50,605 nucleotides of DNA, taken from positions 1-50,605 of the forward strand of contig NZ_AOMD01000013.1 in the NCBI RefSeq assembly GCF_000336915.1, written 5' to 3'. This DNA is from Halococcus saccharolyticus DSM 5350 (GTDB lineage Archaea; Halobacteriota; Halobacteria; Halobacteriales; Halococcaceae). Under the pieces are notes generated by a model. That model searched no databases and was not told the DNA's origin. It saw nothing but the letters and a program-made list of their open reading frames with translations. The translations under genes and the position numbers were made by a program. Of the stretch, positions 1 through 50,605 are shown in pieces; positions within the stretch are counted from its first letter, which is position 1, and each line of letters opens with the position of its first letter.

Positions 1-158
1 TCGGGATCGGCAGCGATCTCCTCACACGCTGCCGCCACCCCCGGCGAGTACGCCAGCGAGAGGTCCCGTTGGGTGTTCGTGGGTTTGGTGGTCGCGATCT
101 CGATCTTGCCCGGCGGTTCCTGACGGTGGTACTCCAGCGAGTCCTCGTCCAGTCCCAT
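1..158 (-). CDS. maeB: NADP-dependent malic enzyme, N-terminus (partial)
   Basis: The reverse strand reads from an ATG at 158 to the window edge (52 codons). The protein starts MGLDEDSLEYHRQEPPGKI and continues with a TKPTNTQRDLSLAYSPGVA stretch. That is the conserved N-terminus of archaeal and bacterial MaeB malic enzymes, where the SLAYSPGVA segment opens the malic domain. The enzyme decarboxylates malate oxidatively to pyruvate. Only the first ~50 residues are inside the window, so the NAD(P)-binding domain and any phosphotransacetylase domain cannot be judged. A TATA-like stretch lies 27 nt upstream, which fits a leaderless transcript. The family call is firm from the motif; the cofactor is inferred. 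Confidence 0.85.
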   Translation of the reverse strand, partial: MGLDEDSLEYHRQEPPGKIEIATTKPTNTQRDLSLAYSPGVAAACEEIAADP

Positions 159-180
159 GCCGACCCTCTTCGGGGACGGG

Positions 181-190
181 GTAAAAAATC
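181..190 (-). promoter_or_regulatory. TATA-like box for the malic enzyme gene
   Basis: On the minus strand this reads GATTTTTTAC. It is centred about 27 nt before the ATG at 158, the usual spacing for a haloarchaeal leaderless transcript. It is the only A/T-rich block in the 225-nt divergent gap to ctaA. Confidence 0.5.
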
Positions 191-383
191 TATCCGAAAT
201 CGACTTTCGACGATCGACGAACTAACTGATTCGTGTTTCGTAGTGAAGCGACGACGGCACGGTGGCGGTCAGCGAGGATGTGGTTGATCTTCCGACGGGG
301 CAGTCGTCCGGCAAGCCAGTTTCTACGAGGGCTCCGACAAGTGGTTGGACAAGGATAAGTGCGCTCAGGGCGGAGTTCCGTCG

Positions 384-869
384 ATGGGACTCCGATTTCG
401 GCACTTGGCCGCCGTCACCACCGGATTGACGTTCGCGCTCATCCTGCTCGGGGTGTACACCGCCGCAGCGGGCGCGGGACTGTCGTGTGGGGCGCGGTGG
501 CCGCTGTGCAACGGCGCGGTGTTCGGGCTGTTCCCGGCGAACTGGCCGAGCTTCATCGAGTGGTTCCACCGTCTCGTCGCGATGATCACCGGATTCTTCA
601 TCCTCGGGACGACCTACGTGGCGTGGCGGGACGGGAAGGACCGCCGGACCCGCATCGCCAGCGCGATCGCGCTCGTCACACTGCCGGTGCAGGTCCTGCT
701 CGGTGGGGCCACCGTGACGATCTACACCGCTCTCGTACAGGTGATTCACCACGCTGCTGCCCTCGTGATTTTCGCCGCGCTGGTCGCCACCACCGTGTGG
801 GCCTACGAAACGCCCGACACCAACCGAACGAGCGCCGGCACTACCACCGGAATGAGCGCCGACGACTGA
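384..869 (+). CDS. ctaA: Half-size heme A synthase / COX15-CtaA family membrane protein
   Basis: A 161-aa protein with four predicted membrane helices (about residues 8-30, 60-80, 92-112 and 118-140). CtaA oxidises the C8 methyl of heme O to make heme A for terminal oxidases. Family marks are the C-x6-C pair in CGARWPLC (Cys35, Cys42), the EWFHR motif with His62, and the pair His122/His123 in VQVIHHAA, which are likely heme ligands. Bacterial CtaA has eight helices in two halves; this protein is one half, as in some archaeal CtaA proteins that would act as dimers. I chose ATG 384 over an in-frame TTG at 345 because the homologous sequence begins at MGLRFRHL. No oxidase genes are adjacent. Confidence 0.75.
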   Translation: MGLRFRHLAAVTTGLTFALILLGVYTAAAGAGLSCGARWPLCNGAVFGLFPANWPSFIEWFHRLVAMITGFFILGTTYVAWRDGKDRRTRIASAIALVTLPVQVLLGGATVTIYTALVQVIHHAAALVIFAALVATTVWAYETPDTNRTSAGTTTGMSADD

Positions 870-1043
870 GACGCTCCCCCGATCCTGTTTCACGCCGTTC
901 GGTCCACGGCACTGAACTGGTATCTCGTTCTACGATCCAGTATCCATGGTCGCTCGTCGATGGGCGTTTTTGGAGACGTTCTCGCCCGGCTCACGGAGTG
1001 ACGCTGGCGAAAGGTTGAAACGTTCGTTATCCCCACGCAGGGT

Positions 1044-2042
1044 ATGGATCGTAACGATCTGACGACGCGACGCGGGTATCTGAAGGCGACTGGCGCGGGT
1101 GTGGCGGCACTATCGCTCGCCGGTTGTGTCGGTGGTGGTGGCGACGGAAACGGCAGCGGGAGTGGAAACGAGAGCGGTGATGGTGGAGGCGGTGCCAACG
1201 GTAGTGGCGGCGGTGACGGTGGCAACGGAAGTAGTGACAACGCGAGTGGCGGAAGCGGTGGAAACGACACCGGCGGTAACGAGAGTAGCGGGAACGAGAG
1301 CGGTGATTCGGCCGAACAGGAGACCATCGTGATCGGCTCGGACATCCCGTACAAGCCGTTCGAGTACCGCACGAACGACGACGAACTCGTCGGGTTCGAC
1401 GTCGGGATCGCCGATGCGGTCTTCGGCGAGCAGTTGGGCATGACGCCGAACTTCAAAGCCACCGCGTTCGACACGATCATCCCGTCGCTCAACAACGGCA
1501 ACTTCCGGGTCATCATGAGCGCGATGACGATCAACGACGAGCGCGCACAGAAGGTCGACTTCTCGGACCCGTACTTCACGGCGTATCAGACAATCGTCGT
1601 GCTCCAGAACAGCGATATCTCCGCGAAGGAGGACCTGAAGGGCAAGACCGTCGGCGTCCAGAAGGGGACGACCGGTGAGGGCGCTGCCGAGGCGTTGAAA
1701 GAGGAGTTCGACGGCGACCTCACCATCCAGTCGTACGACCAGATCCCCGGCGCGTTCAGCGCACTGAACAACAACCAGGTCGTCGCGGTCATCAACGACA
1801 ACACCGTCAACGGCCAGTTCGTCGACGAGAACTCGGACATCGCCCGGTTCGTCGAGGGAGAGGGCGAAGCCGCTGCCCAGGGCAAGAACGCCCCGCCGTA
1901 CCTCACCCTCACCGTCGAGGAGTACGGTATCGCCTTCCGGAAGGACGACGACGACCTCAAAGGGAGGGTGAACGAGGCGCTCGCGACTATCAGGGACAAC
2001 GGCACCTACGAGGAGATTTACAACGAGTACTTCGACGCCTGA
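1044..2042 (+). CDS. Amino acid ABC transporter substrate-binding lipoprotein
   Basis: A 332-aa extracellular solute-binding protein of family 3 (polar amino acids). The N-terminus carries a Tat-like RRGYLK followed by a lipobox LAGC with Cys28, so it should be exported folded and lipid-anchored. Residues ~30-92 are a Gly/Ser/Asn/Asp-rich linker typical of haloarchaeal lipoproteins. The binding domain starts near residue 95 (IVIGSDIPYKPFEY) and includes the family's FDTIIPSL and GKTVGVQKGTTGE segments. It is the first gene of a three-gene transporter, 40 nt before the permease. The substrate is probably glutamine, glutamate, histidine or arginine and cannot be fixed from sequence alone. Confidence 0.9.
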   Translation: MDRNDLTTRRGYLKATGAGVAALSLAGCVGGGGDGNGSGSGNESGDGGGGANGSGGGDGGNGSSDNASGGSGGNDTGGNESSGNESGDSAEQETIVIGSDIPYKPFEYRTNDDELVGFDVGIADAVFGEQLGMTPNFKATAFDTIIPSLNNGNFRVIMSAMTINDERAQKVDFSDPYFTAYQTIVVLQNSDISAKEDLKGKTVGVQKGTTGEGAAEALKEEFDGDLTIQSYDQIPGAFSALNNNQVVAVINDNTVNGQFVDENSDIARFVEGEGEAAAQGKNAPPYLTLTVEEYGIAFRKDDDDLKGRVNEALATIRDNGTYEEIYNEYFDA

Positions 2043-2082
2043 ACCACCAACAGCTATCACTGCGTCCTGCCAACTATCATCA

Positions 2083-2913
2083 ATGACCGAGTCATATTCG
2101 GACGCGACCACGACGGACGAGACCGGAAACCGGTTGTTCAACGACAGCACGCTGAAGTGGGTCGGTGTCGCCGTCGCCGGCGTGTTCACCCTCGGTGTCG
2201 CGGCGTTTCTCGCGTACATCGTGGTCGTGCAGGTCGACTTCGATCTCCTCGTGGAGGTGGTCCATCCACAGTTCACCGACGCGTTCATCACGGTGCTTCG
2301 CATCGTCGTCATCAGCAGCGTGCTGTCGGTCATCGCCGGGGTCGCCGTCGGCCTCGGCCGTGTCTCCCAGACGCGTTTCACGCGAACGATCGCGCGCGGA
2401 TACATCGAGTTCTTCCGCGGGACGCCACTGCTCTTCCAGTTAATGGTCATCTTCCTCGGCGTGCCGACGTTCTGGCCGCCGGGCGCGTTCCCGATCTCGA
2501 ACTTCGCGGTTCCCGCGGCCATCATCGGGTTGACACTGAACCACGCGGCGTACATCGGCGAGGCGATCCGGGGTGGCATCGAGGCCGTGCCGGACGGTCA
2601 GATGGAGGCGGCCCGCTCGCTCGGGCTCTCGTACATCCAGTCGATGCGGGAGGTCGTTCTGCCACAGGCGTGGCGTAACGCCCTGGCGGCCATCGGCAAC
2701 GATCAAGTCATCCTCGTGAAGGACACCTCGCTTCTGACCGTGATCGCGGTCCCCGAACTCATCAGCGCGTTTCGCAATGTGAACAGCAACAACTTCGATG
2801 CGTGGACGCCGATCGTCATCGTCGCGGTCGCGTATCTGCTGATCACCATTCCGCTCGGGAAAGTCGTCAGCTATCTCGAAGCGCGCGCTGACCCCGCGAG
2901 TGATCGACGATGA
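2083..2913 (+). CDS. Polar amino acid ABC transporter permease (HisM/GlnP type)
   Basis: A 276-aa inner-membrane permease with about five to six hydrophobic helices. The EAA loop that contacts the ATPase is visible as EAARSLGLS near residue 185. Other family segments are [14 protein letters not shown] and [16 protein letters not shown], both hallmarks of the His/Glu/Gln/Arg permease family. An unusually polar N-terminal ~25 residues precede helix 1. The stop overlaps the start of the ATPase gene by 4 nt (ATGA), so translation is probably coupled. Only one permease gene is present, so the transporter core is likely a homodimer. Confidence 0.92.
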
Positions 2914-3656
2914 GCCGGACTCACGACGCGCCGCTCGTCGAGTTCGAGGGCGTGGACAAGTACTTCGGTGAAGCACACGTGCTGAAGGACATCGATCTCG
3001 CGATCGACGACCGGGAGGTCTGTGTCGTCGTCGGTCCGAGCGGCAGCGGGAAGTCGACGCTGCTGCGGTGTACCAACCGGCTCGAAGAGATCCAGTCGGG
3101 CGACATCCGCCTGGCGGGCGAATCGATCTCGGCACCGGGTGCGAACGTCGACCGGCTCCGCCAGCGCATCGGGATGGTGTTCCAGAGCTTCAATCTCTTC
3201 CCCCACAAGACCGCACTCGAAAACGTCACGCTCGGGCCGATGAAGGTGCGCGGGCTCTCGAAAGCCGAGGCCACCGACCGCGCCGATCGGCTGCTCGATC
3301 GGGTCGGGCTCTCGGGCCAGGACGACTCCTACCCGAACCAGCTTTCGGGGGGCCAACAACAGCGCGTCGCGATCGCCCGTGCGCTCGCGATGGAGCCCGA
3401 AGTGATGTTGTTCGACGAGGTGACGAGCGCGCTCGACCCCGAACTCGTCGGCGAGGTGCTCGAAGTGATGCGGGGCCTCGCCGACGAGGGGATGACGATG
3501 ATGGTCGTGACCCACCAGATGGGGTTCGCCCGCGAGGTCGGTGACCGCGTGGTGTTGATGTCCGAAGGTCGAATCGTCGAAACCAGCGACCCGGAACGGT
3601 TCTTCGCCGATCCCGACACCGAACGTGGCCAGCAGTTCCTCTCGCGGCTGCTCTGA
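2910..3656 (+). CDS. Polar amino acid ABC transporter ATP-binding protein (GlnQ type)
   Basis: A 248-aa ABC ATPase. It shows Walker [10 protein letters not shown] (residues 42-50), the Q-loop in [10 protein letters not shown], the signature LSGGQQQR near 145-152, Walker B VMLFDE followed by a D-loop SALDPE, and a switch histidine in VVTHQMGFA. The [14 protein letters not shown] segment is typical of GlnQ/HisP/ArtP. It energises the permease encoded immediately upstream, with a 4-nt overlap. Length matches the family norm (240-250 aa). It ends 1 nt before the convergent alcohol dehydrogenase stop. Confidence 0.93.
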
Positions 3657-3657
3657 C

Positions 3658-4719
3658 CTACAGTTCGGTGACGACCTCGATTCCGTTTGTTTCGTACTCG
3701 CTCATCGCGGCGAGGCGCTCGGAAACGTCGTCGAGTCCGACCTCACGCGTGACGAGGCGGCCGGGATCGAGAACGCCGCTCTCGACGAGTCGGAGCACCT
3801 CGTCGTAGCCCGTCGGCGACAGCCCTCGCACTCCCAAAAAATCGATCTCTCCTCGGGCGATCGCGTCGGTCGGCAGCGCGATCTCGCCGCGCTCGGCGTC
3901 GGTCGTCAGTCCGACCTGGACGTGACGGCCGCGCCGCCGGAGGCTCTCGACCGCATCGTGACATGTCTCCTGCCTGCCGAGCGCGTCCATCGTGACGTGC
4001 GCGCCACCGTCGGTGAGCGCCGCGATCGCTCCCGGTACGTCGTCGGTTTCAGCCCCGTTCACCGTCTCAGTCGCACCGACCTTGCTCGCGAGATCGAGGG
4101 TTGCGTCGTCGACATCGACCGCGACGACCCGTGCGCCGAGCGCGCTCGCGATCTGCACCGCCGAGAGACCCACCCCGCCACAGCCGAACACCGCGACCCA
4201 CTCGCCGGCCGCAATGTCGGCGCGGCGGACGAGCGCGTTGAACGCCGTGACGTATCGACAGCCGAGCGCCGCCGCGTCGACTGGCGCGACGCTCTCCCCC
4301 AATTTCGTGAGATTGTACGCGGCGTTCGGGACGTGAACCCGCTCGGCGAACGCGCCCGGCGCGTCGGACTCGAATCCGAGCGCGCGGTCGTCGGGGCAAA
4401 TGTTCCCGTGGCCGGTCACACACTCGTCGCAGACACCACACCCGAGGTTGAACGGGATCGCGACGCGCTCGCTACCCTCGAAGGCGGTGACGTGATCACC
4501 GGTCTCGACGATTCGACCGACGGGCTCGTGACCGAGGATCTGCCCACGAGGAACCTTGTCGTCGGCCCACTCGCCGTGGCCCTGCCAGGCGTGCCAGTCG
4601 CTCCGGCAGATGCCGCAGGCCTTGACCGAGACCACGACTCCGTGGTTCTCAACGTCGGGCGGTGCGACCGACTCGATCGCGAGCGGTTCGCCGTATTCCT
4701 GGAGAACTGCGGCGCGCAT
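3658..4719 (-). CDS. Zinc-dependent alcohol dehydrogenase (MDR superfamily)
   Basis: A 353-aa medium-chain dehydrogenase. The catalytic zinc site is visible as CGICRSDWHAW and GHEPVGRI. The structural zinc loop is present as GCGVCDEC followed by a fourth cysteine (GHGNIC). The Rossmann motif is VFGCGGVGLSAVQ, with an acidic residue after the second strand (AVDVDD), pointing to NAD rather than NADP. I chose ATG 4719 (MRAAVLQEYG) over a GTG five codons upstream. MRAAVL is the conserved family start, and a weak TATA-like CTTTTC lies about 27 nt before it. The substrate is unknown. It is convergent with the amino-acid transporter. Confidence 0.88.
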   Translation of the reverse strand: MRAAVLQEYGEPLAIESVAPPDVENHGVVVSVKACGICRSDWHAWQGHGEWADDKVPRGQILGHEPVGRIVETGDHVTAFEGSERVAIPFNLGCGVCDECVTGHGNICPDDRALGFESDAPGAFAERVHVPNAAYNLTKLGESVAPVDAAALGCRYVTAFNALVRRADIAAGEWVAVFGCGGVGLSAVQIASALGARVVAVDVDDATLDLASKVGATETVNGAETDDVPGAIAALTDGGAHVTMDALGRQETCHDAVESLRRRGRHVQVGLTTDAERGEIALPTDAIARGEIDFLGVRGLSPTGYDEVLRLVESGVLDPGRLVTREVGLDDVSERLAAMSEYETNGIEVVTEL

Positions 4720-4772
4720 GTGTGTCGTTCGCACTGGACTGTGAAAAGCGTCGCCGGCCGCCGCTAGCCGCT

Positions 4773-6239
4773 TCAGTAGAAATCCCCGAGACCGGACTGG
4801 GAGTCGTCAGCCTGGTCGTCTCCAGCATCCGCGCCTTGATCGCCCTCCTCGTCCGTATCGGTCGGATCGTCGCTTGCCTCGTCGTCGTCAGAATCGTCGT
4901 TCGTCTCGGGTTCCTCGATCGTTCGCGTCGCGCCCTCGAACGCCCCCTCGGCGTGTGAAACCGCCTCCTTGTCGCGCAATTCGGCGGCGTCGGCGACGAT
5001 GTCCTGGACCTTGTTGGTGTCCTTCCCGCTACCGGTGATGAAGGCGACGTGTTCTGCGTCGAGATCGTACCGCGCAGCCATCGTCACCGTCAGCTCCCGG
5101 TTCTTGCAGTGGTGGGTCATCGCCGACAGGAACGGCATGACGTCGTTACGTGCGCTCGCCATGCTCATCCCACTGCTCTCGGCGATGTGCTGGGCGACGT
5201 AGTCGCGTTTCTCGCGGGTGCCCCGCGAGCGGCCGAGTTTCGACCAGTAGCTCGGCGGGCCGTACCGCGTCCAGCCGCCCTTCGGTTCCCGGCGGGCGGC
5301 CGCGACGCCAGCAGTCATCGCATCGCCCGCGTAGCGCCAGTAGGAGTAGTCTTGGGTGGCCCGGACCCGCCCGAGCCACCGATCGGCGTTCGCGAGGTTG
5401 TCATAGGCGTCGGCGAGTTCCGCTCCGTGGAAATCCTTCGGGACGTTGTCCTCGATCCAGTTGATGAGGTCGTCGGGGGTCTCGTCGACGTCGTAGGAGG
5501 ACCGGAGCGCGCCTTCGGCGTCCTCCTCTTTGATCAGCGCATCGAGGAAGTCGAAGATCCCAGTGGTTCGGTCGCGGTCACCGGTCACCACGTCCTCGGC
5601 GGTGAGTTGCTCGTTCACTTCTGCGAGCGCCTGAAGATCGTTGACAGCTCCCCGGAGATCGCCGCTGTTCGACTCGGCGATCGCCTCCAGGGCTTCGGAC
5701 TCGTACTCGACCTCCTCCCGTCGACAGATGTCCCGAAGAACGGGGAGGATCGAGCGCGCGGAGACGTCTCGGAACTCGATCGTCTCGCAGGCGTTCCGCA
5801 GGGAGTTCGACATGTCGTAGAACTCGTTGGCGATGAGGACCATCGGCTGGCCCGCCTCCTTCACGAGGCTCGTGATCGCCCGCGACCCGCCACGGTCGAC
5901 GTTACCGTGGAGGTTGTCGGCTTCGTCCAAAACAACGAGCCGCCGGCCCGCGCTCCCGCCGGTAAGCGTGCCGGATTTCGCGGCCTCGCCCGCGACTCGC
6001 TCGACGACCGCCTTCGTGCGCTGGTCGGAGGCGTTGAGTTCGATCGTCGGCCAGTCCATGTCGGCCGCGAGCGCGTGGGCCGCCGAGGTCTTGCCGACGC
6101 CCGGCGCACCGTGGAGGATCACCGCTTCGCGGTGGTCGTCCCACGTCTCAGCCCACTCGGCGAGCGCGTCCCGGGCTTTGTTGTTGCCACGGACCTCCGA
6201 GAGCGTCGACGGACGATACTTCTCCGTCCAATCAACCAT
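4773..6239 (-). CDS. rfcL: Replication factor C large subunit
   Basis: A 488-aa AAA+ clamp-loader subunit that helps load PCNA at primer ends. It begins MVDWTEKYRPSTLSEVRGN, the standard archaeal RfcL N-terminus, which fixes the start over an upstream in-frame extension of 54 codons. Walker A is GAPGVGKT (44-51), Walker B LDEAD (104-108), followed by sensor and RFC-box segments. The C-terminal ~70 residues are highly acidic and end QSGLGDFY, a PCNA-interacting (PIP-like) peptide. It lies 74 nt downstream of mutL on the same strand, placing the clamp loader next to mismatch repair. RfcS is not in the window. Confidence 0.95.
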   Translation of the reverse strand: MVDWTEKYRPSTLSEVRGNNKARDALAEWAETWDDHREAVILHGAPGVGKTSAAHALAADMDWPTIELNASDQRTKAVVERVAGEAAKSGTLTGGSAGRRLVVLDEADNLHGNVDRGGSRAITSLVKEAGQPMVLIANEFYDMSNSLRNACETIEFRDVSARSILPVLRDICRREEVEYESEALEAIAESNSGDLRGAVNDLQALAEVNEQLTAEDVVTGDRDRTTGIFDFLDALIKEEDAEGALRSSYDVDETPDDLINWIEDNVPKDFHGAELADAYDNLANADRWLGRVRATQDYSYWRYAGDAMTAGVAAARREPKGGWTRYGPPSYWSKLGRSRGTREKRDYVAQHIAESSGMSMASARNDVMPFLSAMTHHCKNRELTVTMAARYDLDAEHVAFITGSGKDTNKVQDIVADAAELRDKEAVSHAEGAFEGATRTIEEPETNDDSDDDEASDDPTDTDEEGDQGADAGDDQADDSQSGLGDFY

Positions 6240-6313
6240 TGTCGGCGTTACACGCGAACCGTGGTTAGGTGTTCCGAACGAACTCGAAGCGAGTCGAGAG
6301 CGGGATGCGTTCG

Positions 6314-7978
6314 TCAGTCGAACCGGGTGTTCGGTCGCTCGAACCCACGAGCGAACGTCTCTTCGTCGATCGTCAGCACCGTGGGTCGGCCGTGAGGACA
6401 CGCAAAGGGCTGTTCACATGTCCCGAGACGTTCGACGAGTCGAGTGGCGTCCTCGCTCGAAAGAGACTCGCCGGCTTTGAGCGAGGGATGACACGCGACA
6501 TCCTTCAAGAGCTCCTCGCGTGGATTCTCCGGCTCGTCGCCGGCGAGGAACCCATCGAGCACGTCGTGAACGGCCGACGGCTCCGCGACGCGACCGAGCG
6601 GCGCGGGCAGGCCTGTCGCTCGATACGCACCCCCGTCGGTTTCGATCCGGAACCCGAGCGCGTCGAGTGCGTCAGCGTTGGCCTCCACGAGCGCCGCCTC
6701 GGCGGCCGTCAACGAGAGCGGCGTCGGCTCGATTCCGACCGAGCTGATCCCGTCGTCGAGCGCCTCTCGCAACCGTTCGAAGTTGATCCGTTCGTGGGCG
6801 GCGTGCTGATCGACGACGAGGAGGTCGTCGTCGGCCTCGCACAACAGGTAGAGTCCGCGGAACTGACCGATGACCGAGATCGTGTCGAACGCCGACTCGC
6901 CCGCGGGTTCGCCGAGTGACGAGTCGAGATCGAGCGCGACCTCCCCTGTCCGCGCGAGGTCCTGGGTCGCGAGCGCGTCGGCGATCGCCTGTTCGACCGC
7001 TTCGGCGACTTCATCCGGATCGGCGAACGCGACTTCGTCCTTCGAGGGGTGGACGTTGACGTCGACCCGCTCGGGTGGGAGGGAGACATCGACCACGGCG
7101 ATGGGGTACCGGTCGTCGGGCAGCAGGGTCCCGTAGCCGTTCGTCACCGCCTTTCTGACGGTCGGATCGTCGAGCGCGCGGCCGTTGATCGCGGTGGTGA
7201 CGTGTGCCGGCGTCGATCGGGTGATAGAGGGATAAACGACGAGCCCGCTCACGCTGACCCCGTTGGACGGTTGATCGTCGCCGCTCTCCTTCTCGTCTTC
7301 CTGGCCGAACTCGGTGCTCTGGCCCGCCACCTCGCGATTGTACACCCCGAGGATCGCGTCGGTGTAGCTCCCCGAGCCTGGCGTCGAGAGCACGGTCCGG
7401 CCGTCGTGCGTGAGAGAGAACCGCACGTCTGGATGGGTCAGTGCGTAGTCCGAAACCGTCTCGCTGACCCGGGCGAACTCGCGTTTCGGCGTGGCGAGGG
7501 ACTTCCGACGCACTGGCGTGTTGGCGAAGAGGTCGGTAACCGAGATTGTGGTGCCGACCGCCCGCCCTGCCGGCCCCGTCGTTTTCTCTCCGCCGTCGAC
7601 GACGACGCGCGTGCCGGCGGCCCCGCTCTCTGCCGCCTTCGTGGTGAGTTCGAGGCGCGCGACCTGCGCGATGCTCGGCAGCGCCTCGCCACGGAATCCG
7701 AGCGTCGCGACGCGTTCGACGTCCTCGACGCCACCGATCTTGCTCGTGGCGTGACGCTCGACGGCGAGGCGAGCGTCGGTTTCGGTCATCCCGTGACCGT
7801 CGTCGGCGACCCGGATCAGGTCGAGACCCGCGTTCTCGACGACGACCTCGACACTCGACGTACCGGCGTCGAGGCTGTTCTCGACGAGTTCGGTGACGAC
7901 GCTCGCGGGGCGCGTGACGACCTCGCCGGCCGCAATGCGTTCGACGGTTTCGGGATCGAGTTCAGTGATTCTCGTCAT
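6314..7978 (-). CDS. mutL: DNA mismatch repair protein MutL
   Basis: A 554-aa GHKL ATPase with a C-terminal nuclease domain. N-terminal motifs are [18 protein letters not shown] and [13 protein letters not shown]. The C-terminal half has the endonuclease signature [12 protein letters not shown], matching DQHA(x)2E(x)4E, plus ACHPSLKAG and CPHGRPT metal-site motifs, so it should nick DNA as MutL does in organisms without MutH. A low-complexity insert (SGDDQPSNG) lies between the ATPase and transducer portions. Its start overlaps the mutS stop by 17 nt, so the two are probably co-translated. Confidence 0.96.
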
Positions 7979-10730
7979 CGAGTCGGCGTTTGAGCCCGTC
8001 GAGCCGGACGAGCGCCTCCACGGGCGTCGTCTCGGCGATCCGCAGGCTCCGTAGTTCGGTTACGATCTCGGCGCGGATAGCGGCTTCGTCCGGGTCGGTC
8101 TCGGCTGTCGGATCGATATCGCGGCGATCGTTGCGGTCGGCCGCTTCACCGCTGTGGTCGCCATCATCGTGTCCGCCTTTCCCGTCGTCCTCGCTCAGTG
8201 GGTCCTGATCGACGGTCCCCGACACGAGTTCGCGCGAGCGCTCGACGACCGGTTCGGGAACGCCGGCCATCCGTGCGACGTCGACGCCGTAGGAGGCCGA
8301 GGCGGCTCCCTCGGCCACCGTGTGGAGGAAAGTCACTTCCCCGTCGGTTCGATCGGCGGCGAACTGTAGGGTCTGGACGCCGTCGCGTTCTTCGGCGAGT
8401 TCCGTAAGGTCGTGGTAGTGGGTCGCAAACAGCGTGGTCGCACCGATCTCGTCGTGGATGAACTCCGTCACCGCCCTGGCGATCGCCTCGCCGTCGGTCG
8501 TGCTGGTCCCCCGACCTACCTCGTCGAGGAGGACGAGCGATTCGGCGGTCGCGCCGTGGAGAACGTCGGTGACCTCGGCCATCTCGCGCATGAACGTCGA
8601 TTGGCCGCCCGCGATGTCGTCGCTCGCGCCGACCCGTGTGAACACTCGGTCGACGACCGGGAGGTGTGCCTCTTGGGCCGGCACGAAACTTCCCATCTGG
8701 GCGAGGATCGCGATCAACGCGATCTGGCGCATGTACGTCGATTTCCCCGCCATGTTTGGCCCCGTAACGATGGCGAACGGTTCCTCGCACAGATCGGCGT
8801 CGTTCGGCACGAACTCGGCGTGGCGTTCGACCACGGGATGACGACCGTCGCGGATCGCGATACCGTCGTTGCCGAATTCGGGCCGGGCGTAGTCGTTCTC
8901 GACGGCGACGTGCGCGAGCGTACAGAGCACGTCGAGGCTCGCGAGGTGGTCGGCGAGGCGCTGAACGCGGTCGGTTTCGGCGGCGATCTCGCTTCGGATA
9001 TCGGTAAAGAGCTGGTGTTCGCGCGAATCGGCGCGTTCGGCCGCGCCGAGGATCTCGTCCTCGTGACGTTCGAGTTCGGGGGTGTAGAACCGCTCGGAGT
9101 TTTTGAGTGTTTGCCGACGGGTGTATTCGTCAGGCACCGCATCGAGGTTCGCGTTCGTGACCTCGATGTAGTAGCCGTGGACCTCGGTGTGACCTACCGA
9201 GAGTGAGTCGATTCCGGTCCGTTCGCGCTCGCGTTCTTCGAGATTTGCCACCCACTCCCGTCCTTCGCGCGCGGTTGCCCGGAGGTCGTCGAGGTCGTCG
9301 TCGAACCCCTGCACGATGACGCCGCCCTCGGTGATCTCGGCGGGAGGTTCGGCCTGAATCGCCCGCCCGATCAGCCCCCGGACATCGTCGAGTCCGTCGA
9401 GTCCGTCGCGACACTCCGCGAGCAGATCGGATTCGGCGTCCGATAGCTCCTCTCGAAGCCGGGGAACGACGTCGAGCGTCGTCTTCAGCGCACGGAGGTC
9501 GCGGGCGTTCGCCCGATTGCGCGAGACGCGCGCCACGAGCCGCTCGATGTCGTAGACCCCCCGCAGGAGTTCGCGGACCTCCTCGCGGACGAGCGATTCG
9601 CGCGTCAACTCCTCGACGGCGTCGAGGCGTGCCTCGATCGTCGCCTGATCGAGCAGCGGACGACGGAGCCACCGGTCGAGTTCCCGCCGCCCGAGTGCAC
9701 ACGCAGTCTCGTCGAGCACCGCCACGAGCGTGTGGTCGTCGTCGCCCGCTCGATTCTCGAAAACGTCGAGGCTCCGGAGCGCGGTCGCGTCGAGACCCAT
9801 TCGTTCGCGGGGGTCGTATCGGGTGAGTCTGGTGACGTGACCGAGTTCACCGTTGGCGGCCTGGGTGTGCTCCGCGTAGGCGAGCAGCGCGCCTGCGGCC
9901 CTGATCTCGCTCTCACACTCGAACACCGCTTCCGGCTGCGGTGCGTACGACGCGACGCGCTCGCGAGCGGTCTCAGTATCGAACGCCGTCTCGTCGTACG
10001 GCGTCACCATGCAATCGATATCGAAGTCTCCGCACGAAACCTCCGGCGCAAGTACGACCTCCGCTGGACCGAGCCTGTCGAGTTCGTCCCGAATCGTCCC
10101 CCGAGAATCGTCGCTCGTGGCGCGGAACTCACCGGTCGAGACGTCGACGAACGCGACGGCGTAGGTCGTTCCCGACGGTTCCACACCCCCACTCCCGCCC
10201 GCTTTCGCGCTGATCCCGCCGTCCGTCTCAGTGGTGGCCGCTTCATCCGTAGTTGCTCCCGGACCAGTGCCGTGTTCCTCACTCGTCTCGATCATCTCCC
10301 CTGCGAGACAGGCGACGTAGTTGTTGCCGGGCGCGAGCAGTTCGTCCTCGACGACCGTGCCGGGAGTGACGACCCGAGTGACCGCCCGATCGACGACACC
10401 GGTAGCCTCGTCGGCATCCTCGACCTGCTCGGCGATCGCGATCCGGTAGTCCGCATCGAGGAGCGTTTCGACGTACGTCACTGCGTTGTCGATCGGGATT
10501 CCCGCCATCGGGTAGGTTCCCGTGCTGTCCTCGCGCTGGGTGAGGGTGATCTCGAGTTCGCGCGCGATCGTCTCCGCCGCCCCGCAGAACGCTTCGTAGA
10601 AATCCCCCATCTGAAAGAGGAGCAGTGCGTCGTCGTACGCTTCGCACAGCTCGACGTACTGCGTCATCATCGGCGTGAGGTCCTCGCGACTCGCCGTCAT
10701 CCCCTCCGGCGGTCCGAGCGCGGCGTCCAT
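7962..10730 (-). CDS. mutS: DNA mismatch repair protein MutS (MutS1 type)
   Basis: A 922-aa MutS. The mismatch-recognition motif FYE is at residues 44-46 (QMGDFYEAF). The ATPase domain has Walker [10 protein letters not shown], the [10 protein letters not shown] segment, and Walker [14 protein letters not shown] Thr/Gly/Glu-rich linker of about 45 residues (near 145-190) sits between domain I and the connector; it is longer than in bacterial MutS. The C-terminus has an Asp/His/Glu-rich insert before the final helix. ATG 10730 is preferred over a longer in-frame start because a TATA-like TTTGTAC lies ~27 nt before it. It is the first gene of mutS-mutL-rfcL. Confidence 0.96.
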
Positions 10731-10750
10731 ACCCGCCCGCGGAACGCCAT

Positions 10751-10790
10751 TGTACAAAGACTTGCGGGTGACCTCGGTGAACGCTTTTGT
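10751..10790. promoter_or_regulatory. Divergent promoter pair, mutS / GNAT
   Basis: The 82-nt gap between the mutS ATG (10730, minus) and the GNAT ATG (10813, plus) holds two TATA-like boxes, each ~26-27 nt from its start. TGTACAAAG (10751-10759) reads toward mutS and CTTTTGT (10784-10790) reads toward the GNAT gene. Both genes are therefore probably leaderless. Confidence 0.45.
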
Positions 10791-10812
10791 TCCGGGGTTC
10801 ACAGTTCGAACC

Positions 10813-11514
10813 ATGTTCCCCGAACGTATCGAAACTGATCGATTGATCCTCGAACGTCTCTGTCACGAGAACATCGACCTTCAGGAGTTCTATCGCGTCT
10901 GTTCGGACACCGACGGTAGCGAGGAGCGACGCTCCGCGGACCATTCGAGCGGGCAGCGAGGCGGTTCCACCGCCTCGAAGGAGACGGCGAAGCCGTCTCC
11001 CAGCCCGCGAGAAAACAGCGAAGGGATGGACGAGGTCACGCGATACATGCCGTGGGACCCCCACGCGACGATCAACGAATCGAAGGAGTTCATCGACGGG
11101 GCGGAAAAGCGGTGGAAAGAGGCCGAAGGTGCGGATTACGCCATCCGCCCCGCTGAGGACGAGGGCGGAGCGGGTGCGTTCGCCGGTGTCGGCTCACTGC
11201 ATCTCGATTGGGACCGACAAACCGGCAGTCTTGGTATGTGGCTCCGCAAGCGATTCTGGGGCCGTGGGTACTCGGGCGAGCGCGCGGCGGCGCTGATGGA
11301 GCTCGCCTTCGAGCGCCTCGATCTCGAAGTGGTCGCCGTCACCCACCACGCCGACAACGAGAAATCCAAACGGGCGATCGAGAAGTACGTCGAGGCCCAC
11401 GGCGGCCAGTGTGAGGGCTACCTCCGAAACTGGGCTCCGTACGGTGATGAGGTGGCCGACGAGTACCGATATACCGTCACGCAAGCGGAGTACCGCGACG
11501 CGACCGGGGACTGA
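10813..11514 (+). CDS. GNAT N-acetyltransferase (RimJ/RimL type) with palindromic insertion
   Basis: A 233-aa acetyltransferase of the ribosomal-protein/Nα-acetyltransferase type. It opens [16 protein letters not shown], typical of this family. The acetyl-CoA loop is visible as [13 protein letters not shown], followed by [17 protein letters not shown], the usual asparagine/serine helix. Between [13 protein letters not shown] and MDEVTRYM there is an extra stretch of ~37 hydrophilic residues (Ser/Lys/Arg/Glu-rich) encoded by DNA with nested hairpins. The reading frame is kept and the domain resumes normally, so the protein may still fold. The substrate is unknown. The longer start at 10675 is rejected because it overlaps mutS. 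Confidence 0.85.
10923..11008. repeat. Palindromic coding insertion (three hairpins)
   Basis: Inside the GNAT gene. Perfect inverted repeats are GGAGCG/CGCTCC (10923-10928 / 10930-10935), GAGGCGGT/ACCGCCTC (10958-10965 / 10969-10976) and GGAGACGGC/GCCGTCTCC (10980-10988 / 10992-11000). An outer stem GCGGGC/GCCCGC (10949-10954 / 11003-11008) encloses the last two. The block adds about 37 codons in frame to a position where the family normally has a short loop. Confidence 0.8.
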
Positions 11515-11523
11515 GACCGCGGG

Positions 11524-12018
11524 CTAATCGAGGTCGCGCGCGACGAGATTGCCCCACGGCTCGAACCCCTCGCGTCGATAGACGCTCGCGGCGCGGCCGT
11601 TTTTCGTTCCGACGTCGAGTGCGATCCGGTCGACGGGGAGATCCTGAGCACGGGCACACTCGTACGCCGCTGCGAGGAGGTCGTCGGCGAGCCCCGTTCC
11701 CCGGGCTGACTCGTGGACGTAGAGCTCGTTCAACACCGCGGCGTCCCATATCATCGCGAATTTTTCGGGGAGAACGAACACGTAGCCCGCGAGTCCGTCT
11801 CCGTCGCTCGATTCGGCGATGGTCACGCAGTCGGCGTCGCGTTCGACGCACCGTTCGACCCACGCGAGGTAGCGCTCGCGGTAGTCCTCGGTGAGCTTTC
11901 CGTCGTACGTGTCGGCTTTCTCGCCCTCGCCAAGTTGGCCGAGTTCGTGCTCGAACGCCGCCTTGCACTCCCAGAGTTCCGCTGCATCCCGTTCGGGATC
12001 GTACGGCCTGTGGTCCAT
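11524..12018 (-). CDS. GNAT family N-acetyltransferase
   Basis: A 164-aa single-domain GNAT protein. The acetyl-CoA binding region is ELYVHESARGTGLADDLLAAA (R-G-x-G-x-A motif), followed by DVGTKNGRAASVYRREGFE with the usual asparagine and tyrosine. The N-terminal ~60 residues are acidic and predicted helical. It is convergent with the preceding GNAT gene, 9 nt apart, but the two are only distantly alike and are not a recent duplication. The substrate is unknown. Confidence 0.85.
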   Translation of the reverse strand: MDHRPYDPERDAAELWECKAAFEHELGQLGEGEKADTYDGKLTEDYRERYLAWVERCVERDADCVTIAESSDGDGLAGYVFVLPEKFAMIWDAAVLNELYVHESARGTGLADDLLAAAYECARAQDLPVDRIALDVGTKNGRAASVYRREGFEPWGNLVARDLD

Positions 12019-12109
12019 GCGCGGCGTTCGTCGGTCGAGGAGATACGGGTTCCGGCAGCCCGGTCGCCACAGTCGGTACGGAATTCGGTGTCTGTGTTGG
12101 ATGGATCAG

Positions 12110-13183
12110 TCAGTCGCTTTCCTCGTCACCACCTCGCCGACTGAGTCGGTCCCACTCTTCCTGCGGACGATTGAACGCGCGGTAGACCGACGTGATTCGG
12201 GAGGGATGGTGCCAGTCCGGATCGTTGAATTCGAGGTTACGATCCAGCACGGCGGCCCCGTAGTTCTCGGCGGCCAGCTGTGTCTGGTGGGCCGCAGTCA
12301 GCAGCGGCACGTAGGTGTTCGAGGCGTGGGCGATGGCGAGCGCGTAGCTCGGGTCCTTCGCCCAGTCTGAGCTTCGCATCCTGGTGTGGATTCCCTGTTG
12401 GTCGACCCGAAATCCTCGGTCTCCGGTATCGTGTTCGTCGGCGTTGGTGGTGTGCTCGAATCCTTCGGCCGACCGGTACTCGGTACCGAAATACGCCCCA
12501 GGGATATTCCATTCGAGCAGGCCGACGACGCGCTCGGGATCGACACCGTTCTGCGTGAGGAACTCGGTCACCTCGGCGGCGATGGCCGCTAGACACGTCG
12601 CGCGCAGCACGTTGGCCGCCTTGACGACGTGACCGTTGCCGATCCCCTCGAAGAACTCGTGACGGTGGGACAGAATCTCGATGACGGGGCGCACCTGCTC
12701 GTAGTCCTCGGGCGTCCCACCGGCGAACATCGTGTATGCGGGACCGCGATCATCGTCGTACTCGCCCGGTCCTTGATGGGTGATCCCGCAGTCCACGTAA
12801 CCAGCGCCGCGCTCGTGACAGATCGATTGATAGCGAACGTCCAGACTCGGCGGTGTCGTCCCCGTATCGAGCACGATCTGGTCCGAACCGAGCGTTTCGA
12901 GAACGCCGTCTTCCCCTTCCATCGTGATTTCGACGGTCTCTCGACCCGGGAGGGAGAGAACGACGACTTTTGCCCGGTCGGCCACGTCTGCGGGACTTTC
13001 CGCAGCGACCGTACCAGACTCGACGGCCGCTGCGACCGCCTCCGGGTCCACGTCGAAGACGACGGGTTCGTAGTCCGCGTCAGCGAGGTTAGTCACGAAC
13101 CACTGGCCGACACGACCGGCCCCGATCAGCCCGACACTATCGACTCGCGGTTCGTCACGACTGCTGTCGGGATCTGCTGTCAT
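12110..13183 (-). CDS. NAD(P)-dependent oxidoreductase, 3-hydroxyisobutyrate dehydrogenase-like
   Basis: A 357-aa beta-hydroxyacid dehydrogenase family member. The Rossmann motif VGLIGAGRVGQWFVTNL begins near residue 18. The fold continues with DTGTTPPS at the substrate loop, and a catalytic lysine is expected in GHVVKAANVLRA, which matches the family's G-x-x-x-K-x-x-N motif. The C-terminal all-helical domain carries a long insert and ends in an acidic tail. I start at ATG 13183 because the upstream ATG would add residues of no family similarity. Substrate not predictable. It has no tight operon partner. Confidence 0.8.
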   Translation of the reverse strand: MTADPDSSRDEPRVDSVGLIGAGRVGQWFVTNLADADYEPVVFDVDPEAVAAAVESGTVAAESPADVADRAKVVVLSLPGRETVEITMEGEDGVLETLGSDQIVLDTGTTPPSLDVRYQSICHERGAGYVDCGITHQGPGEYDDDRGPAYTMFAGGTPEDYEQVRPVIEILSHRHEFFEGIGNGHVVKAANVLRATCLAAIAAEVTEFLTQNGVDPERVVGLLEWNIPGAYFGTEYRSAEGFEHTTNADEHDTGDRGFRVDQQGIHTRMRSSDWAKDPSYALAIAHASNTYVPLLTAAHQTQLAAENYGAAVLDRNLEFNDPDWHHPSRITSVYRAFNRPQEEWDRLSRRGGDEESD

Positions 13184-13277
13184 ATCCGTGAACGAACGCT
13201 CAGATAGCGTGGGCAAAAGTCTGTTGACGACTTCGGCGGAACGATGGACAGTACCGCCCGACGACGATCTCGCTTGC

Positions 13278-13922
13278 TCACTGCCGCTCCCACAGCCGGG
13301 TCGTGAGGACGAACACGCTCGTGACGATCAACAGGAGCTGCCAGCCCGACTGGGCGACCGGGAAGACTCGCTCGACGTTTTCCGGCTCGGCTCCTCGCGT
13401 GGGATCGACCCCGGAGTTGATGTGGACCTGCTCGGTCGAGCCACGTGCAGCCTCACTTCCCGGCCCGAACTCTACGAACGTCTGGACGAGCCCGCGGTTG
13501 TTCGAGAAAAGCAACTCGCCGGAGAGCGCGTAGAACTGGTCGTGGATCGGATAGAAGAGGTTCACGCCACCACCGACGAGATCGAGACCGATGGCCGCAA
13601 ACGCGACCGCAGCGACGCTCACCCACGCGATCCGCGCGCCGCGAGCCTGCCACCGCGCTCGGACGAACGACACCTCACGAATGCGGGTGTCGTAGTAGAG
13701 CAGCGCCGTCGCCCCGAGGGGGAGCAGGAGAGTGTGGAGCACGGAGCGGTGGCCGCCCGGGATCACGAATCCGGTGAAGGCATCGAGATCGGGAACGATC
13801 GTTACCGCGAGCACGATCGCGACCGCGCGAGCGTCGAAGTGATCGGCGAGCAACCCGGCGGCGAGCAGTCCCGCGAGCGCGCAGTGGACGACCGTCGATG
13901 GCACGATCGGGGTTCGGCGCAC
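13278..13922 (-). CDS. Metal-dependent hydrolase, YdjM/DUF457-like membrane protein
   Basis: A 214-aa membrane protein starting at GTG 13922. It has hydrophobic segments near residues 10-45, 65-80, 95-115 and 190-208. Histidine and aspartate motifs of the YdjM family are present: VVHCALAGLL near the start, VPDLDAFTGF, and GGHRSVLHTLLLP. This family is annotated as membrane-bound metal-dependent hydrolases, but no enzymatic activity is well established. A MITE-like element starts about 35 nt upstream of its start codon, so its promoter may lie inside that element. Confidence 0.72.
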   Translation of the reverse strand: MRRTPIVPSTVVHCALAGLLAAGLLADHFDARAVAIVLAVTIVPDLDAFTGFVIPGGHRSVLHTLLLPLGATALLYYDTRIREVSFVRARWQARGARIAWVSVAAVAFAAIGLDLVGGGVNLFYPIHDQFYALSGELLFSNNRGLVQTFVEFGPGSEAARGSTEQVHINSGVDPTRGAEPENVERVFPVAQSGWQLLLIVTSVFVLTTRLWERQ

Positions 13923-13956
13923 CGGCGAATAGTCCTTCCGCCGGGCTCGTGGGTAG

Positions 13957-14160
13957 TGTTCAGATAAGTCGGAAGAATCGAGACAGCGACAGCAATCACA
14001 ACGAACTCGAAAGCCCCGACCGGCTCAGGTCCCGGGACTCGCTGCGATCCTCAGTCGCGTTGCTCCTTGCGGTTCTTACTTCGGCCGGGTTCCCTGAGCC
14101 GGTCGCCCCTTTCAGTCCCACCCGACGTGGTTTCCGCGGTCAGCGTCGCTTATCTGAACA
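13957..14160. mobile_element. 204-bp MITE-like element with 12-bp terminal inverted repeats
   Basis: The ends are perfect 12-bp inverted repeats: TGTTCAGATAAG at 13957-13968 and CTTATCTGAACA at 14149-14160. Inside is a second perfect 12-bp pair, GACCGGCTCAGG (14018-14029) and CCTGAGCCGGTC (14093-14104). There is no credible coding sequence inside. I could not see a clear target-site duplication. The size, terminal repeats and lack of a gene suggest a non-autonomous miniature element; the parent insertion sequence is not in the window. Confidence 0.65.
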
Positions 14161-14212
14161 GCGTCAAACTGACAGGGAAAGAAAACAAATATCGGCGAAT
14201 GCAAGCGACACT

Positions 14213-14407
14213 GTGAGCCGAAATTGGGTACGGGAATCCGATGAGAGAACACGGAGTCAGCATGCTCTCGTAATGGCGGGTGCTTTCCTTGCTTTCTGGA
14301 CATTCATATGGTTCGTCCTCGGAGATGGGTCGCTGGGAACTGTAAGTCTTGGAGTGATCGCGGCTCTCGGTTTTGGTGGTGTGCACTACATGCTGGATTC
14401 TCGTTAG
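14213..14407 (+). CDS. Small hypothetical membrane protein
   Basis: 64 aa if read from GTG 14213, or 44 aa from ATG 14273. Two hydrophobic stretches cover AFLAFWTFIWFVLG and TVSLGVIAALGFGGV, ending HYMLDSR. The codon choice of the membrane part looks like coding sequence. The frame stays open upstream through the MITE-like element, but that portion (Arg/Ser-rich) is not credible protein. I do not recognise the family. Confidence 0.45.
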   Translation: MSRNWVRESDERTRSQHALVMAGAFLAFWTFIWFVLGDGSLGTVSLGVIAALGFGGVHYMLDSR

Positions 14408-14491
14408 CTGCAATCGACGTGCTCCGGCGCTCGCTCCCGCACCGCAGGGGACCCTCACGGCTCCGAGGGGGCCGGAGGATGGCAGGATGAG

Positions 14492-14517
14492 GATGAAAGA
14501 GCAGACTCCTTTTCATC
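14492..14517. terminator. Possible stem-loop between convergent genes
   Basis: Inverted repeat GATGAAA (14492-14498) / TTTCATC (14511-14517) with a 12-nt loop. It lies between the small membrane protein (plus) and the PqqD-like gene (minus), which converge here. Termination is inferred from position only; a second short G/C hairpin lies just upstream near 14461-14477. Confidence 0.25.
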
Positions 14518-14549
14518 TAGATCTCTGAATAACAAAACTGTATTGCCAA

Positions 14550-14906
14550 CTACTGATTGTCGTCCGCGTACCGAATCAGATTGAGCTCGGCCAGCTGTGC
14601 CAGGAAGTACGACAGGGTATCACCGACGGGTTCGATGCGCTCTTCGGGGACGGTCGCGGCGAGTTCGTCGGCGAGCTCCGCCATCGTGGTGTCCCCGTCG
14701 CAGTGACACCAGACGACGCTGCCGACCGCATCGAGTTCGAGTTCGCGCTCGGTCGGCGTATCGAACAGGTCGAAGAGGAACTCGTCGAGCCGGTTCCGTG
14801 GTTGGCGCGGCCGCTGGATCGTCACTTTTCGACTGCCGTCGACGCGCTCGCAGTCCCAGTCCTCGGTCGTGCGGATCGGCGTCGCGGTCGAGGGACGCTC
14901 GGACAC
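14550..14906 (-). CDS. PqqD-like small protein
   Basis: A 118-aa protein from GTG 14906. The C-terminal ~85 residues match the PqqD fold. A basic strand (RLDEFLFDLFDTP) leads into ELDAVGSVVWCHCDGDTTMAELADELA, and the end is a winged-helix-like LSYFLAQLAELNLI. PqqD proteins act as peptide chaperones (RiPP recognition elements) beside radical SAM enzymes, but here the neighbour is an oligopeptide transporter. The start is only 5 nt after the OPT stop, so the two are almost certainly co-transcribed. No radical SAM gene or short precursor peptide is visible nearby. The role is unknown. Confidence 0.7.
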   Translation of the reverse strand: MSERPSTATPIRTTEDWDCERVDGSRKVTIQRPRQPRNRLDEFLFDLFDTPTERELELDAVGSVVWCHCDGDTTMAELADELAATVPEERIEPVGDTLSYFLAQLAELNLIRYADDNQ

Positions 14907-14911
14907 GGTGC

Positions 14912-16852
14912 TCAGTAGAGCTCCTCGACGTCGCCCGTGTCCTTCGCCCCGCGGAGCGTGCTCGCGGCGATGAACGCGAGCAGTCCGCCGATGGCGACGA
15001 TCCCGAACCACAGCGAAAGCTGATCGCCGACACCCACGGGGAACGGGATCGTTCCACCACTGCCGACACCGAGGATACGGATCGCGCCCACGACGATCCC
15101 CATGATCGCCTCGCCGGCGATCAGGCCTGCGGCCACGATCCGGCCGTTGAGAGTGGCGCGCTCGGTCGCCTCCTCGTCACCCGTCCGTTCGACGTAGCGG
15201 GTGACGAGCGCCTTCAGCACGCCGCCGAGGAAGATCGGCGTCGCCAGGCTGATCGGGAGGTACATCCCGACCGCGAACGGCAGCACTGGAATATCCATCA
15301 TGATGAGGACGATGCCGAAGGTCACGCCGATCAGCACCATCCCCCAGTTCGCGGTCCCGCCGAGGACGCTCTCGGCGATCAGCGCCATCAGCCCGGCCTG
15401 TGGTGCGGGCAGGGTCTGACTCCCGAGACCGTAGGCCTGGTTGAAGAACACGAGAATCGCGCCGGCGAACAGCGCCGACAGCCCGATCCCGATGAGCTGG
15501 GCGATCTGCTGTTTCCGTGGCGTCGCGCCGAGCAGATAGCCGGTTTTGAGGTCCTGTGAGGTGTCGCCAGCGACCGCGGCGGCGATGGCGACGACCGAGC
15601 CGGTGGTCAACACGATGACGGGGTCCGAGACGCCGGTCGAGCGCAGCACGACCGCGGCGACCAGGATCGTCGCGACGGTCATCCCCGAGACCGGGTTCGA
15701 CGAGCTCCCGACGACGCCGACGAGATACGACGAGACGGCGACGAACAGGAACGCCGCGATCACCGCGATGGCTGCGCCGAGCAGCCCGACCTGGACCTGT
15801 GGCACAACGACGAGCAAGATTGCGACGATAGCTGCACCGACGACGACGATCGCCATCGGGAGGTCGCGGGCGGTGCGTTTGCGGTCCGTGTCGCCGTTGA
15901 GGCCCTCGCTGAACTCCGCGCCCGCGAGCCGGACGGCGTCGAGGATCGTCGAGCGCATCGACGCGATCGCATACAGTCCGCCGACGATCATCGCGCCCGC
16001 CCCGACGTAGCGGACGTAGCTGCTCCAGACCGCGTTCGCCTGCTCGAACAGCGTCCCGCCGGCCGCGTCCGGCGGCACCATCCCGCCGGTGACGAGCAGC
16101 GGGATCAGCATCATCCACGACACCAGCCCGCCGCCGAGGATGTACGCCGCGATCCGCGGCCCGATGATGTAGCCGACGCCGACGAGTGCGGGCGTGAAAT
16201 CCCCGCCGAGTGCGAACCCCCGAGTGTTTGTGACCGCGAACGCGCCCTCGATCGTCGTCCGGATCACACCCCAGATGTCCGCGAGCGCCATGTAGACCGC
16301 GCCCACGATGAACCCCAGCGAGACGAACCGGACGCCGCGTCCGCCCTGCTCGCCCGCTTGGAGGACATCAGCGCAGGCGGTCCCCTCGGGGTAGGGAAGC
16401 TCCTGATGCTGGTCGACGATGAGGTAGCGCCGCATCGGGATCATGAACAGGACACCGAGAATCCCGCCGAGCAGCGAGACCGTTGCCGTCGTCACGATGT
16501 CGATCGACTCGCCGAGGAAGGCGACGCCGGCGAGCGAGAAGATCACTCCCGCAGTCAGCGACGAGCCCGCCGACGTCATCGTTTGGACGATGTTGTTCTC
16601 CAGGATCGTCCCCTGGATACCGATGCGCGAGAGGCCGTAAAACAGCCCCATACTGATGACCGCCGCCGGGATGGAGGCGCTGATCGTCAGCCCGGCGCGC
16701 AGTCCGAGATACGCGTTCGCCGCCATCAGGAGGACGTTGAGAACGAGCCCGAGTACGACCGCTTTCACCGTGAGTTCGGTCGTGCTGCTGTCGGCCGGAA
16801 CGTACGGATCGACGTCTGTCGTCTCCGTCGATGTGCCACTCTCCGTTGCCAT
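14912..16852 (-). CDS. OPT family oligopeptide transporter
   Basis: A 646-aa polytopic membrane protein with roughly 14-16 hydrophobic helices. It has the OPT/YSL family signature regions: NAYLGLRAGLTISASIPAAV near the start, TMTSAGSSLTAGVIF, and LPYPEGTACADVL with its conserved PYPEG. Repeated glycine-rich helices follow, including DTSQDLKTGYLLGATPRKQQ. It should import oligopeptides or metal-chelate complexes with protons or sodium. Length fits prokaryotic OPT proteins. It is followed 5 nt later by the PqqD-like gene. Confidence 0.9.
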   Translation of the reverse strand: MATESGTSTETTDVDPYVPADSSTTELTVKAVVLGLVLNVLLMAANAYLGLRAGLTISASIPAAVISMGLFYGLSRIGIQGTILENNIVQTMTSAGSSLTAGVIFSLAGVAFLGESIDIVTTATVSLLGGILGVLFMIPMRRYLIVDQHQELPYPEGTACADVLQAGEQGGRGVRFVSLGFIVGAVYMALADIWGVIRTTIEGAFAVTNTRGFALGGDFTPALVGVGYIIGPRIAAYILGGGLVSWMMLIPLLVTGGMVPPDAAGGTLFEQANAVWSSYVRYVGAGAMIVGGLYAIASMRSTILDAVRLAGAEFSEGLNGDTDRKRTARDLPMAIVVVGAAIVAILLVVVPQVQVGLLGAAIAVIAAFLFVAVSSYLVGVVGSSSNPVSGMTVATILVAAVVLRSTGVSDPVIVLTTGSVVAIAAAVAGDTSQDLKTGYLLGATPRKQQIAQLIGIGLSALFAGAILVFFNQAYGLGSQTLPAPQAGLMALIAESVLGGTANWGMVLIGVTFGIVLIMMDIPVLPFAVGMYLPISLATPIFLGGVLKALVTRYVERTGDEEATERATLNGRIVAAGLIAGEAIMGIVVGAIRILGVGSGGTIPFPVGVGDQLSLWFGIVAIGGLLAFIAASTLRGAKDTGDVEELY

Positions 16853-16963
16853 ATAAAACTACGATCGACTATCTTCCGGGATCGGGAAAAGATTACGTAA
16901 TCCCGCCGCTTGCGGGCGATTACCGTGTTCCAAAACAACGTTCAGCTACCACGGGTTCGATAG

Positions 16964-16973
16964 ATTTTTTTAA
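16964..16973 (+). promoter_or_regulatory. TATA box for the HTH regulator gene
   Basis: ATTTTTTTAA is centred 26 nt before ATG 16994 in the divergent gap to the OPT gene. It is the clearest TATA box in this part of the window and predicts a leaderless transcript. Confidence 0.55.
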
Positions 16974-16993
16974 CTGAACAGACGGTGGACTGT

Positions 16994-17704
16994 ATGACCG
17001 AGCCCGGACCGCGCCGCGAGCTCGCCGGAAAGATCGCGGGCGACGTGGTGTTGAGCGACGACCCCGGGGCGACGATCCGCAAGTGGCGGACGGATTTCGA
17101 CGTCTCTCAGACCGCGCTTGCCGACCAGCTCGACGTCTCGGCGTCGGTGGTCTCCGACTACGAGAGCGGCCGGCGGCAGAGTCCGGGCATCAACATCGTC
17201 CGTCGGCTCATCGAGGCGCTGCTCGACATCGACGAGGCCCGCGGTGGCGAGCACCTCCGCCAGTACGCCCGCGTGCTCTCGGCGGGGTTCGAGGGCGACA
17301 TCGTGCGCGATCTCCGGGAGTACCCCACCGCGGTCGGGCTCGATCGGTTCTACCGCACGATCGACGCGACCGAGGTGGTGGCGGGCACCCACGACACCGT
17401 CGCGGGCCACACCGTCATCGACTCGATCGAGGCGATCACCCGACTCTCCTCCGAGGAGTTCTACCGTCTCTACGGCCAGAGCACGAATCGCGCGCTGGTG
17501 TTCACCGGCGTCACGCGGGGCGAGTCGCCGCTGGTCGCGCTCCGGGTCGTGACTCCGACCCCGAACGCGGTCGTCCTCCACGGACTTGAGAGGGAGGACC
17601 TCTGGGAACACGCCCCCGCGCTCGCCCGTGCCGACGGGTTCTCGCTCGCGGTGTGTGACGGCGATCTCGACGGCATGCTCGATACGCTCGCGGAGTTTCC
17701 GTAG
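16994..17704 (+). CDS. XRE-type HTH transcriptional regulator (archaeal, COG1709-like)
   Basis: A 236-aa protein. An XRE-type helix-turn-helix occupies about residues 28-75, with recognition-helix region ASVVSDYESGRRQSPGINIV. The long C-terminal domain (VGLDRFYRTIDATEVVAGTH to the end) is of the type found in archaeal COG1709 predicted regulators and may bind a ligand. I took ATG 16994 rather than a GTG nine bases upstream, because a TATA box lies 26 nt before it. It is divergent from the OPT/PqqD pair and could regulate them; that is inference. Confidence 0.78.
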   Translation: MTEPGPRRELAGKIAGDVVLSDDPGATIRKWRTDFDVSQTALADQLDVSASVVSDYESGRRQSPGINIVRRLIEALLDIDEARGGEHLRQYARVLSAGFEGDIVRDLREYPTAVGLDRFYRTIDATEVVAGTHDTVAGHTVIDSIEAITRLSSEEFYRLYGQSTNRALVFTGVTRGESPLVALRVVTPTPNAVVLHGLEREDLWEHAPALARADGFSLAVCDGDLDGMLDTLAEFP

Positions 17705-17857
17705 CTATCGGGAGAGCGGTGGAGGTCTTCGGTGTTCACACATCGCGGTTTGGCGATTTGTTGGCGTCGGCGTGCAATATCTACGTGCGTACTTTGTACT
17801 TATGAATCTGGCAGGTCTAATTTTCTGCCACATTCGGTGGGAGGGCAGGACTGTCAG

Positions 17858-18334
17858 TTAAACCCAATCCGAGAGATCGATAACCTGCTGAGTCGGTGGT
17901 GAGCCGATGACGAGTTTCCGCTCGCCAAGGTCCTCAGTAACGACCGCCCCTGCTGAAACTACGGTATCCCTACCGATTTCGACACCAGGGACAACAACCG
18001 CTCCAGCACCGACAAACGCTCCAGTGCGTAAAATCACACGAGCAAACACATCGTTGTGGAGCTCCATCCCCGATTCATCGAGATTATGTGTGACTCCGAC
18101 GATGCTGCTGTTCGGACCAATCTGGACTTCATCCCCGATTTCAACGTTCTCGATGTAATTTCCTGCATTGATGACGACATCATCGCCAATCCGGCACTTT
18201 TTGACGGATGACCGTTCATAAATCTCGCAATCATCGCCGATCGTCGAATCGTGAACGGTAACGAACTCACGAACCATCGACTGACCGACGTTAGAGTCTA
18301 TGATCTTCGCCGAATCGTCAATTTCATCACTCAT
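17858..18334 (-). CDS. Acyltransferase with left-handed beta-helix (hexapeptide repeats)
   Basis: A 158-aa protein made almost entirely of hexapeptide repeats: DSAKIIDSNVGQ, DSTIGDDCEI, CRIGDDVVI, VEIGDEVQIG, then TGAFVGAGAVVVPGVEIG and TVVSAGAVVTEDL, ending IGSPPTQ. This is the WbbJ/LacA-like fold of sugar or antigen O-acetyltransferases, acting as a trimer. A catalytic histidine is probable in GVTHNLD. The gene is visibly less GC-rich than its neighbours (for example AAATCTCGC, ATTTCATC stretches), hinting at transfer. Acceptor substrate unknown. Confidence 0.82.
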   Translation of the reverse strand: MSDEIDDSAKIIDSNVGQSMVREFVTVHDSTIGDDCEIYERSSVKKCRIGDDVVINAGNYIENVEIGDEVQIGPNSSIVGVTHNLDESGMELHNDVFARVILRTGAFVGAGAVVVPGVEIGRDTVVSAGAVVTEDLGERKLVIGSPPTQQVIDLSDWV

Positions 18335-18508
18335 ACAACAGTCTCAATGTAACTGTACTTCAATCAATGCGTTTTCAAATCATTCAGATAGTCGCTCTTT
18401 TCGAGATAATGGTGTTTTTTGAGGGTAAGACCAAGGAAATACGATTGTGGATACGCTCTCTATCCAGCACGCCACTCCTGCCAGAAATTCGGAAGTTCGT
18501 ACAAACCC

Positions 18509-18535
18509 TGCTGAATAGAGGGCGCGTATCTTGCA
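18509..18535 (+). repeat. Short conserved motif, copy 1: TGCTGAATA-N10-ATCTTGCA
   Basis: The sequence TGCTGAATA, ten variable bases, then ATCTTGCA occurs here and again at 20837-20863 in the same orientation. Seventeen fixed positions are identical. This copy lies in a 290-nt AT-richer gap without a gene, between the acyltransferase and the membrane protein. It could be a remnant of an insertion-sequence end or a regulatory element. Confidence 0.45.
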
Positions 18536-18624
18536 TCAACCCTCTTGCTATTACTGACAGAGGGGGTTCGATAGCCAAAACAACAGAGATATTATCTGAA
18601 GGAGAGAACCGCCCGTCACTCGAT

Positions 18625-19116
18625 ATGACAAGTCGGTCATGGTACTTCCCCATCCTCTACGTGATAAGCTACCTCTACTACCTCATTGGAACGTTAGTCA
18701 TCCCCTCGCTCCAGATGCCGGTGATATTGGTAACGAAAGTGCTTGCCGCCATCACCGGTTTCATCCTCTTGTTTTCCTTCCCACTGCTCGCTATCTTTCT
18801 GTATCGAGACGCGAAAGCGATAAAGACCGCTGATCGAGAGTGGGAACCAAAGCCAATTCACTACGGAATTCTCGGCCTCGCCCCGATTCTGGCGATGATT
18901 CCTGCCATCACCTTCTCGAACATCCCACAGGTCGCCACCACTGATTTCTATGCAGTAGCCGTTCCAGCGACGACCATGCCAGTGAACACGCAGGGCATCA
19001 TAGCGTTTTGCCTCACGCTGGTTCCCTTGGCTGTCTGTATGTGGTATCTTTACCGACGCTGGCAACGAGTAGGACTTACGTCGGCTCTTGCACCCACCGT
19101 CGAGTTACAACCGTAA
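18625..19116 (+). CDS. Hypothetical membrane protein
   Basis: A 163-aa protein with four predicted membrane helices: ILYVISYLYYLIGTLVI, VILVTKVLAAITGFILLFSF running into LLAIFLY, IHYGILGLAPILAMIPAI, and IIAFCLTLVPLAVCMWYLY. It ends in a short hydrophilic tail. I start at ATG 18625; the frame is open further upstream to 18367, but that part reads like non-coding DNA and contains a repeat motif. I do not recognise the family. G+C is lower than the window average. Convergent with the DUF389 gene across a 215-nt gap with no further feature. Confidence 0.6.
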   Translation: MTSRSWYFPILYVISYLYYLIGTLVIPSLQMPVILVTKVLAAITGFILLFSFPLLAIFLYRDAKAIKTADREWEPKPIHYGILGLAPILAMIPAITFSNIPQVATTDFYAVAVPATTMPVNTQGIIAFCLTLVPLAVCMWYLYRRWQRVGLTSALAPTVELQP

Positions 19117-19331
19117 GGACCGCCGAACACCTACGAGAGCTTTAGCTCATGTCATATAAATTTGATAATCTCATGGTGAGAGATAGCGACAGAGACCGGA
19201 TGCGAGATAGATCCTCTAAGTCTTGTACGGCGATTCTAACAGAACTTTGACAAATAAGATACGACTATGCGAGATACTGGAGAGCACTGCCTCATCGACC
19301 ACGATTGCCAGGCTGTTCGCAGCAAATGAGT

Positions 19332-20627
19332 TTAATCGGAGACCTGCTCGTCAAGGAATACAATGCGAACGGTAAGGTTTTCGGCACCCGTTGCCTCGCT
19401 CAATCGGTCATCCAACTGCTGTGCGAGATCGGGTGGGACTGTCGCACCCTCCTCGACACCGACGAGAATCTCCATTTCGTAGTTCTCGTTCGTGACGTAC
19501 CGCACAAAGTCGAATTCGGTGGTCGTCCCCTCGAAATTCAACCCTTCGTACCCCGGTTCATCGAGCATCGCCTGTGCTTCGTTCTGGAGTTCGAGGTCCA
19601 CGTTACTGGTGAGGAACTCGCCGACGGTGACTGCGCCGAGGACGGCCGAGAGGAGTAGCATACCAGCGATGATGCCGCCCAGTCGTTTGAGAACGTTGCG
19701 GCGAATTGACTGTTGATCGTACGTAGGATCCTCGACAGGCCGATAGCCAGCGAGGTAGAACAGCACGAGGGCAGAGAGGTTGATGGCGAGCAGGTTGACC
19801 AAGACGAGTGTCCCGGCTGCGATGGCGACCGTTTCGTATCCCCAGGCAAGGCCGAGGCCCGCTGTCGCGGCGGGCGGGATGAGCGCAACGGCGATGGCGA
19901 CACCGACGAGAGCAGATCCAGCGTTGCGCATCACGCTGATCGCACCGGCGATGCCAGAGCCGAGCGCGAGGAACAACGAGAGGAACGTTGGACTGGTTCG
20001 CTCGGCGACCTGCGGGATGGTTCGGATATCGAGTTCTGGCGGGAGCAAGAACGTATCCTTGAGCAGCCAGCCCATGACGGCACCGACGGCGACGGCCAGT
20101 GCCAACCCGAATATCTGGAACGCCACGCCTCGGGAGACCAGTCGTTCGTCACCAAGAACGGTCCCGACACTTGCAGTGATAGCTGGTCCCATGAGTGGTG
20201 CGACCACCATCGCTCCGATGATAGTTGCCGCTGAGTCTTGGAGGAGGCCTGCGGTGGCGATAATGGTACTCAGTACGAGGAAGGCTATATAGGTCGACCG
20301 GGCGGGCGCGAGATCCTCAGCCCGAGCGACCAGCTCCTCACGCGAGATACGGAGGCCATCGTAGCGCTTTTGCAGTTTCGTGAGACGTTCGGAGACGACG
20401 GTTTCGGTTGCCAAGACGATGGTGTAGGCGTCCTCACGGATACCTACGGTTTCGAGTTTCTCTAAGACTGGTTCGACACCACTCTCGGGGATAGGAAACG
20501 AGAGGAGCGCTTCGAAGTCGCCGCGTCCGGTCTCCTCCCAGACAGCGTAGTCAATGCCTTCCTCGTCAAGGGCAGTAAGCACCGACTCTCGAGTTCCGTT
20601 CGGTATCAGGACTTGAACAAGCCTCAT
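19332..20627 (-). CDS. DUF389 / TIGR00341 family membrane protein
   Basis: A 431-aa protein. The N-terminal ~85 residues are a soluble ACT-like domain (MRLVQVLIPNGTRESVLTAL). The middle is a DUF389 membrane domain with about six helices. It includes AATIIGAMVVAPLMGPAI, SGIAGAISVMRNAGSALVG and VAIALIPPAATAGLG-like segments, all typical of the family. The C-terminal ~90 residues are soluble and acidic. Function is unknown. The start ATG 20627 is supported by A/T-rich blocks at about -28 and -40. Confidence 0.85.
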   Translation of the reverse strand: MRLVQVLIPNGTRESVLTALDEEGIDYAVWEETGRGDFEALLSFPIPESGVEPVLEKLETVGIREDAYTIVLATETVVSERLTKLQKRYDGLRISREELVARAEDLAPARSTYIAFLVLSTIIATAGLLQDSAATIIGAMVVAPLMGPAITASVGTVLGDERLVSRGVAFQIFGLALAVAVGAVMGWLLKDTFLLPPELDIRTIPQVAERTSPTFLSLFLALGSGIAGAISVMRNAGSALVGVAIAVALIPPAATAGLGLAWGYETVAIAAGTLVLVNLLAINLSALVLFYLAGYRPVEDPTYDQQSIRRNVLKRLGGIIAGMLLLSAVLGAVTVGEFLTSNVDLELQNEAQAMLDEPGYEGLNFEGTTTEFDFVRYVTNENYEMEILVGVEEGATVPPDLAQQLDDRLSEATGAENLTVRIVFLDEQVSD

Positions 20628-20650
20628 GACCGACGTACTCTTCCCGAGAA

Positions 20651-20672
20651 CTTATCTATTTCTTTAAATTTA
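20651..20672 (-). promoter_or_regulatory. Promoter region of the DUF389 gene
   Basis: Two A/T-rich blocks read toward the gene on the minus strand: TAAATTTAAA at 20663-20672 and AAATAGATAA at 20651-20660. The second is at leaderless TATA spacing (about 28 nt before ATG 20627); the first would give a short leader. Confidence 0.4.
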
Positions 20673-20741
20673 TAGGACGGAAGCTCCGGCTTCGATGGTT
20701 CCACGCGCTTAAGGCAGCCAAATCGGACGACTTCGATATCT

Positions 20742-20859
20742 AGATTGAGAGGGAGCCGACGGCCAGGTAGTGGGGCCGCCAAGTCGGCTCGTCATCCAAA
20801 TGGGAACCACTTAATGCATGTTCATTGTTAGTTTTTTGCTGAATACACCCTCTCAATCT
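20742..20859. repeat. 118-bp inverted-repeat element with nested hairpin
   Basis: Perfect 12-bp ends AGATTGAGAGGG (20742-20753) and CCCTCTCAATCT (20848-20859). Inside is an 8-bp stem GAGCCGAC/GTCGGCTC (20753-20760 / 20783-20790). The right end is embedded in the TGCTGAATA-N10-ATCTTGCA motif. It is small enough to be a MITE remnant or a structured regulatory element. Confidence 0.5.
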
Positions 20860-20863
20860 TGCA
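20837..20863 (+). repeat. Short conserved motif, copy 2: TGCTGAATA-N10-ATCTTGCA
   Basis: Second copy of the motif seen at 18509-18535, with the same spacing and orientation but a different ten-base middle. It overlaps the right arm of the 118-bp inverted-repeat element. Confidence 0.45.
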
Positions 20864-20998
20864 CGTCGCTTCTGATGGCCGTCGGAGGATACACGAGATA
20901 GAGTACGGGTTCTATCGTACTCTCTGTAGCGATCCCGGCGACGGTCGTGGACAGTTCGCCCATCTATTTCCGTGATCGGTGGGAACGAACGACGATCG

Positions 20999-21556
20999 AT
21001 GTCCACCGAGAAAGCGAAGATGCTGAACGGGGAACCCTACGACGCGAGCGACCCCGAACTCGTGGCCGAACGGGAACGCGCGCGAGAACTCACCAGGCAG
21101 TACAACGTGACCGACGAGACAGCCCACGAACGGCGAGACGAACTCCTCGACGAACTCCTCGGCTCGACGGACAAGAATTGCCACGTCGAACCACCTTTCC
21201 GGTGTGATTATGGCTACAACATCCACGTCGGCAAGAACTTCTACGCGAACGTCGACTGTGTGGTGCTCGACGTCTGCCGGGTCGAGATCGGCTGCAACTG
21301 CCTCATCGGGCCGGGCGTCCACATCTACACCGCGACCCACCCGATCGACGCGACCGAGCGAGCCGAGGGACTGGAGTCCGGCGAGTCGGTCACGATCGGT
21401 GACGACGCTTGGATCGGTGGGCGGGCAGTGATCGATCCCGGTGTCACGGTCGGCGACGGTGCGGTGGTCGGTTCCGGTGCGGTCGTCACCCAGGACGTTC
21501 CCGAAAACGTCGTGGTCAAAGGCAACCCGGCAGCAGTCGTGAAAGAGCTCGACTGA
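20999..21556 (+). CDS. Maltose/galactoside O-acetyltransferase family protein
   Basis: A 185-aa Maa/LacA/NodL-type acetyltransferase. The N-terminal Mac domain (EKAKMLNGEPYDASDPELV) is followed by a left-handed beta helix with NIHVGKNFYANVDCVVLD, IGCNCLIGPGVHIYTATHP (catalytic His in TATHP), DDAWIGGRAVIDPGV and GAGSGAVV-like repeats, ending VVKGNPAAVVKEL. It uses acetyl-CoA to acetylate a sugar hydroxyl. I start at ATG 20999 (MSTEKAKML) because this is the family start. The second hexapeptide transferase in this region, but of a different subfamily from the one at 17858. Confidence 0.9.
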   Translation: MSTEKAKMLNGEPYDASDPELVAERERARELTRQYNVTDETAHERRDELLDELLGSTDKNCHVEPPFRCDYGYNIHVGKNFYANVDCVVLDVCRVEIGCNCLIGPGVHIYTATHPIDATERAEGLESGESVTIGDDAWIGGRAVIDPGVTVGDGAVVGSGAVVTQDVPENVVVKGNPAAVVKELD

Positions 21557-21598
21557 ATCTACGGCAGTTCGACGGCCGGTCGGCGCGAGACGGGATCG

Positions 21599-22933
21599 CT
21601 ATTCGACGTATCGGTAGGTCCGCTCGTTCATCGGCCCTTGGCCGTCGCGGACGAACTCGCCGCTTGGTGTCGTGAGCGCGTCGTACGTACTCTCTTTCGC
21701 GTGGTTGTGGACATCGTGGATCTCCTCGTATTCCTCGAAAGAGATGTCGCGCCGGTCGTCGAGCTGGTCTTCGATCGAGAGCGCGGCGAGCTCTGTCTCC
21801 CACTCTTCCTGGACGGTTTCGGTGTGGATCTCGGCCTGCGCGCCGCTGCCGTACGATCCCACCAGGAGGCGTTCGCCCGTGGCGTCGAGTCCGTCCTCAC
21901 GGGCGCGTCGGAGCGCGCTCACGCGGGCGACGTGAACCGAGCCGGTGTACCAGTTGCCGACGTGGCGCGCGATGTCGAGCGTCGGCTCGATGGCGCGATC
22001 GTACCACTCACCGTACTGATCGGTCTCCTTGAGCGCGTCCATGTACTCGCGGACGGCGTCGCGATAGCCCGACTCGTCGTCGAACTCGTCGGGAAGGGGC
22101 TGTCGGCCGATCGCGGGTTCGAGGTCGTCCTCGATCGCGGTGCCGCGGGTCATGTGGCGGTAGCCGAGCAGCGCGGCCTTCCGGACCATCCCCGGGAACG
22201 GGGTGTGGAAGGGGACGTACCGGAAGTCCTCTGAATGGACCCGGCCCGCGACCGACTCGTAGTCCTCCAAAGCCTCGCGCATCCGCGCGAGGTAAACCTG
22301 CACCGAGCGCTTGCCGTCCACACTGGGGAACTGCTGGTTCGGCTTGAGGAAGTCGGTCTCGTCGGCGCTGCCGAACCCCTGCTCCTGACTGAGCGCCACG
22401 AGATCCGGGTTCTCGTCGATCAGCATCGCGATCGCGCCAGCTCCCTGGGTCGCCTCGCCGGCGTCGCCACGAGCGTAGAGCGCGGTGTCGGTGGCGATCA
22501 CCAGCGCCGCCCGACCCCGATTCCGGCCGGCGCGGATCCAGTTGTACGCGTCGTCGAGGCTCTGGGTGCCCGAGATACAGGCAAACTTCCGCTCGCCCTT
22601 GTTTGCGTGGTGGAAATCTCCATCGAACACCTTTTCGAGACAGCCCGCGACGTACGTCGAGACGGGTTTGGAGTTGTCGAACGCGCTCTCCGTCGCGACG
22701 TCGATCCGGCCGATGTCTGCGGGTTCGAGTCCCTTGCGCTCCATCAATCGATGGGCGGCGTTCGCGCCCATCGTGACGATATCCTCGTGGACGTCGGGGA
22801 ACGAACTCGCGTGGAGCCCGAGGCCTTTGGTGTACTTTCCGGGGTCTTCGTCCATCGCTGGCGCGAACGTCTCCGCGAGGTCGAGTCGGAGCTTGCCCGC
22901 GTGGATCTCTACGGCGTCGATACCGACGGTCAT
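21599..22933 (-). CDS. mvaS: Hydroxymethylglutaryl-CoA synthase
   Basis: A 444-aa thiolase-fold enzyme condensing acetyl-CoA and acetoacetyl-CoA to HMG-CoA, the entry to the mevalonate pathway for archaeal lipids. Catalytic residues are visible: Glu82 in TESAFDNSK, Cys119 in KFACISGTQS and His243 in PFHTPFPG. The opening MTVGIDAVEIHAGKL is typical. A promoter-like CCATATAG on the minus strand lies ~27 nt upstream of ATG 22933. Essential housekeeping gene; length matches haloarchaeal orthologues. Confidence 0.95.
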   Translation of the reverse strand: MTVGIDAVEIHAGKLRLDLAETFAPAMDEDPGKYTKGLGLHASSFPDVHEDIVTMGANAAHRLMERKGLEPADIGRIDVATESAFDNSKPVSTYVAGCLEKVFDGDFHHANKGERKFACISGTQSLDDAYNWIRAGRNRGRAALVIATDTALYARGDAGEATQGAGAIAMLIDENPDLVALSQEQGFGSADETDFLKPNQQFPSVDGKRSVQVYLARMREALEDYESVAGRVHSEDFRYVPFHTPFPGMVRKAALLGYRHMTRGTAIEDDLEPAIGRQPLPDEFDDESGYRDAVREYMDALKETDQYGEWYDRAIEPTLDIARHVGNWYTGSVHVARVSALRRAREDGLDATGERLLVGSYGSGAQAEIHTETVQEEWETELAALSIEDQLDDRRDISFEEYEEIHDVHNHAKESTYDALTTPSGEFVRDGQGPMNERTYRYVE

Positions 22934-23026
22934 GTCCTCCGACTGTGAGGGGTGACTATATGGATTTGTCGACTCTGTTATCGACGACCGTCGATATCTC
23001 CAAGTGCTGAGAACGGCCGACGAGGA

Positions 23027-23803
23027 TTATCGATCCGCACCGTCCTCGAGATGCATGTCGAGCCAGACATCGAGCATGCTCACGAGCACTGCGGCGAAGC
23101 CGGTTTCGGCGCTCCAGATCGCGGCCTCATGATCTTCGAGATCCCGACCACCGTGGACGCTGAGCAAGAGCGTATCCGCGTCCACGACGAGAACACGCCC
23201 GCTGCGCTGGTCCTCGGGGGCGTCGGGTGCTGCACGCACCACCACGTCCCCGGTGTCGGCGATTCGGTCGCGCACGGTTTGGTTCGCGCTCAGTACCGTC
23301 ACGTCGACGCCGCGATCGGCTGCCGCGAGGAGAGCGTCGAGAACGCCGTTGTCGAGCATCGAGGGGGCACGGATGCCGTGCACCACGCGGTCGTCGGCCC
23401 CCGCGACGAGCTGTTTCACTCGATCGGCGATGGTGTCCCGACCGCGCACCGTCCAGATGTCTTCCTGGGTTTCGGCCTCGGCGGTGCGTTCGTTCCGGGC
23501 GGTCTCGATGTACTCGAACGCCCGCTCCTCCTCGCGTTCGAGGCGCTCCCTGAGCCGAGTGCGTGCCTCCTCGATCCCGACCGCGCGGTACTGGATCGGG
23601 TTCGACTGCTGGATGTCGATGAGACCGCGTTCGGCGAGGTCCTCGGCCGCCCCGTAGACCTGCGAGCGCGGCACCTCGGTGAGCTGGGCGACGTCGCGGA
23701 CGGTTCCAGAGTCGACCCGCTGGAGTGCGATGAACACCTGAGCCTCGTAGCTCGACAGGCCGAGGCGTTGAAGCGCCGCAACCGCGTCGTCGTGGTCGGT
23801 CAC
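23027..23803 (-). CDS. TrmB family transcriptional regulator
   Basis: A 258-aa protein from GTG 23803. The N-terminal winged helix (AVAALQRLGLSSYEAQVFIAL, then VRDVAQLTEVPRSQVYGAAEDLAERGLI) is the TrmB DNA-binding domain. A basic/acidic coiled coil (about 80-110) leads to a C-terminal domain with WTVRGRDTIADRV and DRGVDVTVLSANQTV, resembling the PLD-like dimerisation domain of this family. It overlaps the RND transporter stop by 4 nt and probably regulates the transporter operon. Effector unknown. Confidence 0.88.
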   Translation of the reverse strand: MTDHDDAVAALQRLGLSSYEAQVFIALQRVDSGTVRDVAQLTEVPRSQVYGAAEDLAERGLIDIQQSNPIQYRAVGIEEARTRLRERLEREEERAFEYIETARNERTAEAETQEDIWTVRGRDTIADRVKQLVAGADDRVVHGIRAPSMLDNGVLDALLAAADRGVDVTVLSANQTVRDRIADTGDVVVRAAPDAPEDQRSGRVLVVDADTLLLSVHGGRDLEDHEAAIWSAETGFAAVLVSMLDVWLDMHLEDGADR

Positions 23804-26247
23804 GCGTATCGCCCCCAGACCACGATCACCGACGGCGTGACGAGGATCGACGCGATGTACGCGAAGAAGATGGTCAGCGCGAGCACGAGCCCGAACTGGC
23901 CGAGGATCGGTGTGATCGCCAGCGCGAGCACTCCAATACCAGTGGTGGTCGTGAGCATGCTCCCCGTGAGCGCGCCGCCAGTCCCCCTGACCGTCTCTTC
24001 GAGCGCGGGAAGGACCTCTTCGTCGTACTCGTGGTACTCGTCGGCGAAGCGGTGGACGAAGTGTGCGGAGTAGTCGATCCCGAGTCCGATCGCGATCGAG
24101 AGGATCGTCGCGGTCAGCGCGTTGAAGGGGATACCGAAGAGGCGCATCGATCCCGCGAGCAGCGCGACCGAGACCACGATCGGCGCGAGATTGACGAGCC
24201 CGAGCGACGGTCGGCCCTCGATGACGTAGTAGATGAGGATCAGGAAGATCGCCGTGACGACGAACGCTGCGATGAGGCTCTGGATCGCCGACGTGAGGAT
24301 CGTCCCGGAGACTGCCTGGAGCACGATGGTCTGACCGGTCGCGGTCGCACTAAAGCGATACCGATCGGCGAGCGACCGCGCGTCGCTCGCGATCTCGTCC
24401 TGGGTGGCGCTCGATTCGGTCGAGTAGACTACCTGTGTGCTCCGGTAGTCCTCGGTGATGTACTGGAGCGCCTGGGCGCGGTACGGCGAGTCGAGCAGTT
24501 CGTCGTAGATCGTTTCGAGGTTGTCGTCGGGCACGCCGTCGTCGTCGACGTCGTTCCGGTCGACCAACTGTGCGAACTCGGGTGACTGCTCCGCGTACGT
24601 GTCGATCACACCGATGATGCTCTCGGCGTCGGCCTCGCGGTTGCTCGACACGATCGCGTCGGGTGGGTCCTCGTTGGCGCGCTGGATCGCTTCCAAACTG
24701 TAATCCTCGCGTAACGGCCCTTCGGCATACACCGTCACCGAACTCCCCTGGGTAGTGCTAAATCGCTCTTCGAGGAAGTTCGTCGTATCGGTCACCGTGT
24801 ACTCGCCGGGGGCGAACGGTTCGGGCAGTCCCTCGACGTAGTCGGGGATCTCTTCCGGCGGGAGGAAGTCGTCCTGGGAGAAGGAGGTGTCGACGCCGGT
24901 GGCGTAGAAGCCCGAGGCCACCGAGATGAGCAGTGTCACGACCAACAGGGCGTAGGGCGCGCGCTTTGCGGCCCCGACACCGACCAGCAGCACGCGTCCC
25001 AGCACCGATCCCTCTGACCCGAGCGGCGAGAGGCCGAACTCCGGGATGCCGTACTTCGCTCGGAGCTGGTCGGCCCACACCTTCGCTGCCGGCAGGAAGA
25101 TACCGAAGATCAGGAAGGTGAACACGATCCCGATCGCGGCGACCAGCCCGAACTGCCGGATCGGCTGGAGATCGCTGATCCCGTTCGCGGCGAAGCCCAC
25201 CACAGTGGTGCCGGTGACGATGAAGAAGGCCACCAGCAACTGGTCGGTCGCGGTCCGCATCGACGGTTTGATGTCGATCCCCTGGACCCGTTCCTCGCGA
25301 TACCGGTTGATGGCGTGGATGCCGAAGTCGATCCCGACCGCGAGCAACAACGGCGGCACCGCGATCAGCATCTGGGAGAACGGCAGCCCGGCGAGGCCGG
25401 TGAACCCGAACGTCCAGATGACTGCCATCACGAGCGAAAGTACGCCCAACAGCAGATCGATCGGGTCGCGGTAGGCGAACACCAAAAAGATCAGAATGAG
25501 AAGGGCGGCAGCGGGTACCACGATGATCAACGAGTCGAAGATGATGTTGGTGAACTCGTCGGCGACGAGCCCGCTGCCGAACACCCGGATGTCACTATCG
25601 ACGCTCCCGACGACCTCCTGGGAGCGCGTCTGAATCGGCGTCAGCGGACTCTCGCCGCCTGTGCCTGCTGCCGACGACGAGACGCCGCCGAGAACGTCGT
25701 GCTGGACGGTCCCGATCGTCGCCGAAGCCGACGCCGACTCCCGATTGAAGTCGTTGCTCACGAGGCCGGTAAATCCGGGGCCTTCGGCGGCAGTTTGAAT
25801 CGCGTCCTCGATCTCTCCAGTGGTCGCGCCCTCGATCGCGTCGATCTGTGCGCTCGGTGTCGTCGCGGTCGGGTCGATGGTCTGGGCGACGACGCTCGCT
25901 GCGCTCGATGACCCGACGACTCGTAACTCCTCGTGCTCGGTGAGGCGCTGCTGGGCTTCGAGCATCGCCAGTAGTTCGTCTTTGGCGAGCACGTTCGATC
26001 CCGATTGGATGAGCTGTGTGCTGCCGTTGCTCTCCTCGAACGACGCCGAGAACTCCTGATCGATCTGATCGAGTGCGGTCTGTGCGGGGCTGTCCTCGGT
26101 GAACTGGCTGGTACCGGCGTCAGTCGAGATGTTGGCGAGCCCGGCCCCGAAGACGACCGTGAGGAGCACGAACGCGATGATCACCGTGCGCGGCCGCTCG
26201 GTGATCCACTCGTCGACCCGGTCGATGTAGCGCTGGTAGTCCACCAT
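23800..26247 (-). CDS. RND superfamily exporter (MMPL / HAE3 type)
   Basis: An 815-aa membrane protein with about 12 helices in two halves, each half starting with one helix (RTVIIAFVLLTVVFGAGL; LLVVTLLISVASGFYATGV) followed by a large external loop and five helices. Sterol-sensing/MMPL features include VGIDFGIHAINRYREER and the matching GLGIDYSAHFVHRFADEYHE in the second half, both with the GxDxxxH pattern of proton-relay segments. This HAE3 group is thought to export hydrophobic or lipid-like molecules. It sits 10 nt after the CARDB-repeat protein and overlaps the TrmB gene. Confidence 0.9.
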   Translation of the reverse strand: MVDYQRYIDRVDEWITERPRTVIIAFVLLTVVFGAGLANISTDAGTSQFTEDSPAQTALDQIDQEFSASFEESNGSTQLIQSGSNVLAKDELLAMLEAQQRLTEHEELRVVGSSSAASVVAQTIDPTATTPSAQIDAIEGATTGEIEDAIQTAAEGPGFTGLVSNDFNRESASASATIGTVQHDVLGGVSSSAAGTGGESPLTPIQTRSQEVVGSVDSDIRVFGSGLVADEFTNIIFDSLIIVVPAAALLILIFLVFAYRDPIDLLLGVLSLVMAVIWTFGFTGLAGLPFSQMLIAVPPLLLAVGIDFGIHAINRYREERVQGIDIKPSMRTATDQLLVAFFIVTGTTVVGFAANGISDLQPIRQFGLVAAIGIVFTFLIFGIFLPAAKVWADQLRAKYGIPEFGLSPLGSEGSVLGRVLLVGVGAAKRAPYALLVVTLLISVASGFYATGVDTSFSQDDFLPPEEIPDYVEGLPEPFAPGEYTVTDTTNFLEERFSTTQGSSVTVYAEGPLREDYSLEAIQRANEDPPDAIVSSNREADAESIIGVIDTYAEQSPEFAQLVDRNDVDDDGVPDDNLETIYDELLDSPYRAQALQYITEDYRSTQVVYSTESSATQDEIASDARSLADRYRFSATATGQTIVLQAVSGTILTSAIQSLIAAFVVTAIFLILIYYVIEGRPSLGLVNLAPIVVSVALLAGSMRLFGIPFNALTATILSIAIGLGIDYSAHFVHRFADEYHEYDEEVLPALEETVRGTGGALTGSMLTTTTGIGVLALAITPILGQFGLVLALTIFFAYIASILVTPSVIVVWGRYA

Positions 26248-26257
26248 CAGTCCCGGC

Positions 26258-29200
26258 TCACCGTCGTGACCAGACCCAGCCGACCCCGATCACGACGAGC
26301 AGCGCAACGAGGCCGATCGTCAGCCCGAGCGACGAGAAGAGCCCGCCACCCTCCGATGCGGTGGTCTCGACCGGCACCTCGTAGGTCTGTGAGAGCTTGG
26401 ACTCGCCGTCCGCCGTGTCGTACTGGAAGTCGACCGACAGCGGGTACTGACCCTCGCTCGCGTCGCCGCCCGCGCTCACGTCGAAGGCGATCTGTTTCGT
26501 CTCACCCGGGCCGAGTCGCGAGATGTACGCCTCGTCGCTGCTGATCGACAGCGGGGCGTCGACGAACGCCTTGGCGTTGACGTTGCGGACCACGCTATCG
26601 CGGTTGTTGGTCACGTTGAGCGTCATCGTCTCCGAGGAGCCCGCACCGACGCTCGCGTTCGCGGGCTCGATCGTGAACTCGTCGCGCTGTGGCTCGATCG
26701 GGACCTGTGTGTCGAGCGTCCCGCTCCGGCGTGGATCGCCGTTCTGGTTGTCGTACTCCACGACAAAGGAGAACTGGCGTTGGCCCGCCTCGGCGCTGTC
26801 AGTCACCTCGACCGGGAACGAGACGTTCGCCGTCTCGCCCGCCGGCAGATTGCCGACCGCGAACTCGGTCTCTTGCGGATTGATGTTCTCGCCCTGCGTG
26901 ACGAGCTGTACGACCGCGTTCTGCACGTCCTGTGGTCCCTCGTTCGTGATCTGTGCGGTGACGTTGCCCTCGTCACCGACTCGGAGCGTGCTCGCGGCGT
27001 TGTCGAGATCGAACGCCTGTTCGGGCTGTGGCGTGACGCCGATCGTGAACGGCCCACCGCGGGCCGTATCGCCATCACCGTCGCTGTAGGACACCGACGC
27101 CTGGAACGGGTAGCTCTGTACGTCGGTCGTGTTGCTCGCGGTGGCGTTGAACGTGATCGTCCGCTGTGCGCCCGCCGGCCAGTCGCCGACGAACTGGGTC
27201 GCGTTCGCGGTTCTGCCGAAGGTGATGTCGCCGGTGAGCGACTGGAGCGAGACGGTCGCCTCCGAGGCGTTCGCGCCCGTGTTTTCGAGCGTCACCGAGA
27301 TCGGTCCCTCGTCGCCGACCTGTACATTTGAGGTCGTCTCGACCACGCTGAAGTCATCGACGGACTCGCCGGGCGTGACGCCGAACGCCAGCGGACCGGC
27401 TTGTCCTTGATCACCGTCACTATCGTCGTACGAGATCGAGGTCTGGAGCGGATAGGTCGCGCCGGTCGCACCTTCGGCGGCGCGCACGTCGTACTCGAAG
27501 GTCCGGGTGTCGCCCGCGTCCCAGTCCTCGACGAACCGGGTGGCGTTCGCCGATTGGCCGAACAGGATGCCGCCCGAAAGCGACTGGGTCGAAACCGTGG
27601 CGTCGGTGACGTTCCCGCCGGTGTTGGTGAGTGTGACCGAGAGCGTTCCTTCCTCACCTGCTTCCACCGCGGGTTCGACCGATTCGATCGCGAAATCGTC
27701 GCGCTCCTCGTCGATCTCGACTCGTGCGTTGAGAGTTGAACTCTGCATCGGGTTCCCGTCATCGTCGTAGTACTGCACCGTGAGCGGGAGCTGGCGCAGT
27801 CCCGGTTCGGCCTCACTGTCGACGATTACTGGGAGTTCGAACCCTTCTGACTCGTCGGGGTCGAGGGTCCCGAGCACGACCTGGGTCTGTCGGGGGATCA
27901 CGTCGCGGCTGGCGTTCGGACCGACCGTGAGCACCGCGTCGGTCGCGGTCTCGGGTCCCTCGTTCGTGATCGTGCCCGTGATCGTGCCGCTGTCGCCGAC
28001 CGAGAGATCACCGTCGACGCTGCCAAGCGAGAACGACTGCTCGCCCCCGGGCGTGACGCCAAACGTCAGCGGCGCGGACTGGGCCGCGTTGCCGTCGTCG
28101 TCCTCGTAGGAGACCGTCGCCCGCACCGGGTACTCCGCGGTATCGGCCGACGGCGTGGCCTGCATCGTCACCTCGATGGTTCTGGTCTCGCCCTCGTCCC
28201 ACTCGCCGACGTACCGGCTCGTGGTCGGCGACTGGCCGAACAGGAGATCGCCGCTCGGCGACTGGAAGTCGACGACCGCATCGGTCGCGTCCTCGCCGGT
28301 GTTCTCGATGGTGACCGCGACGGTGCCGCTGCCGCCGACCGCCACGCTGTCGTCGACGCCGGTGACGTTGAACTCGGCGTCCGGCGAGGCGGTCTGTGCG
28401 CCGTTACCGCCGGCTTGTGCTCCGCCAGCCTGTGTGCCGCCCGCCTGTGCACCTGCGCCAGCCTGCGATCCACCGGTCTGTGCGCCTGTTCCAGCCTGTC
28501 CACCGGCCCCGGACGGTGCTGCACCACTCGGTGCTCCTCCAGTCTGTGCACCGCCGGCTTGTGCGCCACCCGCCTGTGCGCTACCGGCCTGTCCGCCGCT
28601 GGAACGTTCCGCACCCGCTTGGGCTGCGCTCCCTCCTTGGCTGCCGGCTGTCGACGCCGTTTGGGCGGACGTGCTGTCCGCTCCGGCGGCCGCCTGTCCG
28701 GTGGGCTGGCTCTGGGCTCCTCCTGCCTCAGGTGACTGCGATTCCGACTGCCCGGACGGCTGAGTGGCTGCGCCATTGCCTCCCGACTGCCCGTCAGTCG
28801 TTGTCGTCGAGGTTTCACCGCCGGTCGTCGACGACTCGCTCTCAGAATCCTCCGTTTGGCGTGTCGAATCCGACGACTCCGTCTCGGTCGGTGTCGTCGT
28901 GGTTGTTTCCGTCGTTGTTTCGGACTGTGTCGTGGATTCCGTAGTCGTCTCGGTTGGTGTCGTCGTGGTTGCAGTCTCCGTGGTCGTCGATTCCTCCTCC
29001 GTCGTTGTGGTTTCGGAGGCCGTCGTGGTTTCGCTCGTTCCGTTGGAGCTGTTGTCACTCTCGCTTCGTGGCTCCGACGAGTTGTTCGTCGCCGAATTCA
29101 TGATGGCCTCCATGTCGACCGACCCGTTGTCCTCGGTCGGATGTTCGGTGACCGACGACTCCTCGGTCGTCGCGTTGGTCCCGTTGGCCGAGGCGTTCGC

Positions 29201-29281
29201 GTCGTTGCCGACGACACCGGCAACGCTCCCTTGGATCACGAGCAATCCGATGAGGAGGGTGAATACTGTCGAACGATTCAT
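26258..29281 (-). CDS. Large secreted/anchored protein with six CARDB-like repeats (COG1361-like)
   Basis: A 1007-aa protein. A signal peptide (STVFTLLIGLLVIQGSVAG) starts it and a C-terminal helix (IGLVALLVVIGVGWVW) plus RR anchors it. Residues ~30-170 are Thr/Ser/Glu-rich, likely glycosylated. Residues ~190-300 are an Ala/Gln/Gly-rich repeat region. Six tandem domains of ~115 aa follow, each opening F-x(7-8)-V-x-x-G-x-x-G. Three of them share an FG[QR][ST]-x(5)-[RQ][YF]V-x-[ED]W motif. CARDB/NEW3-type domains are beta sandwiches used in cell-surface proteins. It is the first gene of an operon with an RND exporter and TrmB, so it likely acts as the exporter's external partner. ATG 29281 starts the signal peptide. 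Confidence 0.8.
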   Translation of the reverse strand: MNRSTVFTLLIGLLVIQGSVAGVVGNDANASANGTNATTEESSVTEHPTEDNGSVDMEAIMNSATNNSSEPRSESDNSSNGTSETTTASETTTTEEESTTTETATTTTPTETTTESTTQSETTTETTTTTPTETESSDSTRQTEDSESESSTTGGETSTTTTDGQSGGNGAATQPSGQSESQSPEAGGAQSQPTGQAAAGADSTSAQTASTAGSQGGSAAQAGAERSSGGQAGSAQAGGAQAGGAQTGGAPSGAAPSGAGGQAGTGAQTGGSQAGAGAQAGGTQAGGAQAGGNGAQTASPDAEFNVTGVDDSVAVGGSGTVAVTIENTGEDATDAVVDFQSPSGDLLFGQSPTTSRYVGEWDEGETRTIEVTMQATPSADTAEYPVRATVSYEDDDGNAAQSAPLTFGVTPGGEQSFSLGSVDGDLSVGDSGTITGTITNEGPETATDAVLTVGPNASRDVIPRQTQVVLGTLDPDESEGFELPVIVDSEAEPGLRQLPLTVQYYDDDGNPMQSSTLNARVEIDEERDDFAIESVEPAVEAGEEGTLSVTLTNTGGNVTDATVSTQSLSGGILFGQSANATRFVEDWDAGDTRTFEYDVRAAEGATGATYPLQTSISYDDSDGDQGQAGPLAFGVTPGESVDDFSVVETTSNVQVGDEGPISVTLENTGANASEATVSLQSLTGDITFGRTANATQFVGDWPAGAQRTITFNATASNTTDVQSYPFQASVSYSDGDGDTARGGPFTIGVTPQPEQAFDLDNAASTLRVGDEGNVTAQITNEGPQDVQNAVVQLVTQGENINPQETEFAVGNLPAGETANVSFPVEVTDSAEAGQRQFSFVVEYDNQNGDPRRSGTLDTQVPIEPQRDEFTIEPANASVGAGSSETMTLNVTNNRDSVVRNVNAKAFVDAPLSISSDEAYISRLGPGETKQIAFDVSAGGDASEGQYPLSVDFQYDTADGESKLSQTYEVPVETTASEGGGLFSSLGLTIGLVALLVVIGVGWVWSRR
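28394..28620 (-). repeat. Ala/Gly/Gln-rich coding repeat
   Basis: Within the CARDB-repeat protein. Degenerate 15-18-nt units encode [GA]AQAGG-type repeats (AQAGG, AQTGG, APSGA). The DNA is a G+C-rich minisatellite, seen on the plus strand as recurring GCCTGTGC[AG]CC. Such tracts expand and contract easily. Confidence 0.65.
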
Positions 29282-29503
29282 CGGTGTCTCCATTGCTGGT
29301 CGCACGGAGACGCGGTGTTTACTGGCATCTGTGGTCTGGTGAGGTCGAAATCGCGTATCGGCTGATCTCTACGGAAAGCTTGTACTACTTTGCTACTAAC
29401 AGGGCGGAGTGATAACGACTTCGGTGTCGGAACGGAGCTCTCGACCGCATCGCTGCCGTTCGAGGGGGTGTACGCTTTTCCCGTCGCGCGATCGATGCGG
29501 TGT

Positions 29504-30556
29504 ATGGCGCTGTACGACCGTCTCGGCGACCTCGACGTGACGATCGACGACTGGGACTTCGATCGACGAGTGCGCGACACGTCGAGCGGGTTCGAACGGG
29601 TGACGACGGTGCTCTCACTCCACGGCGACGGCGAGGTCGGCCGCGGCGAGGACGTCACCTACGAGACCGACGAACAGGACGCGCTGATCGATACGGCTCC
29701 CGATCTCGTACCGACTGGGACGATGCCCCACCGCGAGTTCGCCGCGCGGGTTGGCGAGACCGACCTCTTCTTCGGCCGCGACCTCGACCGCGACGCGTTC
29801 CGCGACTACCGCCGCTGGGGGTTCGAGAGCGCGGCACTCGATCTCGCGCTCCGACAGGCCGACACGGACCTCGCCACCGCGCTCGATCGGACGTACGATC
29901 CAGTTGAATTCGTCGCGAGCACCCGCCTCGGCGATCCCCCGACGTTCGACCGGATCGACGATTTCCTCGATCACAATCCGGAACTCGAGTTCAAACTCGA
30001 CCCGGTTTCGGGATGGTCCGCGGATCTGATCGATCGCCTCGCCGACACCGGCCGGGTTCGCGTGCTCGATCTGAAGGGACAGTACCGTGGAACGGAGGTC
30101 GATCAGTCGGCTGACCCTGTCCTCTACGAACGGGTGATCGAGGGGTTCCCCGAGGCGACGATCGAGGACCCCGCGCTCACCGAGGACACCCGTCCGCTGT
30201 TCGAGGGCCATGAGGATCGTGTCTCGTGGGACGCCCCGATCCACGGCGTCGAGAGCGTTGAATCCCTCCCCTGGGAGCCGAGCGTACTCAACATCAAGCC
30301 CTCGCGGTTTGGCTCGGTCGCATCGCTACTCGACACCATCGAGCACTGTCGCGAACACGGGATCACGTGCTACGGCGGCGGTCAGTTCGAACTCGACGTC
30401 GGTCGCGAGCATCTCCACGCGCTCGCGTCCTTGTTCTACCCCGACGGCTCCAACGACGTCGCGCCGCGGGCGTACAACGATCCCGATCTCGCGGACGAAC
30501 TGCCGACGAGCCCGCTCGCCCCGCCGGCCGAACCGTCGGGACTCGGGTGGCGCTGA
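29504..30556 (+). CDS. Enolase-superfamily-like protein
   Basis: A 350-aa protein. The C-terminal part resembles the barrel of enolase-fold enzymes such as o-succinylbenzoate synthase. It has LEFKLDPVSGWS, VRVLDLKGQYRG, ATIEDPAL (acidic metal-ligand position) and SVLNIKPSRFGSV, followed by GITCYGGGQFELDVGR. The N-terminal ~100 residues form a capping-like domain. I start at ATG 29504 (MALYDRLGDL) since a weak TATA-like CGCTTTTCC lies ~27 nt before it; ATG 29495 is an alternative. Catalytic activity and substrate are not known. The 220-nt gap to the CARDB gene holds divergent promoters only. Confidence 0.72.
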   Translation: MALYDRLGDLDVTIDDWDFDRRVRDTSSGFERVTTVLSLHGDGEVGRGEDVTYETDEQDALIDTAPDLVPTGTMPHREFAARVGETDLFFGRDLDRDAFRDYRRWGFESAALDLALRQADTDLATALDRTYDPVEFVASTRLGDPPTFDRIDDFLDHNPELEFKLDPVSGWSADLIDRLADTGRVRVLDLKGQYRGTEVDQSADPVLYERVIEGFPEATIEDPALTEDTRPLFEGHEDRVSWDAPIHGVESVESLPWEPSVLNIKPSRFGSVASLLDTIEHCREHGITCYGGGQFELDVGREHLHALASLFYPDGSNDVAPRAYNDPDLADELPTSPLAPPAEPSGLGWR

Positions 30557-30619
30557 CCGCTATCCGGCCGCAGCGACAGCCGGCCGAACGGTTATGGCCG
30601 GCCCGTTCACACGGCGCGC

Positions 30620-31399
30620 ATGGTGAACATCGCGGTGACCGGCGCGGCCGGCAACGTCGGCCGGACGATCACTGATGCGTTCGACGACCACGACGTGACG
30701 CCACTGACGTACGAGGACGAGGACGACATCGACGGGATCGTCTGTGACGTCACCGATCGCGAGGCGTTCGTCGACGCCCTTGCGGGCCAAGACGTGCTGA
30801 TTCACCTCGCGGGCAACCCCTCACCGTACGCCGACTGGGACGCCCTCAGCGAACCGAACATCGAAGGGGCCTACAACGCCTACGAGGCGGCGCTCGCGAA
30901 CGATCTCGATCGCGTGGTCTACGCCAGCTCGAACCACGCGGTCAACATGGACGACGTTGACGAGCCCGACGAACCCGAGACGATGACCGCTGACGCACCG
31001 ACGGTCCATCCCGACTCCCCGCCACGGCCGGATTCGTACTACGGGGTCACGAAAGTCGCTGCCGAGGCGCTCGGCAACTACTACGCCGACCGCCACGGGA
31101 TCGAAGTCGTCAACGTCCGAATCGGCTGGCTCATGACTCCAGACGAACTCGCCGACACCCAGACCGATCCCGACGGTTCGCCACCCGAAGATGCCGCCCG
31201 GTTCGCCCGCGCGATGTGGCTCAGCCCACACGACTGCCGGGACGTTCTTCACCGAGCGGCCACAACCGATCTCCCCGAAACGCCCCTCACCGTCCACGCT
31301 GTCTCGCGGAACGACGATCGGTATCTCTCGCTGACCCACACCCAGCGGGTGCTCGGCTATCAGCCACGCGACAACGCGACCGAGGCGCTGGATCGCTGA
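30620..31399 (+). CDS. NAD-dependent epimerase/dehydratase (Azf / uronate dehydrogenase-like SDR)
   Basis: A 259-aa extended SDR. It has the Rossmann motif VTGAAGNVGR (6-15), the HLAGNPSPYADWD loop, VYASSNHAVNM and the catalytic YGVTK (Tyr-x-x-x-Lys). It then has VVNVRIGWLMTP. The YASSNHAV and NIEGAYNAYEAA segments resemble uronate dehydrogenases and the haloarchaeal NAD-dependent glucose-6-phosphate dehydrogenase Azf. Which sugar it oxidises cannot be said. The start is 63 nt after the enolase-like gene, on the same strand, so they may share a transcript. Confidence 0.8.
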   Translation: MVNIAVTGAAGNVGRTITDAFDDHDVTPLTYEDEDDIDGIVCDVTDREAFVDALAGQDVLIHLAGNPSPYADWDALSEPNIEGAYNAYEAALANDLDRVVYASSNHAVNMDDVDEPDEPETMTADAPTVHPDSPPRPDSYYGVTKVAAEALGNYYADRHGIEVVNVRIGWLMTPDELADTQTDPDGSPPEDAARFARAMWLSPHDCRDVLHRAATTDLPETPLTVHAVSRNDDRYLSLTHTQRVLGYQPRDNATEALDR

Positions 31400-31420
31400 C
31401 CAACGGTCGTTCGCCACTCC

Positions 31421-31502
31421 GGCCGCGACTCGGCCAGGTTGCGGTTCGGCCGGGTCGCAGTTCAGGCCGATCGCGGCTCGGCCCCGAGTTACGATTCAGC
31501 CA
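31421..31502. repeat. Degenerate ~16-bp tandem repeat
   Basis: About five copies of a 15-17-nt unit near the form GTCGCGGTTCGGCCGG fill the gap between the SDR and universal-stress-protein genes. Copies share [GT][CT]GC[GA][GA][CT]TC[GA]GGCC-like cores and drift in sequence. The genes converge here, so a role in termination is possible, but it may be a simple slipped repeat. Confidence 0.5.
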
Positions 31503-31503
31503 C

Positions 31504-31926
31504 TCAGCCGATGATCGTGACCGGAATCGAGACGCTGCGCGCGACGGTTTCGGCGACGCTCCCGAGGAGGAGCCGTTTCGGTCCCGAGCGGCCGTGACTC
31601 CCGATGGCGACGTGATCGACGTCGTGTTCGGCGACGTACTCGGCGATCGTCTCACCCGGTGTGCCGTCCGCGGTGGTCGTCGATACCGTCGCCCCGTGCT
31701 CTTCGGCCAGTGCTGTCGCTTCTGCACGCACCTCTTCGCTCTCCTCACGGGCTTCCTCGTACCACCGCTTGCCGAGACCGCTGCCAGTGGAGTTGTAGCC
31801 CCATTCCGCCGGGTTCAGGACGTGAATCGCCGTGATCGCTGCCTCGGGGTACTCGGTGAGCGTGTACTCCAGTGCGCGTCGCGACCGTTCCGATCCGTCG
31901 AACGGCACCAACATCTCCTTTGCCAT
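31504..31926 (-). CDS. Universal stress protein (UspA family)
   Basis: A 140-aa single-domain Usp. It begins MAKEMLVPFDGSERSRRAL and has the ATP-binding motif GSHGRSGPKRLLLGSVA (G-2x-G-9x-G-S), ending VSIPVTII. The insertion AEWGYNSTGSGLGKRWYEE after the second strand is common in haloarchaeal Usp proteins. I start at ATG 31926 rather than 18 codons upstream, because MAKEMLVP is the conserved beginning. Such proteins respond to starvation and other stress; the specific role is unknown. Confidence 0.9.
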   Translation of the reverse strand: MAKEMLVPFDGSERSRRALEYTLTEYPEAAITAIHVLNPAEWGYNSTGSGLGKRWYEEAREESEEVRAEATALAEEHGATVSTTTADGTPGETIAEYVAEHDVDHVAIGSHGRSGPKRLLLGSVAETVARSVSIPVTIIG

Positions 31927-32042
31927 GTTGTGGCGTATGAGAGGGAAACGCAAGAAGGTGCTGCCGCGGTCGAAGAACACTCATTTGCATAGGCATCTCG
32001 GCCCGCACGACTGTCGAGACGCCGTCCGCAGCCAACGACAAA

Positions 32043-32051
32043 AGTATATAG
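32043..32051 (+). promoter_or_regulatory. TATA box for the HTH gene
   Basis: AGTATATAG lies ~36 nt before ATG 32082, which predicts a leader of about 10 nt. A strong match to the haloarchaeal TATA consensus. Confidence 0.5.
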
Positions 32052-32081
32052 AGTTATGTCCGCGTCGGTCGACGCCACCGC

Positions 32082-32507
32082 ATGAACAAACTCGACGGGG
32101 TTGACGCCGAGGCGCTGCGTCGCACCCTCGACGAGGTCACGGACGCCAAGGCGGCGAAGCGGCTGATGGTGGCGCTGGCGTACAAGAACGACACCCGCGT
32201 CGACACGCTGGCCGAGTGGTATGGAATCCCACGCTCGACGCTGTACTCGTGGCTCGACCGGTTCGAGACCCGCCCGATCGACGAAGCGATCCGGGACGAA
32301 CACCGACCCGGACGACCCCCGAAGCTCGCCGCCGGTCAGCGTGCAGACCTCGAACGAACCCTCCGGCGCGCACCAGGTGCGTTCGGGTTCGAGGAGTCGT
32401 CCTGGACACCCGATCTCCTGCGTCGATACGTCGAGCAGCGATTCGGGGTAGCGTACTCGCTCGGCCACTCGCGACGACTGCTCCGTGAGATCAGGGGTGA
32501 AGCCTGA
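32082..32507 (+). CDS. Stand-alone IS630-type helix-turn-helix protein
   Basis: A 141-aa protein. The first half has a helix-turn-helix (VDTLAEWYGIPRSTLYSWLDR, about 46-66) as in the N-terminal domain of IS630/Tc1-type transposases. The second half (TRPIDEAIRDEHRPGRPPKL) matches the linker and second winged helix (WTPDLLRRYVEQRFG, YSLGHSRRLLREI). It ends there: no DDE catalytic domain follows in any frame, and I see no terminal repeats. It may be a domesticated DNA-binding protein or a transposase remnant. It sits beside the gas-vesicle region, on the same strand as the next gene. Confidence 0.72.
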   Translation: MNKLDGVDAEALRRTLDEVTDAKAAKRLMVALAYKNDTRVDTLAEWYGIPRSTLYSWLDRFETRPIDEAIRDEHRPGRPPKLAAGQRADLERTLRRAPGAFGFEESSWTPDLLRRYVEQRFGVAYSLGHSRRLLREIRGEA

Positions 32508-32654
32508 TTCCGTCGATCGCAGCGTGGTGAGTCGCGCTGATGGGTCGCTCGACTGTTCGTTGTCCTCTCGTGACCACTGTCCAACTACTTCGATAGCACG
32601 ACTGAGACGGTTTCGTTGCGGGGTCTGCCGTAGTGGCGTACTATGTCGCCGCCG

Positions 32655-32663
32655 GGTTTATGC
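32655..32663 (+). promoter_or_regulatory. TATA-like box for the glycine-zipper protein gene
   Basis: GGTTTATGC is centred ~28 nt before ATG 32687, fitting a leaderless transcript. Confidence 0.4.
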
Positions 32664-32686
32664 GCTGTCGCTGTGCACGAACTACT

Positions 32687-33100
32687 ATGAGTGATCGAGA
32701 GGCAAGCAGCGAGGCGCTCGGGCGACAGGCCGGCGCAGCGATCGGACAGCATTTCGGCGGTCTCGCGGGACGGGCCGTCGGCGAACTGCTCGCGACCGGA
32801 CTCGCCGGTGTCGGTGTAGCGACCGGCTCCACCGGTGGCGCTGCGGCCGACACGACGACCGACGATCGCGACGACACCACCCAGGGTGATGTGGACGAGG
32901 AAGGAAGCGAGACGACCGAAGAGCGCAACGAGGGCGATGAGAGCGACGCGGAGTCTGGACGACCATCCTCGCGTGAGGACCTCGATGCGATGTCCTATCG
33001 GGAGCTCCAGCAGCTCGCGAAGGAGGTCGACGTGACCGCGAATCTCGCGCGCGAAGAGATGGAAAACCGACTCGTCGAAACGCTGGATCTCGACGAGTAA
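32687..33100 (+). CDS. Glycine-zipper protein with SAP/Rho-N-like C-terminus, next to gvpO
   Basis: A 137-aa acidic protein of unknown function. Residues 9-29 form a glycine zipper, E-x2-GR-x2-G-x2-IG-x3-G-x3-GR, likely a membrane-active or self-associating helix. A 50-residue Asp/Thr/Glu linker follows. The C-terminus (98-132) carries DLDAMSYRELQQLA and continues as a SAP/Rho-N-like helix pair. The same zipper and the DxDxxSxxELQxLA motif recur in the protein at 36203, inside the gvp cluster. It ends 3 nt before the convergent gvpO stop. I infer a gas-vesicle or envelope-associated role. Confidence 0.6.
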   Translation: MSDREASSEALGRQAGAAIGQHFGGLAGRAVGELLATGLAGVGVATGSTGGAAADTTTDDRDDTTQGDVDEEGSETTEERNEGDESDAESGRPSSREDLDAMSYRELQQLAKEVDVTANLAREEMENRLVETLDLDE

Positions 33101-33103
33101 GCG

Positions 33104-33613
33104 CTATTCGAGCGTTTCGTCGTTGGTGTCTCCACGTCGGTACCGTCGGAGCCGGCGGTATCCTCTCACGTTGCCGTCGGCGTCGAGGTCGATCTCGTAC
33201 CGCCCGAGGATGTCTTGGGTGTCCGGGATCGAGTTCCGTTCGATCACCTCGACTGTGGAGTACCAGCCGTCGTCGTCGGCCCGGACTTCGGTGATCCCGT
33301 CGAGCGGGCGGCCGATCAGGTCCGCGGCCACATCTCGGACCTGGTTGCGGATGTCGATAATGCCGAGCCCGTTCCCGCTCGTTCCATCGTCGCTCGATCC
33401 GGCGTCCGTGTCGTTTCCGCTCTCGTCACTGCTATCTGCACCGTCGTCCGTGACGCTGTTGAGCCGCTCGTCGATCGCATCGAGGGCTCCGGTGCGGTCC
33501 TCGCCGTCGGTTTCGGCATCGCGGATCTCCTGGAGTGTCTCCGGGTCGTCGATCTCGTCGAGCTGGGCTTCGAGTTCGTCGATGGTGTGATCGCTGGGGT
33601 CGAGGTCGGCCAT
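33104..33613 (-). CDS. gvpO: Gas vesicle protein GvpO
   Basis: A 169-aa protein. The C-terminal ~85 residues are the GvpO domain: IRNQVRDVAADLIGRPLDGI, DGWYSTVEVIERNSIPD, ILGRYEIDLD and RGYRRLRRYRRG. GvpO is needed for vesicle formation and is thought to affect gvpA expression. The N-terminal half is an acidic helix (ELEAQLDEIDDPETL) plus a Ser/Asp-rich linker, longer than in the Halobacterium form. It lies 125 nt downstream of gvpA on the same strand; gvpC and gvpN, which lie between gvpA and gvpO elsewhere, are absent. Confidence 0.9.
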   Translation of the reverse strand: MADLDPSDHTIDELEAQLDEIDDPETLQEIRDAETDGEDRTGALDAIDERLNSVTDDGADSSDESGNDTDAGSSDDGTSGNGLGIIDIRNQVRDVAADLIGRPLDGITEVRADDDGWYSTVEVIERNSIPDTQDILGRYEIDLDADGNVRGYRRLRRYRRGDTNDETLE

Positions 33614-33738
33614 TGCTGTATGTGTCTCAGGGGTCGGTAATCAATCCCCGGCCCAGCACCGGCCGGCAGGACGGATCTCGATCCGGAGTGGTGCGGGAGG
33701 GATGACGGTCAGTTGGGAAGGCTGGCGGTCGGCGAGCG

Positions 33739-34071
33739 TTACTGCTCGGCCTCTTGTTCTTGCTCTTCGCCCGTCTCCTCGATCCGGACTTCGGGTTCGT
33801 CGGGTTCGGGCTGGACCATCGGGGACGTGCCGAGCTCGAGGTCTTTCAGGTCCTCGAGCTCGCCGGACTGGCTCGCCATTTCGAGCTTTGATATCTCCTT
33901 GCTGTAGTGGAGGAAGGTGTCCACCGACGCGACGACCACCCGTGCCTCGACGGTCAGGATCTCGATCCCGACGACCGACACCCGTGCCCAGATGTCGATG
34001 ACGATCCCCTTATCGAGGATGCGGTCGACTACTTCTGCGAGGCTCGCCGTACTCGGTCGTTCACTTGCCAT
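33739..34071 (-). CDS. gvpA: Gas vesicle major structural protein GvpA
   Basis: A 110-aa protein whose first ~65 residues match GvpA closely: [34 protein letters not shown] and VDTFLHY. It forms the ribs of the hollow vesicle. Known haloarchaeal GvpA proteins are about 76-81 aa. Here the C-terminus runs on for about 30 residues, rich in Glu/Pro/Gln (ending EEQEQEAEQ). It is divergent from gvpF across a 155-nt promoter region; a TATA-like CCATAAGG lies ~27 nt upstream. Confidence 0.95.
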
Positions 34072-34094
34072 GCCTCGACCCTTTGCCGGCTCCC

Positions 34095-34102
34095 CTTATG
34101 GG
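34095..34102 (-). promoter_or_regulatory. TATA-like box for gvpA
   Basis: Reading CCCATAAGG on the minus strand, centred about 27 nt before ATG 34071. Weak but the best match at the right spacing. Confidence 0.35.
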
Positions 34103-34172
34103 TGTTGGGGCTGCACCTGCCGTTGTCCCTCGGTTCTAGCCGCGAACTGCCTTCCAGCGCAGGCACCCATCT

Positions 34173-34202
34173 TTTAACGACTGGCGAACCAACCCTTTTG
34201 TA
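34173..34202 (+). promoter_or_regulatory. Putative gvpF promoter with GvpE-type upstream activating site
   Basis: A TATA-like CTTTTGTA (34195-34202) is centred ~27 nt before gvpF ATG 34227. Directly upstream, 34173-34192 reads TTTAACGA-N4-CGAACCAA. The GvpE activating site of Halobacterium/Haloferax, as I recall it, is TGAAACGG-N4-TGAACCAA. The match is 12 of 16 fixed bases with the same spacing and the same placement next to the promoter. No gvpE gene is in the window. Confidence 0.35.
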
Positions 34203-34226
34203 CGGACGAACGCGTCCAGGTACGCC

Positions 34227-34856
34227 ATGGCGAGCACACACCTCTACACGTACGGGATCACCGACGACGAAGTCGAGTTCGAGACCGAAGGCGTCGGCGA
34301 CGCGACCCGCGTGTACGCGGTCGAGCACGGTAGCCTCGCGGCGATCGTGAGCGACAGCGAGACGATGGAACCCGACCGAAGCGACGAGAACCTCCGAGCG
34401 CACGACGACGTGCTCCAGGAGCTCCTGTACCGCGACGGTGGCCGGACCGTGGTCCCGATGCAGTTCGGGATGGTGTTCAAGAACGCCCGCGCACTGAAAG
34501 GCGTCCTGCGCGGCGGTCGACGGGCGTTCCGGAAGGCGCTGAACGATGTCGAAGGCCGGGTCGAGCTGGGACTCAAGATCCTCGCCGACGAGGGCGCGAC
34601 GGTCGACCGTGAAGCGATCGCCGCATCGGTCGAGGAACGGCTCGGTCCGGTGAACGACGGTGAGGCCGATAACGGGCTGTTCAGCGACCGACTCGTACTC
34701 AATCGGTCGTACCTCGTCGAGCGGGACGACCGGGCGGCGTTCGACGAGGCCGTCGACGAGATCATCGACGAGTACGGCGAGGAGTTCACCGTGCAGTACA
34801 CCGGCCCGTGGGCACCGTACAGCTTCGTCGACATCGAGATCGGGGCTAAACGGTGA
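34227..34856 (+). CDS. gvpF: Gas vesicle protein GvpF
   Basis: A 209-aa GvpF/GvpL family protein. It begins LYTYGITDDEVEFE and shows MQFGMVFKNARALKG in the middle and VQYTGPWAPYSFVDIEI at the C-terminus, the family's conserved TGPWxPYxF motif. In Halobacterium GvpF binds GvpA and is thought to chaperone early assembly. First gene of the plus-strand gvp operon; gvpG starts 1 nt after its stop. Confidence 0.93.
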   Translation: MASTHLYTYGITDDEVEFETEGVGDATRVYAVEHGSLAAIVSDSETMEPDRSDENLRAHDDVLQELLYRDGGRTVVPMQFGMVFKNARALKGVLRGGRRAFRKALNDVEGRVELGLKILADEGATVDREAIAASVEERLGPVNDGEADNGLFSDRLVLNRSYLVERDDRAAFDEAVDEIIDEYGEEFTVQYTGPWAPYSFVDIEIGAKR

Positions 34857-34857
34857 G

Positions 34858-35109
34858 ATGTTCGTCGTCGACGACCTCCTCGTGCGGCCGTTCGTCTCGC
34901 TGCTCAACGTGGTCCACGCGATGGCGATCGAAGAGCTGTACGATACCGAGGCGATCCGCGACGACATCAAGGAGAACCGACTGCTGTTCGAGATCGGCGA
35001 GCGCTCCCGTGAGGAGTACGAGGAGCGCCGAACCCGACTCGAACGACAGCTCGATGTGGCCGAACAGGCACGCGAGAACCTCCAAGGGAAAGTCGAGATC
35101 AAACGATGA
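34858..35109 (+). CDS. gvpG: Gas vesicle protein GvpG
   Basis: An 83-aa protein: FVVDDLLVRPFVSLLNVVHA and YDTEAIRDDIKENRLLFEIGE, followed by a charged coiled coil (EEYEERRTRLERQL). This matches the short GvpG family in length and order. It is one of the minor proteins required for vesicle formation. ATG 34858 gives the family start; it overlaps gvpH by 4 nt. Confidence 0.9.
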   Translation: MFVVDDLLVRPFVSLLNVVHAMAIEELYDTEAIRDDIKENRLLFEIGERSREEYEERRTRLERQLDVAEQARENLQGKVEIKR

Positions 35110-35573
35110 GTGAGAAATCCATCGGCGGACTGATCCGAACAGCACTCCGCGACGCGCTCGAAGCGGCCGCCGACGCGGACGAGGACGGGCGCGCGCGGAG
35201 AACCGGCAGCGTCACCGACGGCAAGCGGCGTGCGGAGTACGGGATCACGGTCGGGACCATCAGGCCCGGCGAAGTCCCGAGCACCACCGAGGAATCCCGG
35301 ACGGCCGCCCTCGAAACGACCGACACCGAGTACGCCACCAGCGTCCGACGCGCCGAGGACGGTCTCGTGGTCACAGCCGACCTGCCGGAGATCGATCCGG
35401 AGGGTCTCGCCGCCGGCGTCACCGACGACTCGCGGACGCTCCTGATCGCCGACGACGACCGACTGCTCACCAGAGTCGACCTGCCCGAGGGCGAGTTCGC
35501 CGTCGACGGCGCGTCGTACAACAACGCGGTGCTCGAAGTGTATCTCCGCCCAACCGAGGACACGAAACAATGA
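35106..35573 (+). CDS. gvpH: Gas vesicle protein GvpH (Hsp20-like)
   Basis: A 155-aa protein. The C-terminal half is Hsp20/alpha-crystallin-like: EDGLVVTADLPEIDPEGLAA, SRTLLIADDDRLLTRVDLP and YNNAVLEVYL. The N-terminal region (IGGLIRTALRDALEAA, then YGITVGTIRPG) is as in GvpH. GvpH stabilises vesicles and interacts with GvpI in Halobacterium but is not essential there. The stop overlaps the next gene's start by 4 nt. Confidence 0.85.
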   Translation: MSEKSIGGLIRTALRDALEAAADADEDGRARRTGSVTDGKRRAEYGITVGTIRPGEVPSTTEESRTAALETTDTEYATSVRRAEDGLVVTADLPEIDPEGLAAGVTDDSRTLLIADDDRLLTRVDLPEGEFAVDGASYNNAVLEVYLRPTEDTKQ

Positions 35574-36187
35574 CAGACGACTCCGACGCCACGGCCGGTC
35601 GATCGACGGACGAACGCACCGACGTCTCGGCCGATAGGATACCGACGGAGCCGCCGATCGTGCTGCCCGACGGCGGGGAGGAAGAATCCGAAAGCGGGGG
35701 AACCGAGGGGGACGAGGAAAGCGAAAACGGGGACACTCCGGAAAAAAGCGCACAGGGCGAACGCGACGCCGACGGGGAGGGGACGAGTCTGCTGTATCTC
35801 GACCTGAGCGGGCTGTTCGTCGACCTGCTCGGGGTCGAGATCGAACTGAACCGGGTCGAACTCGACCTCTCGGCCGTTCCGGGTCCGGGGAACCTCCTCG
35901 GAAACCTGCTGTCGCAGGTCGTGGGGCTCCTTGACGACGTCGCGGGAGCGATCGGCGACCTCGTTCCCGAAGGTGGGCTCAGCCCCGGCAACCTGCTGCC
36001 GGAGATCGAGATTCCATCGACGTCCGACGTGCTCTTCGGTGCGGTCAACGTCGTCCTCGATGCACTCCTCGACGCGCTCGGCGACGACGAAACAGCCGCA
36101 GACGACGATGATGGAACCGACGGCGACGAGAACGGAGAAGCGGACGACGAACGCGAGGCGAACGAAGACGACACCGAGGACGACTGA
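35570..36187 (+). CDS. Gas-vesicle-cluster protein with LDLLG / PGPGNLLGNLL block
   Basis: A 205-aa protein of unknown function. Acidic, disordered ends (1-70 and 172-205) flank an amphipathic core. The core reads LLYLDLSGLFVDLLGVEIE (75-92), VELDLSAVPGPGNLLGNLL (96-114), then VVGLLDDVAGAIGDLV and VLFGAVNVVLDALLDALG. The block LDLLGLxxxLxxxxLDxxAxPGxGNLLGNLL, in my memory, recurs in assorted haloarchaeal and bacterial hypothetical proteins. It lies between gvpH (4-nt overlap) and another non-canonical gene. As I recall, the soda-lake species Natronorubrum vacuolatum has extra genes gvpX-Z in this slot; this may be one of them. Confidence 0.65.
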   Translation: MTDDSDATAGRSTDERTDVSADRIPTEPPIVLPDGGEEESESGGTEGDEESENGDTPEKSAQGERDADGEGTSLLYLDLSGLFVDLLGVEIELNRVELDLSAVPGPGNLLGNLLSQVVGLLDDVAGAIGDLVPEGGLSPGNLLPEIEIPSTSDVLFGAVNVVLDALLDALGDDETAADDDDGTDGDENGEADDEREANEDDTEDD

Positions 36188-36202
36188 CAGCCACGATCAC
36201 CC

Positions 36203-36691
36203 ATGAGCCAACGAGACGAAACCGCGGAAAAGATCTCGGAACTGAAAGCACAGCTCGGCTCCGACGGGGGCATGAGCGGGCTCCTCGACAGCGGTACCGA
36301 CGACACTGCCGAGAGCGACACCGCTGAAGACGAATCGGACGCCCCGGATACCACGACGTCGGGCAGTGCCGATCTCCCCGAAATCGGCGAATCGGTCGGC
36401 CGAACGCTCGGTGGGCTGATCGGTCGTCGACTGGGCGAGGCGATCGGTCGGGAGTTCGAACTCGACGAACGGATGGTCACGATGGCGATGAGCTATCTCG
36501 ACACGATGGAGGACGGAGAGGGGATCGAGCGTCTCGTCGGGAGTTCGGCCGACGAGACCGACGAGGAAACCGAAGCGGACACCGATTCCTCGGAGCTGTC
36601 CGACGACTTCGACGAACTGTCGACCCAGGAGCTCCAGTCGCTGGCCGATCAGCTGATGGACGAACTCGAAGCACGCTCGGAGGACGGATGA
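36203..36691 (+). CDS. Glycine-zipper protein inside the gvp cluster
   Basis: A 162-aa acidic protein. A short N-terminal helix (ETAEKISELKAQL) and an acidic linker precede a glycine zipper at 63-83, E-x2-GR-x2-G-x2-IG-x3-G-x3-GR, then a methionine-rich helix (ERMVTMAMSYLDTME). The C-terminus has DFDELSTQELQSLADQL (135-151). Zipper and tail motif both match the protein at 32687 at the edge of the cluster. No gvp family that I recognise has this layout. It is in the operon: 15 nt after the previous stop and 4 nt before the next start. Confidence 0.65.
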   Translation: MSQRDETAEKISELKAQLGSDGGMSGLLDSGTDDTAESDTAEDESDAPDTTTSGSADLPEIGESVGRTLGGLIGRRLGEAIGREFELDERMVTMAMSYLDTMEDGEGIERLVGSSADETDEETEADTDSSELSDDFDELSTQELQSLADQLMDELEARSEDG

Positions 36692-36695
36692 GGCC

Positions 36696-37664
36696 GTGAG
36701 CGATCAGTCGACTGCCGACAGCGAGGCGTCCGAGGGCGTCGAGGAGACGCTCGACGAGCTGTCCGAGACAGTCGAAAAAACGGACGAAGGCGACAGCAAG
36801 GGTAAGGACGCGGGAGACGAAATCGCCAATATCGACGCCTTGATCGATCGGGCGATGGACGACATCGAGGCGCTACTCACCGCTCACGAAAGCGACGATC
36901 CTTTCGAGGAGGTCCGCGAGGACCTTGACGATCTCATCGCGGTCATCGAGGAGATCGAGGAGCTCCTCGAAACGATCGATCTCACCGATCTCCCCGAGGC
37001 CGTCGATGTCTCGGAGTTGCCGGCCGCAATCGAGGCGGGCGAGGTTCCCAATGCGATCGCCGAGGGCGATCCCGGCGAGGCTGTCAAGTATCGCAAGCTC
37101 CTCCAGATCGTCGAACTCGGCGAACTCTGGAACGCAGTCGATGTCCGTGAGTTCTGGCGGAACAAACGCGAACTCGACGATGCCGCCGCCGACGTGACCG
37201 ATAGCGGGGACGACGAGAACGGTCCGATCGAGAAGCTCCGTTCCCTCGGTGGTGACGATAGGGACGACAGCGATACCGACGCCGGTGGTGAGAGTAGCGA
37301 AAGCGTGGCCGGCACCGAAGGCGGTATGGAACGTGACGACATCGAAGTGCCGTCCGAGACGATCCAGCAGCGGGTCCAATCGAAGCTCAGCGACGCCGTC
37401 GGGGAGTTCAGAGAGAGCTTGCTCGACAGCAGAGAACGGATCGAAGCGCTCAAAGAGGAAAACGAGGCCCGAACCGGGGACGTCGAACAGCCCGACTCGC
37501 GGAACCCGACGGCTTATTCCTCGATCCCGAGTACACGAACCGACATGAGTGGCACGACGGCGTTTTCGACGGTGCCCGAGGAGACCCGGTACTCGTCGGC
37601 CCCGAACCGGCCGCGGCTCTACGGATCGCGCCTCGACCGGGCGGCGGAGGAGCACGATGAGTGA
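36696..37664 (+). CDS. Gas-vesicle-cluster protein in the gvpI position (322 aa)
   Basis: Starts at GTG 36696, 4 nt after the previous stop. The N-terminal ~60 residues are acidic. A helical section (DDLIAVIEEIEELLETIDLTDLPEAVD, split here as DDLIAVIEEIEELL and LPEAVDVSELPAAIEAG) leads to LLQIVELGELWNAVDVREFW. A second acidic linker precedes a coiled coil (SKLSDAVGEFRESLLDSRER). The last ~50 residues are Ser/Pro/Arg-rich: NPTAYSSIPSTRTD, FSTVPEETRYSSAPNRP. Known GvpI is ~140 aa and precedes gvpJ, so this may be GvpI with a large N-terminal extension, or an unrelated gvpX-Z-type protein. It overlaps gvpJ by 8 nt. Confidence 0.6.
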   Translation: MSDQSTADSEASEGVEETLDELSETVEKTDEGDSKGKDAGDEIANIDALIDRAMDDIEALLTAHESDDPFEEVREDLDDLIAVIEEIEELLETIDLTDLPEAVDVSELPAAIEAGEVPNAIAEGDPGEAVKYRKLLQIVELGELWNAVDVREFWRNKRELDDAAADVTDSGDDENGPIEKLRSLGGDDRDDSDTDAGGESSESVAGTEGGMERDDIEVPSETIQQRVQSKLSDAVGEFRESLLDSRERIEALKEENEARTGDVEQPDSRNPTAYSSIPSTRTDMSGTTAFSTVPEETRYSSAPNRPRLYGSRLDRAAEEHDE

Positions 37665-38145
37665 GCGTGGCGGTCCGACACGGCGAAGCGACAGTCTCGC
37701 GGACGTCGTCGAGATGTTGCTCGACAAGGGCGTCGTGATCAACGCCGACATCGCGGTTTCGGTCGGTGATACCGAACTCCTCGGCGTCCAGCTCCGAGCG
37801 GCACTCGCCTCCTTCGAGACCGCCGCGGAATATGGACTAGAGTTCCCCGACGGAACGGACATGCGCCGGGTCGAGGCGGCCTCGGACCGGACGCCGGTCG
37901 AGGAACTCGACGACGAGCGTGACGAGCCGGTAATCAACGAGAGCGGGTCGTGGCTCTCCGAACCGCCGATCACGAGCGACGAGAGCGAATCCGACGACCA
38001 CGCGAAGCCACCCTCACAGCCCGGCGTCGGTGCGAGACCGCGGGTCGGCGAACGCTCCGATGTCGAGACCGACGAGAACGAGGACGGCGACGATGGCGAT
38101 GACGAACCGGACGAAACCGGCGAGGGCAGCGATGACGAAGATTGA
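37657..38145 (+). CDS. gvpJ: Gas vesicle protein GvpJ
   Basis: A 162-aa GvpA-related minor protein. The core (12-70) reads SLADVVEMLLDKGVVINADI, SVGDTELLGVQLRAALASFE and EYGLEFP, the GvpJ version of the GvpA fold. The remaining ~90 residues are an acidic Asp/Glu/Ser-rich tail, longer than in Halobacterium GvpJ. GvpJ is thought to help shape the vesicle tips or nucleate assembly. It overlaps the previous gene by 8 nt and gvpK by 14 nt. Confidence 0.92.
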   Translation: MSERGGPTRRSDSLADVVEMLLDKGVVINADIAVSVGDTELLGVQLRAALASFETAAEYGLEFPDGTDMRRVEAASDRTPVEELDDERDEPVINESGSWLSEPPITSDESESDDHAKPPSQPGVGARPRVGERSDVETDENEDGDDGDDEPDETGEGSDDED

Positions 38146-38455
38146 TCTCGACGGCGACGACGCCGCCGACGGGCTGATGACGCTGGTGCTCGCTGTCATC
38201 GAGATCCTCGTCGACGCGCTCGAACGCGAAGCGATCCGCCGGATGGAGTCTGGCGAGCTGACCGACGAGGAGGTCGAACGCCTCGGCACACAGCTCGCGG
38301 CGGTCGAAGAAGAGATCGACCGACTCGAAGCCGAGGCGGAGGTATCCGAACCGGTCGACGACCTCCGCGGCGAACTCGACGAGCTCGTCACCGATCTCGT
38401 CCATCGGGCGCACGAGTCCGACCGGGCCGAGCAGGGCGTGATTCGGGATGAGTGA
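38132..38455 (+). CDS. gvpK: Gas vesicle protein GvpK
   Basis: A 107-aa protein: MTKIDLDGDDAADGLMTLVL, VIEILVDALEREAIRRMESG, LTDEEVERLGTQLAAVEEEI and LRGELDELVTDLV. This matches the GvpK family over its full length. It is required for vesicle formation; the molecular role is unclear. ATG 38132 begins the conserved sequence; it overlaps gvpJ by 14 nt and gvpL by 8 nt. Confidence 0.92.
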   Translation: MTKIDLDGDDAADGLMTLVLAVIEILVDALEREAIRRMESGELTDEEVERLGTQLAAVEEEIDRLEAEAEVSEPVDDLRGELDELVTDLVHRAHESDRAEQGVIRDE

Positions 38456-39275
38456 GTCGGCGAACGAGTTCGAGACCGGACGGTATCTCTACTGTGTCGT
38501 GACCGTCGACGACGAGACGACTACCGGCGAGGAACTCGCACGGACGGGTGTCGACGACGAACCAGTGTATCTCGTCGTCGAGGACGATCTCGGTGCGGTG
38601 GTCCACGCCTGCGACGCACTCTACGACGCTGCCGACCCCGACGTGGTCCGAAAGTGGCTCCTCGATCACCAGGCAACGATCGATGCGGCGGGCGAGCGCT
38701 TCGGGACGCCGTTGCCGTTCCAGTTCGACACTATACTGACCGGCGACGACGACCGCGTGCGCGAGTGGCTCACCGAGGAATCGGCAACGCTCACGCCCCA
38801 TCTCGATGCGCTCGCGGACCACTGGGAGTACCGAGTCGAAGTCAGTCGAGACGACGCGGTTCTCGACGAGGACCTCACGGCCGACGACGATCGTCTCGCA
38901 GAGCTCGCCGATCGGATCGAGTCGGCGGGCGAGGGGACTGCCCATCTCCTCGAAACTCAGTACGAACAGCGCCTCGACGAACTCCGTCACGAGCGCCAGG
39001 CCGAGCGAACGCGGGAACTGGCCGAACGACTCGAACCGCACGCCAGCGAGGTTCGAGAACTCTCACCCGAGCGTTCGACGACGCTCGACGACGATACGAA
39101 CGATGACGATGCTGGGGGGGCGACTACCCAGGCACGTGCCTCGGTGCTGGCTCACGAGTCAGACGAGGAGGTGATCGGTGACGTGCTCGACGAGGTGGCG
39201 GCCGAGTCAGGTGTCGAGGTGCGCTTCACTGGGCCGTGGCCACCGTACACGTTCGCCCCGACGTTCGACGAATGA
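38448..39275 (+). CDS. gvpL: Gas vesicle protein GvpL
   Basis: A 275-aa GvpF/GvpL family protein. It opens GRYLYCVVTVDD, has PLPFQFDTILTGDDDRVREW at the mid domain, and ends VEVRFTGPWPPYTFAP, the family's TGPWPPYxF motif. A helical region (TQYEQRLDELRHERQAERTR) and an Asp/Glu/Thr linker separate the two lobes. GvpL binds many other Gvp proteins in Halobacterium. It overlaps gvpM by 4 nt. Confidence 0.92.
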   Translation: MSESANEFETGRYLYCVVTVDDETTTGEELARTGVDDEPVYLVVEDDLGAVVHACDALYDAADPDVVRKWLLDHQATIDAAGERFGTPLPFQFDTILTGDDDRVREWLTEESATLTPHLDALADHWEYRVEVSRDDAVLDEDLTADDDRLAELADRIESAGEGTAHLLETQYEQRLDELRHERQAERTRELAERLEPHASEVRELSPERSTTLDDDTNDDDAGGATTQARASVLAHESDEEVIGDVLDEVAAESGVEVRFTGPWPPYTFAPTFDE

Positions 39276-39589
39276 AGCCATCGAAACCAGAGAACGGCGC
39301 GGTGGTCGACCTCGTGGACGCGATCCTCCGTGACGGGGTCGTGCTCCAGGCCGACGTCATCATCTCGGTCGCCGACGTCCCGCTGATCGGGTTGAAACTC
39401 CGCGCCGCACTCGCGGGGATGGATACGATGACCGAGTACGGCATCTTCGAGGAGTGGGACGTGACGCACCGTCGTCGGGCGCGCGACGACACACGACAGT
39501 CCTCGTTCGCCGCATCCGAGCGCACCCCGATCGACGCCGAGCAGGCGAACACGGACAGCCAGGACACGAACGCGGAAACCGACGAATAA
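39272..39589 (+). CDS. gvpM: Gas vesicle protein GvpM
   Basis: A 105-aa GvpA-related protein. The core reads AVVDLVDAILRDGVVLQADV, ISVADVPLIGLKLRAALAG and MTEYGIFEEWD. The last ~35 residues are hydrophilic (ending NTDSQDTNAETDE). In Halobacterium GvpM is about 84 aa, so this one too has an extended tail. Last gene of the plus-strand gvp operon. It is convergent with a lipoprotein gene across 38 nt. Confidence 0.92.
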   Translation: MKPSKPENGAVVDLVDAILRDGVVLQADVIISVADVPLIGLKLRAALAGMDTMTEYGIFEEWDVTHRRRARDDTRQSSFAASERTPIDAEQANTDSQDTNAETDE

Positions 39590-39627
39590 CGGAGATACAC
39601 GGTCGATACCGTCGCCGAACGACCGCT

Positions 39628-40032
39628 CTATTCGCTCGTCTCGTTCGGGGCCTGGCCGGTTTCGAGTCCCTCGTCTGCGGGGACTGTCGGCGTGTTCTCG
39701 AACGGTGTCCCGGTCTCCTCGGGTGGTTTCTGGCCAGTTCCGAGCGCCTCGTCGTCCGGCGCGCTGGGGGCGTCTCCGCTGGTCGTGGTGGCGGCGCTCT
39801 CTCCAGTGCTCGCGCCGCCGGCGCTTTCGCCAGCAGTATCGGTTGTGTCGTCGCTGCCGGTGGCGTCGCTGCCATCGCCGTTTTCGCCACCGCCGGCGTC
39901 ACCGCTTTCGCCGCTGCCGCCGTCGGTGTCACTGCTTTCGTTGCTACTCCCGCTACCGAGCTGTGAACAGCCGGCGAGCAACACGAACCCAGTCGCGCTC
40001 CCTACGCCGACGAGATACTGCCGTCGATCCAT
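39628..40032 (-). CDS. Small Tat-type lipoprotein, low complexity
   Basis: A 134-aa protein from ATG 40032. It starts MDRRQYLVGVGSATGFVLLAGC: a twin-arginine motif and lipobox with Cys23. The rest is Ser/Gly/Asp/Thr-rich, then proline-rich with PPEETGTPFENTPTVPADEGLETGQ. There is no recognisable domain, so it is probably a surface-exposed anchored peptide. Downstream of gvpM and convergent with it; a functional link is not shown. Confidence 0.65.
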   Translation of the reverse strand: MDRRQYLVGVGSATGFVLLAGCSQLGSGSSNESSDTDGGSGESGDAGGGENGDGSDATGSDDTTDTAGESAGGASTGESAATTTSGDAPSAPDDEALGTGQKPPEETGTPFENTPTVPADEGLETGQAPNETSE

Positions 40033-40138
40033 TATCACACCGATCGGATCATGCAACGAAAACGTTCGGATATGCCGGCCGGGACGGCTCCGTCACCCGG
40101 CGTATCGTTTAGGGGCGTCGACCGACAACCCTGCTCTG

Positions 40139-40570
40139 ATGTCCGCGAGCGCCTACCGCGACGTCCGCTCGATCGCGGTCCACGTCGAGGACGTGGTGGC
40201 CGCGATCGAGGCGAACCGGAGCGACGGTCCCCGGACGGTGCTCCGGGTGACGCCGCCGTTCGACGGCCGAATGCGGGCCCGACTCCACGTCGAACACGCC
40301 GGCGAGTACGCCGAGCGCGACGATCCGGACCCGATCCACGTTGCACCCTCGCGGCTCGTCGCGGACCCGCCCGCTCGCCCGACGCCGGACGGGACCGCCG
40401 ACCGTCTCCGCGCCGATCCCGACGCGACGTACACCGTCGAGACTCATCACGAGCGCCACGCGGCGGCGATGACGGCGTGGCGCGAGGCGCTCGCCGGATC
40501 GATCGTCGACTCGATCACGCTCGATGGGCTGGATGGTCCTCACGGCGTCGACGTGGTCGTCCTCGGCTGA
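40139..40570 (+). CDS. Hypothetical protein
   Basis: A 143-aa protein, no family I can name. It has an alpha/beta feel: SAYRDVRSIAVHVEDVVAAIEAN, RTVLRVTPPFDGRMRARLHVE, then HVAPSRLVADPP and a helix with YTVETHHERHAAAMTAWREAL, ending VDVVVLG. The FDGRMRARLH and HVAPSRL segments suggest a conserved haloarchaeal family. Weak TATA-like CGTTTA lies ~30 nt upstream. Confidence 0.6.
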   Translation: MSASAYRDVRSIAVHVEDVVAAIEANRSDGPRTVLRVTPPFDGRMRARLHVEHAGEYAERDDPDPIHVAPSRLVADPPARPTPDGTADRLRADPDATYTVETHHERHAAAMTAWREALAGSIVDSITLDGLDGPHGVDVVVLG

Positions 40571-40614
40571 GTCATCTCGTCCGGTTTATCCGATGGCCGA
40601 GGCTATCGTGCGCC

Positions 40615-40872
40615 ATGAGCGACGACACGCCGTCGATCCTGAGTCACGAAGAGGAAGCGATCGCTGCCGCGCTCGCCGAAGGGACCGATCCCGTCACCAT
40701 CGCCGACGACCTCGACAGCTCGGTCGCGGCGGTCGAAGCGTCGATCGACCGCATCCGCGAGAAGACCGAGCGGGCGTTCGCCACTCTCGAAGCCAGCCCG
40801 TTTGCCGCCGACCTCGCGCACGACCTCGACCCCGAGCGTCGCGCCGCACTCCGAACCGCGCTCGGTGAGTGA
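40615..40872 (+). CDS. Small HTH-like protein
   Basis: An 85-aa protein from ATG 40615. Residues 10-50 (SHEEEAIAAALAEGTDPVTI, ADDLDSSVAAVEASIDRIRE) resemble a sigma-70 region 4 / LuxR-type helix-turn-helix, followed by a helical tail. TATA-like TTTATC is centred ~28 nt upstream. It may bind DNA, but the call is by pattern only. Confidence 0.55.
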   Translation: MSDDTPSILSHEEEAIAAALAEGTDPVTIADDLDSSVAAVEASIDRIREKTERAFATLEASPFAADLAHDLDPERRAALRTALGE

Positions 40873-41067
40873 ACAGTCTCTATCCCGCCCAAAACTCGCT
40901 GTCCGTGAAACGTCGAAAACCGTCCAAGGACGTCGGAACGGTCGTCTCGGCTGCGTTTGCTGCTATCGAAACGAGCCGTTACCATCACGACAGTTGCTAC
41001 GAACGTGCGTCAACGCTCACCATAGTATAAGTCACTCCAGTACGATAGATCGTTTGGGGCCGTCAGT

Positions 41068-41340
41068 ATGTCACGGAGGACCGAACGAGTGCTCGCCCGT
41101 GGGACCGGCGAGACGAACGGGGTCGGCGCAACGCTCGCGTCGCTGTACGCGAACTACCGGGACGATCCCCGGACACAACCGATCCAGGCGATCGCGTTCT
41201 GGCTGGCAGTCGGACTGCCCGTCGTCACTCTCTCACTGTTCGCAACCGGGCTCTCGAACGGAGCGGAAGTGACGCTGTTCGTTGGGTTGTTGGGTCTGAA
41301 CGCCGTCGCAGTCGTCGCCGGCCACGCCCACCGCGCCTGA
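41068..41340 (+). CDS. Small two-helix membrane protein
   Basis: A 90-aa protein. The first 40 residues are soluble (TLASLYANYRDDPRTQPI); two helices follow: AIAFWLAVGLPVVTLSLFATGL and EVTLFVGLLGLNAVAVVA, ending in histidines. An upstream TATA-like AGTATAA at 41024-41030 supports it as a gene. I do not recognise the family. Convergent with the EamA transporter. Confidence 0.55.
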   Translation: MSRRTERVLARGTGETNGVGATLASLYANYRDDPRTQPIQAIAFWLAVGLPVVTLSLFATGLSNGAEVTLFVGLLGLNAVAVVAGHAHRA

Positions 41341-41361
41341 GGCGTGGCCGACTCGCCCGTT

Positions 41362-42285
41362 TCACTCGCCCGAGAGCGCCGCCCGAAGTCGGGGCCACTC
41401 CGCGGCGATGGTCCGGCGCTTGAGCAACACGAATCCCGTGAAGATCAACACGAATCCGGCGACCGTCGCCGCATCGATCGATTCGCCGAGAACGAGTGCG
41501 CCCGAGATCGCGGCGAACACCGGCGCGACGTACGAGACGAGGTTGATCTCGATCGGACCGAGTCGATCGAGCAGATCGAAGTAGATCAGGAAGCCGACCG
41601 CGCTCGCCCCGATCGAGAGGTACGCGAGCGCGGCGAGCGCACTCGGCGTCACTGCGACCCCCGCGATCGACTCGCCGAGGACGACGCTCACACCGTGTAA
41701 CAGGAGTGCGCCGCCGACCATCGACCACGCTTCCATCGTTTCGATCGGAAGATCGGCGGGGATCCGACGGGTCAGGACGCTCCCGAGCGCGAACGCGACC
41801 GCCGCAGCGAAGACGAGTCCTTCCGCGAGCAGATCACCATTGAGGAGGTTCGACGGGTCCGGACTGGTCAACACCGCTACGCCGACGAGTCCGAGCAGGA
41901 TACCGGCGGTTCCAGCGGTGGTGAGGCGTTCATTGGGGAGGAACACCCGCGCGAACGCACTCGTCAGCACGGGCGAGAGGCTCACGACGACCGCCGCGGC
42001 CGCGCTGGTGGTCCCCTGCTCGCCGACGAACAGGAAGGCGTGGTACGCGGCGATCAGAAAGACCGCGCCGACTCCGACGAGCGCCCACTCGTTTCGGCCC
42101 CGTGGCCGCCACCGATCGGTCGCGTAGACCGCGTAGCCGAGCATCAAGAGGCCGGCGACGTCGTACCGAAACGCCGCGAAAAGGACGGGCGGAAAGTATG
42201 CGAGACCCGCCTTGATCGCCATAAACGCGGTCCCCCACAGGCCGGCGAGGACGAGAAAGGCGAGGAGGTTGCGGTAGCGCACCAC
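41362..42285 (-). CDS. EamA/DMT family transporter
   Basis: A 307-aa protein with ten hydrophobic helices in two EamA halves. The family pattern is present: LLAFLVLAGLWGTAFMAIK, the second helix FAAFRYDVAGL, then AAVVVSLSPVLTSAFARVFL. In the second half, INLVSYVAPVFAAISGALVLGESI is a signature repeated segment. The most likely start is a GTG pair at 42285/42282; the frame extends further but the upstream portion overlaps the ABC ATPase gene. Substrate unknown, probably a metabolite or amino-acid exporter. It starts ~30 nt after the upstream ABC operon. Confidence 0.88.
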   Translation of the reverse strand: MVRYRNLLAFLVLAGLWGTAFMAIKAGLAYFPPVLFAAFRYDVAGLLMLGYAVYATDRWRPRGRNEWALVGVGAVFLIAAYHAFLFVGEQGTTSAAAAVVVSLSPVLTSAFARVFLPNERLTTAGTAGILLGLVGVAVLTSPDPSNLLNGDLLAEGLVFAAAVAFALGSVLTRRIPADLPIETMEAWSMVGGALLLHGVSVVLGESIAGVAVTPSALAALAYLSIGASAVGFLIYFDLLDRLGPIEINLVSYVAPVFAAISGALVLGESIDAATVAGFVLIFTGFVLLKRRTIAAEWPRLRAALSGE

Positions 42286-42314
42286 CGACGATCGGCGGGG
42301 CCGAGACCTGAACG

Positions 42315-43469
42315 TTACGCACTCGGTTCGTCCGCCGCCCGTTCGTCTCGCTCCTCCAGATCGGATTCCGTGGCCTGTGCTCGTTCCTCGGGAGGATCGA
42401 GTGGCGTGCTCTGCCAGTAGGGATGATCGTCGACCGCCCGAAAACACGCCGTCTCGTGGTCCGGTCCGGCGTCGAACCGTCCCGGATCGTCCTCACGGCA
42501 CGCCTCACGGGCGTGAGGACACCGGGTGTGGAACCGACAGCCGGCGGGAGGATCGCGCGGCGAGGGCACGTCGCCGGCGAGTGCCTCGACGTCGCGGTCG
42601 CGCTCTTCGGTGTTCGCCCGCGGGACGCTTTCGAGCAGCGCCTCGGTGTAGGGATGGCTCGGGCGCTCGAAAATGTCGTCGACGGGGCCGATCTCCACGA
42701 TCTCGCCGAGATACATCACCGCGACGCGGTCCGAGATGTGCCGTACCACCGAGAGGTCGTGGGCGATGAACAGGTAGGTCAGGTCGAACTCGTCTTGGAG
42801 ATCCCCCAGCAGATTCAGGATCTGGGCCTGGACCGAGACATCGAGCGCGCTCACGGGTTCGTCGAGCACCACGAACTCGGGATCGAGCGCGAGTGCGCGG
42901 GCGATCCCGACGCGCTGGCGCTGGCCGCCCGAGAACTCGTGGGGGTAGCGCTCGCGCTGGGCCGCCGAGAGGCCGACCCGTTCGAGGAGGTCGGCGACGC
43001 GCTCGTCGCGTTCTTCGCGCGTGTCGATCCCGTGGACGTCGAGCGGTTCGCGCACGATCTCACCGACGGTCTGGCGGGGATCGAGGCTCGAAAACGGGTC
43101 CTGGAAGACGATCCCCGCACGCTGACGGAACGCCGTCTCCTCGTCACCGGACAGCTCACCGACCGCCTCACCGTCGAAGCGCACGGTCCCGGCGGTCGCT
43201 TCGCGGAGCCCGAGCAGGGTCTCGCCGGTGGTCGACTTCCCACAGCCCGACTCGCCGACCAGTCCGAGTGTCTCGCCGCGCTCGACCCCGAACTCCACGC
43301 CGTCGACCGCCCTGACGGCCGTCGGGTCCCGTCCCAGCAGCCGGTCGAGCAGCGAGTCGTTCTCGTAGTAGTGCTTTTCGAGGCCATCGACGCTCACCAG
43401 CGGTTCGTCCGGCTCTCTAGCCTGCCGTTCGTCCACGTCGACCCCGTCGTGATCGAGTCGTTCGCTCAT
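42315..43469 (-). CDS. Dipeptide/oligopeptide ABC transporter ATP-binding protein (DppF/OppF type)
   Basis: A 384-aa ATPase. Walker [11 protein letters not shown], signature [15 protein letters not shown], Walker [14 protein letters not shown]. The C-terminal oligopeptide-binding-associated domain has [19 protein letters not shown], the cysteine motif typical of DppD/DppF-type proteins. Last transporter gene of the operon. Its start overlaps the DppD-type ATPase stop by 4 nt. The N-terminal 25 residues are acidic and variable. Confidence 0.92.
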
Positions 43470-44752
43470 GTGTCACTTCCTCCGTCGGATTCGTCGAAGT
43501 ACCCCTCCGGCAGCGCGCGCGCCTCGTCGAACTCGTGATCGGCGAGATAGCACTTCGCGGTGTGGGAGGTCGCGTCGCCTGGCACGCCGTCGCTCCCTGT
43601 AGCCGACCCTGCCGCATCCGCTCCCGTCCCGTCCGCCTCCTCAGCGACGCCCGCACCGTCGACCGCAAACGCGGGCGGCTTGTCGAGACACTCCTCCATC
43701 GCCTTCGGACACCGATCGGCGAAGTAACACCGATCGTCCATCTCTGCGGCGACCAGGCTCGGGACGTTGCCCTCGATCGGATCGAGGCGTGGAGCGGGAT
43801 CGTCGAGGTCCGGGATCGACCCCAAGAGTCCCTGCGTGTAGGGATGCACAGGGCTATCGAACACGTCTTCAAGACTGCCGTGCTCGACGATCTCGCCGGC
43901 GTACATCACCCCGAGCCGATCGCACGTTCTGGCGATCACCCCGAGGTCGTGGGTGATCAGCACGATCGCCATGTCGAGTTCGTCCTGGAGGTCGGCCAGC
44001 AGATTGAGAATCTGGGCCTCGATGGTAACGTCGAGCGCGGTGGTTGGCTCGTCGGCGATCAGGAGATCGGGTTCGCCCGCGAGCGCCTGCGCGACCATCG
44101 CGCGCTGGAGCATTCCGCCCGAGTACTGGTGTGGGTACTCCCCGGCGCGCGCTTCGGGGTCGGGGATTCCCACCTGTCCGAGCAGCTCGATCGCGCGCTC
44201 GTGGCTCTCCTCGCCGACGTAATCCCGCGTCGGAATGACCGTGCTCGCCAGCATCGACCCGAGTCCAAAGCCCTGGGTGCGCGAGCGGGTCGAGCGCGGG
44301 TTCGTGCTCGCGCGGCGCTGCACTTCTACTGCTTCGGCGATCTGCTCGCCCACGGTGATCGAGGGGTTGAAGCTGCTCATCGGATCCTGAAAGATCATGC
44401 TCACCGAGGAGCCTCGAAGCGAGCGCCGGACTTCGGGGGGCACGCGCCGGAGATCGACCGCATCACCGTCGACGGCGTCGGGATGCGACGCTGCCATCTC
44501 GCTGGCGAGGTCGGCGTCGCGATACCACACCTCTCCTGCGACGATCTCGCCGGGTGACTCGACGAGATCGATGAGCGACAACGCCGTGACCGACTTCCCG
44601 GAGCCGGACTCGCCGACGACACCGAACACCTCGCCGTCGTGGACGGTCAAATCGACCGACTCGACCGCGTTGACCTGCCCTTCCTCGGTGAAGAAACGAG
44701 TCGTGAGGTCGCGAACGTCGAGCAGGGGCTCGGAACTCTCTCCGCCAGCCAT
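43466..44752 (-). CDS. Dipeptide/oligopeptide ABC transporter ATP-binding protein (DppD/OppD type)
   Basis: A 428-aa ATPase from ATG 44752 ([16 protein letters not shown]). Walker [11 protein letters not shown], signature [15 protein letters not shown], Walker [15 protein letters not shown], switch LITHDLGV. The Cys motif [14 protein letters not shown] sits in the C-terminal domain. It has two insertions: one before the signature ([13 protein letters not shown] near the Q-loop region) and an Ala/Gly/Asp linker of ~35 residues in the C-terminal domain. Its start shares 1 nt with the permease stop (TGATG), indicating coupling. Paired with the DppF-type ATPase in one transporter. Confidence 0.92.
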
Positions 44753-45768
44753 CACGCCCCACCCCCTTCGCCTTCGATACCGGGATCGAGGGCGTCGCGG
44801 AGCCAGTCGCCGATCAGGTTGACGCCGATCACGGTCAGTACGATCGCGATGCCTGGCATCGTCGAGATCCACCACGCGGTGGCGAGGTAGTCACGGCCCT
44901 GTGCGATGTCGAAGCCCCACGAGAGGTTCGCGCCCGAGAACCCGAGATACGACAGCGAGCTCTCGAGGAGGATGATCGCCGCGATCTGGATGGTCGCGAG
45001 CACCAGAATGGGGGTGATGCTGTTCGGCAGCACGTGTTTCCGGAGGATGAACCCGTCGCTCGCGCCGACCGACCGTGCGGCCTTGACGTACTCGGCGTCG
45101 GTGATCGAGAGCGCCTCACCCCTAGCCACCCGGGCGAACCACACCCAGTTGACCAGCGCCACCACGATGATCACCGTTCCAGGCAGCGCGAACGAGGGTG
45201 GCATCTCGGAGGCGAACCCGAGCGCGACGATCGGATCGGGCACCCTGACCGTCGCACCACCGAACAGTCCCACGAGCGCGACTGCGAGCACCAGCGAGGG
45301 GAACGCGAGCATGATGTCTGCGCCCCGCATCAGCGCGTCATCGACCTTCCCACCGTAGTAGCCCGCCGACAATCCCACGGTCACGCCGAGCACGGCGGCG
45401 ATCGCGGTTCCGAGAACCCCAACGAGCAACGAGGTCCGTGCGCCGTAGATCACCCGCGAGAGCATGTCGCGACCGAGCGAGTCAGTACCGAGAGGGTGGG
45501 CGGCGCTCGCGCTGATGTTCGTAGTCTCGTTCACGATCTGGATCTCGCCGTCGACCATCTGTGATGTGGTCTCGTTGGTCTGTGTGCTGAATCCGAGAGG
45601 CGGCAGCGACGAGTTGTTGAGATCCTGTTCGAAGGGGTTCTGCGGGGCGAGCACGGGTGCGAACACCGCCACTAGTACGACCGCGACCACGAGCACGATC
45701 CCGACTTTCGCCAGCGCATTGCCGCGGAGTTCGCGCCGGAGGTTCCGCAGGGTGCGTGGCCGGATCAT
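44752..45768 (-). CDS. Dipeptide/oligopeptide ABC transporter permease (DppC/OppC type)
   Basis: A 338-aa permease. The N-terminal helix ALAKVGIVLVVAVVLVAVF is preceded by a basic segment. A periplasm-side loop of ~65 residues (NNSSLPPLGFSTQTNETTS and HPLGTDSLGRDMLSRVIYG) is typical of DppC. The EAA loop is AEYVKAARSVGASDGFI. It overlaps the DppB gene by 4 nt. The longer upstream frame is rejected because it overlaps DppB. Confidence 0.92.
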   Translation of the reverse strand: MIRPRTLRNLRRELRGNALAKVGIVLVVAVVLVAVFAPVLAPQNPFEQDLNNSSLPPLGFSTQTNETTSQMVDGEIQIVNETTNISASAAHPLGTDSLGRDMLSRVIYGARTSLLVGVLGTAIAAVLGVTVGLSAGYYGGKVDDALMRGADIMLAFPSLVLAVALVGLFGGATVRVPDPIVALGFASEMPPSFALPGTVIIVVALVNWVWFARVARGEALSITDAEYVKAARSVGASDGFILRKHVLPNSITPILVLATIQIAAIILLESSLSYLGFSGANLSWGFDIAQGRDYLATAWWISTMPGIAIVLTVIGVNLIGDWLRDALDPGIEGEGGGA

Positions 45769-46754
45769 TCGTTCGCCACCTGCGGGTTGAGCGAGGCGTA
45801 GAGTGCGTCCACGAGGAGGTTGACGATCACGAACCCGGCCCCGATCACGATCAGCGAGCCCTGGATCATCGGCCAGTCGCGCGCGTTGATCGCGTTGATC
45901 ACCAGGGTACCCAGTCCGGGCCACGCGAACACCGCCTCGGTGATGACCGCGCCGCCGATCAGCGTCCCCAGTTGGAGGCCGACCACCGTGATGACGGGAA
46001 TCAGCGTGTTCCGGAGGGCGTGTTTGTATCGCACCAGCGTCTCGGGCAGCCCCTTTGCGCGCAAGGCCCGAATGTAGGTCTTGCCGAGCTCGTCCAACAT
46101 ACCGCTCCTGGTGAGGCGGGTGATGAGCGCGGTGAAGTACGTTCCCAATGTAATTGCCGGGAGCGTGATGTGGGCGAGCCACGTCACCAGGCCGTCGAAG
46201 CTGCCCTCGGTGAACAGCATCTCTACCGCGGGAAGGAACCCGACGAGCCGCCGACTCGTGGGGAACAGCCCGAACTGGACGGAGAGCACGAGTACCAGCA
46301 TGATGCCGAGCCAGAAGTTGGGCGTGCTGATTCCCACCAGCGAGAACCCCGTCGCGCCGTAGTCGGCGGGCTGGTGGCGATGCGTCGCGCTGATCACGCC
46401 GAGCGGGATCGACAGGATGACGGCAACGATGGTCGCGGCGATCGCGAGTTCGAGCGTCGCGGGCAGTCGGTTGAAGATGCGAGTGCTCGCCGCGGTGCCC
46501 GAGATGTACGAGTAGCCCATATCGCCCTGGAGGAGATTGAGGAGGTAGTCGACGTACTGGACGTAGATCGGACGATTCAGCCCGAGTTCGGCGGCGATCT
46601 GGTCACGGAGCGCCTGGCTTGCATCCAGCGGCGCGACGAACGTGATCGGGTTGCCCGGCGTGACGAAGCGCAGGAGGAAGACCACGGTCACGACCCCCCA
46701 GATCACGAACACGCCCTGGAGCGTGCGCTTGAGGAGGAACCGACCGGTCGTCAT
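45765..46754 (-). CDS. Dipeptide/oligopeptide ABC transporter permease (DppB/OppB type)
   Basis: A 329-aa permease with the standard N-terminal block FLLKRTLQGVFVIWGVVTVV and FVTPGNPITF. It also has YVDYLLNLLQGDMGYSY and the EAA loop KTYIRALRAKGLPETLV. The helix FSLVGISTPNFWLGIMLVLV is the usual DppB segment. 79 nt separate it from the substrate-binding gene. Length is a little above the usual 310-320. Confidence 0.93.
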   Translation of the reverse strand: MTTGRFLLKRTLQGVFVIWGVVTVVFLLRFVTPGNPITFVAPLDASQALRDQIAAELGLNRPIYVQYVDYLLNLLQGDMGYSYISGTAASTRIFNRLPATLELAIAATIVAVILSIPLGVISATHRHQPADYGATGFSLVGISTPNFWLGIMLVLVLSVQFGLFPTSRRLVGFLPAVEMLFTEGSFDGLVTWLAHITLPAITLGTYFTALITRLTRSGMLDELGKTYIRALRAKGLPETLVRYKHALRNTLIPVITVVGLQLGTLIGGAVITEAVFAWPGLGTLVINAINARDWPMIQGSLIVIGAGFVIVNLLVDALYASLNPQVANE

Positions 46755-46833
46755 CGCCTCGGTCCTCCCGCCGTCGACACCGCCCGATCGCCGACCATGC
46801 AGGGTTGCTGGCGAGCTGGCTCCATTCGGACGG

Positions 46834-48540
46834 TCAGCTCGTCGAGCTCATCGCGTAGGCGTTGATGCGCTCGTCGCGGCGTGCACTCCACTCCACCCGA
46901 TTGCTCACGCCGTAGACGCTGTACTGGCGATTCAGGAAGATCCACGGGGCTTGCTCGCGACAGAGCGCGTTCGCTTCCTTGAGGAGCGACGCGCGCCGCT
47001 CCTGGTCGCTCGTGGACTGAGCTTCCGAGATGAGCGAGTCGAGCTCGTCGTTGCTGTAGGAGGTGAGCGCACCGTCGCTCGTCAACAGCGGGATGATGGT
47101 CTGGCTCGCGTCGAACGTGGCGTTACCCCACCCGATCAGGTAGAAGTTCGGGCCGGTCGTGATGTCGCCGTCGGTGAGTTCACCCGCAAGCGAGGTGAAC
47201 TCGCGCTGGCTGATCCCACACGAGACGTTCGACAGCGAGTCGATCTGGCTCACGACCGCCTGGGCGATCTCGACGTCCTTGAGATAGCGCCCGACCGGCG
47301 TGTGAAGCGTGATCTCCGCGCCTGCAAAGCCGCTCTCCTCGACCAGCGACTCGGCCCGCTCCTGATCCTGTGGGTAGGGTTCGACGTTACCGTTGTATCC
47401 GACGAACCCCTCCAGCGTCGGCTGTCCCGTCGGATCAGCGAACCCCGAGAGCACGTTCTCGATGATCCCTTGGAGGTTCACCGCGTAGTTCATCGCCTGG
47501 CGGAACTGCGGGCTCGAAAACGGCTCGACGTCGTACCGCATCGCGTTGTAAATAATCCGTGTGCTCGGGACCGCGCTCAGCCCCGCGCTGTTGCTGGAAC
47601 GGACCCGCTGGGCGTCCTGTGGTGGGACGTTGACCGCGACGTCGGTTTCGCCCTCCAGCAGCTGGTTGACCCGGGTGCTCGACTCCTCCGCGGCGTTGAA
47701 CGTGAGCTGTGAGATGTCCGCCGGCTCGCGCCAGTAGTCCTCGTACCGCGAGAGCACCACCCGGACGCCCTGTTCGTAGGTATCGAGCTGGAACGGCCCG
47801 GTGCCGTTCATGTTCTGGGCGATCTCCTCCCCGGAGCGCTCCTCGACCCACGACTGCTGCATGATATCACAGTACGTGGCAAAGGAGGCGAACACGATCG
47901 GATTGAACCCGTCGGACATGACGTCGACCGCGCGCTCGCCGTCGACGACTTCCGCGCCGGTCACGCCAGCGAGCTGGTCGGCCTGCGGGCTGGCGAAGCC
48001 GACGTCCTCCTGAACGATCCGGTTGATGCTGAAGGCGACGTCTTCGGGGGTGAGGTCGTCGCCGTTGTGGAAGGTGACGCCCTCTTGGATCGTAAAGCGC
48101 ACTCGGCCCTCCTCGACCCGCTCGTAGTTGGTGGCGAGCTTCTGGATGATCTTCCCCTCCGCATCGCGTGCGAGCACGCCCTCGTAGGCGTGGAGCACCA
48201 CGTTGTCAGTTGGCGTCTCGCGGTGGTTCTGCGGGTCGAGCGTCGACGGTGGCTGGCCCTGCGTGATCGTCACCGAGAACTCGCCGGTGCCCGATCCGCC
48301 TCCGCTCTCGTTGCCACCACCGCTTTCGTTGCCTGCGGTACTGTCGCTGCCTTCCGTTCCACCGCTGGTGGGCTGGCCCCCTGCGGTGTCGGCCCCGCCG
48401 CTGGCGTTGCCGCCGCCAGAACCGTTGTCGCCACCGTTGCCACCACCGGAACAGCCGGCGAGCGCGGTCGTCGCCGCCGCACTCCCGGCGAGCGCGAGAA
48501 AGCGCCGCCGGCTCGTCGAACGATCATCCGGGTCGGTCAT
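46834..48540 (-). CDS. Dipeptide/oligopeptide ABC transporter substrate-binding lipoprotein
   Basis: A 568-aa SBP family 5 protein from ATG 48540. It starts with a Tat signal SRRRFLALAGSAAATTALAGC (twin arginine and lipobox, with the anchor Cys). A Gly/Asn/Ser-rich linker of ~60 residues follows. The binding domain has PSTLDPQNHRETPTDNVV, TFHNGDDLTPEDVAFSI and FRQAMNYAVNLQGIIENV, all family 5 signatures. First gene of an ABC operon; its TATA box is the clearest at this end of the window. Confidence 0.93.
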   Translation of the reverse strand: MTDPDDRSTSRRRFLALAGSAAATTALAGCSGGGNGGDNGSGGGNASGGADTAGGQPTSGGTEGSDSTAGNESGGGNESGGGSGTGEFSVTITQGQPPSTLDPQNHRETPTDNVVLHAYEGVLARDAEGKIIQKLATNYERVEEGRVRFTIQEGVTFHNGDDLTPEDVAFSINRIVQEDVGFASPQADQLAGVTGAEVVDGERAVDVMSDGFNPIVFASFATYCDIMQQSWVEERSGEEIAQNMNGTGPFQLDTYEQGVRVVLSRYEDYWREPADISQLTFNAAEESSTRVNQLLEGETDVAVNVPPQDAQRVRSSNSAGLSAVPSTRIIYNAMRYDVEPFSSPQFRQAMNYAVNLQGIIENVLSGFADPTGQPTLEGFVGYNGNVEPYPQDQERAESLVEESGFAGAEITLHTPVGRYLKDVEIAQAVVSQIDSLSNVSCGISQREFTSLAGELTDGDITTGPNFYLIGWGNATFDASQTIIPLLTSDGALTSYSNDELDSLISEAQSTSDQERRASLLKEANALCREQAPWIFLNRQYSVYGVSNRVEWSARRDERINAYAMSSTS

Positions 48541-48562
48541 GTTCCGCACATTGGCGCATCGT

Positions 48563-48572
48563 GGTATATATG
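48563..48572 (-). promoter_or_regulatory. TATA box for the peptide ABC operon
   Basis: Minus-strand reading CATATATACC, centred ~28 nt before ATG 48540. A close match to the haloarchaeal TATA consensus; predicts a leaderless transcript. Confidence 0.6.
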
Positions 48573-48825
48573 CTGCGGTAGAAGTTAACAGCCCTACTGA
48601 TCCATGTTCTATCTCCTCACTGGCATCTCAAACGATACGCCGATCGAAAGTCCGTTCCGACATTCATCGGTATGATATGTTCGCGATCTCGTACTGATCT
48701 CGGGTCGAGTGCATTCCAGACGGGATTCATCGTTCGTTGACAGGCAATTACCCGACACACGGGAAACTCACATATCGAACCTACAGTTCAGGAATAGCGC
48801 CCCTGTCGTTTACCGCAACCCCAGT

Positions 48826-48833
48826 CATTATTT
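48826..48833 (+). promoter_or_regulatory. TATA-like box for the exonuclease-phosphatase gene
   Basis: CATTATTT is centred ~28 nt before ATG 48858, fitting a leaderless transcript. Confidence 0.45.
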
Positions 48834-48857
48834 GTTGGGGATTGCAGACTCGGGAGT

Positions 48858-50081
48858 ATGTCCCGAGATACCGATCGACGAGAGTTTCTGAAAGTCACGG
48901 GTTCGGTCGTCGCGTCGTCGGCCTTCATCGGAACAGCGAGCGCAGCGGGCCGTGGAAGTGGCACTCGATACGCGGCGTTCAACGTCGTGGACCTGAACAC
49001 GGAGCAGGTACAACAGAAGGGCGACGAACAAGCTGCTGCTGCCGCTCGCGTGATTCAAGAGATCGACCCGGATATCCTCGTCGTAAATGAGCTCGCCAAC
49101 AACATTCAAAGGGCGCGGGTCGAAGACGGCGTCCCCACGGAGAAGACGAACATCCAGGCGTTCGTCGACAACTATCTCAGTGAACCACAGCACCGAACCC
49201 TCGACGGTATCGAGTATCAGTATACCCTCCAACCGACCAGCAACACGGGCGTCCTTCCGGAGGAGCCCTACGATTTCAACAAGGACGGCGTCGCTGGCGA
49301 ACGTCCGGGGGACGCGTTCGGGTTCGGCGTCTTCCCTGGCCAGTACGCGTTCGGGATCGCGAGCAAACATCCGATCGAGGAGGCTGGCATCCGGGCGTTC
49401 CAGAAGTTCCGCTGGACCGATATGCCCGGCAACCTGATTCCGATCGAAGGAGAGTCCGGGGTCGATCCAGAGGGAATCTACCTGACGGAGGCCGAGACGG
49501 CTGTCTATCGACTCTCCTCGAAAACCCACATCGATGTCCCGTTCGAGGTGGACGGTGGGACGGTCCACGGACTGTTCAGCCATCCGACCCCACCCGTCTT
49601 CGACGGTCCGAACAACTTCAATGGGCGGTGGAATCACGACGAGGTGCGGTTCTTCGCGGACTACGTCGCCGGGGCGGACTACATCTACGACGACAGTGGG
49701 ATGAGGGGTGGACTCGCGGATGACGCCTCGTACGTCCTGATGGGCGATATGAACGCCGGACCGGGAGACGAACCACTCGATCCGGCGACGAAGTACTTCA
49801 TCGAGAACGATGATTTCACCACCCGACGCCTGCCGACGAGTCCGGGTGGCGCACAACGAGGCAACCCCTACGCAACCGCCACCTTTGAGAACAGACCGAA
49901 AGTCGATTGGGTTCTTCCGTCACCGGACCTCTCGTTACGGTCGTCCTCTGTCGTCTGGCCGAGCAAGAACGCTTCCAAACGCGGACTCGGCGAGGCCGTC
50001 GACACTGCGTCGGACCACCGACTGGTCTGGGCAGATATTGACAACCGGCAGCGAGGGGCCTCCGGACGGTCATCACGATGA
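48858..50081 (+). CDS. Tat-exported endonuclease/exonuclease/phosphatase family protein
   Basis: A 407-aa protein. The signal is DRREFLKVTGSVVASSAFI ending near TASAAG, a twin-arginine peptide, so it is secreted folded; no lipobox. The EEP fold signatures are RYAAFNVVDLN (Asn metal ligand), DPDILVVNEL (Glu), VLMGDMNAGPGDEP (Asp-x-Asn) and TASDHRLVW (terminal Asp-His). Between them is an insert with FNKDGVAGERPGDAFGFGVF and YAFGIASKHPIEE. Substrate may be extracellular DNA or a phosphoester. It is flanked by 200-300-nt gaps and is likely monocistronic. Confidence 0.85.
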   Translation: MSRDTDRREFLKVTGSVVASSAFIGTASAAGRGSGTRYAAFNVVDLNTEQVQQKGDEQAAAAARVIQEIDPDILVVNELANNIQRARVEDGVPTEKTNIQAFVDNYLSEPQHRTLDGIEYQYTLQPTSNTGVLPEEPYDFNKDGVAGERPGDAFGFGVFPGQYAFGIASKHPIEEAGIRAFQKFRWTDMPGNLIPIEGESGVDPEGIYLTEAETAVYRLSSKTHIDVPFEVDGGTVHGLFSHPTPPVFDGPNNFNGRWNHDEVRFFADYVAGADYIYDDSGMRGGLADDASYVLMGDMNAGPGDEPLDPATKYFIENDDFTTRRLPTSPGGAQRGNPYATATFENRPKVDWVLPSPDLSLRSSSVVWPSKNASKRGLGEAVDTASDHRLVWADIDNRQRGASGRSSR

Positions 50082-50245
50082 TCGACTCGCCCAGCGACTC
50101 ATCGTCCTCCACCGAAACGATTCTGTAGTGCGTTCGGTGGATATCCGCTGAAGCGCGTCGGTTGCTCCGGTACTTCTCTTCGCGACAGCTCCGGTGAGTC
50201 ACCGATGTCCGTGAGGAAGTCGTCGACCGGCCCAGCAGCCCGTAC

Positions 50246-50253
50246 TGTTAAGT
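50246..50253 (+). promoter_or_regulatory. TATA-like box for the RNase HI gene
   Basis: TGTTAAGT is centred ~26 nt before ATG 50276, fitting a leaderless transcript. Confidence 0.4.
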
Positions 50254-50275
50254 TTGCGTGTGTGATAGCGTTGGC

Positions 50276-50605
50276 ATGGCCGCCTACGGCCGGCCGACCC
50301 TCCGGGATCTGTTCGACGACTCGCCCACACCCCACATCGCCCACCCGCCGCGGACCCATCACCGGGAGTTCTACGTCGCCACCGACGGGTCTTTTCGCGT
50401 CGCGGGTGGCGGGCTCGGTGTCGTGATCGAAACCCGCGACGGCGAGCGCGTCGCGCGGCTCTCGATCCCCGACGACCCACCGGACAACAACGTCGCCGAG
50501 TACCGCGCGCTCCATCTCGGTCTCGACGTGCAGCGTGGCGAATCGCCGGCGAGCGTAGATCAGCCAGAGGCAGCGGCTCCGATCGAACGAACGACTGCCG
50601 CGAAA
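50276..50605 (+). CDS. rnhA: Ribonuclease HI family protein, N-terminus (partial)
   Basis: The first 110 codons of an RNase H-fold protein cut by the window end. The motif FYVATDGSFRVAGGG carries the first catalytic Asp, and NNVAEYRALHLGL carries the second acidic residue (Glu) in its usual context. An N-terminal extension of ~30 residues (RPTLRDLFDDSPTPHIAH) precedes the fold, as in haloarchaeal RnhA. The enzyme cleaves RNA in RNA-DNA hybrids. The C-terminal catalytic residues are outside the window. Confidence 0.85.
   Translation, partial: MAAYGRPTLRDLFDDSPTPHIAHPPRTHHREFYVATDGSFRVAGGGLGVVIETRDGERVARLSIPDDPPDNNVAEYRALHLGLDVQRGESPASVDQPEAAAPIERTTAAK

Follow-up and report, generated by a model that had tools for sequence, protein, structure and literature searches.

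A Frame-Keeping Palindromic Insertion in an Acetyltransferase Gene of Halococcus saccharolyticus and Its Probable Place in a Dispersed Element Family of the Halobacteriales

The Acetyltransferase Gene and Its Insertion

The window analysed here is a stretch of 50,605 nucleotides from Halococcus saccharolyticus DSM 5350, constituting contig C13 of a 3.45-Mb genome that is 99.6% complete. Positions 10813-11514 of the forward strand encode a GNAT acetyltransferase, as judged from the open reading frame and its translation, from the Pfam match of the product to Acetyltransf_3 (PF13302, E 9.5e-21), and from orthologues in congeners that display 73-86% identity. A long ORF resembling mutS (7962-10814) is divergent from the GNAT gene, and the start codons of the two overlap.

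The GNAT gene contains an inserted palindromic element at 10917-11015 on the same strand, starting with TAGCG and ending with GAGAAAA. According to both the ORF list and the translation, the open frame runs unbroken across it. A palindromic insertion that keeps the frame had been proposed for this gene in a preliminary description, and it is indeed found there. The proposed extent, 10919-11027 or about 37 residues, had to be revised, as the orthologue set places the boundaries at 10917 and 11015, giving 99 nt or 33 codons. The window copy is matched by the covariance model of the family (see below) at 10914-11022.

An alignment of orthologues had been suggested as a check, and all of the 27 GNAT relatives compared lack the insert. 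In nine congeners and in other haloarchaea the empty site reads DGSE-E-MDEV or similar, while the window protein reads DG-SEERRS.... At the DNA level, the 3' flank of the insert (CAGCGAAGGGATGG, 11016-11029, +) has the same length as the empty site of the orthologues (e.g., GAGCGAGGAGATGG) in an alignment of 11 orthologues, and a target duplication is thus not needed to explain the filled site. The same gene has been hit independently in one congener (G008), where a partly decayed in-frame copy is found at a different site (L080:1834-1900).

In an AlphaFold2 model of the protein the insert forms a disordered loop that separates GNAT helices 1 and 2; pLDDT is below 50 for most of residues 34-70 and above 90 in the GNAT core. 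This fits a tolerated linker that probably leaves the enzyme working. Going by the conservation of the frame, the insert is presumably translated and the enzyme presumably active.

Parts and Fold of the Inserted Copy

All parts of the insert lie on the forward strand. Hairpin 1 (10920-10938) has the sequence CGAGGAGC-GAC-GCTCCGCG and was identified by folding and as helix 1 of model R1. It is followed by the linker GACCA (10939-10943), for which alignments A1-A3 give the family consensus [GT]ACC[AG]. The 5' arm of an outer stem, TTC-GA-GCGGGC (10944-10954), then pairs with the 3' arm GCCCGC-GA-GAA (11003-11013), as indicated by covariation, inverted repeats and folding. Within the loop of the outer stem are two extra hairpins, hairpin 2 (10957-10977, loop TCC, inverted repeat I2) and hairpin 3 (10980-11000, loop GAA, inverted repeat I3).

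Three perfect hairpins with stems of 6, 8, and 9 bp had been described. Hairpins 2 and 3 are perfect, but both have 9-bp stems with 3-nt loops, and hairpin 1 is not a clean 6-bp stem: it consists either of five perfect pairs or of seven out of eight pairs with one A.G mismatch. The 6-bp stem reported to enclose two of the hairpins was correctly recognised as GCGGGC/GCCCGC; it extends past a tandem GA/GA mismatch into TTC/GAA. The hairpins added in the loop of this stem account for the window copy being 45 nt longer than the basic unit of the family, which is about 54 nt.

The fold of the insert is better than those of 200 out of 200 shuffled sequences (z -4.25 as RNA, -6.64 as DNA). One could imagine that the GNAT protein had these residues ancestrally or uses them in its function and that the palindromes are chance products of GC-rich DNA, since GC-rich codons would be expected to favour hairpins. 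This reading is refuted by the 27 relatives without the insert, by the shuffles, and by the match of the window copy (E 2.3e-10, searching the window alone) to a model built from 18 other copies, and it retains practically no probability.

A search for the series of hairpins had been suggested as a way of finding further copies. The exact hairpin sequences occur only once within the window, while copies with the same structure turned out to be frequent throughout the genome. A second recurrent hairpin unit, approximately GTTCGAAAGG-hairpin-CCTTTCGTCATGCC-GAGACGGC-hairpin, adjoins several copies (loci L009, L039, L158, L160, and others), and hairpin 3 of the window has the same GAGACGGC arms.

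Architecture and Covariation of the Family

The partial copies that a loose DNA search detected elsewhere in the genome have a common layout and differing stems. The basic unit consists of TAGCG, hairpin 1, GACC, a second hairpin containing a conserved tandem GA/GA mismatch (TTC-GA-GCGG / CCGC-GA-GAA), and GAGAAGA. What the copies share is the fold and this short core, not the hairpin sequences, which vary from copy to copy through paired substitutions. Because of these substitutions, searches with exact sequences do not find the family.

The covariance model was built from 18 copies, excluding that of the window, using a seed alignment made by MAFFT without structural information. Among 93 matches from relatives, 98.6% of the cells are paired, and 136 double-sided changes were counted compared to 31 in shuffles; the covariation score is 0.311, compared to at most 0.068 for slid versions, and these counts lean toward structure since the alignments are structure-fitted and the rows related. 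The structure-free seed alignment of the 18 copies gives a similar picture. Of 126 aligned copies, 117 have GA/GA as the internal loop and four have GC/GC, and the pairs flanking the loop covary. In the outer stem TTC/GAA covaries to TGC/GCA, and G-C to A-U.

Such strong covariation, together with an almost invariant tandem GA/GA, is also what would be expected of a functional RNA or DNA structure, taking part in mRNA processing, stability or protein binding, which has been placed and kept by selection and is not a selfish repeat. A conserved fold is also expected, though, if the step that mobilises an element reads the fold, and an Rfam search of 11 loci gave no family match above the gathering score. 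The distribution of the copies bears on the same question.

Distribution

The preliminary description had suggested that such elements might occur throughout this genome, within genes as well as between them. This proved correct, as the covariance model finds 31 copies (E <= 0.01), including that of the window, and seven of them are in frame inside genes. Hairpin-rich stretches are frequent around copies in this genome. Within the order, 78 of 99 genomes have matches, with 1 to 51 copies each. In a sample of 148 genomes covering the phylum, matches were found in members of the order only and in none of the remaining genomes. An exact pattern for the 54-nt form found 32 stretches among 84,980 genomes; all are haloarchaeal, and many genera are represented. 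Twelve plasmid records, all haloarchaeal, carry copies, while no viral contigs matched two exact patterns. Near-identical copies with unrelated flanks are found dispersed within one genome.

Among 89 intergenic sites, convergent gene pairs are the commonest class, with 31, and many intergenic copies are flanked by T-runs and A-runs, both of which would suit a functional structure kept by selection. Against such a functional structure stand the copy number, which ranges from 0 to about 50 across related genomes, the gene positions, which differ between congeners, and the host enzymes, which are unrelated. We consider it an unlikely explanation, although one that deserves to be kept in mind. It is far more probable that the copies belong to a dispersed element.

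Copies Inside Genes

The seven gene copies in this genome are all in the sense orientation and all use one common frame (...SAERSSADRSSG..PRED...) within long acidic ORFs. The host genes encode the GNAT protein, an FAD-linked oxidase, a MoaA-like protein, topoisomerase I, a cupin, a 56-kDa selenium-binding protein, and a chlorite dismutase-like protein. The 54-nt form is represented by 32 named haloarchaeal copies. Genes or ORFs contain 21 of them, and 20 of these use the same frame as the copies in this genome, the sole exception being L273. In the wider set of copies, a small number of antisense assignments made automatically were disregarded as ORFs extended too far, though not proved so case by case. 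Their hosts include GyrB, a PLP enzyme, an acyl-CoA ligase, a pyridine nucleotide-disulphide oxidoreductase, a TPP enzyme, QueC, an ArgZ-like protein, a formyl transferase, and PurL-like and GatB/E-like (including GatE-like) proteins. The hosts are thus unrelated enzymes, core-metabolism and housekeeping genes among them.

The peptide encoded by the usual frame is a hydrophilic linker of Ser, Glu, Asp, and Arg. Of the other frames, one in the sense orientation is interrupted by TAG in many copies, and the rest mostly encode basic or hydrophobic peptides. A filter for tolerated acidic linkers is therefore sufficient to explain the uniform frame, and a naive probability for such uniformity is not to be taken at face value. 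When it comes to the type of stem, TTC/GAA copies are found in genes more often (9 of 21, the window copy included) than TGC/GCA copies (2 of 86). In one set, the lengths of 19 out of 19 TTC/GAA-type gene copies are multiples of three; 17 are 54 nt long, a class that is inflated since part of the set was chosen by a pattern fixing one loop.

Insertion Sites, Ends, and Target

For six further genes of this genome, congeners have empty or simpler sites. When four insertions were compared with their empty sites, the two ends proved identical in all of them (TAGCG...GAGAARA) and the target was not duplicated. Three filled sites (loci L259, L098, and L100) are longer than an un-nested relative by 54 nt exactly, again with these ends: the chlorite dismutase gene of G004 versus this genome, the FAD oxidase gene of this genome versus G002, and the MoaA-like gene of this genome versus G007. 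In two of these three, the insertion has split another such element, directly after the GCGAR of the latter (a decayed ACGA in G002). The insertion boundaries of L104, L106, and L116 cannot be placed to the base. A MITE was considered and rejected, as the ends TAGCG and GAGAAGA are not inverted repeats and target duplications are absent in the dated insertions.

The consensus just upstream of the copies is GCGAG, and most copies follow this motif; the window copy is preceded by GACGG, not GCGAG. At the chlorite dismutase locus, G000, G004, G006, and G008 have a filled site and other congeners an empty one, a pattern that reflects either recurrent insertion or precise loss. One of the filled congeners has a nested second copy at this site (L259 versus L117, L240, L241, L245, L246, and L251-L254). 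Some of the positions that genomes have in common could result from common descent and differential loss instead of repeated insertion.

Turnover of the Hairpins

In orthologous copies the stems are nearly always identical, while the loops are often replaced en bloc. Among about 12 loop changes that leave the length unaltered, five are exact inversions (one of these trivial, affecting a single base), in a small sample where some orthologous pairs are matched on one flank only. Between the related loci L195 and L207 of G002, the loops of several successive hairpins are inverted together (TTC to GAA). The loop changes point to inversion or template switching at hairpins, processes by which palindromes could stay perfect with no need for selection on every base.

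This raises the question of whether the palindromes might have been made locally by template switching during replication, and not transferred from elsewhere. The loops that change en bloc and invert between orthologous copies would agree with this, as would the frequent hairpin-rich surroundings. A local origin, however, does not account for a non-palindromic core (GACC, tandem GA, GAGMAGA), ends, and peptide that are common to several genera, and it cannot give near-identical copies at unrelated sites of one genome. As the source of the insert, template switching is largely refuted and must be regarded as very improbable; it is probably a secondary process that reshapes the hairpins of a transferred element.

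Nature and Proposed Movement of the Element

The insert, given the two-hairpin fold with covarying stems, the dispersal, the GNAT insertion opposite empty sites, and the ends, 5' junction motif, and frame that the copies have in common, is very probably a copy of a dispersed, non-autonomous, and strand-specific palindromic element of the Halobacteriales with a basic unit of about 54 nt.

Subterminal palindromes, a fixed motif at the 5' junction, and the absence of target duplications also recall the terminal-only derivatives of IS200/IS605-type transposons, such as the PATEs of Haloquadratum; as a derivative of this kind, the element would be moved as a single strand by a Y1 transposase acting in trans. 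PATEs of 52 bp have been reported as possibly mobile (PMC3119063), and one copy of the present element overlaps the 3' end of tnpB, on the opposite strand, on a Halostagnicola larsenii plasmid (L298:2501-2561). Y1 transposase genes (PF01797) are, however, missing from this 99.6%-complete genome as well as from G003 (45 copies) and G017 (51 copies), and over the 99 genomes there is no correlation between copy number and Y1 presence (Spearman -0.06, p 0.57). The tnpB genes of this genome are far from all listed copies, and G017 has no tnpB at all. Hairpin 1 starts 3 nt from the 5' end, while the PATEs are reported to have a longer 5' spacing. An origin of this kind therefore seems improbable, without being far-fetched. 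A relationship to GTAG-type REPs with RAYT was rejected: most of the 18 seed copies have GTAG but not all do, and no PF01797 protein is encoded in this genome.

For the dispersed element itself, we tentatively propose, as a possibility still short of a likely mechanism, that it moves as a folded single strand which would be attached after a GCGAG-like target, the enzyme responsible acting in trans and being other than a resident Y1 transposase. Gene copies would persist only where the stop-free acidic frame yields a harmless disordered loop, and the palindromes may stay perfect partly through hairpin inversion or template switching. It is conceivable, if rather doubtful, that the TTC/GAA subfamily (54 nt with a stop-free acidic frame) of this order-wide mobile palindrome has itself been shaped for translation, being selected at the same time as a folded DNA strand, a GCGAG-target sequence, and a harmless acidic peptide. 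If so, a translated subfamily would be able to colonise the genes of a salt-in archaeon, including those of core metabolism and housekeeping.

The element explains odd Ser/Glu-rich insertions in haloarchaeal GyrB, PurL, QueC, and GatE-like proteins, and such insertions affect alignments, annotation, and structure prediction. Many haloarchaea can be cultured, and good genetics is available for some. A family that is present over most of the Halobacteriales, and whose empty sites, dated insertions, unvarying ends, and usual target motif are on record, makes both the movement and the use of a single frame directly testable.

Relation to Known Palindromic Elements

No description of this palindrome family was found in the literature searched, which covered few subscription papers. 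The 5S rRNA gene of this genome has an insertion of about 108 nt after GGGAAA (L296:1500-1730; G000, contig C30, near 122050), as has been described for Halococcus (PMC7812874); compared by eye, it does not resemble the palindrome and was dismissed as a relative.

Among haloarchaeal repeats, the PATEs and SMRs of Haloquadratum are the nearest (PMC3119063). Like the element described here they are mobile repeats without a transposase and without target duplication, and the PATEs have near-terminal palindromes as well. No link between the element and IS605 genes was found, though, and the PATEs are not described there as translated insertions, while the SMRs differ in having terminal inverted repeats. 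GTAG-class REPs associated with RAYT are small dispersed palindromes too, and GTAG precedes hairpin 1 in many copies of the element. In the element GTAG is inconstant and no Y1/RAYT gene is present in this genome, whereas the REPs are described as extragenic (PMC3733652).

Palindromic elements that code for protein have mainly been described in Rickettsia and Wolbachia, in addition to one archaeal report. The latter concerns palindromic repeats with coding potential in Methanocaldococcus jannaschii (Suyama 2005, as cited in PMC2229807). These are similar in being archaeal and fused in frame into protein genes, but the present element belongs to a different class of archaea.

The palindromic elements of Rickettsia (RPE-1 and others; Ogata 2000) are, according to PMC2229807 and PMC3767692, palindromic repeats found both in and between genes. 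The likeness to these that was suggested in the preliminary description is borne out in kind by the in-frame insertion, the empty sites, and the order-wide family, and descent from RPEs is not thereby claimed. As in the RPEs so described, small palindromes with a long stem-loop are found between and inside protein genes, including those of conserved enzymes, and leave the frame unbroken. The element differs from the RPEs of those accounts in its size, with a unit of 54 nt (99 nt in the window) compared to 105-146 nt, in its restriction to Halobacteria, in its two hairpins with tandem GA/GA and compensatory stem changes, and in inserting into its own kind. By analogy of features it can be called an RPE-like element of the Halobacteria.
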